NCBI GenBank assembly: GCA_944470555.2
Contig: OX104129.1
Span: forward strand, 84,404,820-84,468,819
Source: Heterobilharzia americana
Lineage: Eukaryota > Platyhelminthes > Trematoda > Strigeidida > Schistosomatidae
Direction: 5' to 3'
Length of the DNA: 64,000 nt
In this document: one piece after another, positions 1 to 64,000 of the stretch
Position numbering within the stretch: the first letter of the stretch is position 1
How the letters are laid out: each line of letters opens with the position of its first letter
Program-made: the position numbers and the translations under genes
Notes under the pieces: generated by a model
Seen by the model: the letters and a program-made list of their open reading frames with translations, nothing else
Told to the model about the DNA's origin: nothing
Database searches by the model: none

Positions 1-1826
1 CAGTGTTGTGTTGAATCCACCAATCTCCTGCGAATCAATCACAATCAACTGTAGTATGGAAAGAAGGACGACTTGAAGTGTCATTCTACTGCTTGATGCT
101 GCGCCTGAAAGTGAAATATTTGAGTGAGTTAGATGCAATCACTTCTCAAAATATGAAAGTATTGTGTCATGTGAATTCACCGAAAAACGTCTTCATCTAC
201 CTCAATTGTACTAGTCACACTGTACGCATTCCACTTGCTGTTGTTGCCTTCAGTATTGGCCTGCGTGACACTGTCATTGTAGTCGATCGCTTTCGATATA
301 ACCAAATGTTTTGTACGCCGTCAAATATCAGCTTCCACGATACTGTTAGGAGTTGAGAACTCCACATTACTAGGTGATTAGTTACTCAATATGCATGCAT
401 GTCATCTTTGCAACTTCTTCTTCTTCTTCTTCTTCTTCTTAGCTATCTATGTCATGTACTGGCCATATTATTCGTAAAGACAAACGATTCACACATTTGT
501 ATATTTGCAGCTGAGACACTGAGCAGTATGTCGTACACTAGCGATGACAATCATCAGGCTGTACAGCGCCTCATTGTCCAAACGTTTCCAAACTCATTTT
601 GAGTGTAAGTTCTCAAACTTACAAAATCGCATCTGCCTACATATCATCTATGATATTCAAGCTCTCGATATGCACCAAGCTTATTCATTCTCCACTCTGT
701 CCATGTCAACATATATGCACATATATACATATATATGAAAGCCAGTGAGCAACCACAACAGACAGCTCGATTTCGAAGGAGATATTTCTTCAGGTCACTG
801 GTTCCTTGTTGATGAACATGTCATATGCTGTCATTTGTGGGATATATCGGAAGGAGTAAGTCACCGCATAGTGAATGGCAATCTGAAGTTTGAAGTGATT
901 TATGTCATTCAAGTCCCTCGGATGGCAGCATCACTCACTGTGGTGCAGGCGCATCCAGCTAGGCAGTTCCAGATAGCAGGAAACCTGTGCCTAACAGTCA
1001 GCTGCTAGTCACCGACATGAAGATCGGATGAGATACACACAGAATATACATGTTACTAGTTAACTCCTATCTCTGCCATAAAGCATCACACTTCTTATTT
1101 TATCATACACAACTTCAGAACATGTCACAAATATAATCCATAAGTGAGCTTGACATTATCTGATATTTCTTAGTTAGTTTTATTGTGACCTGCGATACTG
1201 GTTGAATATCAGATCATTTCGGAAACTGTAAGTGACTGATTTCAATACTGTGGAGTGATGAAAGACTGTGTGTTTAGTGCAGGTTGGTTTACGAAGATCA
1301 CTTCAAACCAACATCTCCACTCAGTATTGTGTATTAGGATTCAAGGCAAATGAACAGTCAGTTAAGAGATATCAGTATGTAAGTGAATGAGATGACTGTA
1401 TTAAGGGCCACCTGAATGCAGATAAGACTACTCGTGACACTCTGGTTTCAAATGCATGGTTGGGAGTGTTTGATTAAGAATGAACGACAAGTAACGGCGT
1501 TCACCATCGTGTACAGTGTCACGACAACTGGTTCGCTTAAAATATACAAATGAGACATTCATCAGATATTTGTGCATTTGGATAACCAATACTAAAATGA
1601 ACCCAATACTGACTTACTTTCAATAGACCGGAGCCTGTCACTTGACATAATGCTGTCTTCATACCCACATGAATGAATTACTCCTTCTTATACTCTCAGT
1701 GTGACTGAATAACCAATACAATTTCATGAAACGTCACCTGTGTGCATGATGAGTGTGATTGGACAATTCAGGTGAGAAAGTAATACAATTCCGACCTTGA
1801 CCTCACCTCATCACCAATTGGTTTAG
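1..1826. other. No recognised gene; probable intron or upstream flank
   Basis: Several small open frames occur (78-356, 745-1008) but none has a recognisable domain, splice-site framing or homologue known to me. A CTT microsatellite lies near 414-440 and a TATA-rich run near 715-735. The stretch immediately precedes the first exon seen at 1827, so it is most simply intron of the NOV-domain gene, whose earlier exons must lie to the left or are unrecognised. Confidence 0.4.
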
Positions 1827-2333
1827 GATTACAAATTGCTACACCTTTTATTGTTCTCAAAGAATGGATAGTACCTTATCGAAAAGATTTATATCAAGGT
1901 GTATATGAAGATTTAGAGAAAAAAATGAATTGGTGCCTAACAATTGGACAATTCTATGCTTCAATTGATATGAATTTCAATCAATTATGTATAACATCAT
2001 TGTGTGAATATGAATTTCCCACTATGTTACCAATAGTAGTTTCAAATAAACTCAATGAGAATCGTATCTTACCAGCATTATGCTCTGAGAATGGATTTAG
2101 ACGTATGGAATCAATATTTTTACCACCAGCTTCATTCACAATTATTACTCCTTCATTGATAAGAGATTGTAACAAGAATTCTATGGAAGAATTAGAAGTT
2201 GATTTATTTAAATTCTTAGTTGATCAAATAAATGATTCTGATTGTATATATACAGTATCATCAAGATATTTTCAAGGGTTTTCAACTGATCAACGACAAG
2301 GTTGTCGATGGTTTAATCTATTTTCTGGTGCTG
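1827..2333 (+). CDS. Upstream exon, probably of the NOV-domain gene
   Basis: An open frame of about 168 codons lies between an AG acceptor at 1825-1826 (after GGTTT) and a strong GTAAGTG donor at 2334. It starts with two nucleotides of a split codon and ends in phase 1. The peptide is acidic to neutral with no motif I can name (KEWIVPYRKDLYQGVYEDL near the start, GCRWFNLFSGAG at the end). Codon use is AT-rich, like the other exons of this gene. Assignment to the same gene rests on strand, position and composition only. Confidence 0.6.
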
Positions 2334-5300
2334 GTAAGTGTAATTGCCTTTTATAGACTGTTATATAATTTAAGACTAGTATTCATCATAGACTGATATC
2401 TAGGAGTACTGGACAACTGTTTCATCCTAGTATAGAACTCCTCAGTAGTATGCATCCATGACCTGGCTAGGAATCGAAATCACGATCTTCAGGTTTCATG
2501 GTGAATGTTTTAGCTATTCAGCCAAACAGCTATTTGGTGCTCCCAGCTCCCAACTGCTCCCCAAATGATATCGGTCTATGCTGAATACTACTTCTAAATT
2601 AAAATCCCCATTCATCTAAAAAAAAATACATTGTTGTTTAATTGTTTAACTCTCTGCCTCCTACATAGGACTCATTTTTGTTACACAAAAAGGAATGAAT
2701 AAATTGAGTAGGCTGTTGAATGGTTTATATATAAAGATGAGACCATCATAGAGTCCTAATTTCCTAACCTTCTTTGTTGTATAGGTAATAAGATTACCCT
2801 TTTATCTCCGGAACAGATTCTTAGTCATTCCTGTTGTTGTATACGTTAAGTGTTGTTGATTGGATTAACAAAGATTCAGTTATCAATCTCTCCCTCCACC
2901 TTGTCATGTTAAGTTGAAGGACTTTCACTCTGTCTTAATCAGTCTATTATGTGGTTGTGTGAGATTGTATGCTTAGCTATGGGTGAGCATTTTTCTAAAC
3001 TCCTTACCTTACTAGGATCTACTAATTTTGATTTACCTAGATGTTTTGTGCTCGGATAGCCTAATTGACCTGGGTCGATTGCTTTGACCTATGTATTTAC
3101 CCTCACAATTGTTGCCCAATTGGATCAGTAGGATCTTTTAACCTACAAAGCTTGTTTAAATGCCACTCTAATCCCAGCCAACTTTATTGAGAATCTTACA
3201 CTGTCTCTGAGGTACCCTCTTTGTATGGTAATACTGTAGAGATTTCGAATTTTCTCTTCGCAGTATTGCCTTTACTATTATTAACATTATTATTACCACT
3301 ATTAACATACGTTACTAATATTAGGTATATTTTTCTTATGACTCCTAAGGAACTTGGGAGGGTAATTGTTGATGAGTAAAGCGTCTTTATTGCATATGGT
3401 TTCTTGTCTGAGATATTCTGTTTTATGAATAAGTTTGCTGAACCTGTTACTCATATTATACTTCAGAATCGATTACAATGTATTCTTTCTTCCCAAGTTT
3501 CATTACAAGTATAGAATATTGCACTGTCCTAAAAGATAAATTTCGTATTCTACTAAGCTCCCGTATGATCTGCAGATACAATTATCAATCACCTGGTCAC
3601 TGGTTCAACTCCCCCCCCCCCTCCATCTACCTTAGTTATCATACTCCATGAAGTGTAGTTCATAGACAGACTATTGCTTGTATCCCGTTGTTGATTTGAC
3701 TGAATCGTTCGATCTCCTGCACAGATACTTCGATATTGTGTATAATTTCACTTTGATGATTATGATCGATAGCTGCTAGCAGTGGGGATTCAAGGTGTGC
3801 GTTTCGGCAAACTTGTGATTTGTAGTTTTGAATCCAGTGCACCCGTTAGCCTCTCCAGGATGATGCGGCTTAATATTTTGCTTGCTCTGGGTGGACAGGA
3901 GAGTGATTCCGCGCCAGTTCTTGCAAACACTGAGGTCTCCCTTCTTCGTTTATGCTTTGAAGTTTCTTTAGCGGTTAGATTTGTTTTACGGGGTAGGGCT
4001 GCTAGCCCTATGCCCAACCTTCCCTCTTCACCCGGGCTTAGGACCGGCTAGTAACAAGTGAACTAGTTAACCAGGCGAGGTTAGTTATTTGATATTTTCT
4101 ACATAATTTTTCTCTTGTTTTATAGATAAATTTAATGATTTTATCTTACTTATACTGTATAATGATTGATGTTGAAATGAAAATCTCAACCGGGGCTGGA
4201 CTTGAACTACCAGTCAAGCGGTAGTAACACGTCATGAATTCACATGGTAGTTAGATAAAAACCCTTGGTAATTGAAGTGAAATAAAATCCTGGTCAGCAA
4301 TTGGGTCTCGTAGATCAGTTGGTAGAGCACCTGGCCCGGTAACCCGGTGGTCGTTGGTTCGAGTCCAGGCGCGGTCTAGATTTTCATCTCACCTTCAATC
4401 ATCTCCCAGCATGAATACTAGTTTGCTAAACTATGGCTATCTCAGATAGTCAAATACTGATTTTACCGTAATTTATTTATTATTAAAACAATAAATAGTT
4501 GTACTAACAATACTTTATAGAAAAGAAATTGAATGTTGAACTTAGTTAGTTCATTGTACCTCTGAAATAAGTTTCATTGAAATATTAATTTGAGGAAGTT
4601 ATGCAGTTGATATTGGGAAGGCATAAAGCACATCAAGAACTTCCACATTGTTCTAGATGATCTATTCTAAAGAAATATCAATCTTGTTGAAGACAATATA
4701 ACTGCATATCAATCTTATGTGTCACATTTCATCCCAATATAGTGAGAGTATGCCAATGTTGTTGGTTTTACTTTATTGTTCTAAACTTCGAAGATGATAA
4801 GTCGTAGATTTTTGTCGATTATGGACGCTAATTGTAATCCACATCTGAGGAAGTTTTTAATCAGCGATTTCACTTATCTCAAGTACCCTAACCGGGGAGC
4901 TTACACCATCTCAACTGACTTAATTAGAACCTGGTTTCTCCAATGCTTTTCTATAATCTCTGTTAGTCTCTTTTCAATGTTATTCTGCTCCAGCTGACAT
5001 TATGCGTGGGTGTATGTGTGTGCGTGTGTATGTGGCACACACTTTAACGATCAGTAAAACCTCACAAGTCTATATGCATTGCTGATTCTTTGATTTCATT
5101 GCATGCAAGTGGTACTACACAGGCTGCCGGTCATACGTTTAATCGACAAAAACAACAATAAAACTTGGAATGCATCTAACAATCGTTTACATACTGATGC
5201 ACTGTGCAATGAGCCATACTCGGACTGTGGTTCATTGGTCTAGGCACTCGATTTACAACCGATATATCATGCGTTCAAAACCTGATGTACCTACTATGAT

Positions 5301-8300
5301 CTGAGAATCTCTCACGCTATGGATGTTGCTCATTCTTTACTGCACGAAGGTGCACCTAGTTGCTGAGCCGATCCTAATGAGCCACACTTATTGTTTGAGG
5401 ACTAATACTATCTAGTTTTTGTCAGCCACATTGTGCAGGGCGAAATCATTATTATTATTATTAGTCCCTTGGGTTCCTAGTGGAATATAGGGCTTCAGTA
5501 GCACGTCTCCAGTGACCTCTGTTCTCTGAGATCTTTTGAACCTGGTCCCATGACAGCCCACAACCTCTCATTTCCTCCTCGCACGACCTCCTCCATGTCA
5601 CCCTCGGACGTCCAACTTGTCGCTTCCCATGGGGATTCCACTCGAGTAACTGGCCTGATGCGTGATGTCCTCAGTCGGCCTTCTCAGTGCATGGCCAATC
5701 CATCTCCACTTCCTCCTACTGCATATTTGTTGCGTGATAGGTTCTTGGTTGGTTCGTTCCCAGAGCTCCTTGTTGCTTATCTTTTCTGGCCATCTGATCT
5801 TCAGCAGCGAGCGTAAGCAGTTGTTGATGAATGTCTGTAGTTTATTGGAAATGCCTTTCGTGACGCGCCAAGTCTCTGAGCCATACAAGAGCACTGACTT
5901 GACGTTGGTGTTGAAAATCCGTATCTTGTTCCGCATGCTGAGTGCAGAAGATCTCCACACTGGTTTCAGGCTAATGAACGCCTGTCTTGCTTTGCCGATT
6001 CTGACTTTGACGTCCTCGTCCGTCCCGCATGTAGTTGAAACAGCGCTTCCTAGATAAGTGAAGGAGGTTACTTCCTTCAAGTTTCTCCCGTTGATGGTGA
6101 TTGGAGTTTGTTGTTGTTGATGGTGGTGGTGCGGTATCTTCATCACTTCTGTCTTCTCTATATTCACCTGAAGTCCCGTCTTAGCTGCCTCTTCTATCAA
6201 CTTGTTAGTTTTTGCCTGCAGATCTTCAAGTTTGTGTGACATTAGGCATAAGTCATCGGCGAAATCCAAGTCTTCTAGGTTCTTTTCCGTCGTCCAGTGT
6301 ATCCCCCTTTTCTCGCTGCCTACTGTTTGCTGCATGATCCAGTCCACCACAATAAGGAATATCATGGGGGATAGTAGGCAACCTTGTTTCACTCCTTCTT
6401 GTCTTCACTTCAAAAGCATCACTGAGCTTCCCATTGTGAATTACTTGGCTGGCATGTGGCATGCGTCTTCATATACTTGTTGAATGAGGCGGATAAAGGT
6501 TTGCGGTACTCCGTAGTATTGAAGCAGTTTCCAAATTACTTCTCGGTCGACGCTGTCAAAGGCCTTCTCAAAGTCGATAAAGTTGAGGTATAGAGCTGAT
6601 TGCCATTTTATGCTCTGTTCTATGATGATACGAAGCGTTGCAATTTGGTCTGCACATGATTTGTACCTCCTGGAGCCTGCCTGTTCCGGTCGCAGTTTTG
6701 AATCCAGTGCGTCTTTAAGCCTCTCTAGGATGATGCGGCTTAATATTTTACTTGGGGTGGACAGGAGAGTGATTCCGCGCCAGTTCTTGCAAGCACTGAG
6801 GTCCCCCTTCTTCGGCAGTTTGACAAGGTAACCCTTCTTCCAATCACTAGACAGGTACCTTCTCTTCCTTCCACACCTCCTGCAATAGTGGTGTAGTGTG
6901 AGCATGTCCGCTGTTGTCTCTGCCTCTGTTCTCAGTGCTTCTGGTGGGATCCCATCTCGTCCTGCTGCTTTCCCACATTTCAGTAGCTTTATGGTGTTCA
7001 TAACTTCCATTTTTGTTGCAGGATTTATGTTCACTTGTAGTTCAGCGGCTGGACTGCTGGTGGTATTTGTAGACGAAGTGAAGGTGGTGGTCGATTCAAG
7101 AGCTTCTTGAAGTGGTCGGCCCATTGTTTCCTTTGTTTCTCTTCTTTCCTAATTAAATTCCCGTCATCATCTTTTATTGGTTTTGTCTGTGTTGATCTCT
7201 CCCCTCCCAGATAGCAACCTGGTTATTTGATACAGTGTTGTCAGGTCTCTGTCTCTCTCACCAGGCTGCAGCCTGTTCTGCTTCACTTGCCAGTGTTTCG
7301 TAGAAGTGTCTTTTGTCTTTTCGTGCACTCTTCTTCACTTCTTTGTCCAGTGCAGTGTTTTATACATTGCACTCAGTTCCTCTTCTCGTTGAGCATCCTT
7401 TCCTGTACTGGTTTATCTTCTGCTTCACCATCCTCCTCTCCTCTATCAGCTTCCAGGTATCCATTGAGATCCATTCCAGTCCTTGTCTTCTTTATTCTTC
7501 CTTCCTAGTACTGTTGTGCAGGTTTCTTTCCACATAGCTTTCAAAGACTTCCAGTGTTCTTCCACACAGGTTTCTTCAGGGATGTTCCTCGATATCTCCC
7601 ATTTTGTCTTGATGCCTGGCTGAAGTGAAGATCTCCTTTGTAGTTTCATCCTTCAGTTTCCGAGTGTTGTACTTGAATGGCGGTCTATCACCACCTTCCT
7701 TGAAGGCTTTTAACTTGATTTCGAAGGTTCCTTGCACTAGATAGTGGTCTGAACCTACATCTGCTCCTCTTCTTGCCCTTGTGTTAAGTAGACTGTATCT
7801 CCATTTTCTCGAGATTGAGATAAAGTCGATTTGATTTTTAGTGTGTCCATCTGGTGAAATCCATGTCGCTTTGTGGATATCTTTGTGCCTGAACACACTG
7901 CCTCCAATCACCAAATCGTTGAATGCGCAGAATTCTGCAAACAATTCTCCATTCTCATTCATTTCACCTAGCGCCTCTCGACCCATGGTTAGTTCTCTTC
8001 CCGTGTTGTCCCCTCCCAGTTTGGCATTCATGTCGCCCATTAGAATTTTGATATCGCCAACTGACGTCTTGTCCAGTGTTGATTGAAGTTGTCTGTAGAA
8101 ATCCTCCTTTTTCTCTTGCTCTGCATTATTTGTAGGTGCATAACATTGTATGATTGTGACCTTTCTTCCTTTTGAGTTGAACCTCGCTGTCATGATCCTG
8201 GAGGAGATTGGTTCCCACCGCATGAGAGCCTTCGATGCTCTTGAGGACATCATGATAGCCACTCCATAACTCAGTATGCTTGTGGTTGTCGTCTGTGTGA

Positions 8301-11300
8301 CAGTGTCGGAGTAGATTATTGATTCTCCAGTTGACAGTTTGGAGAGTCCACTCCCATTCCATCTGCTTTCGCAAATCCCAAGCACTTCGATGTGATACCT
8401 TCTCATCTCGCTTGCAATCTGGGCTGCCTTACTGGGTTCAAACATCGTGCGGACATTCCATGTGCCCATCCTTACTTTCGCTTTGATCGAGGGAGAGAAG
8501 ACACATCGGCCAATTGGCTTCCCGAAAGCTTTCACCAACTGGCGTCATTTCGCCTCTCCGATTCCAGCGGGGAATAAGTTTGTTTTCATTTTTTATATTT
8601 TGTTTGTGCTTTGAAGTTTCTTTAGCGGTTAGATTTGTTTTACGGGGTAGGGTTGCTAGCCGTATGCCCAACCTTCCCTCTTTACCCGGGCTTAGGACCG
8701 GCTAGTAACTAGTCAACTAGTTAACCAGGCGAGGTTGCAGGGCGAAATGAAAGTGCATTATTTCTGCGTGCAATTCAGTGACTGGGTACAGGTTTTATAT
8801 ACCACTTTATTCCTCACAATTATCACTTTGTAAAGACCTATAGTGTCAACTGTGTACTCAAGTCACAGAACCTATATTTACATTCAGATATGCGATACAT
8901 GGCTAAATCATATTATGAATCAGTGGGTGTTGTGAAGAGCACAAAATCTACATTAAAACTCACCTTTCTGTCTCCCTATAACTTTGTTAAGAAATACGTA
9001 TTTGTTGCTTGAAACTCTATATGTGATATCACCTACTAAGGTAATTTTATTATTATATTGTATATATTATTTGTCCTTTGGGTTCCTAGTGGAATACACC
9101 GCTTCAGTTGCATGTCTCCACTACACTCTGTTATCACTCTGTTACCTCTTGAACCTGGCTCCACGACAACCCACAACCTCTCATTTCTGCCTCACACCAT
9201 CTCCTCCATGTCACCCTCGCCTCCAACAACCAACTCGTCATCTCCCATCTGGGTTCCACTCGAGGAACTGGCCTGGCGCATGATGTCCCCGAATGGTTTT
9301 CTCAGTGTATGCCCAGTCCAGTCGAATCCATCTCCACTCCCTTCTGCATATTTGTTGAGTGATGGGTTATTGGTTGGTTGCCAGCTAAGCAGAGTTGCTT
9401 GTTGCTTATTCTTATTATTCTGGGCATCTGATCTTGAGTGTCAGTAAGGAGCCAGCGTAGGCATTTGTTGATGACTATCTGTAGTTTGTTGGGAATGTCT
9501 TTCGTGATGCGCCAAGTCTCTGAACCATCCCGTGGAAGCAGTGACTTGAGTGACATTGGTGTTGAAAATCTGGATGTTGTTCACTGTTTATGCTGAGTGG
9601 AGTTCAGAAGATCTCCACACTGATTTGAGGTTGATGAAGCGAGGCCTGTATTGCTGTGTTTGCGATGTTTGCTGCTTTGACGTCGTGATGTGTGCCTGTG
9701 CCGCCTGTAGTTGAGATGATGCTTCTTAGATATGTGAAGGTGAAAGAGGCTACTTCGTTTAAGTTTCTCCCATTGATGGTGATTGGAACCTGTTGTTGTT
9801 GTTGTTGGTGGTGGTGTTGTGGGGGTGTTGGTTAGATATTATCATCACCTCTGTCTTCTTTATGTTCATTTGAAGTCCTGTCTTCGCTGCCCTGCCTCAA
9901 GTATTCTGTCAACTTGTTTTTTCGCCTGTAGATCTTCTGGTTTGTGCCACAAGTGATCGGTGAAATCGAAATCTTGTAGGATGTTTTTTGTCCAGTCCAG
10001 CGTATCCCCCTCTTCTCGTTCCTCACAGTTTGTTTACTTGCAACTAATCAAGCCATAGATTCGCCTTATAAAATAATCAATGCATAATTCTTATGTTTTT
10101 AGTACTTATCGAGTTCTGTAGGGCAGGTTTGCTTGCAAACTGGCTCTTAGACTTTGATGAGTTCCAGAAAATGTGAGGTGTAATGATTTCGTGTGGATTG
10201 ATTCCAGATGTCTGACGCGAAATCAAAGTACACTCTGATGTTAATTTATTTTATTGAACGGAAGTGTTTGACAGATTTTTCATGATTTGTAGTTGTGTTA
10301 GCAACTACTAACCCCGTAGTTTTAATACTATTGTCATTATTTTTATATCATATACACAGCTAATTTTAATTTTTTATTTTCTTGTTAGGTTGTTACACTA
10401 CTACCTGTGACAGAAGGCAATGACTCTAACATTAGTAGTAGTACTAGTCTGTCAACTGTTGAATATACTGATAAAAGTTCAAAAATTTGTTTATTTGCTT
10501 GGTCGAAACCAATCTATGCTAGAATGATTCATGAAGAAGTCTACTGTAAACAATTGAATCGAAAAGATAATAACACTGATGTTATTTCTTCATCTATGCC
10601 TACGTCAGATTTTCCATTCAGAGTTATGGCACAAAGTTTAGGTTGTCTACACGCACGGTATGTTCCAGTTGACAGTCTTTCAAAGCGTATACCATCATCA
10701 GTATTTAGCTCTTCTTTGTTACTGGATCAGTTCACATCATCATCATCTTCGTCAAGACAGTATCATTGTGAAGGAACTGCACATGGTCTATTACTTGATT
10801 TATTTGGCTTACCGGTTAGTGAATATTATGCATGGTTTGTCTGTTTGACGCTTTTCAATTGATGTGTAAAACGTTATATCTCGTCACACACACACACACA
10901 CACACTTGTTATGTAACGACTGATGGTACTACCTTGCTGTCCTAACCATGGTGATTGTAGAAAGGCATGAATCTATCTTCCACTGGTTGAAATTCTATTA
11001 CATAGGTAAATGAGTCGCTGTTCTACTGACGAAGAATGTTTTATCCGAAGCGGTAGTTCATCATGTCTTCACTTTAGTGGTATTATCCCTGAAGTCAATT
11101 CTATGAAGCTGCATAGAATACACTTAGTAAAGATAGTAGTATTCTCATGAATTGATCATCTGCTCCTTCATACTTAGATTGAATTCAAATACTTATCAAT
11201 GTATCATGATTATCTACACATTGGAAAGTCAATACTGACCGACTGAATTTAAGAACACCGTTATAAGAGGTTTGTTTCTTATCATTTTCTGTATACGTTA

Positions 11301-14300
11301 AAAAAAAACTATAGTCTAAAGCTCATAGTTAAATTTAGTAGAGTAATTGAAGTAAGAAAGCAATCAACCAAGCTTATTGTTCTGTTGTAGTGTATTTCTA
11401 CTGTCAGTTTCTTTGAATTGTTAGTGATAGTCAACAGGAACTTTACTATTCACCTTAGAATAACATATTTCCTTTCTAAAATTCATGTTGTATATTATGT
11501 CTGATATCAGTTAGGCGTCTAACTGCGGTTCAACAGATTAACTAACTAACTTTGAATCAAATAGGTCATAGGTTCAAAAATTATTCTATTTACCGAAGTT
11601 TATGTGTTTATGTGTTCACATATACCTTATACTATCTGTGTTAATAACTTCGAAGAAAGTCTGATATCTTTTTATAATAATCGAATAAGCATTGTTTATC
11701 CAAAACAACCTGAAGCACTAAAAACGTTGATTTGAATTGCTGTATTGTCTTCCTTTTTGGTTCCCTAGATCCGGAAGCAATTTAATCACTATGTACGATA
11801 ATTGATTCGTGTATTTTTTTTCTCCCTCATATCATGATTTTACTGAATAGGTCATAGATCGTACCGGAGAATTATTTATCAAGCATCATCAAGATAAAAA
11901 TTATCCTGCCTCTGGTATAAAATCTGATTCTTTCATGATACCATGTCGTTCATTGGATATGTTTTTAAAAGGTCTTATGCGTTTGATTATGTTATGGTGT
12001 TCTTCAAATCAATCCTTGTCTAATGCTAAGATTCATTCATCTAGTGATGGTAGCAGCAGTGGTAATGGTATTAACACCAACAACATCAGGCATCATGATT
12101 CTACAATTGCAATTGATCAGGATATTGTTAACTCGATAATTGAGTCGAAGGAGATAGATGCATTTTTGGTAAGTTCCACTTCATACGATGTATGTGGTCT
12201 TCATCTATGCGTTTCAACTATTTAAGTCAGTTGATTATACACACCCGATCATATATTCATTCTCCAGCATAGACAAATACTCCAGTTCCTTACATAGTGG
12301 CTTTCGATTCCCACGATCAAGAGATCTTGTGGTAATGTCTCAAACTGAAAAGGGTGTTGTTTAAGTATATCACTCCGTTGAAGACTTTATATGCAAACAT
12401 TCTTGGGTGTTTTAGTGCCAATAGCTAGGTGTTGTGTTTATCCAATGTTATCAGTCATGGCTACGCACTTTAACCTGATCATTGGCTTCTTGATGGTCTT
12501 GTCTGTCTGCTGTTGAGTTGATTTTAGAAAAATAAATCTTATCATTGGTACTTCTTTAGTAGACTTAGAGTAGGCAGATGATAAATTGATTTGTAAAAGG
12601 AGGAAGCTGACAGTATACCAAGTCTTCTAGACATTTTGAAAGGAGATTTAAGAATGTTTGAGGTGTGTTCAAACGCAAAGTTTTGCTCCAGAACTGATCT
12701 GCCTTGATTTTCCGTCCAACAGTAGGGAGTGAAATGGTTGAGCTCATGGGCCACTTTACTTACTCGGGAAGTTGAATCAGTCATTGTCTATCACACATGA
12801 GATAGATTTAGGCTGGAAACAACGTTGAAGGCGGCCAATTAATAACGTGACATTAGTTCGTATAGTCTTTGACCATTTATTTAGGCCATGCTGGGAAATG
12901 CAGACTCAAAACTAAACCGAAATCCGCTTATTATCTTTGTGCACATTCTTGCAGTAGACGATGAACCACACCTATTGTGTGACGGTTAATGACAGACACT
13001 GGAAACATCTAGATTGTTGCTTTTGCAAATTGTTGTTTTGAGATTCGCCTGTTCTAATATACCACTGGCACCGGAACCCATGGGGCATGAAGGATTACGC
13101 TATTTTACGGGCGAATCTTTTCTAACCCTCGTTTCCTGTAGAAAAGGCACTATCAACGTGGTACTACTGGTCATTCGAGGAAAACACCCAACTACTGTCA
13201 CACTCTCATCCAACCAACAGTACGACTTTGAAGGCCAATAATATTACGTGGCTGCGCAAACCTTGACATATAATATGTGTTCATCTAAGTTGTAGTAACT
13301 TGGATCGTTACATCATGATGCCAAGTTCCAAGTTGATATTGACAGGTTGACTTTATTCAGATGAGTATGAAACTTTGTTATGCGCCAGGCCAGGTACTCG
13401 AGTGGAATCCAGATAGGAAACAGTGAGTTGGGCGTCGGAGGCGAGGGTAACATGGAGGAGATGGTGTTAGGATGAAATCAAAGGTTGTGGGCTGTTGTGG
13501 AGCCAGGTTCAAGAGGTAGGAGATAACAGAGTGTAATGGAGACGTGCTACTGAAGCAGTGTATTCCACTAAGAACCCAAGGGACAAATAATAATAATAAT
13601 ATAATAGTCTAGTTGAAGTCTTTAACTTCTATATCGTACACTTCGTTTACTTTCTCTTTTCGATTGTATATATTCTTTGTTTTTTTTTCTCTTTTTTCCA
13701 TTATCTTCTAAGGTTGATCATCTACAATTATGTCTCAGTTTCAATATACCTTCTTCTATAATCTCTAATTCAAGTTTATTGCATACATCAAGTATTTCAA
13801 GACGTTTAATTGCTTATCTACTAAATAAAAAATTATTTCTTGACAGTACATTAGGTGCTAATATTTTTGCTAATTTATCACAAATTCTACCAGATCATAG
13901 TACACAATTAATTTATTTACTATCTGGTTCAATAAATGATCCAATTCTTCATAATACTATTCAAAGTAACAATAATATTATAGAAGATTCAATATTATTA
14001 CAAATTATTAATTGTATTTGTCCATATGGTGGACAAAGTAAAATTAGTTTAATGTAAGTTTGGTTGAAATAAATTTTGTAATTATTAATACTGTATACTT
14101 TAGTTGTACACCTATTACATAGGATACTTTTACTTTTATTCCATTCGACCATAAGTTTGTTTGTTTGTTTTTCAGATGGGAAGAACGCCAGCAAGGCGTA
14201 TCTGCAGTCTCGACGTAACTGATGTCCTGCCTGAGATTCGAGCCCGCATCACCCAGTGTTGTAGTCAGCAACTTTACCACTGAGCTATTGGGGCTGCGAT

Positions 14301-17300
14301 TGACATCCTGTAGGACTGGCTTACATGTATTGATTGGTGATGAGAGTGCAACCAATTTCATGTTGTCTAATTCTGAGTGCAGACTGAATTCTATCGATCG
14401 TATTTGCAATGTGATAAAGTCGCTGACTACAACACTGGGTGACGCGGGTTCGAATCTCAGGCGAGACATTAGTTCCGTTGAGGTTGCAGATACGCCTTGC
14501 TGACGAGTGCCAAAAAGCACGGGACTTAAGTCCAGGGTTTCCTACTGATTGCCTCCAACCAACTAACATCTACTAGTGTGCACTGCGATGCTGAGCTTCC
14601 TAGCTTGGTTGCTACATTGCAAATATGTTCCATAGAATTCGGTCTGTACTCAGGACTAGACAACATGAAATTGGTTTCACTCCCGTGATTTGATAGTTAA
14701 AAATGGTTTGTCAAGCATGACAACACAAATCGTGTTAATTATATGAACCTTCATTGAAAAATTAAAAACTGATGAGTAGTAGTGAATATGAATCTAAATA
14801 AGTTTGGACAAGAGGTTTCGGAACATGACGACGAAATAATTGGGAACTGAATCGCGATCAGGCAGACCATCGCAACAAGAATCAGTAGCAAATTACTTAA
14901 GAAGTGAATAGTGCCGAAACAGAAAAGAAAAAAAGGAGGTAGAAGGGACTGGAAACTAAAACTACGAAAAGAGAAGGGGTTAAACAGTATTCTTTTGCGT
15001 ACATAGTTCAGGTTTCTCCATATGGATGACAAGAGCTTCAGCTATGCAGAGAATACGAAGACAAACAGTCTTTGAGTGATTTTTTTTCGCTTTAAAGATG
15101 ACTTTAAATGAGCAGGTTCTTGAGACGGGGTAATTTTGTTCACGATGCTTTCAGTTATAGCATTGCTTATCGCTCTATTGTTACCTCTTCGTAACCACAC
15201 GAGGTAGTACTCTTCAACCTTTTTTGATAACAGTTGCATCTAACGAGCAGGTGAATTAATCATATAGACATAGAAGTGGTTAGATGCAAAAGTTTCTTCT
15301 TTGAGTTGCTGGAAATCGTTGGGCAATAAGAGAATACTAGTCTCAGCGTTGATTCAAAAGAAAATTATCCTTAAAGCGTTTGATATCCTCCTTTTCAGAG
15401 TGTCAGCGGCAGAATCACCTTGAAGTTTAGATTCATATAGAGTATCCTTTTTGGCACGATGGTAAGGTTCTCTTTGCGAGGTTTCGCTTACAACTCATAG
15501 GGAGGGACCCAACTGTTTAAGTTCATCAGTTAATCATTCCACGTTGGATTTCTGTGAATTGATCTACTCAACATTCCATCAGCTGTTCTTGTTGGCTGTA
15601 ACAATGGAGTTACAAGACGTATACTTTTTTTTCTCTATGACTCAATGGGCATGTTTCGTTGTATACTTTTTTCTAACTGATTATCTTCAGCTGAGCTCAG
15701 ATCACTTGAAGTCCTTGAATTATCGATGCTGTGCAGCAAGGTTGCATTATTCTCAATTGTTGGTCAACAAATGACAACTTGACACCTGTAAGCTACATCA
15801 ATTGGTCCACGCTCTCTAAGAAATACCACAATTGACTTCGAAATCGTTTACCTAATGACTGTCTCATAGTTTCACTACTCATGAAACCATTGATCTGAAG
15901 AATCAATCAAAGCGAAACGTCGTCGTTGCGATGGTCCATGCGACAAACGAAATCAGTGATTGGGTACTTCAGGAAACGAGGTTGAGAATCATTCTCAGTA
16001 GGCAGATGGATCCATACATTATTTTAATCCAAACATTTATATTACATTCAGTTATCTGCTTGGCTCTTGTTCTTCTTATCCTCCTCTTCTGATGATTTCC
16101 ACTACTTTTGCCCAAACATTTTTCTTTATTATTTCACCTTTATTCAATCTCGCTACTTCGTACCTCCATGTACTGATACGCTTGAGATTATGATGCTACA
16201 ATAGCAGGTCCCGTGTGGATATTGGCTGAATGATAATAGAAATATACAATAACTATGCACTAGATACTTAGTCAATAAAATGCGTTTGGATACCTCACGG
16301 TATTTAATTACAAGTGGGATCATTCGCAAAACGTCATTTTCAAGTTTCTTATTTGACACAACTACTTTTCGTTCAGGGGAATGATCAAGCTGTCTAACCA
16401 TGTGCACCAACTCATACACGTAGGCACATTTTATTTCACGAATAAATGACCCAGCTCAAAGAACACAATTCAACCAAAACCATCCACCTGAGCTACAAAT
16501 ATTCTCCATCATATCACATTTTATTTCATATCCAAAGTTGATGTAGACAGCCTATGAGATATCGCCTTACGTTTCGAATACATCAAATATTACACTTGAA
16601 ACTTCTAAAAACAAACACTACATCATTATTGTGATGAACTGTGACTGTTCAGATATGCCTGAGTTTATGTCTGATCCATTCATGAATAACGTTTGAATAT
16701 CTTATGACATTCTCATTGGTTATTGCTGTTTTATGCTACAAAAATCTTATTGGCTGTCAATTAAACACAACTTGCTGCGAGTGAGCTGGTGTAAACTGGT
16801 TGATGCGAGTACCTGAAATATGCGAATCGCACTTACAGTTCTCGTTTTTCTGAACTCCTCTAATGGTCACCCTGGTGAATGCTAAGATAACAAACCAGGT
16901 TTCTAAATCTCATACATTAACTACTTGCCTAGACAAACTATCGAAACCTGATTGGTTATTTCAGCTGTTACCACAGTGACACTCGGAGTGAGAGAGGAGA
17001 GACTTGACAACATTATATAATATAACGAGGTTATTATCTGAAAACAGACCAACGCAGATGAAACTTATGAAACATAGTGAAGGGAACCTAATTACCAAAG
17101 ACAAGAAACAAACGAAACCATGGACTGAACACTTCAAAAACCTCTTAAATCGACCACCACCACCACCACCACCACCTGCAACTCGTCCAGAAATACTGCC
17201 AGCAACCCAGCCACAGAACTACCAGTGAACACAAGCCCTTCGACAAAAGCAGAAGTGAAGTCCTGAATACCATAAAACTGCTGAAATCCGGGAAAGCAGC

Positions 17301-20300
17301 AGGACTAGATGGAACTCCGTCAGAACCACTGAAAACACACTCAGAGACGACAAAGGACATGCTCACACCACTATTGCAGAAGGTCTGAAAGAAAGGAAAG
17401 GTACCTGCCGATCAATTGGAAAAGCGCTATCTTGTCAAATTCACAAACAAGGGAGACCTGTGCCTTTGCAAGAACCGCAGCAGAATCATGCTGTTGTCGA
17501 CCCCAAGCAAAATATAAGGCCGCGTCAACCTTGAGAGAATAAAGGATACACTGGATTCAAAATCACGACCGAAACATGCTGACCGGCTGACTTCAGGAAG
17601 TACCACTCATGTGCGGATCAAAATGTAACGCTACGCTAGGCATCATCACAGAACAAATTATCGAATGACCGTCAACTAGACCTTTACCTCAACTTCATCG
17701 ACATTTAAAATGCCTTCGACAGCGTCTACCGAGAAGTAATTTGGCACCTGCTGCTTCAACACTATAAAGTACCAGGAAATTTATTAGCCTCATTCAACAG
17801 CTATTGAAGGATGTTATATACCAAGTGATTCACAGTGAAAAGCTCAGTGATGCCTTTGAAGTGAAGAAAGGAAGGAACAAGATAAGGCTGTCTACTATCA
17901 CCAATCATCTTCCTGATTGTGATCGAATCGACTGGGTCATGCAACAGACAACTGTGAGGAGCCAGAAGATAGGCGTACGCTGTTTGACCAATGAGAACAT
18001 TCCAGAAGGAGATTTACATATCACCGCCGATGATGATACATATCTAATGTCTAATATCTAATGGCACTAACTCGAAGATCTAGAGTCGAAAAACTTACAA
18101 GTTGACAGAAGAAGTGAGGCAGGGCAGCGGAGGAAGACAGGACTTCAAGTGAACGTAGAGAAGACAGAGGTGATGAAGATACCTAACCAACAACAACGAG
18201 CTCCAATCACCATCAACGAGAGAAACCTAAACGAAGTAGTCTCTTTCAACTACCTAGGAAAAGCAGCATCCTCTCAACTACAGGCGGTGGTACAGGCACA
18301 GATGAGGATGTCAAAGTCAGAATCGGAAAGACAACAAGACAGGCCCCCTTCATTCACCTGAAATTAGTGTGGAGATCTACTCCACTCAGTCAGTACAAAG
18401 TGTGAACAAGATGTGAATTTTCAACACCAACTTCAGTCAAGTCAGTCCTGCTATGTGATGGTTCAGAAAGTTGGCGGCGCGTCACGAAAAGCATTCCCAA
18501 CAAACTACAGATATACGTCACAGCAACAGCTATTGCCTGCACTCGCTCGATACTGAAGAAGGATCAGATGGCCAGAATAATAATAAGAATAAGCAACAAG
18601 CAGTTCACTGTTGCTGGCAACCAATCAGTCGACCAAGAAGGTCTCACCTAACGTGTATGCAGAAGAAAGTGGAGATGGATTAGGCATACAGTAGGAAGGT
18701 GGATTGGGGACATCACGCACCAGGCCAGGTACTCCAGTGGAATCCAAAGAGGAAGCGGCAAGTTGGGCGCCACAAACAACTAAATTACAATAATGATAAT
18801 AATAATAGTAACAGCCGACAGTAGAAAGGTATGAGTCGTTAGATTTTATTCCAGTGAGTGGATTGTGGTGTGTCCACTTCGAAATCTATGATAGTTTTGA
18901 CCTATCGCCAGGTTTGTGTTACGCATTACTGATGAATCAAGTAAAAGGACGAAATAATTCTCCAAGATTTTTAATAGTCCTCTAAATGATATCATTTCAT
19001 CACTAATAAAATCTGTTTTTATTATTGTCATGTATTATTTCAATTAGCCTAGTGATAATATACTAAATTGGTATATTGTTTTGTTATTTACTACTTTTCT
19101 TTATTTATTCTTTAGACAATTTATTCAAGGTTTTATTAATCTAGCTTTATCTATTCAACCTGATTTAACGACATTGATAAATCAAACTATAAACTCTACA
19201 TTCTTGAGTCAATTAGAGAATTATCTAGTCTCACATGGAGTGAAACAACGTAGAGCTAGACATGAATTAAGTCTTTTATACCCTTCACCTCCATTACAAC
19301 TACAAACATCATCTTCATTATTATTATTATCATCTGTGAATCAAATAGAAAGTGAAATCTTAACAACTTCTAATACTACTGATCATTTATCAACTGGACA
19401 ATCTATGAATGAACAGGCAACTTCATTGACTTCATTCGATCAAATACGTTCCAAATCACAAACATTTAATCAACAAAGTACAAGATTTGATACAACACTT
19501 AATAATGCTATGCAAGGTATGTATTCTAATAATGTTTTGATTTGTTTCTCTCTCTCTCTCTCTCTCTTCAAATTAAGAGTATATTTGTCATTTTGAACTA
19601 GACCAGTGTATAGATCAAATAGAAATTCTTGAATATAGTTTATATTATTATTGTTATTTTTCTCTTGGGTTCCTAGTGGAACATAGGGGCTTGAGTAACA
19701 CGCCTCTATTTCATTCTCTTCTCTGAAGTTTTTTGAACCTAGTTTTACGATTCTTTATAAGGTTTCATTTCCTCCTCATATTATCTTATCCATGTCATCC
19801 TCCTCTCAGACTCGTGACTCATCGTTTCCCTTTTGGATTCCACTGGAGTACCTGGCCTGGCGCGTGATGTCCCCAATCCACCTTCCTACTGTATGCCTAA
19901 TCCATCTCCACTTTCTTCTGCATACACGTTAGGTGAGACCTTCTTGGTCGACTGATTGGTTGCCAGCAACAGTGAACTGCTTGTTGCTTATTCTTATTAT
20001 TATTCTGGCCATCTGATCCTTCTTCAGTATCGAGCGAGTGCAGGCAATAGCTGTTGCTGTGACGTATATCTGTAGTTTGTTGGGAATGCTTTTCGTGACG
20101 CGCCGCCAACTTTCTGAACCATCACATAGCAGGACTGACTTGACTGAAGTTGGTGTTGAAAATTCACATCTTGTTCACACTTTGTACTGACTGAGTGGAG
20201 TAGATCTCCACACTAATTTCAGGTGAATGAAGGGAGGCCTGTCTTGTTGTTTCTCCGATTCTGACTTTGACATCCTCATCTGTGCCTGTACCACCGCCTG

Positions 20301-23300
20301 TAGTTGAGAGGATGCTGCTTTTCCGAGGTAGTTGGAAGAGACTACTTCGTTTAGGTTTCTCTCGTTGTTGTTGGTTAGGTATCTTCATCACCTCCGTTTT
20401 CTCTACATTCCCTTGAAGTCCTGTCTTCCTCCGCTGCCCTGCCTCACTTCTTCTGTCAACTTGTTAGTTTTTCGACTGTAGACCTTCGAGTTAGTGCCAC
20501 AAGACATTAGATATGTATCATCATCGGCGGTGATATGTAAATCTCCTTCTGGAATGTTCTCATTGGTCAAACAGAGTACGCCTATCTTCTGGCTCCTCAC
20601 AGTTGTCTGTTGCATGACCCAGTCGAGTCGACCACAATCAGGAAGATGATTGGTGATAGTAGACAGCCTTATCTTGTTCCTTCCTGTCTTCACTTCAAAG
20701 GCATCACTGAGCTTTTCATTGTGAATCACTAGGTATATAGCATCCTTCAATAGCTGTTGAATGAGGTGAGAAAACGAGAGGTTAGGCGATTTCATTCATT
20801 ACATTTGCACAATACTAGTTTATGCTTTTTTTTATTATTTCATGATGGAGTAAATGAAGGCAATATTGAGTTCATTTCAACCGGTTAAAAAAGAAACACT
20901 ACACCGATTCACTACTGAAAAGTGTAATAATTGATGCTTTTGCCAATACTAATCACTGCATCATAAGTGATTCACCATTCAAAGTCATCTATAAAATGTA
21001 AATGAATAGGATACGTTTCTATTCTCTCTGTACTACAGACCTCCTTGCTACATACACATACAACTGTAAATTTGAACAAGATGTATAAGCAAACAATATC
21101 ACTTTCACTAAGGTCCTTTGCACGTTTTACTCTAATACAATTAGCTTAATCTATCTGAAGAGTTAAATTAATCATGTAGATTTGTCGGTTAATATGATGA
21201 CTGTTTTAAAATGACGATGATGATAATAATACAAATAGTAAAAGTGATAATGTTAACTAAAGCACTTACAATATGGATGACGATAATGATGATAAGAACT
21301 AAGATAGCAGCATGAAAATGTAGGCAGACACTTAGATAATCAAACTGAGTGAAAAGTTTATTTGGGAAAATAAAAGTTACATAATACTGAAGGACTAGGT
21401 AAGTGGATAAACAAAGTTTAAACAAATACACTAACTATATGATAGGAGTGAAGAATAAGAAAAGGGGTAGGAAAAAAACTGAATGATAAAGTTATTAACT
21501 AAGTATACTATGACCAGGTGAGAGATAAGAGATGTACAAATTTCTTCTGGATACAAAGACTAGGATTATTATCTGAAATCCTCATAGCTTCAGCTATGTG
21601 TAAAAGACGAATTTGAATAACTTCAGAAAGGTGAGACGGTATACGGTGAATAATCATGAAAGCATTTTTCTTATCTACCAAGTGACCACTATCAACGAGA
21701 TGAGATAAAACTGAACTTTCCTTCCTTCCAAACCTTCTGCAATAGTGGTGTGAGTATATCGACTGTTGTCTCTGTGTCTGTTTTCAGTGCTTGTGGAGGA
21801 ATTCCATCTGGTCCTGTTGTTTTCCCGGATTTCAGAAGTTTTATGGTATTCAGGACTTCACTTCTGCTTTTGTCGAAGGGCTTGTGTCCACTGGTAGTTC
21901 TGTGGTTGGGTTGCTGGTGGTATTTCTGGACGAGTTGCAGGTGGTGGTGGTGGTGGTGGTCGATTCAAGAGCTTTTTGAAGTGTTGAGTCCATGATTTCG
22001 TTTGTTTCTTGTCTTTGGTAATTAGGTTCCCTTCACTATGTTTCATAAGTTTCATCTGCGTTGATATAGTATTATCAGTTGTCTCCTACCAGCAGCCTGT
22101 ACTGCTTCACTTGCCAATGTGTTGTAGAAGTGTGTTTTGTCTGTGAGTGCACTCTTCACTTCTTTGTTCAGTGTAGTGTTTTATACTTTGTACTCAGTTC
22201 CTCTTTTCCTTGTTCATTCCTGGATTGCACTAGTGTATCTTCTGCTTCACCATCTTCCTCACCTTGCTCTATCAGCTTCCATGTGTCCGTGGAGATCCAC
22301 CGCTTGTCTTGCTTCTACTTCTTTCCTAATACGGTTATGCAGGTTTTTTTCCGCATCTCTTTCAAAGAGTTCCAGTGTTCTTCCATGCAGGTTCCTTCAG
22401 ATTTGCTAGCCTTATGCCCAACCTTCCCTCTTTATCCGGGCTTAGGGCCGGCTGTTAACAAGTGAACTAGATAACCAGGCGAGGATATTGTTCTAATTTA
22501 CATGATGGGAATTTTTATATACAGCTGTGAAGAATGAAATCGGTGGAAATTATCATTATTATTATTTGCCCCTTGGGTTCCTAGTGGAACACGACGCTTC
22601 AGTAGCACATCTTTATTCAACTCTGTACTCTGCAATCTTTTGAACCTGGCTCCATGACTGCCCATAACCTTTCATTTCTTCCTCACACGATCTCTTCCAT
22701 GTGACACTCGGCTTAGACACTCAACTGGGTTTTTCCTCTTTGGGTCCCCATTGTTACTTTCGCTGACTTCGGGAGAAGATATATTGGCCAATCGGCTTCC
22801 TGAAGACTTTCATCAACTAGGCGTCATTTCGTCTCTCCGATTACAGCAAGGAATTAAGTTTATTTTTATTTTTTTTATATTTTCTTTGTACTTTGAAGTT
22901 TCTTTAGCGATTGGATTTTTTTTCCATGATGGAGGTTGCCAGCCGTATGCTTAACCTTCTCTCTTCATAAACATAAAGACAGCGTAGAAACTCTCTCATA
23001 GAAGTACCTCGCTTCAAGTTGTCACATGTCAAAGCATCATTTTAAGAAAAAATGCATCGAAAATGAGTAGTGTCAAAGTGGAAAATAAAGTGAGAGCTGT
23101 GGTTTAGGGTCACGGGTTCGAACCCCCACTACAACTATGCAGGTTTGAGCAGGCACACAATTTGTGTTACTCATTGCTACATCATGGATATGTGCACAAG
23201 ATAGCTGAATATGTTTCGTTTCTTTAGGGGGGTTGGGGGTGAAATTTGTAAGAAATGTGAGAATAAAAATGCATAAAGGTTAATCAGAATACTCAAAACT

Positions 23301-26300
23301 GCAAATAGTTAATACATCTATACTATTGCAATCGATTTTGGGCTATATCACAAAGAATCTTGAACTATTATTTCCCATTGTCTTGAGAATTTCAATCAAA
23401 TCAACAGTCAGACACTTGAATTTAAGCAATTAACCATCCATCAAATTTGGTCTGGGAGACCGTAATCAAGTAGTTTACACTTCATCTACACAGCTTGGAC
23501 TAACATTCAGTACTTCATCGACGTCTCGACCACTTCATTAGTGAGATAATAAGCCTGCTTTTAATACTAAGTAATATTATTTTGACTATCTGAGATAGCC
23601 GTGCTGGGTGATGATTCAAGGTGAGATAAAAATTTGGACCGCGGCAGGATTCGAACTGGTGATCATAGGTACTGCTCTGCGTTCCACTATCTATCCAATA
23701 ACTTTAAGTAGGTTTATGTGATGAAAGATGATTGTGTTATGTTATAGTGATTGTTATTGTCGTTTAGGTTATAATTAAGAGGTAATGTTTACAGTGTTAA
23801 GTGAAGTAGGCTTAGGTTGAAAAAAATGTCCAAGATGTCCGAACTGAAACATAATATCAGTCATTGAAATCTTTTACAATTTGTCTAAACCATGCACAGA
23901 AATGTAGATTTCTTTGTTGGCATCCACAAGACGATAGAAACCAATAGGTGATATAACTGAGTGTCGATGTCAGTCGTGCAGATGTACGCATACACTATTC
24001 TTATATTAATCATCATAGTGAATTCAGTATTTTCTTGTGTCTGGGAGCACTGGGCAACTGTTTCGTCTCACTGGTATGAGACTCGTCAGCAGTATGAACC
24101 CATGACCCCGCCAAAAATTGAATCCAGGACCTTCAGATTCTGTGACCAGCACGTTAGCTTTGAGCTACTGCATCGGAATCCAATGGTCCACACTTCCTAC
24201 TTCATTCAGTTCACGATGTATAGCTCGACTTTCAACCAATGTCTTCGTTGAGTAACTATCCTCATTCATTCATTCTATCTGGAGGTTTTCGGTAGTTTAT
24301 TTACTTATTTCTCTTTCGTCTTTCATGCTGCTTTGTCTCTTAATGTGATGATAGGGATGTGTAGGGAGTTGAACCGTCATGCGGTAATGCCTGTTCCTAA
24401 GTTTTACATTATCTTTATGTCTGGCTGTGAGAGGTATCATGATTAAGTGAAAGTTTATCATGGGATCGACTGACTAATTTCGTCTGTTTCATCGTTAGGC
24501 ACTTCGTTTTATCTGTTGAACAGCATTCTGATACCAATCAATAATTAAAAAAAATTTTTTCTCCCTATTTGAAATTTATTTTGTGCAATACAGCTGCTGC
24601 AGCTCCTTTTATTCGCCTTTCAAAAGAAACAGGACAAATAATTGATAATCTTCAGTCTGTATCAACCTTTTGGTCACATGATAATACAAGTCTTCCTGAA
24701 TACTTAACAACTCGTTTACATCGTATCCTATCAAATCCATCTGAAAGATCAACTGGTATTGGTCGTATAGGTGAATTGTATATTTATCATACACTTCTGG
24801 AATATATTCATCGTAATGAACATCATCAGAGTAATTTTGATGAGGTAACTAGTTATGAATTCCCTACAGGTCATCCAATACTTGGTGTTGGCCGACTTAT
24901 AAGATGTAATTGGTGTAATGCAGATACGGAGTCTTTAAGACCATATGATGTTGAAGTGGATGTTCAAGGTAAACCTATAGTATACTTTATATATCAGTGT
25001 TTTCTTTATTAATTCCATATTAGATTTGTTCATTTGATTTATAACACACAGTGATCTAGTTGATCAATCAATATCAACATAGGACCAGGCATTACTGCGC
25101 AACGGTCAGAGTTGCCACACCTCATATCAATACATCAAGTAGAAAAACAGTGAGGTGAAGGATGAAGACAAGAGAATGCAGTCAAAAGAAATATAAAGTA
25201 CGAGAAGAAAGAAGGAAGGATGAGAAAATGGTGAGATTCGGTATAGTGTAGTTAACATGAGGATAGTGTTTGTGGGCATACATCTGCACCACTGACATCG
25301 GTTCTCAGCCATCTCGTCACCTACAGTCAGTCTCCAACCACTGGTTCCTCTTGTCCCGTGGACCCCAATCACTTAGTCTGCATCGTCCTACATGGCTTAA
25401 ACCATCAGTTAGAGACATCATACACTGGTGCCATGTTTTAGTATGGCCACCTCGGGCCTTTTTCCAGCCTGGATCAACTTCGGCGAACACGACAGTGATC
25501 TAGTATTATTTACTTGATGACCATGTTTTGAGCATAAATTATCACTGCTCATTATTCCTACTCGCGGCATCTAATCCCCGATATAGGCGAGTATCGCATC
25601 ACTTCTATTCTATATGTGCTGGGTGGGCTTGATCCGACGAATAAAGATTAAGTAATCGATTCCTCCCTCTCTCTCCATCTCATTATATTTGACTTGAGTA
25701 AGTGGTTTTATCCACCACCCCATTATGTGGTTGTGTGTTAATCCATGCATACATTGCAATTGGCGAGTTTCCCTTCCGATTATTGATCTGATTGCAACCT
25801 GTCATTCTATATTTAGCTAAATTCCTATGTTCGGCTATTCTAACTGACCCTGACACTAACAGGGCTAGTTTCACCTATGTACTTGACGACACTCGCAGTC
25901 ATTACATGTAATTTGGTAGATTCGATTATTTTTGTGAATTGGTTCTATCGGATCCCTAACCACCAGGTGACAAAGTTTATCTGTGAGTGAGTTTGCAGGT
26001 TTCCGAATGCCACCGTAATTCGAGTTTAGTTGAGGAACCTACGTAAAGTTTGTAATGTGGTTGTGGTAGGGTTCCGAAGACTAAGTCTTACTGCTCACTA
26101 GACGGATGTATGATAAGAGTAAGGTGTTTTAGACGGATGAACAATAGTCCTTCCTGATGCTGCTCTCCTTATCACAATAAAAGGGTTAGAAAAGACTGTC
26201 GTAAAAATAGCTGACCAGCGAACTTGAAGAAGTCATGGGTGCGCACTGTTGAAGAGTCCCATACTAGTTCAGTGCTCTCAGGTCTCCAATGTTCCTCCAG

Positions 26301-27075
26301 CTGGTCTCAGTCTATGCTGAATACTAACTTGAAATCAATAAATCCTCACTTAGCCCAAATAAAAAATCGATAACTGTAGGGGTGGGCGAGATATGTAGAA
26401 AGAAAGAAGAATTGAGAAGTTTTAAGTAGACGAGATCATATCAACTGTAATTTGCTTCGCTCTGTAGTGAGAACGTTTAAGGAATGTTCTTACCATGCCC
26501 ATAATAGATATATGTTAATTCTGGTAAATGTGTTCATTCCATTGTTTTTCTCTTTGTTAATTTTTAATTATTATTTAGTTGAATGTGATGCAAATAAATG
26601 GGAAGGATTATTAAGAAGTTTAAAAGATGAACTAGCTAACAATGTTGTTCGTGTTCTGCGTAGTCCTTCTTCACGTCAAGATACTTCTTCATCATATTCA
26701 TCTTCAAGATCAGGTCTATTATCAGTTGGTCCTATATTCCTTGAGGTTAAGTCAACTGTGAAGTCTGCAACCAATCATAATAACAGTAATAATAACGATA
26801 ATAATAATAATAACAGTAATAATGAGATGGATATCAATGCTGAAACAGATCTATTTGAATTCTCATTACCTGAAGTTGTATGTGCATCTCAACAAGGTTG
26901 GCGTTATCATTTATTACGTGTAATATGGAAAACTGATATCAATCCAGATGTATTACAAATGACTAGTGTATCATCATCTGCTCCTAAAGTTATTCATATC
27001 CCAGATTTAGCTGGTGTACTAAAACAGAAGTCAGTAAATTTAAGATTATGCCTAGCCATGTTACGAAGTGAATGA
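1827..27075 (+). CDS. NO VEIN-like protein with C-terminal NOV/DUF3883 domain; multi-exon, 5' incomplete
   Basis: Spliced host gene with exons 1827-2333, 10389-10814, 11851-12168, 13713-14053, 19116-19516, 24594-24968 and 26579-27075, ending in TGA. From 10389 onward every exon junction keeps phase (0,0,2,1,1). The last two exons build a NOV/DUF3883 domain: GRIGE, then CNW..DTESLRPYDVEVD, FLEVKST, FEFSLPEV and WRYHLLRV. This is the conserved order of the domain in plant NO VEIN, a nuclear protein needed for auxin-dependent vascular patterning; in animals the family is largely uncharacterised. NO VEIN-type proteins often carry an HSP90-like ATPase fold further N-terminal, which is not visible here. 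The first exon ends in phase 1 and the second starts in phase 0, so at least one exon between 2334 and 10388 is missing from this model. Introns are packed with LINE and Penelope fragments. Confidence 0.72.
2395..2515 (-). mobile_element. Hammerhead-ribozyme retroposon fragment (Sm-alpha-like)
   Basis: Read on the minus strand this fragment shows a hammerhead core, CTGAGGA ... GAAAC ... GTC, at 2406-2451. The core letters are kept, but stem II relies on wobble pairs and stem I is only about four pairs. The part at 2460-2515 is the tRNA-like promoter side of the element. The same repeat continues in opposite orientation just to the right (2516-2620). Confidence 0.6.
2516..2620 (+). mobile_element. 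Hammerhead-retroposon 3' fragment, inverted next to the previous one
   Basis: The stretch AACAGCTATTTGGTGCTCCC followed by TGCTGAATACTACTT and AAAATCCCCA matches the 3' half of the hammerhead retroposon seen complete at 55430-55690. Orientation is opposite to its neighbour, so the two form a snap-back arrangement. Confidence 0.55.
2860..3480 (-). mobile_element. Degenerate Penelope-like element, GIY-YIG region
   Basis: The region parallels 27337-27900 line by line: a CTCCCTCC tract, TATGTGGTTGTGTG, TCGGATAGCCTAATTGACC and CACCTATGTATTTACC all have counterparts there at the same spacing. That later copy encodes a Penelope GIY-YIG domain on the minus strand. This one is heavily mutated and has no open frame of note. 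Confidence 0.5.
3824..4082 (-). mobile_element. Internally deleted RTE-A copy (RT piece fused to 5' end)
   Basis: Positions 3824-3947 match the RT segment at about 6685-6808, and 3948-4082 match the element's 5' end at about 8606-8735 (ending CCAGGCGAGGTT). The 1.8 kb between, including the endonuclease, is absent. The junction falls in CTTCTTCG/TTTATGCTTTG. The other side is truncated. Confidence 0.75.
4205..4465 (+). repeat. tRNA-derived SINE-like repeat (type B)
   Basis: The centre (4303-4380) reads like a degraded tRNA: GTAGATCAGTTGGTAGAGC resembles box A and GGTTCGAGTCC resembles box B, a Pol III promoter. The acceptor stem does not pair and the anticodon arm is abnormal, so it is not a functional tRNA gene. 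Flanks AGATTTTCATCTCACC and TCTCAGATAGTCAAA recur at 23575, 43135, 47340 and 47670. Confidence 0.65.
5434..5446. repeat. Target-site duplication, left copy
   Basis: TGCAGGGCGAAAT occurs here and again at 8736-8748, exactly bracketing the RTE-A copy. A 13-bp perfect direct repeat marks target-primed insertion. Confidence 0.85.
5598..6392 (-). pseudogene. RTE-A reverse transcriptase, C-terminal part
   Basis: Begins at domain B (KQGCLLSPMIFLIVVDWIM) and holds domain C with the FADD catalytic box (LDFADDLCLMS), then the thumb (FTYLGSAVS) and the C-terminal LYGSETW and WRWIGHALRR segments typical of RTE elements. It is in the same frame as 7124-6441 but separated by a short out-of-frame stretch, so two compensating indels lie between about 6460 and 6400. 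Confidence 0.88.
6441..7124 (-). pseudogene. RTE-A reverse transcriptase, N-terminal palm/fingers part
   Basis: Open frame with the non-LTR RT motifs LLKCGKAAGRDGIPPEAL, NWRGITLLSTPSKILSRIIL, EQAGSRRYKSCADQIATLR and domain A IDFEKAFDSVDREVIW (catalytic Asp). It ends prematurely at MPAK just before the region that should read into VIHNGKLSDAFEVK, which continues in another frame (6462-6253). Hence a frameshift near 6460. Confidence 0.88.
7576..8538 (-). CDS. RTE-A APE-type endonuclease domain
   Basis: 320-residue open frame with the exonuclease/endonuclease/phosphatase fold signatures in order: TWNVRTM (Asn site), GICESRWNG (the catalytic Glu), GDMNAKLG (Asp/Asn pair) and GSDHYLV (the catalytic Asp-His), preceded by IDFISIS. 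This enzyme nicks target DNA to prime reverse transcription. All catalytic positions recognisable by eye are intact. It is normally continuous with the RT in one polyprotein; here a stop separates them. Confidence 0.9.
   Translation of the reverse strand: MVKAFGKPIGRCVFSPSIKAKVRMGTWNVRTMFEPSKAAQIASEMRRYHIEVLGICESRWNGSGLSKLSTGESIIYSDTVTQTTTTSILSYGVAIMMSSRASKALMRWEPISSRIMTARFNSKGRKVTIIQCYAPTNNAEQEKKEDFYRQLQSTLDKTSVGDIKILMGDMNAKLGGDNTGRELTMGREALGEMNENGELFAEFCAFNDLVIGGSVFRHKDIHKATWISPDGHTKNQIDFISISRKWRYSLLNTRARRGADVGSDHYLVQGTFEIKLKAFKEGGDRPPFKYNTRKLKDETTKEIFTSARHQDKMGDIEEHP
8736..8748. repeat. Target-site duplication, right copy
   Basis: Second copy of TGCAGGGCGAAAT, directly after the RTE-A 5' end. 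Confidence 0.85.
9058..10027 (-). mobile_element. 5'-truncated RTE-A copy
   Basis: Its 3' end (TTTGGGTTCCTAGTGGAATA near 9076) and RT C-terminal coding (9556-9302: GSETWRITKDIPNKLQIVIN) match the full copy at 5447-8735. The frame is broken by several stops. Homology stops near 10027 within the RT domain, typical 5' truncation. Confidence 0.82.
10389..10814 (+). CDS. NOV-domain gene, internal exon B
   Basis: Acceptor TTTTCTTGTTAG precedes 10389 and the donor GTTAGT follows 10814; the exon is 142 codons in phase 0 at both ends. The peptide has a conserved-looking C-terminal half (HCEGTAHGLLLDLFGLP) and a serine-rich stretch before it. It reads directly into the next exon to give FGLP-VIDRTGELFIKH, a natural-looking join. 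No catalytic motif is recognised. Confidence 0.75.
10815..11850 (+). other. Intron B-C of the NOV-domain gene
   Basis: GT-AG intron of 1036 bp with a CA-repeat near 10885-10905. A weak hammerhead-like motif (CTGACGA at 11026-11032, then GAAG at 11047) lies inside. No gene or confident repeat otherwise. Confidence 0.5.
11851..12168 (+). CDS. NOV-domain gene, internal exon C
   Basis: Acceptor ACTGAATAG ends at 11850 and donor GTAAGT follows 12168; 106 codons, phase 0 to phase 0. The sequence begins VIDRTGELFIKHH, has a helical hydrophobic patch (MFLKGLMRLIMLW) and a low-complexity Ser/Gly/Asn stretch, and ends ESKEIDAFL. The in-frame fusion to VDHLQLCLSF in the next exon supports the model. 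Confidence 0.78.
12169..13382 (+). other. Part of intron C-D without a recognised feature
   Basis: Apart from short frames with no homology, I see only a possible old RTE-B-like fragment around 13075-13250 whose wording (TTTTCTAACCC ... AGAGGAAAA-like) loosely parallels 41830-41900. Confidence 0.35.
13383..13603 (+). mobile_element. RTE-A 3'-end fragment
   Basis: About 220 bp from CGCCAGGCCAGGTACTCGAG to the element's 3' end CCACTAAGAACCCAAGGGAC followed by an AAT-repeat tail. Very short 5'-truncated insertion on the sense strand of the host gene. Confidence 0.82.
13713..14053 (+). CDS. NOV-domain gene, internal exon D
   Basis: Acceptor TTATCTTCTAAG ends at 13712 and donor GTAAGT starts at 14054. 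The exon enters in phase 0 and leaves in phase 2. It encodes about 113 residues rich in Leu, Ile, Ser and Asn (SISRRLIAYLLNKKLFLD; LLQIINCICPYGGQSK), probably helical. It lies about 110 bp after an RTE-A 3' end (13383-13603), so an insertion has come close to the splice acceptor without disrupting it. Confidence 0.78.
14175..14575. repeat. Snap-back pair of tRNA-like SINE repeat (type C)
   Basis: Left arm (about 14187-14283, minus) and right arm (about 14408-14504, plus) are complementary over roughly 100 bp: GCGTATCTGCAGTCTC ... GTGTTGTAGTCAGC on one side, its reverse complement on the other. The right arm shows a box-B-like GGGTTCGAATCTC. A diverged copy of the left arm lies at 30385-30660. 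Confidence 0.65.
14980..15540 (-). mobile_element. Degenerate Penelope-like element, C-terminal part
   Basis: Minus-strand frames 15239-15042 and 15032-14751 read like the end of a Penelope protein: YLVWLRRGNNRAISNAITES, then a leucine-rich segment and ILFNPFS. The order resembles other schistosome Penelope-like C termini with a zinc-knuckle-poor GIY-YIG tail. No catalytic residues can be confirmed. Confidence 0.45.
15541..16996 (+). other. Intron D-E stretch with no confident feature
   Basis: Two notes only: a hammerhead-like core CTGAAGA (15895-15901) ... GAAACGTC (15914-15921) without a convincing stem II, and 16425-16535, which parallels the 3' end of the Penelope element at 47165-47235 (CCACCTGAGCTACAA, ATTCTC). 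Confidence 0.4.
16997..18770 (+). mobile_element. RTE-A copy, truncated at both ends
   Basis: Starts in the linker upstream of the RT and ends about 200 bp short of the 3' terminus (AGTTGGGCGCC). RT motifs survive as translated fragments (KTEVMKIPN; RHEKHSQQTTD) in several frames with stops. From about 17790 it is nearly identical to the inverted copy at 19835-20772, sharing unusual private variants such as CAGTACAAAGTGTGAACAAG. Confidence 0.85.
19116..19516 (+). CDS. NOV-domain gene, internal exon E
   Basis: Acceptor TTTATTCTTTAG ends at 19115; donor GTATGT begins at 19517. Entry phase 2 completes the codon left open by exon D, and exit is phase 1. The first half looks folded (FIQGFINLALSIQPDL; LENYLVSHGVKQRRARHEL); the second half is Ser/Thr/Gln-rich and likely disordered. 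It sits in the spacer between two near-identical inverted RTE-A fragments (16997-18770 and 19650-20775). Confidence 0.78.
19650..20775 (-). mobile_element. 5'-truncated RTE-A copy, inverted twin of 16997-18770
   Basis: Includes the true 3' end (CTTGGGTTCCTAGTGGAACA, ATT-repeat tail) on the minus strand. A 70-codon stretch (20109-19897) is identical to 18471-18683 on the plus strand. It begins 135 bp downstream of exon E's donor. Confidence 0.87.
20776..21494. other. Intron E-F stretch with no recognised feature
   Basis: AT-rich sequence with short ATGATG/ATAATA runs (21210-21300). The minus-strand open frame 21431-21189 is hydrophobic and low-complexity and I do not regard it as a gene. Confidence 0.4.
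21495..21715 (-). mobile_element. Penelope-like element C-terminal fragment
   Basis: Minus-strand reading gives VLSHLVDSGHLVDKKNAFMI, IHRIPSHLSEVIQIRLLHIA and EAMRISDNNPSLCIQKKFV, the tail of a Penelope GIY-YIG domain (aligned Gly-His, hydrophobic helix, EA-x-x-I and C-x-QKKFV). It abuts an RTE-A fragment at 21717. Confidence 0.55.
21717..22485 (-). mobile_element. RTE-A copy with internal deletion and 3' truncation
   Basis: Covers the RT N-terminal/linker segment (matching 6860-7570) and then jumps at about 22400 straight to the element's 5' end (GCCCAACCTTCCCTCTTTAT ... CCAGGCGAGG). The endonuclease coding is missing. The proline-rich run read on the minus strand comes from a CCA repeat. 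Confidence 0.8.
22552..22972 (-). mobile_element. Miniature RTE-A derivative (3' end fused to 5' end)
   Basis: Only about 420 bp: the 3' terminus with ATT tail (22552-22745) is joined to the 5' region just after the start of the endonuclease (about 22748-22972). All central coding is gone. Such a layout could be mobilised in trans, as a SINE-like partner of RTE-A. Confidence 0.75.
23575..23700 (-). repeat. tRNA-like SINE fragment (type B)
   Basis: TTTGACTATCTGAGATAGCC and ATTCGAACTGG (box-B complement) match the type B repeat at 4205-4465 in reverse orientation. Confidence 0.6.
24035..24290 (-). mobile_element. Hammerhead-ribozyme retroposon, nearly full length
   Basis: On the minus strand a tRNA-like head (AGCTAACGTGCTGGTC, box-B-like GGATTCAAT) leads into a hammerhead: CTGACGA, stem II GTCTCATACCAGTGAGAC, GAAAC. 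The cleavage triplet is GCC instead of GTC, which removes the A15.1-U16.1 pair; self-cleavage is probably lost. Confidence 0.75.
24594..24968 (+). CDS. NOV-domain gene, exon F (first half of NOV/DUF3883 domain)
   Basis: Acceptor TTGTGCAATACAG ends at 24593 and donor GTAAAC follows 24968; phases 1 and 1. The exon encodes the start of the NOV/DUF3883 domain: GIGRIGELYIYHTLLEYIH matches the family's opening GRxGE helix, and RCNWCNADTESLRPYDVEVD matches its W-N-x-E...PYD motif, a nuclease-fold-like core. Residues before it (PFIRLSKETGQIIDNLQ) are unassigned. An alternative AG 12 bp downstream keeps the same frame. Confidence 0.85.
25048..25060. repeat. Target-site duplication, left copy
   Basis: ACAGTGATCTAGT is repeated exactly at 25492-25504, bracketing a short RTE-B insertion. 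Confidence 0.85.
25061..25491 (-). mobile_element. 5'-truncated RTE-B 3' end with target-site duplication
   Basis: Contains the RTE-B 3' segment (AGGACCAGGCATTACTGCGC, GTGAGATTCGGTATAG, AGCCATCTCGTCACC) and a tail of ATCA units at the left. The 13-bp flanking duplication defines both ends. Inserted into the last intron of the NOV-domain gene, antisense. Confidence 0.85.
25492..25504. repeat. Target-site duplication, right copy
   Basis: Second ACAGTGATCTAGT, at the truncated 5' end of the RTE-B insertion. Confidence 0.85.
25540..26070 (-). mobile_element. Penelope-like element fragment (GIY-YIG endonuclease)
   Basis: Minus strand encodes YIGETSP, SVRIAEHRNLAKYRMTGCNQ and NNRKGNSPIAMYAWIN, split by one frame change. 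These are the GIY-YIG signature region (Tyr-Ile-Gly, Arg of VRI, and the His of EHR) of a Penelope-like retroelement endonuclease. 25630-26060 is about 97% identical by eye to 27337-27765, in the same orientation. Confidence 0.72.
26205..26350 (+). mobile_element. Hammerhead retroposon fragment, ribozyme deleted
   Basis: CACTGTTGAAGAGTCCCATA then CTAGTTCAGTGCTCTCAGG: the GGACGAAACAGCTGTC core present in the 55571 copy is missing, so no cleavage is expected. The 3' part (TGCTGAATACTAACTTGAAA) is typical. Confidence 0.7.
26579..27075 (+). CDS. NOV-domain gene, terminal exon G (second half of NOV/DUF3883 domain)
   Basis: Acceptor AATTATTATTTAG ends at 26578; the phase-1 entry fits exon F and the frame closes with TGA at 27073-27075. 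It carries the conserved second half of the domain: FLEVKST, FEFSLPEVVCASQQGWRYHLLRVIW. About 60 extra residues, including a serine-rich run, separate PYDV from EVKST, and an Asn-rich loop sits after EVKST; both look like lineage-specific insertions. The open frame continues upstream to 26452, but that part is intron. Direct repeats of a Penelope element flank the exon at 25630-26060 and 27337-27765. Confidence 0.86.
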
Positions 27076-27228
27076 TTGATAAAATGAAGAGAAGACTTCA
27101 AACTGTATAATACATTATAACTATTATCATTTTTGATCCATTGTAATTAAATATCACTTTTATACTCAGTTTAACAATATTATATTTTCAATATGAAGAA
27201 AACGTTTCAAAATATAATTTATATGGAG

Positions 27229-28880
27229 TCATGTTCGAGTTACGTTTCCTCCTGCTAGTGTTTTGTAGTTGTGTTTGTGGTAGAGATTCAAAGGAACAGC
27301 TGTAGAAATAATATTAGTCAACAGTTCAGACGATTCGACGAATAAGGATTCAGTAATCGATTCCTCCCTCTCTCTCCATCTCATTATATTTGACTTGAGT
27401 AAAGTGGTTTTATCCACCACCCTATTGTATGGTTGTGTGTTAATCCATGCATACATTGCAGTTGGTGAGTTTCCCTTCCGATTATTGATCTGATTGCAAC
27501 CTGTCATTCTATATTTAGCTAAATTCCTATGTTCGGCTATTCTAACTGACCCTGACACCAACAGGGCTAGTTTCACCTATGTACTTGACGACACTCGCAG
27601 TCATTACATGTAATTTGATAGATTCGATTATTTTTGTGAATTGGTTCTATCGGATCCCTAAACCACCAGGTGACAAAGTTTATCTGTGAGTGAGTTTGCA
27701 GGTTTCCGAATGCCACCGTAATTCGAGTTTAGTTGAGGAACCTACGTGAAGTTTGTGATGTACCTTCGTTATAGGATAACAGAATGGAGACTGTGAACTC
27801 CTTTCTACTTGTGTTGTCGTAATTATTCGTACTCGTGTGTCCTTACGAATTTGTTAATAAACTGCGGAGGATGATTGTTAAGTATTAGCGCTTCTTTTAT
27901 ATATGTTTCAACTTGTTATGTAGATGATGGTTGCACTGACACTAGTCAGTTTTCTAGGTGTATCACTTTGACATTTGACTAGAGCAGTTGCCTTAAGTGA
28001 CATTGGATGGGATGACTTGAAGTCTAGATACCTACTTGTTGGAATGTGTTGGTTTCCGGGAAAAGATGGTAGTATGGAGAGCAGCATTTGTCCTTCATTT
28101 TACTATGCAATCCAATATGAATAATTATCCTTCTTTATTTTCTGCCTCGTAAGTCAATTGGATTGGCCTACTACTGAGTTTATATATGTGTGGGTAAAGT
28201 GTGGATATGTTCCGATTTCAACACAGTGAGGGGAATGTGTTATCCACATATGGCCACCATATCTTAGGTGTAGGATTGTATGTTTGTGAAGCCATTTCTT
28301 CCCAACTATCCATAAATGCATTTGCTGCGAATGGTGATTCGATTGCTACTGCTTCTGTTTGTCTGTATATTTTGTTCTGAAAGTTGAAAAGTGTTGAGGT
28401 CAGGCACAACTGTATGCCTCATATGATCTCATCAACTGATATGTTAGTTGTGTGATTAAGTTGTGAGTCAATATTTAGTTGACTTCTGACTACCTCCAGT
28501 GTCATATTGATTGGTATTTTAGTATGAAGACTAGTTACATCGAAACCAACCATTTTTTTTTCATCCTTTTCTATATGGAGGTCTAGAATTTGAACGGTTC
28601 CTAATTACGATGCTATGAAGTTTGACAGTTCTGAAGTCAACTATACGTCTTATGGGATAACGTGGCTTATGAACCCTAATAAGTACCATAAATTCTGCTA
28701 GGATTATTAGTTTTAGGCATTAAATTGAACCATTTAGACTCACCTGGAGATGACTTCTGTTAGTATATATCACCGTCTGTACATTTCGAAATTTTATTCA
28801 TGTCCATGTCTAAAGGTTTCTTAATCTCGTCCAGTTTGGATAAGTTCGTCAATTTTGTTGAAATAATCCAATTTGTCCAT
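27229..28880 (-). mobile_element. Penelope-like element, RT plus GIY-YIG endonuclease
   Basis: On the minus strand the RT comes first: VGFDVTSLHTKIPINMTLEV (motif A), then FNFQNKIYRQTEAVAIESPF (motif B) and WWPYVDNTF (motif C) in frame 28409-28218. The catalytic YVDD box reads YVDN, so RT activity is abolished. Downstream, 27576-27229 encodes the GIY-YIG part (VRIAEHRNLAKYRMTG, AMYAWIN). The frame is broken in several places. It lies immediately after the stop of the NOV-domain gene, antisense, so read-through transcripts would carry antisense Penelope sequence. Confidence 0.82.
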
Positions 28881-28914
28881 GACTACTGTTGAATTGACTC
28901 TATCAGATGTAGCA

Positions 28915-29965
28915 AATCATGTGCGGATAAAATTGCATTGCCACGCTGCGCATCACCATAGAACAGAGTATAGAATAGCAGTTAACTCTCTACCTCAACT
29001 TCATCGACTTTGAAAAGGCCTTCGACAGCGTCAATGGAGAAGTAATTTGGCAGGCAGCTGCTTCAACACATCGGAGTGCCACAGTTCTTTATCAACCTCA
29101 TTCAACAGCTATATGACGATGCCTCATGCTATGTGATCTACAATAGAACGCTCAGTGACGTCTTTGAAGTGAAGACAGGAGTAAGACAAGGCTGCCTACT
29201 ATCATCCATGATCTTCCTGACTGTGGTCGACTGGATCATGCAGCAAACCGTAAGGGGTAAGAGGAGGGGCATGCGCTGGACTAATGAAAAGATCCTAGAA
29301 GATTTCGATTTCGCCGATGATTTATGTCTTACGTCTTGTGACACAAACTCGAGGACCTACAGGCGAAAACTAACAAGTTGAGAGAAGAGGCAGCGATAGA
29401 AGACGGGACTTCAGGTGAATGTAGAGATGACAGAGGTAGAGGTGATGAAGTGTGGAGATCTACTGCACTCAGCACAAAGCGTGAACAACATCCGCATTTT
29501 CAACACCGACATCAGTCAAGTCAGTGCTGCTATGTTGTTCAAAAACTTGGCGTGTCACGAAAAGCATTTCCAACAAACTACAGATATTCATCAACAACTG
29601 CCTACGCTGGCTCTTTACTGATACTGAAGATCAGATGGCCAGAATAATAAGAATAAGCAACAAGGAACTCAGTGTGGCTGGCTGGGAATGAACCAACCAA
29701 GAACCTATCGCTCAACAAATATGCACAAGGAAGTGGAGATGGATTAGGCATACACTGAGAAGGCCGACTGGGGACATCTCGCGCCAGGCCAGGTACTCGA
29801 GTGGAACCCAGATGGGAGACGATGAGTTGGGCGTTGGAGGCGAGGGTGACATGAAGGAGATCGTGGCGCCAGGTCTAAAAGACTGAAGATAGGAGAGTGT
29901 AATGGAGGCGTGCTACTGAAGCCCTATGTTCCACTAAGAACCCAAAGGAAAAATAGTAATAATCA
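28915..29965 (+). mobile_element. 5'-truncated RTE-A copy
   Basis: Begins in the RT palm (FDSVNGEVIW-like reading), keeps domain B (RQGCLLSSMIFLTVVDWIM) and the FADD box (FDFADDLCL) in 29076-29381, then loses frame. Ends with CCACTAAGAACCCAAAGGA and an AAT-like tail. Located between the two convergent genes. Confidence 0.85.
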
Positions 29966-31679
29966 ATGTTATTGTCACTGCATGCATTATTTAGAGCAGA
30001 ATTTTCATTGCACGCTGTCCACTAATCGTTTCAGTGGTTGATGTATTCACCGAGTCTAATGCTTACTTATATGCTAGGTATGACATCTTCGAGATTTAGA
30101 TGACCCTATGTGATTGGATTATGCATTAGGTTATTCGCATTTAAGATTCACTAGAGCTGGTGCTTCACAATAACACACGAGGAACGGGTAACTCCGACGT
30201 TCACTTTTAGCAATAGCTGAAATGACCAGTTAGGTTTTGATATTTTGTCTAGCCAGGTAGTTTCGTTATCGGATCTAGGAGCCTGATAAGTTGCCTCAGC
30301 ATTTACTAGAGTAGCCATCAGCAGATATTAGTTGGCTAAAGGTAATCGGCAGAAAGCTCTAGATCTAGGTATTATGCTTGTTTACATTCGTCAGCTGGGC
30401 GTACCTGCAATCTCGACGGAACTGATGTCCTGCGTGAGGTTCGAAACCGCGTCACCCAGGGCTGTAGTTACCGACTCTAACACTGAGCTGTTCTAGTCGC
30501 GTTTGATCTCATGTAGGACTGCGGTACATAAATTGATTGGTCACATGAGTGCAACCAAATTCATTTTGTCTAGTCGTGTGTACAGGCCGAATCCTATCGA
30601 TCGTTTGCAATGTGGCCACGAAGCTAGAAGGTTCAGCACTGTGATGCTAACGTGTCGTCAGGTTAAACTTGTGTGATGTACTTCCTTGCCAATCCAATCG
30701 ATGAAAGCAAAAAGCCTAATCAACTATCCAATCCACTTTACTTGGCTCTCCGAAAATAAATTATGATTCTACCACACGTATGTATTGCTACGAAAACAAA
30801 ATATTTCCTTAAATAGGCGTTTGAGTATCGGACCGATGCAACTAATGATGTAGTTTGCAGAGGAGTCTGTTACATCCACGTCAATATTTTGTTGGCTGGA
30901 TAACCATCAGAGTTGAAGTGAATTCCTACGTGAATGAATCGGTTACCACCTTCAATCATGCGGATTTCCATTGTCAGAGGGGAAATCGATGCTTATATGT
31001 TGTGAATTTAATATTTGCATTTATTGTACAAGAAATAAGTTCCAAATCATCTTCGAGTTAAAACCTTTCAGTATTTTACTAGGATCTTCACCTGACACTA
31101 CTGTTTTGTATTTCTACCCTGAGTGGGACAAGGTATCATCACCGAAGAGTTTAGTCTGTGTGATTTGGAAAGAATAGAGTGAAACTTCCGGAAGCAATTT
31201 TACGGAACTTCTGAGCATCAGTAGATGGAAATACCTCACCTTAAACTATAGTTTGGTCCTGAGTGTCTGAGTTATTAGCTTTCAGTAAGGTATTGTATAT
31301 ATATATATATATATATATATACTCTGAAACCATGCACTCTACTGGTCAACTACGTTTAAATCTTGATGCTAATTGGATAACAGACAGGTTTCCTAGATCC
31401 AGAAAGCTTCCCTACTAGTGTATGCTATATCTCAGAGCCGATCCACCTTAGAAGCAAGGTCTGTAACGAGCTCCAATTTCTAAAGACCCATCAGGTACCC
31501 AGGTACATACAACCTACCCTGGACTCTCTTCAGGATAGAGGGAAGACTGCAGTCAGAGGATGGACTACATTGTTTGAGAAAGTAAGACAGATGAGAGTGT
31601 CCCATCAATATTGTTATGCTCTTCTCTAAAAATGGTCTATGTATAACACATATGATAATCTTCTGGATATCAGTCTGCT
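29966..31679. other. Intergenic stretch with little to report
   Basis: A diverged type C SINE-like segment spans about 30385-30660 (TCTCGACGGAACTGATGTCC, GTCACCCAGGGCTGTAGTTA). A TA microsatellite runs 31296-31321. The frame 30855-31061 has no recognised homology. Confidence 0.45.
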
Positions 31680-32070
31680 AATAGTAGCATCTAAAGTGTT
31701 GGTTGCTATCACGTTTCACAGATTATTCGAAACGCGTGAGAAACTTATCTGTGAGGACCGAGTTTTGTTTAGATCATGGATGCATTGATCACGTGTTTAC
31801 CCTCCGTCACATGCTCAAACGCTGTTAAACGAATTTATGACCAATAATCGATGTATTCCTCAATATAAGTGCTGTCTTAGATTCGTTGGACAGAACTCTA
31901 CTCTAGAATTGTCGATTACACATGAATGTCACTCAGACGCTTTATAACATCCTGAAACAACCTTACTTCAACACCTCAGGTAGAGTGAAGGCTTACATTG
32001 TTCCAAATCAATAGGTAGGTGGTGCAACATTGTTTAATTTCATCGTTTCTCGTTAGCTTCGCCGTCCACT
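31680..32070 (+). mobile_element. Old RTE-B-related RT fragment
   Basis: Interrupted plus-strand reading matches the palm of the RTE-B RT: FRSWMH*SRVYPPSHAQ parallels FRPGRGCIDQIFTLR, and later RFVGQNSTLE and YFNTSGRVKAY parallel LDSVDRE and YSNTCGHVRAY. Multiple stops and indels; long dead. Confidence 0.55.
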
Positions 32071-32344
32071 ACATTCTCGTAAGAGAAATGATGTCCTTTC
32101 GTCATTTTTGTTTGTTTCCCGACTAAATGCAATCTGAACGAATTGTGCCATTAACTAAATGACCTCTACCAGGTGTACTCAACGAACATAGTCATGCTAG
32201 CAGAGGCCAGTTGTTTAGGCTCACAGAGGGATCGCTCAAGTGGCTAATCCGGGTTACTCAGCGTTTACTAACCGACAGATAGATACTGCACTCTCATACT
32301 AGTATTCATTCGTGTATGATACTTCATATACCTTGGATGAATAA

Positions 32345-32580
32345 ATAATCTTGGATTGACATTAGTTGGAAGAACATTGGAAACCTGGGACCATTTCACA
32401 GCTGTTTTGTCCCATCAGCATGAGACTCTTCAATAGTTCGCACCCATCACCCCACCCTACACGGACCTTCAGGTTTCGTAGCCACTGGGTTGGAGTCCAG
32501 TGGTCCATATTTCCAACTTTTATCAGTTCACGAAATTTTTCCCCACAGCCACAAACACTCAACGATGACATTAGATGACG
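32345..32580 (-). mobile_element. Hammerhead retroposon, left member of a head-to-head pair
   Basis: Minus strand carries the tRNA-like head (GGACTCCAACCCAGTGGCTA) and a decayed ribozyme: the core reads TTGAAGA ... CAAAAC instead of CTGANGA ... CGAAAC. Its 5' end faces the 5' end of the next copy. Confidence 0.7.
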
Positions 32581-32830
32581 GTTGGGCTATGTCATGAACT
32601 GACAAAACTTGAAAATATGGACTAGTGAAAATTCCAACCAATCAAGTTTATAGTAACATTACTGATTACGATCCTTTGCGGGGTCATGAATGCGTCCTGC
32701 TGAGAAATCCTATACTAAGAAAAAACAGCTATTCAATGCTTCCAGGTTCTCAATGTTCATGATGAATACTAAACTTGAAAAATCACTAAATCTCCACAAA
32801 TCAAATAAACAATCTGTCAAATGAACTGAA
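32581..32830 (+). mobile_element. Hammerhead retroposon, right member of a head-to-head pair
   Basis: Starts GGGCTATGTCATGAACTGAC and runs to TGATGAATACTAAACTTGAA. Ribozyme region CTGCTGAGAAATCCTATACT then AAGAAAAAACAGC retains only part of the core. Orientation opposite to 32345-32580. Confidence 0.7.
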
Positions 32831-33054
32831 AAATGAATAAATATATCTTTAATTTTCATGATATAGACTTATTAAGAAAATTGAAATGACATAGGAACGG
32901 AACAATAGTATTAGAGAAATACTTCTTCATACATAAACAACAACAAAAAAGTGAAGCAGAAGAAGAAGGAAGAAAAACTGTACAAAAGTTAATTATCATA
33001 TGTTTAGTTTATTTACTGGATAATTATTACTGATTACAAGTTATGATGTAAAGT

Positions 33055-33186
33055 TTAATCATGAGGTTTAGAAGTCAACAATAAATCAACTTCTTCTAAT
33101 GGTGTTCTTAGTCGTAATTCACGTTCACGTTCAACTACTTCTTCAACATCCTCTGGACAATAACGTACTAGATCTGTATAAAGAAC
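33055..33186 (-). CDS. NRDE2: NRDE2 terminal exon
   Basis: Acceptor CCTTCTTCAG, phase 0 entry, stop TAA at 33057-33055. Encodes VLYTDLVRYCPEDVEEVV then ELRLRTPLEEVDLLLTSKP, the most conserved C-terminal signature of NRDE2 proteins (human WAKVLYLDAVEYFP...ELRVRLPLEELELLL). A TTTATT at about 33007 gives a minus-strand AATAAA-type polyadenylation signal downstream. Confidence 0.92.
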   Translation of the reverse strand, partial: VLYTDLVRYCPEDVEEVVERERELRLRTPLEEVDLLLTSKPHD

Positions 33187-36100
33187 CTGAAGAAGGAAAA
33201 AAAGAAATATACAATTACGTATAATTAGTCTTCGCATAAACTCGAAGATCTACAGGCAAAAACTAACAAGTTGACAGAAGAGGTAGGGCAGCGAAGATGG
33301 GACTTCAAGTGAATGTAGAGAAGATGGAGGTTGTGATGATACCCAACCAACACCACCACCAACAAGCTCCAATCACCATCAACGGGAGAAACTTAAAGGA
33401 AGTAGCCTCTTTCACCTATCTAGGCAGCACTGTTTCAACTATAGGCGGCACAGACGAAGACGTCAAAGCCAGGATCGGAAAGACAGGCGTTCATTAACCT
33501 GAAATCAGTGTGGAGTTCTACTGCACTCAGGAACAAGATCTGGATTTCCAACAGTAATCTCAGTCAAGACAGTGCTTCTATGTGACGGTCCAGAGACTTG
33601 GCGGAGCGTTGCGAAAAGCATTTCCAACAAACTACAGATATTCATCAACAACTGCCTACGCTCACTCAATACTGAAGATCACATGGCCACAAAGAATAAG
33701 CAACAAGAAACTCAGTGTGGCTGGCTGGGAATGAACCAACCAAGAACCTATCACCCAACAAATATTCAGAAGGAAGTGGAGATGGATTGAGCATGCACTG
33801 AGAAGACCATTCAGGGACATCATGCGCCAGGCCAGTTCCTCGAGTGGAACCCAGATAAGAAATGGCAAGTTGGGCGTCCGAGGCGATGGTGACATGGAGA
33901 TCGTGTGAGGAAGGAATGAGAGTTTGTGGGCAGTCGTGGAGCCAGGTCCAAAAGATTAAGTAGATGTCTGTATTTAGAAATTAGGTGATAAGATTACAGA
34001 ATGACTATCAGACAAACACATATGTACTCAATACTTAAGAGTGAATGAGATAATGACAGAATCGATCGGGTTTAGTGGGATCACCGTGTGAACAATGTTA
34101 AAGACAGGCAAAGGGTGATAAACAAGACAGGCTGACAAGTCGATTGACAAAGTTGTGAAACTAAGTCGACTAAGATGGCTTGGATATGAGCTACTTTCTA
34201 CCTTGACGTACCATGCTGGGGGAACTTGGATTAGGTTGAAAGAGGGTTCAGCAAGACCAGATCAAGATGTGTCATCAGTTGATGACTTTTAGTGTGAGTC
34301 GTATTAGAAAGATACAAACTACCTAGCTGGGGTTGGCCAAGACGATAGAGAACTGAGAACTCCTGGTGACATGGCTAAAAATCGGTCATTCTTTAACACC
34401 TTCTAAAGCTTGAGTATTTGCACTAACCATTATGCTGGTGGAATTCTTGTTCCCTTAGGGTTTTTCCCATACCATGAAGGTCTGCTGGATAGTGGTAATA
34501 CAAAAAGCAGTTACCGTCACAGTGTTAATTACTACGCTAAGATGAGAGTCTGAGAATGAAGTCATATTGCTGGTTGGACAGAGTTCTGACAGCGGTCAGG
34601 TGTTTCCAGTCAATGACCAGCACTACTATGCTGAGATACTGCCTTCCTTATAGCACACACTCTCCTACATCATAGCATTCCGGAGCCAGGGATATGCGTT
34701 CACACTCCTATTCGAAACGATGGAGCTTAGATATAAAACGTTTAAAGACAGCATACGTCACTGGCCTCACAACCCTGTCATTACTCAAGTCCTCTCAGAT
34801 CCCATCTTAGTACCCTTTACTGGACCTCAATACTGCTCACAGTTTAACTAACCAGCTTGTATCAGTACACTGAGTAAAAAGATAGTGAAGTAGAAGATGA
34901 AGAAAATTCAGTCAAAAGAAATATGAAGTACAAGAAGACAGAAAAAAGGAATGAGAAAATGGTGAGATTCGGTATAGCGTCGTTAAGATGAGGATAATGT
35001 ATGTGGGCATACATCCTCGCCACTGACATCGGTTTTCAGCCATGTCATCACCTAGAATCTCGAACCACTGGTTCTCCTATCCAAAAGACTCTAACCGCCT
35101 ACTCTGCATTCCCACATAACTCAGTCCAACAGTCAAACACTTCATACATTGGTGTAATGTTTTATTCTGACCGCCTCCCCCACCTTTTTCCAGCCTGGAC
35201 CTACTTCCCCCAACATTGTGTGATGAGGCAGACGGCAACTACGCATACGCAACACATGTCCCAGCCAATCATCTCAGTCGATGAAGGTTCACAACCTCAT
35301 CAACTGACTTACCTCTTCTCCCTAAAACTTTACACCTGACTTCTGCGTTACTCACGTGGTGACATCATGGAATACGGCCTGTATTACGAAGGCAAGCCTT
35401 CTCATGTCTTCCACCTTCAATGGCCATGTTTCACAGCCATACAGTAGAACAGAACGGACTCTTGGCGTTACCTATACCTATATTGCATTTGCTTGTTGCG
35501 AATCAAGGCAATATGGCCTAGGTAACCTAGTTTCTGCGAACAATACTCTAGTTGATACCTTCCATATGGTCTTGTACAGCTTAAGTTTAGGCAAGCCGAC
35601 TCATGAGATTGTGAACCTTAGTCAACTGAGATGGCTTGGCGCATGCCAAACCACAGTCTACCTCGACGTCCCATGCTGAGGGAAGTTCCATTAGGTTTGA
35701 AGAGGAATCATAGTGACGAGACCAAAGTGTGGCACCAGCCGATGAAATCTGTAACTGTTGGTTTGAGCCATTTGGGTACAATGTAGACTGCCTCGTTGAG
35801 GCCTTTGAGACAAAAGGATTCTGTCTGTCTGACTACGTTTAGCTGAAACGAGCCAATTACGTTTATAAAGAATAAGTAAATTGAGCAAGCAAGATAAAGC
35901 AGACAAAAAAGGCGTACTTCGTCACTGAATGATTCCTTTTATTCTTCTTATCGTTGGGAGAACAAACGTGAAAGTGTGAGAAGTAAAAATTGTATCACTT
36001 ACTTTGGCCCATGGAACATCTTCAATAGCACGATAAAACACAGCCTTCACAGCTTGACGACGTTGACGAGGATCTAAATTATTTGTAATGACTGAAGCAG

Positions 36101-36353
36101 CAACGGAAGAAGATGGATTTGATATGTGTGGTGGACCAGCCATCCAACCGAATGCCATATAAGCTCTCCATATAACTAATCGTAAATGTGCAGACCAAAA
36201 TGATGGTGTACTAGCAGCTAAAGCCACATGAATTAAACCTCCTTCAGGAGATAGAATAGGCGTAATAAATGGACTAGTTTGCACAGCTTTCTCAAATGCA
36301 TTACGTACTCGTTGGTCACTAATCGATGTTCTTTCTACGCTCGAAAAAGAAAT

Positions 36354-36397
<44 letters not shown>

Positions 36398-38479
36398 TAG
36401 GAAGAATAGAATGAAAATTATTCATAAGCATAACAATGTCATGTTAAGGGAATCTCATGATAAAACTGATGAAGACTACTCAGAGTTAAAACTGCCTTTT
36501 CACTAGTATTATTTTCAAGTTGTACATGGTTGTGTATAAATTGTATACTTCCTTGCTAACAAAAAAAGGCATACTCCATGAATTTTTAGTTTCCATCAAT
36601 GTTTGCAGTCATTTGAAAGACTATAACTCTACATCAGAATGATAGTAAGCAGGTGAAATCAAAATCAGCATTTAAAGTCATCAACCGTCAAGGTCGAAAA
36701 TTTGAATTACAACCTTGATTCCTTGTTACTGTGTAGGTGGAAAAACCTTGTTGAGCAGTCTTGACCTTGAGCTGACCAATGAAAATAACCATCCAATTTG
36801 TGACCTAATGGTTTCATTTTACGAGGGAAAACTGTGTATAAATAATATGCTTTCTGTCAAATAAAGTTGCCTTCCCTACAATCACCAGTCAGTCTTTGTT
36901 TTCGCGGTTTAGTGAAGTAGTAGGTCCGAGACAGAAAAGTCACTACTCATTTCCAATTCAATTATGCATTGCTTTATTATCCATTTCGCCTATTTATGGT
37001 TATCCACTGTAGTCAAGTCACATAAGAGAGCTTTTTTTAATCCAGTAACATAAGGTTGAATAGTGTCAGAGTTCAATTAAATGAATGTGATTGAAAATTA
37101 GAAAACTGAATGGTAATGTCGAGAGGAATACGATTTAGATAAAAAATATCATAAGATGATAGAAAACACTTTCGAGGTTCAAGTTTGTACATACTCGAAC
37201 AGTCTTAGCAACAAATTTCCTGATTATGTACTATACAATAGGCTACATCAATTATGTTGTAAGGACTGTTCAAACTTCACAAAGTGGAGTGGGGTTCGTA
37301 CCTGGTTGGAAGTCAACTGCCTTAATCAACAAGCCACAGATCCACTCTACTTCCAATAGAGGTCAAGTTATTCGAATAACATTGTTAGAAGAAGGTAGAG
37401 TTTAGGCTGTGAAATGTGTTACTATACCTCTAGTACTTTTAAAATGTCTCAAGCTTGAGAATAACACCAGAGAAGTTTCGAGGATAACCAATCAGGTTGT
37501 AGATGACTTATTCATGGTATCCGTTACGTCCATTTACCGTGTCGTTGACGCTGAAGAAACCTCTGATGGATTATGACGACGATTACGTTGTAGGTTGTGT
37601 TAGAAGTTTGATATAGTTGCTATTGTGGTTGAAACAAATGAATAATGAAAGAACATTTTCGATGGATAAAGGATAGTCCAACAAACTTTATCCTGGCAGT
37701 AATGCATAAATGTTTGGGAGTCATCTGAAATAGGCTACCCCAATACAGCTATTGTTTACAAGAAAAACTCCTCGTTGACCGACCGACAGCTGCCACCTTG
37801 ACGTGGTGGTCGGGCTTGCATATCACAATGACGAAACAAGCTATGTTGGTGGAACGCTTTTTCCCTCGAAGTCCCACTCCATTCGTTAATGATTATATTG
37901 TATTTCGTATTCTTGATTCTGATTGGTCAGTGCACATTTGAATGTGATTGGCCGTAACACAGCTGACTTTCCAATCGAAAAGGATGATTGGTCTTCAGAA
38001 AACAAAAACAAAAAAGCAGCCCCATGTTTTAGTTTACACTTCTTTTGTATGGGCGTCAATGATGATGATAAAAACTAAGAGAAAAAAAGGTTCAACAAGT
38101 AAACTAAATAACTACCTTGACCATATTCACAAGATACACCAGCAATTAAACTTGTCCATCGTTCCAATTCTAAGCTCAACTGAAATAAATCCAAAACACT
38201 TGGTAGACAAACAGAGGATAATTCTAATTGATAACCAATACAACTGTTCACTTCTTCACCAATTATACTATCAGATAAATTTGTAATTAGTTGTTGTCGT
38301 GTATTTGTACGTGTTACATTGTTCAATGTTTGTTCAATAATTATTGACTGAGCAGCTAATTTCGCTACATTTTGTCTTAAATAGTTCAATTTATGTATTA
38401 AAGAAGCCAAGAATAACGGTGGAAGTAAACCATGACAAGAGGATGCATTCACTAAGGATAATGGTAATTTCCTATTGAA

Positions 38480-38523
<44 letters not shown>

Positions 38524-41500
38524 CACATTACAGTTGGTATGAACAGAATGAATCTTATAAATTGAACAGCTTGAAGGGTTAAAGATCGCATAATAAACCC
38601 ATTATTATGTTTTTACTTGTATTATGTCGTCATCGAGTGAATCAAATTGATCAGTCTATATCGGTATACGAGCTACTACTCTACTGTGCAGATGCCTAAA
38701 TATTGCCTGTATTAATCATGCATGGTGGTTAGCAGGAGAATCCTATTTAGGATGAAGTCAACTGGCTATAACTGACTCCTAGTGAGAGATGTTGTTCCTC
38801 TTAAAACTCGATCCCGGAACCGATTGCTTCAAATGCCAAGTCACGACAGACATCTCTTGTGCAACAGTTATACTTTTTATATTGTTTAAAGCAACGAAAA
38901 GCCTAGTGGAATAGAAATCTACCCAGCAACCTTGTGCACATTCTTGAAGTAGTCAGTAATAAACTAATGATACTACCTGGTTGCTCAAACCTTCCCAAAT
39001 GGGTTAAGATTCAAATTCCTGACCAACTGGTTGGAAATCACGTTCCTAGACTATTGACCTCTAACAGTATGAAAGTGATCGATTCTCAGATTATTGCCTC
39101 ACGACGTTATTAAGCTGCATAAATGGAACAAAATAACTTTTAAATCCTCCTAACAAGCAAATTCATATGCCTAAAAGGGGAATAGTTTATCCGAAATGTC
39201 TTCCAGTGTGTCACCAGTGATTAACCTCAACCCTTTTCATAACAAAACCTACTAACTGTGTTATGCAGTAGGTAAACTTTACTCTAACCCTACTCAAAAT
39301 ATCCAACAAGATGGAGTTTGTACATCAATTGCAAGAAGTATCTTGAAATAGATCAGTCTTACAAACAACTCAGTTATATATATATAGAGGCTCACTGGCT
39401 TAGGGAGATGATTTTCAACCTATGGATCGCGGGTTTCAACCCCGACCCACCTACAGAGGTTTCGGCAACCAGAGAGTATTTATTAGCCTCTTACATTCTA
39501 GGTACGGCTTTTTGACTAATGCATGAATATACACGAGGTTGCTGAGTGTATTTCTTCTTTCTGCATATATATTGAGGTGGTTTATGACGTGTGTGTAAAG
39601 TACAAAAATCTCATAACTCAATGACAAATAACTTTCAGTTTCAGAAGAACGCAATGCTTTAAATTTACAGAAGAATGAAGCAGAAATAAGTTAATTCAAG
39701 ATGTACGCAGTGAACTATTAAATTATTTAGATAATAATTGAAAAGTTGTGTTCATTCGTTGTGTAAATGGGCATCTCTTAGTCAGGCACCGAGCCAGCTT
39801 AGACCAAGAGTCAGGGACTTCATCGGTTGTTACGACGCCTTGGGTTTCAACATCCTAAACCATCTTCCTACCTAATCCAACTTTCCTTAACATGACACTT
39901 CAAGATAGATAGTGGATCGGCATGCACAGTACACATCCAAGTCATCTTATTCGGCTAAGGTTGACTTGCTTGTCTTGCATATATAGCAGAATAATACTTG
40001 CTACGCCTTTAGAGTGAAGACAGGAGTAAGACAAGACTGCTTACTATCATACATGATCTTCCTGATTCTCGTCGATTGCACTGGATCATGTAACAAACTG
40101 TGAGGAGCGACAAGATGGACACACATTGGCTGGGCCGATGAAAAAAACCAGGAGAAAATTTGGATTTCGCTACCAATGATGATTAATGCCTAATATCTTG
40201 TCGCATAAGCGCGAAGATCTACAGGCGAAAACCAACAAACTGACAGGAGAGGCAGCGAAGATGGGACTTTAAGTGAATGTAGAGAAGACAGAGGTGATGA
40301 AGATACACAAGCAACAACAACAAAATAAGCAACAATCACCATCAACATGAGAAATATAAAGAAAGTTGTCCCTTTCACCTATCACCTACACAGCATCCTC
40401 TCAACTACAGGCAGAGGCACACATGAGAACGTCAAAGCCATGATCGGAAAGACAGCAACACAAGTCTTCTTCCATTAATCTGAAATCAGTGTGCAGATCT
40501 ACTCCACTCCACTCCACTCCACTCAGCATAAAGCGTGAACAACATCCGCATTTTCAATACTAAGTCAGTCAAGTCAGTCTTTCTATATGGTTCACAGACT
40601 TCGCGCCTTACCAAAAGCATATTCATCAAACTGCAGACATACATCGTCAACAGCTGCCGCCTACGCTCACTCAATACTGAACATCAGATGGCCAGAACCA
40701 TAAGAATAAGCAACAAGGCATTCTGGTCTGGCTTGCAACCAACCAACCAACCAACCAAGAACCTACTGCCCAACAAATATGCAGAAGAAGAGAGTGGAGA
40801 TGGATTGGATTGGATTGGACATACACTGAGAAGACCGTTTGGGCAGTCGTGGAGCCAGGTTAAAAAGACTGTAGAGAACAGAGTGCAATGGCAACGGGCT
40901 ACTGAAGCCCTATGTTCCACTAGAAACCCAAGGAACAAATAATAATAATAATAAGTAAATTCAGAAAAAAACACAATGACGTAAGGAATACTGAACAAAA
41001 AATGATTTTCTTTTCGTGATCCATAGAGCCGCGTCAAGTGCTGCGGAGATATTAAAGTCATTTATTTGACAGTGAAAATCGAAAACTCTCCACTATTTTA
41101 CATTCATCCAATACATTATGAGATGAGGAGCTTCCAGAAGTAAAGCAGAACAACTAAACCGTAGACAGATGGGTGTTGAAAACAGTGAAAATTATTACAT
41201 TCATATAATGCAACGACATTCATAAAAAATCATGACCATAAGCTGTAATTACATATTATCTGTATCCAAAAAACAGTAGCTCAGTGAAATTTACCATGCA
41301 AAGTAAACAATAGATTGATTTACATCAGGCACGTATAATTTTTAATCCCTAAGCTAATTTAAACTTCATAATAATCCACAAACATAGAAGAAACGACTGA
41401 CTGACAAAATCCATATAGGACCACGAATACAGGTCTATCCGCTCACTATACCTCAAAGTAGTATACAAAGAACAAGTGGATGGAAAAAAGTGTGATATCA

Positions 41501-44500
41501 AAGTAGATAAAGTTGTGTAAGAGAATCTGATGTCAAGGAGTGAATACATCTGTATCCATTTTCAGCCATGTAACCAAAACTCTTCAATCATCTTTCAGAT
41601 ACCAATCAGGTAGTTTACTTCTCCTGAAACAGGTTTGTATGACCGCAGAGCCCATCGGATATCTGCTTGAGGCCTGTCACACACAGCCTTTTGTGTATGA
41701 TTATTTTGAACTTTTGTATTTTGGGGGCCGGATAGTCGAAAGAAACGACAAATGAACCAACACCACCGGCCCGACAGACCGTGAGGCATGGTGAAGTGTC
41801 TTATTTTTGGGGGCCGACCTTTTCTAACCCCATCCCCCTTCCTCTGAGACAATAGCATCAGCATTGCACTGCTGATTATCAGAGGAAAAACCTTACTGGT
41901 GTCATATTCCATCCAGCTAGAAGCAGTACAACTTCGCCCTCAGACCCCCATCGTAGTGTAGTAATTTACACCACAAAGGTAACTGCTTTTCGTCTAACCA
42001 ATATCCAACAGACCTCACTGGCATGGTAGGACCTCTAGGGAACAAGTGTTTCACCAGCATAGTTCGTTGGGTCATTTTCATATGCAAGCCCGACCACCAC
42101 GTCAAGGTAGCAGCTATCGGTCGGCTCAGAACCGATGTCAATGGCGCAGATGTATGTCCACACACATTATCCTCATCTTAACAACGCTATACGAATCTCA
42201 CCATTTTCTCATTCCTCTTCTCTTTCTTCTCGTACTCTATATTTCTTTTGACTGCATTCTCTTATCTTCATCTTGCACCTCACTGCCTTTTTACTTGATG
42301 TAGTGATATGAAGTGTGGCAACTCTGACCGTTACGCACTAATGCCTGGTCCTAGGTTGATTTGGATGGATGGATGATGAGTTTACACCTCACTAAACGAC
42401 TCATACTGACAGGCAGAGACAATCATCCCCTGGTGCCACAACTTGGTTTGGTCACTCTGAACTCTCTTCCAACCTAATCCAACTTCTCCCAGTATGGCAC
42501 ATCAAGGTAGGCAGTGGTTCGGCTTCACCAGTACACTACTATACAACATTTCAAGTAGTCACATTTCAAATCAGTAAGTAAAAATAAAAACATACAACAA
42601 AAGGAAAGTAAAGAAATAAGTGGAAAGGTAATCAGAAGTTGTAGGATATTTTAAAACTATAAAAATATTTCGTCGGTAGCGTGAAGAACCTACCGTACTG
42701 AATAAGTGAAAGAAGTAACGTAGTAAGTGCCAAACGCAAAAAAATTTACAGACCTTTTAAACACTTTAGTAAAGCTTCTAGTAGTTTATTTATAAAAGTT
42801 TTCAAATTTTTGTAAAACTGACTATCCTACAGAATTTTTTCAACACATTTTGATAATCCAGGTTCGTGTTCATCATAAACTGACACCTGAGAGGACTAAA
42901 TAGCTGATTTCTCTAGTATGGGACCCTTCACCAGTGAAAACCTATGACCCCAGCAGGGATCAAGCCCAGGGTCTTCAGCCTGCGAGATATCACCTGAATA
43001 CTTTCGTGTATTTTTACACCTGTATCTTTCTACTGAGTATGAATCCCATGAGACTTCAGTCTTTACTAATTTCCAGATTAAATTAAAGTCAGAGTCGGTA
43101 TGAAAGGCAGTTATGGGGCGACAGAGGGAGGGGTTTGGTGATTGAAACGTGAAATGAAAATCTAGACCACGGTCTGACTCCAACCAGCGATCATCAAGGT
43201 TTCCAGCCCAGCACTTAACCAACTGAGTTACAAAGTCCAACTATTGATCAGATTTTTATTTCACTTCAATCACCAAGAGTTTTTACCGACTATCACATGA
43301 ATTTGCAACGTATTACTACCGTTTGGTCATACTCACATTGCTTGTCCAAGCACAATTCAAACACATACCTGTATCAATTTCAATCTAGGAGTATATATAG
43401 TCTGATAAAATTCTATCAGTTTAGGCATATTGTCCATTGACGGTTCAAAGTCTTCAAGTATTGGATACATGCTTAAAGCAGAATCAAATATACGCCTTGA
43501 CTCTTGAATTGGAATTTCAGCATCTTGACTTGTAGCAGTAGCGAGTAAATCTTGACTAATTTGCCAAAAACCTCTTGCATAAGCTCGCCATAAATTTAAA
43601 TCACGTTGATTTCTACCCTCAGATATAATTGTTCGACCACAATTACGCCAAATAGATATTGCAGTCTACAAGTATGAAAAAACAAAGTAAAATTTTTTAT
43701 AAAATTTAAACGAAGTAACTCATGATATTCTAATCATGAATAGCCTCTACTGGTGAAAACACGTGTCCCAACTAACGACTGAAGTGGTGGGGACATGTGT
43801 TAAGCATGCCTAGTCACACAATGTTGGCCAGGTCCAGACTGGAAAAAGGCTCGAGATGGCCATACTAAGACATGCCACCAATGTAAGAAGTCTCTAACTG
43901 TTGGTTTAAGCCATGTGAGGCAATGCAGGACTAGTCGGTTGGGGTCCACGAGACAAGACGAACAAGTGGTTGGAGACTGACTGTAGGTGACGAGATGGCT
44001 GAGAACCGATGTCAGTGGCGCAGGTGTGTGTCCACACACATTATCCTCATCTTAACAACGCTATGCCGAATCTCACCATTTTCTCATTCTTCCTTTCTCT
44101 CTTTGAGTACTTTAAATTTCTTTTGACTGAGATTTCTTGTCTTCATCTTCCACTTCACTACCTTTTTACTTGATGTATTGATATGAGGTGTGGCAACTCT
44201 TACCGTTACGCAGTAATGCCTGGTCCTATGTTGGTTTGGATGGATGGCAAAAACTTCAAAAAGTGAATCACTAGAGTCGTAAACAACAATAATTAGAAAA
44301 AAGTAAACTGATATTTGAAGGTGAATCAGCGAATATGAGTATAATTGGAGCTCAGCATCTATGTGCACTAAGTGATACCAACTGTATAACAACCACTGAT
44401 ACTATCTGATCTGATCTGTAGATTTTGCTAGCTAGATGAATAATGATCTAAACACTACATGACCATTAAATATATCTCTCGGATTGACACTGTTGATCAC

Positions 44501-47500
44501 TTCAACCTTGAACCACCGAAACAACCCATCCGACCTGACCTGAGTGTAATCTTGGTTGATTTAAGGAGATGACTATCAACCAGTAGGTCACTGGTTTGGA
44601 CAACCAGGTAATATCACGATAGGCTTGCCTCACTACCTAGTAAGTTATTCCTCGCTGGAGTCGGCAGGCAACAACTAACCAGTTGACAGAAGAGGTAGGG
44701 CAGGGCATTGAAGGAAGACGGGACTTCAAGTGAATATAGAGAAGACAGAGGTGATGATGACACCCAACCACCAGCACCACCACCAACAACAACAACAAGT
44801 TCCAATCACCATCAACGGGAGAAACTTAAAGGAAGCAGTCTCTTTCACCTATCTACGCAGCACTGTTTCAACTACAGGAGTCGGCACAGGCACAGGCACA
44901 AGCACAGACAAGGACGTCAAAGTCAGCCAGGATCGGAAAAGCACGACAGGCATTCATAAGCCTAAAACCAGTATGGAGATCTTCTGCACTCAGCATAAAG
45001 CGTGAACAACATCCAGATTTCCAACAGTAATCTCAGTCAAGTCACTGCTTCTATATGGTTGAGAGACTTGGTGCGTTACGAATGGCATTTCCAACAAACT
45101 ACAGACATTCATCAACAACTGCCTACGCTGGCTCGTTACTGACACTGAAGATCAGATGGCCAGAATAATAAGAATAAGCAACAAGGAAGTCTGGTTGGCT
45201 AGTAAAGAACCAACCATGAACTTATCGCTCAATAAATATGCACTGGAAGGAAGTGGAGATAGATTGGATTAGGCATACACTGAGAAGACCATTCGAGGAT
45301 ATCACGTGCCAGGCCAGGCACTCAAGTGGAATCCAGATAGGAATGGCGAGTTGGGCATGCGAGGTGAGGGTGACATGGAAGAGGTCGAATGAGGAGGAAA
45401 TCAGAGCTTGTTGGCAGTAGTGGAGCCAGGTTCAACAGATTTCGAAGAAGAGAGTGGAGTGGAGTCCTATGTTCCACTAGGAACTCAAAGGATAAATATT
45501 AAATAATAATAATAATATTATTATTATTGCATCAGTTAACTTACTGACATATCATTATCATCTCTGATGAAATATCATCATCACAAATAACAATAGTAAG
45601 AAAATCAAAATGCTACAACTTTAACTATCTACCTTAACATTAGCTAAATGTGTTTGAATTGCATTTGAAAGACGTTCAGATGCAACTGTAAAACGTAGTT
45701 TACTCAATGTTGTACACCAATTCTCTTTAATTTTTAAAGGCCACAAAATGGTAAATCATTCATTTGAACAATTGCTGAATCAATAAAACAACGATGAGCT
45801 TGAGACCAAACATCTTGATGTTCATTAGCCAACTGTGAAGGTGTATTCAATTGTTCATTTTTATGATTAATATCATTTTGTTGATTTGATATTTCTGAAT
45901 TACTTGATATCCATGATTCAGATGGAAATGGTGTTAAACCTTGACGTTGAACAGTTCCAACAGAAGATAAATCATGTACAAGACGTATATCTAATAAGTG
46001 AAGTGAAGAAGAGAAAACAACAACAACAACAACAACAACAACAGAAAAGCATTTTAATACAAATACAAATTTAAAAAAGGATGATATAGAAAACACCCAC
46101 AGTTTGATTAACAACGTTTTCAATGACATCAAATTCACAATGGAAAAAAAGAGTCAAACAACCAACTACCATTCCTGGATGTTTTAGTCAGTAGGACAAA
46201 TACCGGAAAGCTGGAAACTCAAGTCTACACGAAGCCAACATACACTGACTGCGCAAATCCTCAACTACAATAGCAACAACCCAACAGCACACAAAATCAG
46301 TTGCGTACAAACTCTATTCAAAAGAGTAAGAACACACTGAACCACAATAACTTCACGGAGAAACGAAGAAAATTACTTGATGTCTACCATAAACAAGAAC
46401 GGCTGCCCACGAGTCTTTATTATCACAACATGCCTATCCCGTACATCATCAACTACAAAGTCATCGACACAAATCAACAAACGCATCATCCTACCATACA
46501 TAAAGAATATATCAGAAATCACAACAAGATTGCTGAGATCATTTGGAATTGGTGTGGCCACTCATAAACCAACAAATTACCTCCAAACACTATTATGCAA
46601 ACCAAAGGATGCAACAAGGAAAGAAGACAAACCGAATGTCATCTACAAAATCAACTGCAATTACTGTAGTCAACCAACCCTACATTAGACAAAGCGACCG
46701 CCCTCTTCGCCTTCGTCTACATGACCACCAATTGGCTAGTAAACGCCACGACATTTCGTTACTCATTTCAATCCACGTGGATAACAACTATGGACATCAA
46801 TTCAATTTCCACAATGTAGAAATTTTAGATGGAGAGAGGAAATATAAAGAATGTCAGAGAATTTCTAGAAGCTTGGCATTCATGTCAGTCAGCAATCAAT
46901 AGATGTATAGACAAAGACCCAATCTATCAATCAATAAGAAAAATGATAAACGACAGAACGGTCAGAGGTGAAGCAGAGGAACAGCCAAAAATAAAGTCTA
47001 TACAATCAATGACACAACAATCAAAGGAAACAACCAATCACAAACCAGTTGGTCAGGGCGAGCTACTAAATCACTCACTCACGGAGAGATATTCACAGCT
47101 CAATTCATACTGAAATTAGTGCTGATGATGTCGTCTAGCAAACCGATGAAGCTTCACGATTAAACAACCCACCTCAAACAACACAATACAACCAAGACCA
47201 TCTCCACCTGAGCTACAAGTATTCTCTATCATTACAAACTATTTTACATCAATGTAAAAGTCATTAGTATATGAGTGGATTAATGATTGAAAATGTCAAT
47301 AAAATAGGCTTAAGTTGATTTCCTAGCGTCCACTTTTAATGACACATACATTTTTTCTCATTTCACTGTCTGAGATAGCAGTGGTTTTACAGACTAGTAC
47401 TGATAATGAATGTGAAATTTTGGACTGCAGCCGGATTCGAACCAGCGACCACCGGGGTTTCCGACCTGATGCTCTACCAACTAAGCTACAAAGTCCAACT

Positions 47501-50500
47501 GCTGAGCAGATGTTTTTCATTTCATTTCAATCACAAGGTAGGGTTTTGCCTGACCAACGTTACTACCGTTTTCTCGTATTCACACTGGCTGCCTACCAAT
47601 CAGGACTTCTCATCCTAATCGAAATCGAAATGAATTAGAAAGGTGCAGCATCATATTGATTATCATTTCTGACTATCTGAGGTAGCCGTGAGTGGTTTGG
47701 TAGACTACTACCGATATTGGATGGTGATGATTGAAATAAAAAGTTGGACAGTTGCCGGATTCGAACCGAAGACCACCGAGTTCCCGGACCGACGCTCAGT
47801 TGGTACAGCATCGGGTCGGAAACCCGGTGGTCTCTGGTTCGAATCCGGCCATGGTCCAAATTCTCATTTCACCTTCAATCATCACTCAGTATCAATACTA
47901 GTCTGCCAAACCACCGCTACCTCAGATAGTCAAAATGTCAATTTGATAAGTGTTCTTCTGCATAAATGATTCCAAGTTGTCAGAATTGTAGAATAAAGGT
48001 GATATCCATGTTTAGTGTGTTGTGTGTGAATTACAGATTGAGATTTGTATGTGCACGTGTGTTGATAGTTATTATCGTTCCCTTATTCCTATTTAGACAA
48101 TTATGATCCCCCTTTATGTGAAGAGATTCTACAATCAGACGATCAATCAATCAATATCAACATACGACCAGGCATTACTGCGCAACGGTCAGAGTTGCCA
48201 CACTTAATATCACTACATCAAGTAGAAAAACAGTGAGGCGCAAGATGAAGATAAGAGAATGCAGTCAAAAGAAATATAAAGTAAGAGAAGAAAGAAAAGA
48301 GGAATGAGAAAATGGTGAGATTCGGTATAGCGTTGTTAAGATGAGGATAATGTGTGTGGACACACAGCTGCGCCACTGACATCGGTTCTCAGCCATTTCG
48401 TCACCTAGAGTCAGTCTCCAACCACTAGTTCCTCTTGTCCGTGGACCCCAACCGACTAGTCCTGCATCGCCTTACATGGCTAAAACCAGTTGTCAGAGAC
48501 TTCATACATTGGTGCCATGTTTTAGTCTGGCCACCTCGAGCCTTTTCCCAGCCTGGACCCACCTCAGCCAACATTGTGTGACAAGGTAATTGGTGACTGG
48601 CATACGTAGTACGTGTCCCAACCATCTCAGTCGATAAAGGTTCATAATCTCGTCTACTGATTTACCTCTTCTCTCTAAAACTCTACACCTGACTTCTGTA
48701 TTACTCACATGGTGACACCACGGAATACGTCCTATACTACGAAGGCAATGCTGGTCGAATACCTGAAGCCTTCTCATGTCTTCCACCTTCAATGGCCATG
48801 TTTCACAGCCGTACAGTAGAACAGAGCAGACTGCTGTGCAGTACACGCGACCCTTAATGGACAAACGACTATCACGGCGGCGCCGTAGGTGGCGTAAATT
48901 GGCGAAAGCCAATCGAGCCTTTTGTAACCGTGCAGAGATTTCATCGACAACTAACCCACCAGGGTTGATCCTACTTCTCAGGAAAGTGAAGTGGTCGACA
49001 CACTCAACCACTTCATTCTCCATTGTTAGTCGCAGCACCGCTGAAGACCAGTCCTCGAGCAACAATAAGACGATCTTTATAGTTTCTCAAAGCCTTTCTG
49101 AATAATTTCGATATTGTTAAAATTGACCTTGTAACCACAAATTACAGCGAATAGAGCTATGGCTAAAGTGATTTCAGCTAAAGTGTGTGAAGACACTTCC
49201 TTCGAATTTGCCTGAGCTAAGTTGATGATACATTCGTAATTTCGAAATCTGACAAGTACACTATGCTGCAGTTCGCTTTGTTCTCTTATGCGGCTGTGAA
49301 ACATGGCCGTTAAATGAAGAAGACATGAAGCGATAACAGATGTCTGAGTAGTACTGCTCACGCTTGATGAAATCACCATGTGAACAATGGTATGGTCAAA
49401 CGAAAAGTGCTACACAGGATAAACAAGTCGATTGATCAGATTGTGAACCTTATTCGATTGAGATGGCTTAGATATATATGTACAGCATATGCCGATCCAC
49501 TGCCTACCTCGAGATGTTATGCTAGGGGAAGTTGGAATAGGTAGGAAGAAGGTTCAAGTTAGCCAGACGATAACCTGGCAAAAATCAACCAATTCTCTTT
49601 TTTTGTTGGTCTGAGTCGTGTAGGGAGATGTAGACTGCCTGATCAGGGTCCTAAGAACGAAAAAAATGCTTTACCTTCAAATTACTTGTTCGCTCACACA
49701 ACTTCGTCTACTTTCATACCACTCTCTTTCCATTCACTTCTTCTTTGTATACTACAGTGAAATGTAACAACTTGAAGTGATGCATTTATGTGACAGGCTT
49801 TTACGCTGATTTTCTCAGTCACTTGTCACATCCAATTACATAAAAGCAAAGTAAGTACGATAAATGGCTTTAAAACGTAAACAACACAACAAAAACAGCA
49901 TGCAAATGTCAGTCAATCAGTAAGGATCAACGCTCGTACTACAGTTACTGAAAGTGGCTCAATTTACTACACCTAACATCACTGAACAAAGATTCAACGA
50001 AACTGACCGAAATGAAAAAAAGAGATATGAAGAAAAAAATGTAATTGAAAGTCACAGCAAGTCAAAGATAAGAAGTAGAAAGTTAAAACAATGATGAAAT
50101 ATCCTATGAAAAGAAATTAGGATGAAAATAATACATCGCTGTATTTATGCTAGTGAGATTGACTGTGAACTGTATCATTTGGAGTTTCAGCCTACTGATT
50201 TCAGTTGTAATCCGTAGGCAAACCGAAAGGTTGACAACTCTCTGCACTACACCAATGTCAAATTGTATTATCATCACGTTGCGACATTATCATCATCATC
50301 ATCATCATCAATGTCAACATAGCACAAGGCATTACTACGTAACGGTCTGAGTTGTCACACATATCAGTACATCAAGCAAAAGGGTAGTGAAGTGGAAGAT
50401 AAAGATGATGAAATTTAGTCAAATGAAATATAAAATACTCAAAGAGAGAAGGGAAGAATGAGAAAATGGTGAGATTCGGTATAGCATCGTTAAGATGAGG

Positions 50501-53500
50501 ATGATGTATGCATACATTTGCGCCAGTGACATTGGTTCTCAGCCATCTCGTCACCTACAGTCAGTCTCCAACCACTGGTTCGTCTTGTCCCGTGGACCCC
50601 AACAGACTAGTCCTTCATTGCCTCACATGGCTCAAACCAGTTGTCAGAGACTTCATACATTGGTGCCATGTTTTAGTCTGGTCACCTCGAGCCTTTTCCC
50701 AGCCTGGACCCACCTCAGCCAACATTGTGTGACGAGGCATTCGGCGACTAGGCATGCGCAATACGCATCCCAACTATCTCAGTCGATGAAGGTTCATAAT
50801 CTGATGCAACAAGGCTATCAGTATATTAATCTTACCCGTGGGGAAGTTATAAGTCTTGGCCACTTCACGATCATATGCACCAAGGAATTCTAAGCATAAC
50901 AAGAATAAACGTTGTTGAAGTAATGCTTTACGCGTTTGACACTGAGAAGTATCGACTGTAGGCTTTTCTTCATATTTCCATAAATCTATTAAGCATGGTT
51001 TCACATCATCGAATAGAACTAATCTATCAGGATCTTCATCTTCAATAGCCTTTTGATCTTGTATATTCAATACATCTGAAGGTAACCAACCAACTGCTTC
51101 ACGTGCACGTTCTAAACCAACCCAAGCTTTACCACGACGATATAAAATAGCTCGACTTCTTCCTTCCAAATGAACCATGTCCTGCTAGTGAAGGAATATG
51201 TCCACGACGAACCCATTGATCAGCAGCAACTTCAGATGATAAAATAGATGGGACAACATCTGGACCTGTCTTTTCATACGATTCATCAGGAATACCTTCA
51301 CCGGAACAATTGATCAATGCATCTTCACATGTACTAGCTATGGCTAAATAGAAGTTGAAGATATTAGACAATAGTATACAAAATTATTAATTATGAGACA
51401 ATATTCGTAAGTCATTACATTGAAACCAACAGCAAATGCATAAAATAAGCTATCAACTAAAAAAGAAGCTGGTACTACACCACAATTAACCTGATATGGT
51501 TTACAGACAAGATCGGTAAGAGGTTAGTATGGAGTTCTTAAACATTATTGATTCAAAAGAAAAAAGGAACTAATCTTGTTAGGCAACCGAGAACATACAT
51601 AGGCAATATGACTATCAATTATCCCTGAGTATAGTTGATAGAAGATTGCCAGTCTTTCCGGAACACATCATTCAATAATGATCACGAACTGATTCGAGCA
51701 AATCTATATTTCAGGCTAAATAGACGGAGGAAATCTACAACTTGAAGACTGTTTCATTTGCCATTCGATGACAAGAATGGCTAAGACTTCTTCCAATGAA
51801 CAAGTGACTAGACCATTATTGGAATACGACAACATCCATCATTCTTAAAAACTCTGATACCATTTGCATTCTGATATAAAACCAGTGGTAAAAACCATAA
51901 CCGATCCACAGAAACAGTTTAAAGGTAGCCGATAGATCTCATTAACTGTATATGAATTAATGGAAGCACGTGAATGAATCATTGCAGGATTCTAGCACAA
52001 CACTGAGCGAAAACAGCTAAATCAGATTGACAGTCTTCGCAATGACTGTGAACAACAGTAAACAAAGAAGCCCCACGAGATGGAAAAGCTACAGGCGAGG
52101 GGTAACAGTAGACGGTAATTTCTACTGGTTAAGAAAACTAAAGCAAAAAATCTAATGATTAGTGAAAACGTATGAGAGGAGGACGGGTCTACAGCTGAAT
52201 GAACAGGGAAGATGACTACAACGATGAGCAGGATAATTCGAGTAACAGTTAACCTAACCTCTCTAGTTTTCCGCCATCCAGATCGGTCCTGAAAGGAAAA
52301 CTGGATAGGCCCTCCAACTCCTGTAGGAGTTGAGAAGACTGTATGTCAACTGAAACGAGAGAAAGTAATGGACCCGATGGGCTATACCATCTTATTCGAC
52401 GGCTATTACTTAAATTCACTCTATGTAAATCAAATATGATCTCCTTGGGCTGGTCTCAAACACTGATTGCCACAGTCTTCAAGAAAGGAGAGAAATCATC
52501 CTCCGATATCCACAGAGGCGTCAGTCTGATGAACATACTATCAAACGATCCTACATTCTATGATCCTCACAAGCTTAAGTGAAACACAAAAACATTAAAA
52601 CTCAGAAAACAAGGCAGTTTTTACAACTGGTCATGGGTGTATCAACTAGTTATTCACCCTCCACAAGATTCTGGAACACATACTTTCTGATTCTGAATTG
52701 AACTGAAGTTGACCGCTATGAAAAACACATCTGAACGTCTGGTTTCAGCAGAAGGTTAGATAATTTTCCCTAGAAGTCATCTTTCGCTTCGTTCGAACTG
52801 CAGTCATTCGGTGTATACGCAAAATTAAACAAGGAAGACAGTGGTGAATTTCACTATTCATTAAAGATGTAGGTGTATTCCTTGACGTGAAGGCGACAAC
52901 TAACTTCTTCAACCGACTGAAATGCGTGCCAGGTAACTACATTAACTCATAACAGGCACTGTATTTGAACACCTATGAGTGTATTTCAGCCGAGGGTAAC
53001 TTATCATATGAACTGTATTGATCGATCGATGTCCAGTCACTCCAGTCACTCTAGTTTCATCATAAACATGCTTATTAAGGTCTCCAAATCACCATTTTAT
53101 TTTGCGAAGATTCACCTTAACACAGGATATCCTTTAATCGGTTTAAAGTGTGCAGTGATAAATTCCTTCTGAGTGACGACACTTACAAGATGTAGGGTCA
53201 ACTGCATAACTTCAGTGGTGATTCGAGAATATTTCGGACAACTTCCTCACCATTCAAATGCAAATCTCTGCTCTAGTAGTCTATTGGTATCTAATCTAAC
53301 AATAGGGGGTAATGCTGCTGATCGTAGTGACCTAATTTTATAACATTCTATAATCTGTAATGACCATCTGCTAAAGTATCGATTTTCTTTATCGCTACGG
53401 TAGCATCGAATTTAGTATACACAGAGGGAGGCTAGGTCAATCAAAAACTCAAAATGATGAAAATTTTATGACATTATGAAGCCTACAAATTACACATATA

Positions 53501-54709
53501 GTGGGATTTAACAGAAGCATGATTAGTTAAATGACTAACTGACAAAATAAGCGTAGAACCTCGTACATAGATCCATCACTTCACTACACTTCACAGCAGT
53601 AAATGAAGACAGTTGAATAGAAAAAGAGTAATATCAAAGTAGACAACCTTGTGCGAGAGAATCAACAGTCCAAACATAACAGATAGCGCAAATATTCAAA
53701 CTTTAGATGTCAAGGAGTGAATATATCTGCGCTATTCTGACCGATTTCTAGTCAGATCACCAGAGTCCTCAACACTGATTCTTTTTGTTTCAGTGACCCC
53801 AACTACTCAGTCTACATCTCCCTACACGACTCAGACCAACAAAAAAGAGAATTGGTTGATTTTTGCGAGGTTATCGTCTGACTAACCTGAACCTTCTTCC
53901 TACCTATTCCAACTTCCCCTAGCATAACATCTCGAGGTAGGCAGTGGATCGGCATATGCTGTACATATATATCTAAGCCATCTCAATCGAATAAGGTTCA
54001 CAATCTGATCAATCGACTTGTTTATCCTGTGTAGCACTTTTCGTTTGACCATACCATTGTTCACATGGTGATTTCATCAAGCGTGAGCAGTACTACTCAG
54101 ACATCTGTTATCGCTTCATGTCTTCTTCATTTAATGGCCATGTTTCACAGCCGCATAAGAGAATAAAGCGAACTGCAGCGCAGTATACTAGTCCTTCGAA
54201 ATAAGTACATAAGGTACCAGGAAGCATGATGTCCATTGGACAATTGAAATCACTGCTAGCGGATAAGTGTATGTATTGATATACAAAATAAGACTTCCAG
54301 CATTATATACTAATAAGATAACAAACCATTTAGTTTTCCTTCCAGCTACATTGGTCCATTTCAGCTGTATTTCTTCAATCGACATATCTCGAGTGATCTC
54401 TGAAATGATAGATGAAAAACAATGACTTTCTTATGACTTTTAGATGATTGTGATTCATTTGATTTCAATTTTTCTTGTCGTCTATTTCGAGTTTTATACC
54501 AACCATTCCAATGTTGAGAACCAGGTTGACCGAATCTAGCTACACCACTTGACCAATACAACTCCATTTCCAGAATACGTTGATCAAATGAAGATTTTTC
54601 AAGTTCTATAGGTCGAAAACAATTGAATTCAATAACAGCTTGCCAAACTGCTAAAGCTCGTTTGCATGACCTGCTTGGGCTAACCAGTGACAGTAATCAG
54701 CTAGGAAAT
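33055..54709 (-). CDS. NRDE2: NRDE2 homologue, spliced, N-terminal exons not found
   Basis: Minus-strand host gene with exons 54709-54438, 54399-54327 (end uncertain), 51343-51213, 51181-50836, 45990-45633, 43665-43369, 38471-38140, 36334-36003 and 33186-33055 (stop TAA). NRDE2 is a nuclear HAT-repeat protein first named in C. elegans nuclear RNAi; the human protein binds MTR4 and restrains the nuclear exosome. Landmarks in family order: HWLAQAGHA...VWQAVIEFNCFRP, WNGWYKTRNRRQE, WVGLERAREAVGWLPSD, DRLVLFDDVKPCLIDLW, LWRAYARGFW...RRIFDSALSM, VFYRAIEDVPWAK-VLYTDLVRYCPED and the C-terminal LRLRTPLEEVDLLL. Phases agree across most junctions. A small exon seems missing between 43369 and 38471. Two frame breaks fall at homopolymers (see findings). 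The N-terminal MTR4-binding part is not in view. Confidence 0.85.
33238..33957 (+). mobile_element. RTE-A fragment inside the last NRDE2 intron
   Basis: Plus-strand RT C-terminal segment (LQVNVEKMEVVMIPN, NGRNLKEVASFTYLGSTVS) truncated at both ends; it stops before the 3' terminus. It begins only about 50 bp upstream (in gene direction) of the terminal exon's acceptor. Confidence 0.82.
33958..34860 (+). mobile_element. Degenerate RTE-B-like sequence
   Basis: 34060-34390 parallels the RTE C-terminal region at 49360-49640 (GGATCACCGTGTGAACAATG, AAGTCGATTGACAAAGTTGT, AGATGGCTTGGATATG). 34425-34510 resembles the RTE-B 5' region at 42000-42060. No open frame; boundaries uncertain. Confidence 0.45.
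34861..35790 (-). mobile_element. RTE-B 3' part, degenerate
   Basis: Shares the RTE-B 3' region (GTGAGATTCGGTATAGCG, GCCACTGACATCGGTTTTCA) and RT C-terminal text (CACGTGGTGACATCATGGAA, TGGCCATGTTTCACAGCC) with 48145-49067, but with more substitutions and no long frame. From about 35590 to 35790 it may be a second, partly overlapping fragment. Confidence 0.7.
36003..36334 (-). CDS. NRDE2: NRDE2 exon, penultimate
   Basis: Acceptor TTTCGAGCGTAG, donor GTAAGTG; entry phase 1 matches the previous donor and exit is phase 0. Encodes the HAT-type segment RVRNAFEKAVQTS ... FWSAHLRLVIWRAYMAFGW ... KAVFYRAIEDVPWAK, matching the human ALFENAM...LLWRMYLNFL...GVFYKALQNCPWAK. A TA-repeat (36358-36395) lies just upstream of the acceptor. 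Confidence 0.92.
36358..36395. repeat. TA microsatellite
   Basis: About 19 TA units, 24 bp upstream (in gene direction) of an NRDE2 splice acceptor. Confidence 0.9.
36396..37773. other. NRDE2 intron stretch with no recognised feature
   Basis: AT-rich sequence without convincing coding frames or repeats I can name. Confidence 0.4.
37774..37905 (+). mobile_element. RTE-B-related 5'-region fragment
   Basis: GCCACCTTGACGTGGTGGTC and GGGCTTGCATAT match, in opposite orientation, the 5'-region text at 42075-42121 (GCCCGACCACCACGTCAAGG). CACGTCAAGG/CCTTGACGTG also forms a local hairpin. Confidence 0.5.
38140..38471 (-). CDS. NRDE2: NRDE2 internal exon
   Basis: Acceptor TTTTCAATAG and donor GTGTAT; enters in phase 2, leaves in phase 1 to join the 36334 exon. 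About 110 residues (LPPLFLASLIHKLNYLRQNV; LFQLSLELERWTSLIA) of HAT-like helices. The preceding exon ends in phase 0, so a short exon is probably missing between 43369 and 38471. Confidence 0.8.
38480..38520. repeat. AAT microsatellite at a splice acceptor
   Basis: About 13 AAT units; on the NRDE2 strand it reads as ATT repeats starting 9 bp before the acceptor AG and supplies the T-rich tract. Confidence 0.9.
38521..39769. other. NRDE2 intron stretch, little visible
   Basis: A tRNA-like motif (GCTCACTGGCTTAGGGAGA ... GGGTTTCAACCCC) at about 39388-39450 resembles a degraded Pol III promoter, probably another SINE relic. Nothing else is recognised. Confidence 0.4.
39770..39960 (-). mobile_element. 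RTE C-terminal fragment
   Basis: CATCTTCCTACCTAATCCAA, CTTAACATGACACTTCAAG and AGTGGATCGGCATGC match the RTE fragment at 53880-53960 on the same strand. Confidence 0.5.
40010..40955 (+). mobile_element. 5'-truncated RTE-A copy
   Basis: RT domain B onward, very decayed, ending TATGTTCCACTAGAAACCC and an AAT tail. Locally amplified short repeats (ACTCC x4 near 40502-40520; CCAA x5 near 40737) indicate slippage after insertion. Confidence 0.8.
41596..42114 (-). mobile_element. RTE-B-related 5' region
   Basis: Minus-strand frames 42165-41917 and 41912-41595 (MEYDTSKVFPLIISSAML; RHFTMPHGLSGRWCWF) and the motif at 42075-42121 are shared with 37774-37905 and partly with 34425-34510. I take this as the 5' untranslated/leader part of an RTE-B relative, joined head-on to a 3' end at 42115. 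No domain is recognised in the frames. Confidence 0.45.
42115..42375 (+). mobile_element. RTE-B 3' end
   Basis: Plus-strand RTE-B terminus: CAGAACCGATGTCAATGGCG, AACGCTATACGAATCTCACC, ACGCACTAATGCCTGGTCC, then a TGGATGGATGGATGATGA tail. It points the opposite way to the 5'-like sequence on its left. Confidence 0.75.
42385..42540 (-). mobile_element. RTE C-terminal fragment
   Basis: TGGTGCCACAACTTGGTTTG and CTTCCAACCTAATCCAACTT parallel the RTE region at 62175-62240 and 53880-53930. Short and diverged. Confidence 0.45.
42845..42990 (-). mobile_element. Hammerhead retroposon fragment, decayed ribozyme
   Basis: Minus strand reads CACTGGTGAAGGGTCCCATA then CTAGAGAAATCAGC; both core boxes are mutated, so inactive. 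Confidence 0.6.
43135..43325 (-). repeat. tRNA-like SINE repeat (type B)
   Basis: Reverse orientation: AACTGAGTTACAAAGTCCAA (box A side) and ATTTCACTTCAATCACCAAG with ATTACTACCG at the end are shared with 47340-47600. Confidence 0.65.
43369..43665 (-). CDS. NRDE2: NRDE2 internal exon
   Basis: Acceptor TTTTTTCATACTTGTAG, donor GTATGT; 99 codons in phase 0 at both ends. Encodes TAISIWRNCGRTIISE ... NLWRAYARGFWQISQDLL ... SRRIFDSALSMYPIL, matching the HAT segment LWKQYAHLEW...ARKVFDTALGM of human NRDE2. The frame is clean across the whole exon. Confidence 0.92.
43745..44250 (+). mobile_element. 5'-truncated RTE-B copy
   Basis: Plus-strand RTE-B end with the stretch GTCGGTTGGGGTCCACGAGA, TGAGAACCGATGTCAGTGGC, CGCAGTAATGCCTGGTCC and a GGATGGATGG tail. 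It lies about 80 bp upstream (gene direction) of the 43665 acceptor. Confidence 0.8.
44640..45515 (+). mobile_element. 5'-truncated RTE-A copy
   Basis: RT C-terminal third (KTEVMMTPN; NGRNLKEAVSFTYLRSTVS) to the 3' end TATGTTCCACTAGGAACTC with an AAT tail. A GGCACA repeat expansion near 44883-44910 inserts extra GT codons. Confidence 0.83.
45633..45990 (-). CDS. NRDE2: NRDE2 internal exon with a frame break
   Basis: Acceptor TTCACTTCACTTATTAG, donor GTAGAT. Entry phase 1 completes the Gly/Asp codon from 50836. First frame: IRLVHDLSSVGTVQRQGLTP ... VWSQAHRCFIDSAIVQMNDL; second frame: LKIKENWCTTLSKLRFTVAS, ending SNAIQTHLANVK. The change of frame falls at a run of four A/T at 45745-45748; a fifth base there would restore one frame. 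A GTT-repeat (46018-46043) lies just upstream of the acceptor. Confidence 0.82.
46090..47180 (+). mobile_element. Penelope-like element 3' half with GIY-YIG region
   Basis: Plus-strand reading shows the end of the Penelope RT (FTMEKKS; TGKLETQVYTKPTYTDCAQI; NPTAHKISCVQTLFKR) then the linker and the GIY-YIG domain (NVIYKINCNYCSQPTL; HQLASKRHDISLLISIHVDN; FNFHNVEILDGERKYKECQ). Frames shift at least three times. Just after the last frame a hammerhead-like core CTGATGA (47122-47128) ... GATGAAG (47145-47151) occurs, consistent with the known association of Penelope elements and hammerhead motifs. Confidence 0.82.
47340..47600 (-). repeat. tRNA-like SINE repeat (type B)
   Basis: Near-complete reverse-oriented copy: box-B complement GGATTCGAACCAGCG, box-A side CCAACTAAGCTACAAAGTCC, ending GTTACTACCG. 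Confidence 0.7.
47670..47940. repeat. Two SINE type B halves fused head-on
   Basis: Left half (minus, ACTATCTGAGGTAGCCGTGA ... GGATTCGAACCGAAGACCAC) meets a right half (plus, GTTGGTACAGCATCGGGTCG ... GGTTCGAATCCGGCC ... CTACCTCAGATAGT), giving an almost perfect inverted repeat with outer ends ACTATCTGAGGTAG / CTACCTCAGATAGT. Confidence 0.75.
48137..48144. repeat. Candidate target-site duplication, left
   Basis: AGACGATC, repeated at 49068-49075 on the other side of an RTE-B copy. Only 8 bp, so chance is possible. Confidence 0.55.
48145..49067 (-). mobile_element. 5'-truncated RTE-B copy
   Basis: A 187-codon frame (49065-48502) holds the RT thumb and C terminus: FTFLRSRINPGGLVVDEISA, GRVYCTAVCSVLLYGCETW, RCLRSIGRIPW-like HCLRSIGRIPWCHHVS and RLRWLGHVLRMP. 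One later frameshift (near 48560). The 3' tail is ATCA repeats. Close to the long copy at 61808-64000. Confidence 0.88.
49068..49075. repeat. Candidate target-site duplication, right
   Basis: Second AGACGATC, directly at the truncated 5' end of the RTE-B insertion. Confidence 0.55.
49250..49655 (+). mobile_element. RTE C-terminal fragment, inverted partner of 53810-54190
   Basis: Contains TTATGCGGCTGTGAAACATG, GTCGATTGATCAGATTGTGA, GAGATGGCTTAGATATATAT and AGGGAAGTTGGAATAGGT-like text, nearly the reverse complement of 53810-54190. Derived from the RTE C terminus (RLRWLG-type segment) but from a subfamily different from RTE-B above. Confidence 0.65.
50283..50800 (-). mobile_element. 5'-truncated RTE-B copy beside an NRDE2 exon
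   Basis: ATC-repeat tail (50287-50310), then GGCATTACTACGTAACGGTC ... TCTCAGTCGATGAAGGTTCA. Truncated end lies only about 36 bp past the donor of the 50836 exon, so the insertion narrowly spared the splice site. Confidence 0.85.
50836..51181 (-). CDS. NRDE2: NRDE2 internal exon
   Basis: Donor GTAAGA after 50836, exit phase 1, which fits the 45990 acceptor. Encodes MVHLEGRSRAIL, WVGLERAREAVGWLPSD, DPDRLVLFDDVKPCLIDLW and RLFLLCLEFLGAY, matching human WLAAERSRDQRHWRPWRPD ... ERQVLFDDIGQSLIRL ... EAFLQFLGV. The coding upstream is in another frame; a 31-nt micro-intron (51182-51212) would reconcile them. Confidence 0.85.
51213..51343 (-). CDS. NRDE2: NRDE2 internal exon (upstream of candidate micro-intron)
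   Basis: Acceptor CTTCTATTTAG; enters with two nucleotides of a split codon. Encodes ASTCEDALINCSGEG, DESYEKTGPDVVPS and SSEVAADQW. Sequence is acidic and poorly conserved, as this part is in other NRDE2 proteins. The right end is chosen at W|GTTCGT, giving phase 0 into GACATG at 51181. Confidence 0.65.
51344..52289. other. NRDE2 intron stretch with no recognised feature
   Basis: No coding or repeat signature that I can support; composition is AT-rich. Confidence 0.4.
52290..53300 (+). mobile_element. Ancient RTE-B-related RT copy
   Basis: 52343-52582 encodes SNGPDGLYHLIRRLLLKF, WSQTLIATVFKKGEKSSSDI and HRGVSLMNILSND, clearly the RTE RT motif 1-2 region (GPDGLPAEV ... VFKKGEKSSCDNHRGISLTNI in the copy at right). 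Further right VFLDVKATTNFFNRLKCVPG recalls domain A, with the two catalytic-region residues lost. Confidence 0.7.
53810..54190 (-). mobile_element. RTE C-terminal fragment, inverted partner of 49250-49655
   Basis: Shares CATATCGAGATG-like and GTTCACATGGTGATTTCATC, CAGACATCTGTTATCGCTTC with 49250-49655 in reverse orientation, at high identity by eye. Confidence 0.65.
54327..54399 (-). CDS. NRDE2: NRDE2 small exon, 3' boundary uncertain
   Basis: Follows the 38-nt intron 54437-54400 (acceptor TTTTTCATCTATCATTTCAG). Frame continues as ITRDMSIEEIQLKWTNVAG. The donor at 54326 (TG|GTTTGT) is one option but its phase does not match the next acceptor at 51343, so another exon or another donor is likely. 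Confidence 0.5.
54438..54709 (-). CDS. NRDE2: NRDE2 exon with a frame break
   Basis: Acceptor TTCCCTTATGTATATCAG. Begins FLADYCHWLAQAGHA, then after a frame change RALAVWQAVIEFNCFRP, ELYWSSGVARFGQPGSQHW, NGWYKTRNRRQE. Human: FLRQAGHSEKAVALFQAMVE FNFF...WDSGEPRFGEKGARGWKAWMHQQER, so both frames are genuine NRDE2. The break falls at a run of three T (plus strand 54661-54663); a fourth would restore the frame. Confidence 0.87.
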
Positions 54710-55149
54710 CTGATATACATAAGGGAATAAAAGAGAATATTAATAGACTTTATGAAAAAGGCACAACGCGAGCTACATTTAGAATGTACAGTGAAGCAGT
54801 TTGTATTCCCTTTATTATAAAGGCATTTGAAATATTAGAAGGATAATTCTATGTCAGTTGGGTGTGTATCTGACATCCAGTGAGTGATCCCGTTCCGACC
54901 GAGACTCCCATCCAGCACTCAGATTCAAACTCCATAGTGTTATCCCACTAGGCTACTGAGTAGCCGACACATTACACAGAAACCTATATACCATCCAATG
55001 TACGACGGAACTTCAACTGACTTTCTAAAAGCACTGTTGCGAAGTGTAACAAGGTTAACCAGTATGTCTTTTTGAAGGGTCCTATTTTTCCTATCCACTA
55101 TTCATTGTTTTTTTTTATACAACATGTTGGTTTATGGGGATTTATTTGT
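54710..55149. other. Upstream NRDE2 flank or intron
   Basis: One tRNA-like relic near 54890-54965 (CAGATTCAAACTCC and CCACTAGGCTACTGAGTAGCC read as reversed box B and box A). No further NRDE2 exon is recognised to the left edge of the gene. Confidence 0.4.
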
Positions 55150-55320
55150 TCATTTCAGGTTGGTATTCACTATGGACTGACATCTATGACCCCGCCATGG
55201 ATGATGAAACAGCTCTACAGAGCTCCCAGGTTTCCAACGTTTCTGCTCCTCATGTTACTCCACGATGAATACCAACTTGAAATCAATAAATCCCCACTAA
55301 CCCCCAAATTGAATTGTTCT
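55150..55320. mobile_element. Chimeric hammerhead-retroposon fragment
   Basis: TTGGTATTCACTATGGACTG is a reversed 3' end, immediately followed by plus-strand GATGAAACAGCTCTACAGAG and TACCAACTTGAAATCAATAA. The ribozyme 5' half is missing. Confidence 0.55.
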
Positions 55321-55429
55321 AGTGCTCATTAGTGACTAGCTTTGAGAGGTGATTCCCGAAGTTCTAATGAATAGTCGTGACTAGTGGGGCAAACCCGGTG
55401 CACATGATGACAAATATCAAACGATGAGA

Positions 55430-55690
55430 TTGGCTGATGGTCACGCTATATCGTGAACTGACAGAAGTTGGAAATATGGCTCATTGGATTCCGACACGGT
55501 GACTCAATGTTAACGTGCTGGTCGCGGAACCTGAAGGGTCTGGGTTCGATCTCTGGCGGGGTCATAGGTGAGCACTGCTGAGGAGTCGCATACTAGGACG
55601 AAACAGCTGTCTAGTGCTTCCAGCTGATCGATGTCTCTCTAATTCATGTCAGTCCATGACGAATACCAATATGAATTCAATCTTTACAAT
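55430..55690 (+). mobile_element. Full-length-like hammerhead retroposon (Sm-alpha-like)
   Basis: Order: leader (ATCGTGAACTGACAGAAGTT), tRNA-like Pol III promoter (GACTCAATGTTAACGTG box-A region; GGGTTCGATCTCTGG box B), hammerhead ribozyme at 55571-55618, and 3' end (CCATGACGAATACCAATATG). Schistosome Sm-alpha repeats have this combination, and their ribozymes process multimeric transcripts. This is the best-preserved copy in the window. Confidence 0.8.
55571..55618 (+). ncRNA. Hammerhead ribozyme, complete predicted core
   Basis: Type I layout. Stem I: AGCACT (55571-55576) with AGTGCT (55613-55618). Core: CTGAGGA 55578-55584 (C3, G5, G8 present), stem II GTC/GAC with loop, GAAA 55600-55603 (G12 present), minimal stem III CAG/CTG, then TC with cleavage expected after C at 55611. 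All catalytic nucleotides are present. The one stem II blemish is a G-G mismatch at 55588/55596. Activity is an inference from structure. Confidence 0.85.
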
Positions 55691-56239
55691 TTCAGCAAAA
55701 GACGCAATTTTACTAAGGAAACACAACGAATGTTGTTGATCAACAAGTCATGTTTTGTAATACTTCAAATGTCAGAAAAATACAGAATTCATTGACCATG
55801 CAACACCTACTGGGTGAGAACTAACGAATGACCTACCTACCTATTCGAAGCTTTCTCTGTACTTCGGTCAACCTTCGGAACCTACACCTTTCGGTCAAGA
55901 AATATGACAATTCGGGAACTGAAATCTCGAACAAAATACCGCACACAAATAGGATTCACAACTTTGAAGAAAAGAGTCATTTCAACTTTTCATGACTAAC
56001 TAAATACTAAGGATATGCAACGCATGTTACGGCTATGCAATACCTTTAGAAGCCTAAGCCTACGGCTAATAAGTGATATTTTACTAAAAATAACCTCTCC
56101 TCAAATTAAAATGCATGTCTCAGTGCTCAAATTGCATCAAGTTTGCGCTTCGAATAAAAAACAATGCTATACATAGTAAGTGTTGAAAGAACTGATGGAA
56201 ATCAATGTTCCGTACTAATTGAATGAGCTTTCAGTCAGT

Positions 56240-57120
56240 CAGAATCGACGTGGGAACCTGCATTACTGCGTTAGCTTCCAGGTTTATACACCTCATATCG
56301 GCACATCAAGCAAGACATAACCAAGCGTTTAAGATAAACAAGAAAGCAGTTCAACATGCAGGAAGTCGTGGAAAAGAAAACAAAGAAGAAAAAAGAAATT
56401 CGGTGAGATAATTAGGACGACGATAGTATGTGGTCATAAATGTGCCACTGTTAACGATTCTGTGGCAAACCATATAGTCTAGAACCATTCCTATTTCAGT
56501 TGCCACCTGAACACCAACCAGGAAGTTTACACCCCGCTACTCGCATCAGACAAATAGTTAAAGACTTCAGGAATTATCACGTTTTCCTATTTTTAATTAA
56601 GAATTGTTTCGTACCTAAAGGTACTTGATTTAACACTAGACGACAGGGAAGACAATGACCGGACACTCCTAAGACACGTACTAATCACCTAAGTCAATAT
56701 ACGTTTATAACTTCATCAGGTGACTAATCTCTTCTGCACGACTTCTTTAAAGTTATTTTTCATGTGTGTCACATAGTAAAACATCATTTTAGCGGGAACT
56801 CTACCCCTGACTTCTGCATTACTGATGCAGTAATTCGGCAATATACAACCACTGTTAAGAAGGCAACATTGGTTGCACACCTGAAGTCTTCCCATTTCTT
56901 ACATATTTAATGGTCATGTCTGACGGTCATATAGTAGAAAAGAGCGAACTACTTCACCGAATACTCAACGCTCAATAGACAATTGGACATCTATCTCAGC
57001 GACATCATAGGTGGTGTCGGTTGGAAAAGCTAATCGAGCCATTTGTATCTGTGACAATATTTCGTAGGTTACTGACCCATCAGAGCTGATCGGAATTTCG
57101 AAGTATATGAATTAGTTAGT
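56240..57120 (-). mobile_element. Ancient RTE-B-like copy, left of the RTE-A insertion
   Basis: CCTGCATTACTGCGTTAGC, CCTCATATCGGCACATCAAG and later AATGGTCATGTCTGACGGTC, CAATTGGACATCTATCTCAG follow RTE-B text with many changes. 56840-57110 matches 61545-61795 in reverse. Confidence 0.6.
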
Positions 57121-57655
57121 GAGGTGAGGCACTTCACTTTTCAATCTTTTCAGTCCTTACTGTACAGTTCAGTTGAGCAGAGTACTTTTTGCTTAAGGAA
57201 GTAATGCTATACGCACACCTGTAAAACCATGAGAACCAGTCTTCAAATCTCCGGAAACCCAAAGACTGAATTTTAAAGATATAACCATACTGGCCAAGTG
57301 AGGTTAAGTGAATAAGCCGCTCATACACGTCCATAACCCAAGCTGCTAGAGTTTTGACTACTAAAGCTTGTCGGCCAAATTAACGGAGGTTGTGGACATT
57401 AAAGCTACAACGTTTGATTTGGAGAGTGGTTTCAGTCAACTAATGATACTGTTCCATGAACTCAAATCGTTATGAAAGGCATCAAAGCTGAAATAAAATA
57501 AAGATAATGTAGGAGCAATCTTACACAGGTAACCGTAGTCCAACATACAGAAACAGTTATCAGACATCCTCACTCCACAAAGTCTACGTTTCACAGGTGT
57601 ACAATAGAAATCCCTACATCAGAGTGTTATATACTTGACTATTTATACGAAGTCA
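57121..57655. other. No recognised feature
   Basis: AT-rich sequence; the minus-strand frame 57334-57134 has no homology that I can name. Confidence 0.4.
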
Positions 57656-57666
57656 TACGTCACAAT
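57656..57666. repeat. Target-site duplication, left copy
   Basis: TACGTCACAAT, repeated at 61276-61286 around the plus-strand RTE-A copy. Confidence 0.8.
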
Positions 57667-57865
57667 TAATCTCGCCTAGTTATCAAGTTCACTAGTTACT
57701 AGCCGGTCCTAAACCCGGATAAAGAGGGAAGGTTAGGCATAGGGTTAGCAAACCTGCCCAGTAAAACCAACCCAAATACTAAAGAAACTTCAAAGCACAG
57801 ACAAAATATAAAAAATAAATACAAACTTATTCCTCTTTGGAATCCGAGAGGTGAAATGATGCCAG

Positions 57866-58420
57866 TTGGTGAAAGCCTTTGGGAAGCCAATTGGCCGATA
57901 TGTCTTCTCTCCCTCGATGAAAGCGAAAGTAATCGTGCTGACATGGAATGTCCGCACCATGTTTCAACCCAGCAAGGCAACCCAGATCGCAAGCGAGATG
58001 AAGAGGTGTCACATTGAAGTGTTAGGAATTTGCGAAAGCAGATGGAATGGGAGTGGACTCTCCAAACTGTCAACTGGAGAATCAATAATCTACTCTGACA
58101 TTGTCACACAGACGACAACCACGAGCACACTGAGTTATGGAGTGGCTATCATAATGTCCCCAACAGCATCGAAGTCCCTCATGCAGTGGGGACCAATCTC
58201 CTCCTGCTGGATCATAACAGCGAGGTTCAACTCAAAAGGAAGGAAGGAAGGTCACAATCATACAATGCTACGCTATGCACCTACAAATAATGCAGAGCAA
58301 GAGGAGAAGAAGGAAGAACTCTACAGACAGTTGCAATCAGTAATGGACAGGACCCCACCCCAGAGAGTGACATCATCGAAGGCTCTCTTTCATGCAGTGG
58401 GAACCAGTCTCCTTCTGTAG
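57866..58420 (+). pseudogene. RTE-A endonuclease remnant
   Basis: N-terminal half of the APE-type endonuclease (TWNVRTMFQPSKATQIASEM, EVLGICESRWNGSG, YGVAIIMSPTASK). Frame is lost before the GDMNAKLG and SDHYLV motifs. A segment of the coding (AAGGAAGGAAGGTCACAATC region) reappears at about 58440-58570, indicating a tandem duplication of about 190 bp. Confidence 0.8.
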
Positions 58421-59345
58421 AAACATGACAGCAAGATGGATTCAACTCAAAAGGAAGGAAAGTCAAAATTATTCAGTGCTGCGCTACACGCCAACAAATA
58501 ATGCACATGAAGAGAAGAAGGAGGAATTCCACAGACAACAGCAATCAGTACTAAACAAGACTCCACTCCAGTTGGCAACATCAAAATTTTAATGCATCAA
58601 GTGACATCAATGCCAAACTGCGAGGAGAGGACAACACAGGAAGATAACTCATCATGGGTCGATAAACACTCGGTGAAATGATGAATGAGAATCGAGAACT
58701 GTTTGCAGACTTCAGCGAATTCAACGATTTGGTGATTGGAGGCTAGGCAGTGTGCATAAACACAAGGATATTCACAAGGCAGCGACATGGATTTCACCAG
58801 ATACCAGGATACACTGAAAATCACACCGACTTCATCTCAATGTGAAGAAAGTGCAGACGCAGTCAGCCTACTGAACACAAGATCAGATCAAGAAGGGGAG
58901 CAGATGTAGGTTGACACCACTCACTATCTACTGCAAGAAACCTTCCAAATCAAATTGAAAGCCGTCAAACAAATCGGTAATAGACCACAGTTTAAGTTCA
59001 ACACCCAGAACAGAAACTGAACTGAAGTACGAAACAACAAAGGACATCTTCACGTCCTCAGCCATTAGGAAAAAATGGGACGCATTAGGCAACATCCCTG
59101 AAGAAACCTGCGTCCAAGAACACCAGAACCTTTTGAAAGAGATACAGAAAAAGAAACCTGCATAACCGTATTAGGAAGGAAGAAGAAGCAAGACCAGCAA
59201 TGCATCTCAACGGACACACAGAAGCTGATAGCTGAGGGAGAGGAAGATGGTGAAGCAGAAGATGAACCAGTGCAGCGCAGTGCAAGGATGAACAACGAAA
59301 AGAGGAACTGAGAACAATGTATAAAACACTACACTGGACAAACAA

Positions 59346-59877
59346 ATGAAGAAGAGTGCACTCAAAGACAAAAAACACTTCTACAACACATTGGCAAGTA
59401 AAGCAGAACAAGTTGCTGGTAGGAGAGACCTGACAACACTATATAAAATAACCAGGTTACTATCTGGAAAGAGATCAACACAGATGAAACTTATGAAACA
59501 TAGTGAAGGGAACCTAGTTACCAAAGAAGAGAAACAAAGGAAACAATGGGCTGACCACTTCAAAAAACTCTTGAATCGACCACCACATGCAACTCGTCCA
59601 GAAATACCACCAGCAGCTCAACCACAGAACTATCAGTGAACACAAGCCCTTCGACAAAAGCAGAAGTGAACTCCTGAACGCCATAAGGTTGCTGAAATCC
59701 GGGAAAACAGCAGGACCAGATGTAATTCCTCCACAAGCACTGAAAACAGACGCAGAGACAACAGCGGACATCCTCAAACAACTATTGCAGAAGGTTTGCA
59801 AGGAAGCATGGAAAGGTACCTGCCGATCGATTGGAAGAAGGGCTACCTTGTCAAACTCACAAACAAGGAAGACCTAA
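59346..59877 (+). pseudogene. RTE-A linker and RT N-terminal remnant
   Basis: Two frames: KHFYNTLASKAEQVAGRRDL ... KQWADHFKKLLNRPP (linker) and LLNAIRLLKSGKTAGPDVIP (RT motif 0-1). Continues in pieces through RT domain A (near 60100-60170) and beyond. Confidence 0.75.
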
Positions 59878-61275
59878 GTGCTTGCAAGAACTGACGCGAA
59901 ATCATGCTCCACACCTGTCCACCCCAAGCAAAATATAAGGCCGTATCATCCTGGAGAGACTAAACGATGAGCTGGATTCAAAATTACGACCGAAACAGGC
60001 TGAATGGCTGACTTCAGGAAGTACAAATCATGTGCGGATCAGATTGCAGTGCCACGCTATGCATCACCATAGAACAGAGCGTAGAAGGACAGTCAACTCT
60101 CTACTTCAACTCCATCGATTTCAAAACGGCCTTCGACAGCGTCGACCGAGAAGTAGTTTGGCAGCTGCTTCAACACTACGGAGTACTATGAACCTTCATC
60201 AGCCTCATTCAACAGCTATATGACAACGCTACATGCCAAGTGCTTCACAATGGAAAGCTCAGTGACGCCTTTGAAGTGAAGACAGGAAGGAACAAGACAA
60301 GGCTGCCTATTATCATCCATGATCTTCCTGATTGTGTTGGACTGGATCATGCAGCAAACCGTGAGGAGCGAGAAGAGGGGCATACGTTGGCTGGACTGAT
60401 GGAAAGACCCCAGAAGAAGACTTGGGCTTCGCCCATGACGATTTATGTCTAATGTCTCGTCGCACAAACTCGAAGATCCACAGGCGAAAACTAACAGGTT
60501 GATAGAAGAGGCAGCGATGGAAGACGGGACTTCAAGTAAATGTAGAGAAGATAGAGGTGATGAAGATACCGAACCAACAACAACAAGCACCAGTCACCAT
60601 CAACGGGAGAAATCTAAAGGAGGTCTCTTTCGCCTACCACCTAGGCGGCAGCATCCTCCCAACTACAGGCGGTGGCACAGATGAGGACGTCAAAGGCAGT
60701 ATCGAAAAGACAGCAAGGCAAGCCTTCCTTCATTAACCTGAAATCAATGCGGAGATCGACTGCACTCCAATCCACTAAGCATAAAGCGTGGACAAGATCC
60801 GGATTTTCAACACCAACGTCAAGTCAGTGCTTCTATAAAGTTCAGAAACTTGGCACGTCACGAAAAACACTCTAACAAACTAAAGACACACATCATCAAC
60901 AGCTGCCATCTACAATCACTCGATACTGAACATCAGATGGCCAGAAAGAATAAGCAACAAGGAAATTTGGTCTGGCTGGCAAGGAACCACCCTAGAACCC
61001 ATCACCCAATAAATATGCATAGGGATTGGGCATGTACTGAGAAGACCATTCGGGGACATCACGCACCAGGCCAGGCCCTCGAGTGGAACCCAAAGGGGAG
61101 ACGACATGCTGGGCTTCCGAGGGTCACATGGAGGAGATAGTGTGAAGAAGAAATGAAAGCTTCTGGGAAGTGGTGGAGCCAGGTCGAAAAGACTGAAGGG
61201 AACAGAGTGAAATGGAGACGTGCTACTGAAGCCATATGTTCCACTAGGAAGCCAAGAGAATAATAATCATAATAA

Positions 61276-61286
61276 TACGTCACAAT
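61276..61286. repeat. Target-site duplication, right copy
   Basis: Second TACGTCACAAT, after the AAT-type tail. Confidence 0.8.
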
Positions 61287-61539
61287 CGCATTGAACGTGA
61301 CTGAAATTGACGAATGCTGCTCTGGTGGTCATAGATGTAAGGTTACAAAGCTCACTAGCTACACATCCACCAGCACATAAAACTATCCAGGTACACAAAC
61401 GTTCCGACAACTTCCAACGGTTCACCACCAATAGTGAGTGTATATACAGACTCTTACCAATCTTGGAGAAACACTTTGCACTTCAACAGTTCAATGCACA
61501 TTACATACACGTGAAAAGTGATCGCTAATTGACCGAGAA

Positions 61540-61795
61540 ACCTTTATGAACAACCGCTCCACGTAAGTGGGAAGTCAAACTAACTCTGATGGCTCAGTAA
61601 CCTACGAAATATCGTCACGGATACAAATGGCTTGATTGCTTTTTCCAACTGAGATAGATGTCCAGTTGTCTATTAAGCGTTGAGTATTCGGTGAAGTAGT
61701 TGGCTCTGTTTTACTGTGCAACCATCGTAGATGACCCTCGAATGTGTAAGAAATGGGGAGGCTTCAGGTGTCTAACCAATGTTGCCTTCGCAGCA
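61540..61795 (+). mobile_element. RTE-B-like fragment, inverted relative to 56840-57110
   Basis: Reverse complement matches GGCAACATTGGTTGCACACC and GAATACTCAACGCTCAATAG of the left block. The two blocks flank the RTE-A copy in inverted orientation. Confidence 0.6.
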
Positions 61796-62012
61796 GTGGT
61801 TGTGTTACCAAATAATCATCATCATCATCATTATCAACATAGGACCAGGCATTACTGCGTAACGGTCCGAGTTGCCACACCTCATATCAGCACATCAAGT
61901 AAAAAGGTAGTGAGGTGAAGGATGAAGATAAGTGAATGCAGTCAAAAGAAATATAAAGTATGAGAAGAAAGGAAAGAGGAGTGACAAAATAGTGAGATTC
62001 GGTATAGCGTTG

Positions 62013-62617
62013 TTAAGATGAGGATAATGTGTGTATACATCTGCGCCACTGACTTCGGTTCTGAGCCATATCACCTAGGGTCTCCAACCACTGGTTCCTC
62101 TTGTCCCGTGGACCCCAACCACCTAGTCTGCATCGTCCTACATGGCTTAAACCAACAGTCAGAGACTTCATACATTGGTGCCATGTTTTAGTCTGGCCAC
62201 CTCGGGCCTTTTTCCAGCCTGAACCCACCTCAGCCAACATTGTGTGACGAGGCAATCGGTGACTAGGCATACGTAGTACGTGTCCCAACCATCTCAGTCG
62301 ATGAAGGTTCACAACCTCGTCGACTGACTTACCTCTTCTCCCTAAAACTCTACACCTAACTTCTGCATTACTCACATGGTGACACCACGGAATACGTCCT
62401 ATACTACGAAGGCAACGGTGGTCAAATACCTGAAACCTTCTCATGTCTTCCACTTTCAATGGCCATGTTTCACAGCCATACAGTAGAACAGAGCGGACTG
62501 CTGTGCAGTACACGCGACCCTTAATAGACAAACGAATATCACGGCGGCGCCATAGGTGGCGCAAATTGGCAAAAGCCAATCGAGCCTTTTGTATCCGTGC
62601 AGAAATCTCATCGGCAA
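62013..62617 (-). pseudogene. RTE-B C-terminal region, displaced by a 1-nt deletion
   Basis: Continuation in a second frame: AFANLRHLWRRRDIRLSIKG, CTAVRSVLLYGCETWPLKVE, RCLRSIGRIPWCHHVSNAEV, RLRWLGHVLRMP and KARGGQTKTWHQCMKSLTVG. No further stops until the natural end near 62013. Confidence 0.85.
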
Positions 62618-64000
62618 CTAACCCACCGGGTTGATCCTACTTCCCAGGTAAGTGAAGTGGTCAACACACTCAACCACTTCACTCTCTATTGTTAACCGCG
62701 GTACCGCTGAAGACCAGTCCTGGAGCAAAAATTTGCATTTGGGTGGTGAAAATCGCATCCCAAACATTCTCAAATTCCCACTCAAAGTGTTCAGAAGACT
62801 CTGCATCTTGTCAGCGTCTTCACCTAACAGGACTATGTCATCTGCATATTCTAGATCTAAGGAAAATTCACCTGTGATCCGGTCAACGTCTTTGTAATTA
62901 GGTGACGAGAGGGAAACCTCCATAAGAATATCTATGATAAAATTAAATAAGAATGGGGATAGTGGGCATCCTTGACGGACACCACTTGATGAGTATAGCT
63001 CCCTGGACAACTCACCATAGGCTCTAACATGCCCACAAGTGTTCGAGTAGAGAGCTTTCAATAAGGTGATGTACTTACTAGGCACGCCTTTCAGTGACAG
63101 ACACTGCCATAAGACTTCTCGATCAACGGAGTCAAATGCCGCCTTCAGGTCGAGAAATACAGCTATTGTCGGGCGTCTGTAAGCATGCCTATGTTCCAGG
63201 ACCTGGCGCAGTGTGAATATTTGGTCGATACATCCACGGCCAGGTCTAAAGCCTGCCTGGTTTTCTCGGGCTTGCTGTTCCCGAGCTCCACTCAGGCGTC
63301 GGAGAATTATAGAACTTAGGATCTTAGACACTATGTTTGTCAGGCTGATTCCTCTGTGGTTATCACAAGAGGACTTCTCGCCTTTCTTGAAGACTGGGAT
63401 GATCAGTGACTTAGACCAGTCGGAGGGGATCGTATTTGATTCCCATATACTGGCTAACACTTCCGTTAGCCTGACTAAGAGAACTCTACCACCATTCTTG
63501 TATACCTCAGCAGGTAGTCCGTCTGGTCCTGCTGCCCTTCCCCGTTTCAGGCTACCTACCGCTTTCTCAACTTCTTCTAGTGTTGGGGGACCTGTCTCTA
63601 TGTCCCATTCAGGGTCCGACTGGATAGCGGGCAGCGCAATGGTGGCTGGAGGCCAGTTAAACTGTTCCTCAAAGTGTTCTGCCCATCGTCCCAGTCGCCT
63701 TCCCTGCGAGTGAATCGCCGATCCGTCCTTCTCCGCTATAACCTCACTAACTGTTGTTGACCATTTCCCCCCAGTCTCCTTAATAAGTCTAAATAACTGT
63801 CTACTGTTACCGATCGCCGCTGCCTTTTCCATCTCTTTAGCCTTTGCTGCCCACCACTGTTCACGATCGTTGCGCAGACTTTTCGTCAGTTTATTTTTAA
63901 GTTGCGCTCGCTCTTCATTGTACTCAGAGCCTGCAGGGATGCATTCACGTGCATCCATTAGTTTGGAAGAAGCTGCTGATATCCACTGGCTCTTTTTAGC
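62618..64000 (-). CDS. RTE-B reverse transcriptase (partial at right edge)
   Basis: Open from the edge (AKKSQWISAASSKLMDAREC) through KRGRAAGPDGLPAEVYKNGG, FKKGEKSSCDNHRGISLTNI, AGFRPGRGCIDQIFTLRQVL, domain A VFLDLKAAFDSVDREVLW, domain B SSGVRQGCPLSPFLFNFIID and domain C LEYADDIVLLGE with an intact YADD box, then FSPPKCKFLL and YLGSRINP. All RT catalytic Asp residues are present. It stops at 62618 because of a missing base around 62629 compared with the 48145-49067 copy. Confidence 0.92.
   Translation of the reverse strand, partial: AKKSQWISAASSKLMDARECIPAGSEYNEERAQLKNKLTKSLRNDREQWWAAKAKEMEKAAAIGNSRQLFRLIKETGGKWSTTVSEVIAEKDGSAIHSQGRRLGRWAEHFEEQFNWPPATIALPAIQSDPEWDIETGPPTLEEVEKAVGSLKRGRAAGPDGLPAEVYKNGGRVLLVRLTEVLASIWESNTIPSDWSKSLIIPVFKKGEKSSCDNHRGISLTNIVSKILSSIILRRLSGAREQQARENQAGFRPGRGCIDQIFTLRQVLEHRHAYRRPTIAVFLDLKAAFDSVDREVLWQCLSLKGVPSKYITLLKALYSNTCGHVRAYGELSRELYSSSGVRQGCPLSPFLFNFIIDILMEVSLSSPNYKDVDRITGEFSLDLEYADDIVLLGEDADKMQSLLNTLSGNLRMFGMRFSPPKCKFLLQDWSSAVPRLTIESEVVECVDHFTYLGSRINPVG

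Follow-up and report, generated by a model that had tools for sequence, protein, structure and literature searches.

Repeats that carry a hammerhead are very numerous in some animal genomes. Close described systems are found in S. mansoni, for which about 38,500 hammerhead candidates were reported (PMC2770079). The Sm-alpha/W36.2 SINE-like elements of this species are small abundant repeats with a type I hammerhead and a very short stem III, as is the repeat studied here (PMC8490949, PMC2770079), although the Sm-alpha/W36 unit measures 332-335 bp against 403 bp and differs in loop II and stem III (PMC8490949). The W27.2 repeat has a hammerhead-bearing unit of 403 bp, the same length as here, and is likened to ours by unit length alone; it is dispersed over the autosomes in tens of thousands of pieces, and the satellites W25.2/W26.2 are grouped with it as close systems (PMC8490949). 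Metazoan non-LTR retrozymes are described as non-coding repeats, a few hundred bp long, that have a type I hammerhead and occur in tandem copies (PMC7229834, PMC7761336), and the same combination was found in the 403-bp unit and its array. Head-to-head pieces and paired 3' ends, both present here, do not figure in the accessible portions of these retrozyme descriptions (PMC7229834, PMC7761336). Penelope elements have been named as strong candidates for moving animal retrozymes, which was proposed and not demonstrated (PMC7229834).

Penelope-like elements have in common with the present repeat a head-to-head inverted terminal piece, a partial tandem, a short tail, short target duplications and an association with hammerheads (PMC3846280, PMC11167929). 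In the rotifer elements direct pLTRs are adjoined by an inverted pLTR, the head-to-head arrangement being the commonest, with a 31-bp tail on one inverted end and target duplications of 8-10 bp. The authors attribute the inverted pieces to self-priming and report that cross-mobilisation was not seen between two Penelope types and that one host gene was moved in trans (PMC3846280). For a lizard Penelope protein, cleavage and extension were found on both strands of the target, with initiation at two neighbouring internal sites, which the authors tie to the tail that is common and unique to Penelope elements (PMC11167929).

The window analysed here (the whole stretch of 64,000 nucleotides) contains a complete hammerhead in a 1.2-unit copy of a 403-bp repeat. 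This repeat was probably inserted by a Penelope-type reverse transcriptase from an RNA with a predicted hammerhead-cut front. Penelope machinery is the likely agent because the copies bear the marks of Penelope insertion and Penelope-type frames are present in the genome. The unit itself is too short for a reverse transcriptase and a GIY-YIG endonuclease and can therefore be at most a non-autonomous passenger. The hammerhead and its parts are as follows.

55572..55617, + strand: type I hammerhead with complete core, predicted cut 55611/55612 (RF00163, 40.0 bits, E 1.1e-6)
55578..55584, + strand: core strand CUGAGGA (direct reading, in agreement with the Rfam core)
55585..55599, + strand: stem II, three pairs GUC/GAC with the mismatch G55588-G55596 above (cmscan mismatch marks)
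55603..55610, + strand: stem III, the palindrome ACAGCUGU, which can form two pairs around a four-base loop in a single molecule and eight pairs between two molecules (direct reading)

The initial annotation had placed a complete hammerhead at 55571..55618 with expected cleavage after 55611, and its coordinates, letters and predicted cut site were borne out by direct reading, which gave GAAA at 55600-55603 and GUC at 55609-55611, and by a descriptor search. The elements of a type I core (CUGANGA, GAAA, A15.1-U16.1 and H17) were all found at 55572-55617, so that the core is intact as had been claimed. In the covariance search, which had been suggested as a check, the score exceeded the gathering score of Rfam Hammerhead_1 (34 bits), the E-value being computed over the whole 64-kb window, and the match was obtained again when 651 bases were searched separately. 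A search of both strands of the window with a strict type I descriptor found this single site, and 60 simulated stretches (64 kb each, first-order Markov) gave no match; a chance match was therefore rejected. Stem I does have the six pairs attributed to it, the pair adjoining the core being G.U, and energy folding predicts the further distal pairs GGUCA/UGAUC and GG/CC. The G-G mismatch noted in stem II is likewise present.

The three-pair CAG/CTG stem III that had been drawn cannot be maintained, since no loop would remain and closure as a hairpin would be impossible; the stretch is a palindrome. Other palindromes occur at the same position in the Rfam consensus (ACGCGCGU) and in the hammerhead at 14494 (ACUUAAGU). 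The palindromic stem III suggests that cutting by the window hammerhead may be more efficient when two neighbouring motifs pair up than when the motif acts singly. Dimeric hammerhead action was described for amphibians (PMC7229834, PMC6155905) and for Penelope elements (PMC7761336), and palindromes in stem III have led to the suggestion that it may occur (PMC3088659). With ViennaRNA, the hammerhead fold of the monomer was predicted at -4.7 kcal/mol against -12.2 kcal/mol for the preferred competing fold, and the double hammerhead of the dimer at -25.3 against -30.0 kcal/mol for the best dimer. The Rfam consensus, used as a control, gave -7.8 against -12.8 kcal/mol as a monomer and -33.7 against -34.9 kcal/mol as a dimer. 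As the control also prefers a fold other than the hammerhead, energy folding cannot decide on activity.

A genome search with window positions 55308-55690 yielded at least 73 matches, at least 31 of them on contig C128 and at least 42 elsewhere; these counts are lower bounds, 40 of 9,010 candidates having been scored. Between positions 71,025 and 83,487 of C128 the matches follow one another at 403 bp or at whole multiples of this distance, and three further matches on C128 lie about 5.5 kb apart. The reference unit taken from this array is identical to the next unit and differs from the previous one. On this unit the predicted cut falls after position 309 (GAAACAG begins at 298). Aligned to it, the window locus consists of two parts.

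55129..55183, - strand: inverted second piece, unit 344-396, with a long-type 3' end, head-to-head with the main copy
55203..55675, + strand: contiguous 1.2-unit main copy with 79% identity to the satellite unit, running from unit position 295 into the next unit as far as 373

The main copy begins within a first hammerhead, in its 3' half, and has a short-type 3' end (unit 373). Because the upstream hammerhead retains its 3' half only, the window locus alone has one cut site. A 394-bp tandem dimer releasing a unit from this locus was rejected, the offset itself being real. Position 55420 was rejected as the 5' end of the element, as the genome search assigned 55308-55419 to the 403-bp unit. 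No target duplication above chance was detected around 55380-55432 and 55662-55730, where 97 of 150 random placements were as good, and the left stretch 55380-55432 is not the end of the insert. A duplicate of the locus, 97.7% identical over at least 3.37 kb, lies at a distance of about 32 Mb on the same contig. By eye we take 55500..55553 (+) to be a tRNA-like stretch, with an A-box-like part at 55500-55515 and a B-box-like part at 55543-55553; it was called neither by the Rfam tRNA model nor by ARAGORN.

Further hammerheads and repeat copies were present in the window.

2400..2495, - strand: repeat copy with a hammerhead at 2406-2451, 31.6 bits, under the cut-off (Rfam and unit comparison)
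14494..14538, + strand: second-family hammerhead, 35.0 bits, above the cut-off, with GGGAC in place of the core GAAAC, bordering the inverted repeat 14186-14505
24041..24264, - strand: repeat copy with a hammerhead at 24047-24095, 20.1 bits (Rfam and unit comparison)
32354..32748, both strands: two broken copies placed head-to-head, the minus arm at 32354-32536 and the plus arm from 32551

The right edge of the inverted repeat at 14186-14505 (320 bp) ends within the second-family hammerhead. A stepwise decay of exactly the core positions had been described for the other copies in the window. Core damage was indeed seen: the copies near 26.2, 32.4, 32.7 and 42.9 kb have a broken core or are deleted, and the hammerhead at 24047-24095 (-) keeps CUGACGA and GAAA with GCC at the cut site in place of GUC. 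The description holds in part only: the hammerhead at 2406-2451 (-) retains CUGAGGA, GAAA and GUC, and the flanks diverge too. From the majority of nine window pieces the 55572-55617 copy itself differs at 3/46 positions in the hammerhead and 22/127 outside it.

In the genome (664.9 Mb in 337 contigs) a first-look search turned up 207,358 hammerhead candidates; the 74 that were scored all lay above the Rfam cut-off, and the best of these reached 73.2 bits. In 33 sibling loci of the repeat Rfam found 34 hammerheads above the cut-off, spread over 24 loci; counted among them are the window copy, its duplicate and, in L012, one that lies beyond the mapped main copy. As 24 of the 34 outscore the 40.0 bits of the window copy, and higher scores occur elsewhere in the genome, the view of this copy as unusually intact, and as standing out as potentially active, was rejected. 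What stands of the initial annotation is a complete type I motif in a small repeat of schistosome type; its outstanding rank does not. The motif is an ordinary, predicted-to-work hammerhead of a very abundant mobile repeat.

Whether this particular motif still cuts is a question separate from the route of insertion. It is quite possible, if not quite probable, that it is a fossil without cutting. The copy is 79% identical to the satellite unit, and its hammerhead differs from that of the unit at 2/46 positions, both of which weaken pairing (G for C at 55588, giving the G-G mismatch, and T for C at 55612); the predicted monomer fold is also unfavourable. Against this, every core letter at 55572-55617 is intact, and the three S. 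mansoni W-element hammerheads with a perfect core, among the five reported as tested, cut in vitro, whereas the two with core or cut-site damage failed (PMC8490949).

The insertion architecture was analysed in 33 dispersed loci (L009-L022 and L039-L057, L009 being the window and L010 its duplicate), which were picked by similarity to 55308-55690 alone, cover all 42 matches outside C128 and were mapped onto three joined units. Main copies extend to about 1.25 units, with a longest arm of 520 nt. Among junctions within 150 bp, 26 were minus-plus (head-to-head) and one was plus-minus (tail-to-tail; sign test 2e-7). The 26 head-to-head junctions sit in 23 of the 33 loci and their spacing is mostly near zero. 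The window locus lies outside these 23 and has the same head-to-head plan by a more permissive comparison. The outer 3' ends of 25 pairs with a gap of at most 60 bp were classed as short (unit 362-383) or long (unit 396 to 14), about 33 bp apart. The class borders were chosen after the ends had been seen, and six of the 25 pairs were dropped for an end outside both classes; with these borders one end of each class was present in 18 of the 19 classifiable pairs (permutation p 0.00027), the exception being L039 with two short ends. The window locus fits this pairing, its inverted piece ending at unit 396 and its main copy at 373.

In the eight young pairs, defined by both arms being at least 94% identical to the unit, a single target duplication surrounds the whole insert, of 12-13 bp in six, 8 bp in one and 6 bp in one. 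Each of the six duplications of 12-13 bp was set against 40 random placements, and no placement attained the observed length. In older pairs a shared end word of at least 10 bp was seen in 3/16, and the young single copies L018, L045 and L057 revealed no target duplication. An inverted second piece, a tail of about 30 bp on one inverted end and one short target duplication, as expected of Penelope machinery, were thus all found. Because of the orientation bias, the paired 3' ends and the shared duplication, a pair is taken to be one insertion.

The front ends were followed in 59 arms (a classed 3' end was needed, ends up to unit 392 were counted and L010 was left out). Five start at unit 282-309, 13 at 310-360 and 14 at 361-412, none starts upstream of unit 282, and 27 are shorter. 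The five begin 2-28 bases upstream of the predicted cut, the window copy by 15 bases (unit 295), which implies that the hammerhead cut does not strictly define the front end. Sequence variants are nearly all common to both arms in L017, L020, L044 and L051, and few are in most others. Given this mixture, an insertion may draw on one template or on two, and a single two-template model may not cover all loci. In 10 of the 33 loci (L017, L020, L040, L041, L046, L047, L049, L050, L051 and L052) an above-cut-off hammerhead is present on each strand, so that RNA of either polarity would carry one. Six of the eight Sm-alpha-type loci with the best-scoring hammerheads among the 74 (L001-L008) have an inverted repeat at the hammerhead or within about 200 bp; judging by these eight loci, the head-to-head plan is probably not confined to the 403-bp family.

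We infer self-cleavage and mobilisation of the repeat by the following course. Transcripts of the array, or of several units, would be cut by the hammerhead to give an RNA that starts just after unit position 309. Reverse transcription would start at two internal sites about 33 nt apart, with one priming event on either strand of a staggered cut in the target, and the two DNA copies would meet with their 5' ends together and then be joined. The two-site, two-strand priming step is modelled on the lizard Penelope protein (PMC11167929). Self-priming may be an alternative source of the inverted pieces. A plausible job of the hammerhead would be to trim the front end of the RNA template of reverse transcription; hammerhead mutants of the lizard element are reported to insert still in vitro (PMC11167929), which counts against an essential role of the cutting.

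Three other routes have to be set against insertion by Penelope machinery. The repeat could be a SINE moved by an RTE or another LINE, its inverted pairs arising from later recombination or from mutually attracted insertions. In favour of this, the window is rich in RTE-type elements, and LINEs commonly mobilise tRNA-like SINEs. Such an origin is nevertheless quite unlikely in view of an orientation bias of 26:1 at mostly near-zero spacing, of the paired alternative 3' ends and of the one duplication that encloses both arms in most young pairs. As a partial control, in which about 256 bases per copy were matched, the best 40 of 3,251 candidate copies of an RTE-type 3' end were inspected; they had no head-to-head neighbour within 1 kb. 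A single tail-to-tail neighbour was seen, as was one minus-plus pair at a distance of 3.6 kb. Spread of satellite DNA by recombination or extrachromosomal circles, with the hammerhead and the architecture being irrelevant, would account for the large array. DNA circles would not predict fixed 3' ends, target duplications of 12 bp or a head-to-head structure, and this route is highly improbable.

A circular retrozyme RNA could also have been the template: the hammerhead would cut, a ligase would close the circle and reverse transcription would give tandem copies. The tandem array of 403-bp units agrees with this, and metazoan retrozymes are reported to be expressed as circles (PMC7229834). The dispersed copies, however, end at about 1.25 units, their long arms start near the hammerhead cut and not anywhere on the circle, and a template with an uncut second hammerhead and a tail is better explained by a linear RNA. 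We therefore consider a circular template unlikely; circles may exist beside the linear-RNA route. Insertion of a linear RNA by Penelope machinery is retained as the preferred reading, and it is likely that the hammerhead SINE-like repeats of schistosome-type genomes in general are non-autonomous Penelope elements, inserted by a Penelope reverse transcriptase that acts on the two sides of the target simultaneously. If true, two-sided insertion leaves head-to-head copies with paired tails, in which an intact hammerhead is possible on both strands, and the long-sought helper of animal retrozymes would be named. The insertion signature can be read from any good assembly, which makes the proposal of a Penelope helper directly testable. 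In titles and the openings of abstracts among the matches listed by a literature search, this signature was not reported for retrozymes.

Candidate helpers were sought in the genome. A search with PF01541 gave two loci, L059 and L060. L059 reads like the host nuclease SLX1 when inspected by eye. The frames of L060 are broken and include one frame piece to which Pfam gave no name. This piece had at least 150 scored matches among 2,541 candidates; the longest frame measured 809 aa, and some of the matches formed minus-plus pairs at close range. One locus, L061, has an 808-aa frame with RVT_1 (Pfam), pLTR copies in direct and inverted orientation, and the 13-bp repeat AAGAAATGAATTT at both ends as a target duplication. 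Near the end of the frame we noted by eye what is presumably a GIY-YIG-like motif; Pfam reported no GIY-YIG in this frame. The Penelope label of L061-type loci rests on the reverse transcriptase, the layout and motifs read by eye. Against PDB the Penelope-type frame gave weak matches alone (E 0.28 and higher), some of them to reverse transcriptases. Another Penelope-type locus, L062, has two inverted arms of 1.95 kb that are 99.4% alike. Apart from its shortness, the 403-bp repeat differs from these elements in sequence: in the two loci compared, L061 and L062, no convincing similarity to the 3' end of the repeat was found, the longest common word being 10 bases, and Rfam detected no hammerhead in either.

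Some other structures in the window were recorded. A near-palindrome at 47650-47947 (298 bp, arms 74% alike) has a tRNA-like match and no hammerhead match; it also draws microRNA matches, which are probably spurious. Four matches to the type-P1 twister were obtained at 44-49 bits, under the cut-off of 67.2, at 4014-4087 (-), 8668-8741 (-), 22418-22491 (-) and 57663-57736 (+). One of these lies directly upstream of an RTE-type endonuclease frame, a second occupies the same place in the 87%-alike counterpart of that RTE element, and two are in rearranged copies. RTE elements that have a truncated twister at their 5' end have been mentioned as work in preparation (PMC7761336). Directly downstream of the twister-like sites in two RTE-type copies, SECIS_1 matches were found at 57846-57911 (+; 35.1 bits) and 8493-8558 (-; 31.6 bits) against a cut-off of 35; these are probably a hairpin of the RTE-type element.
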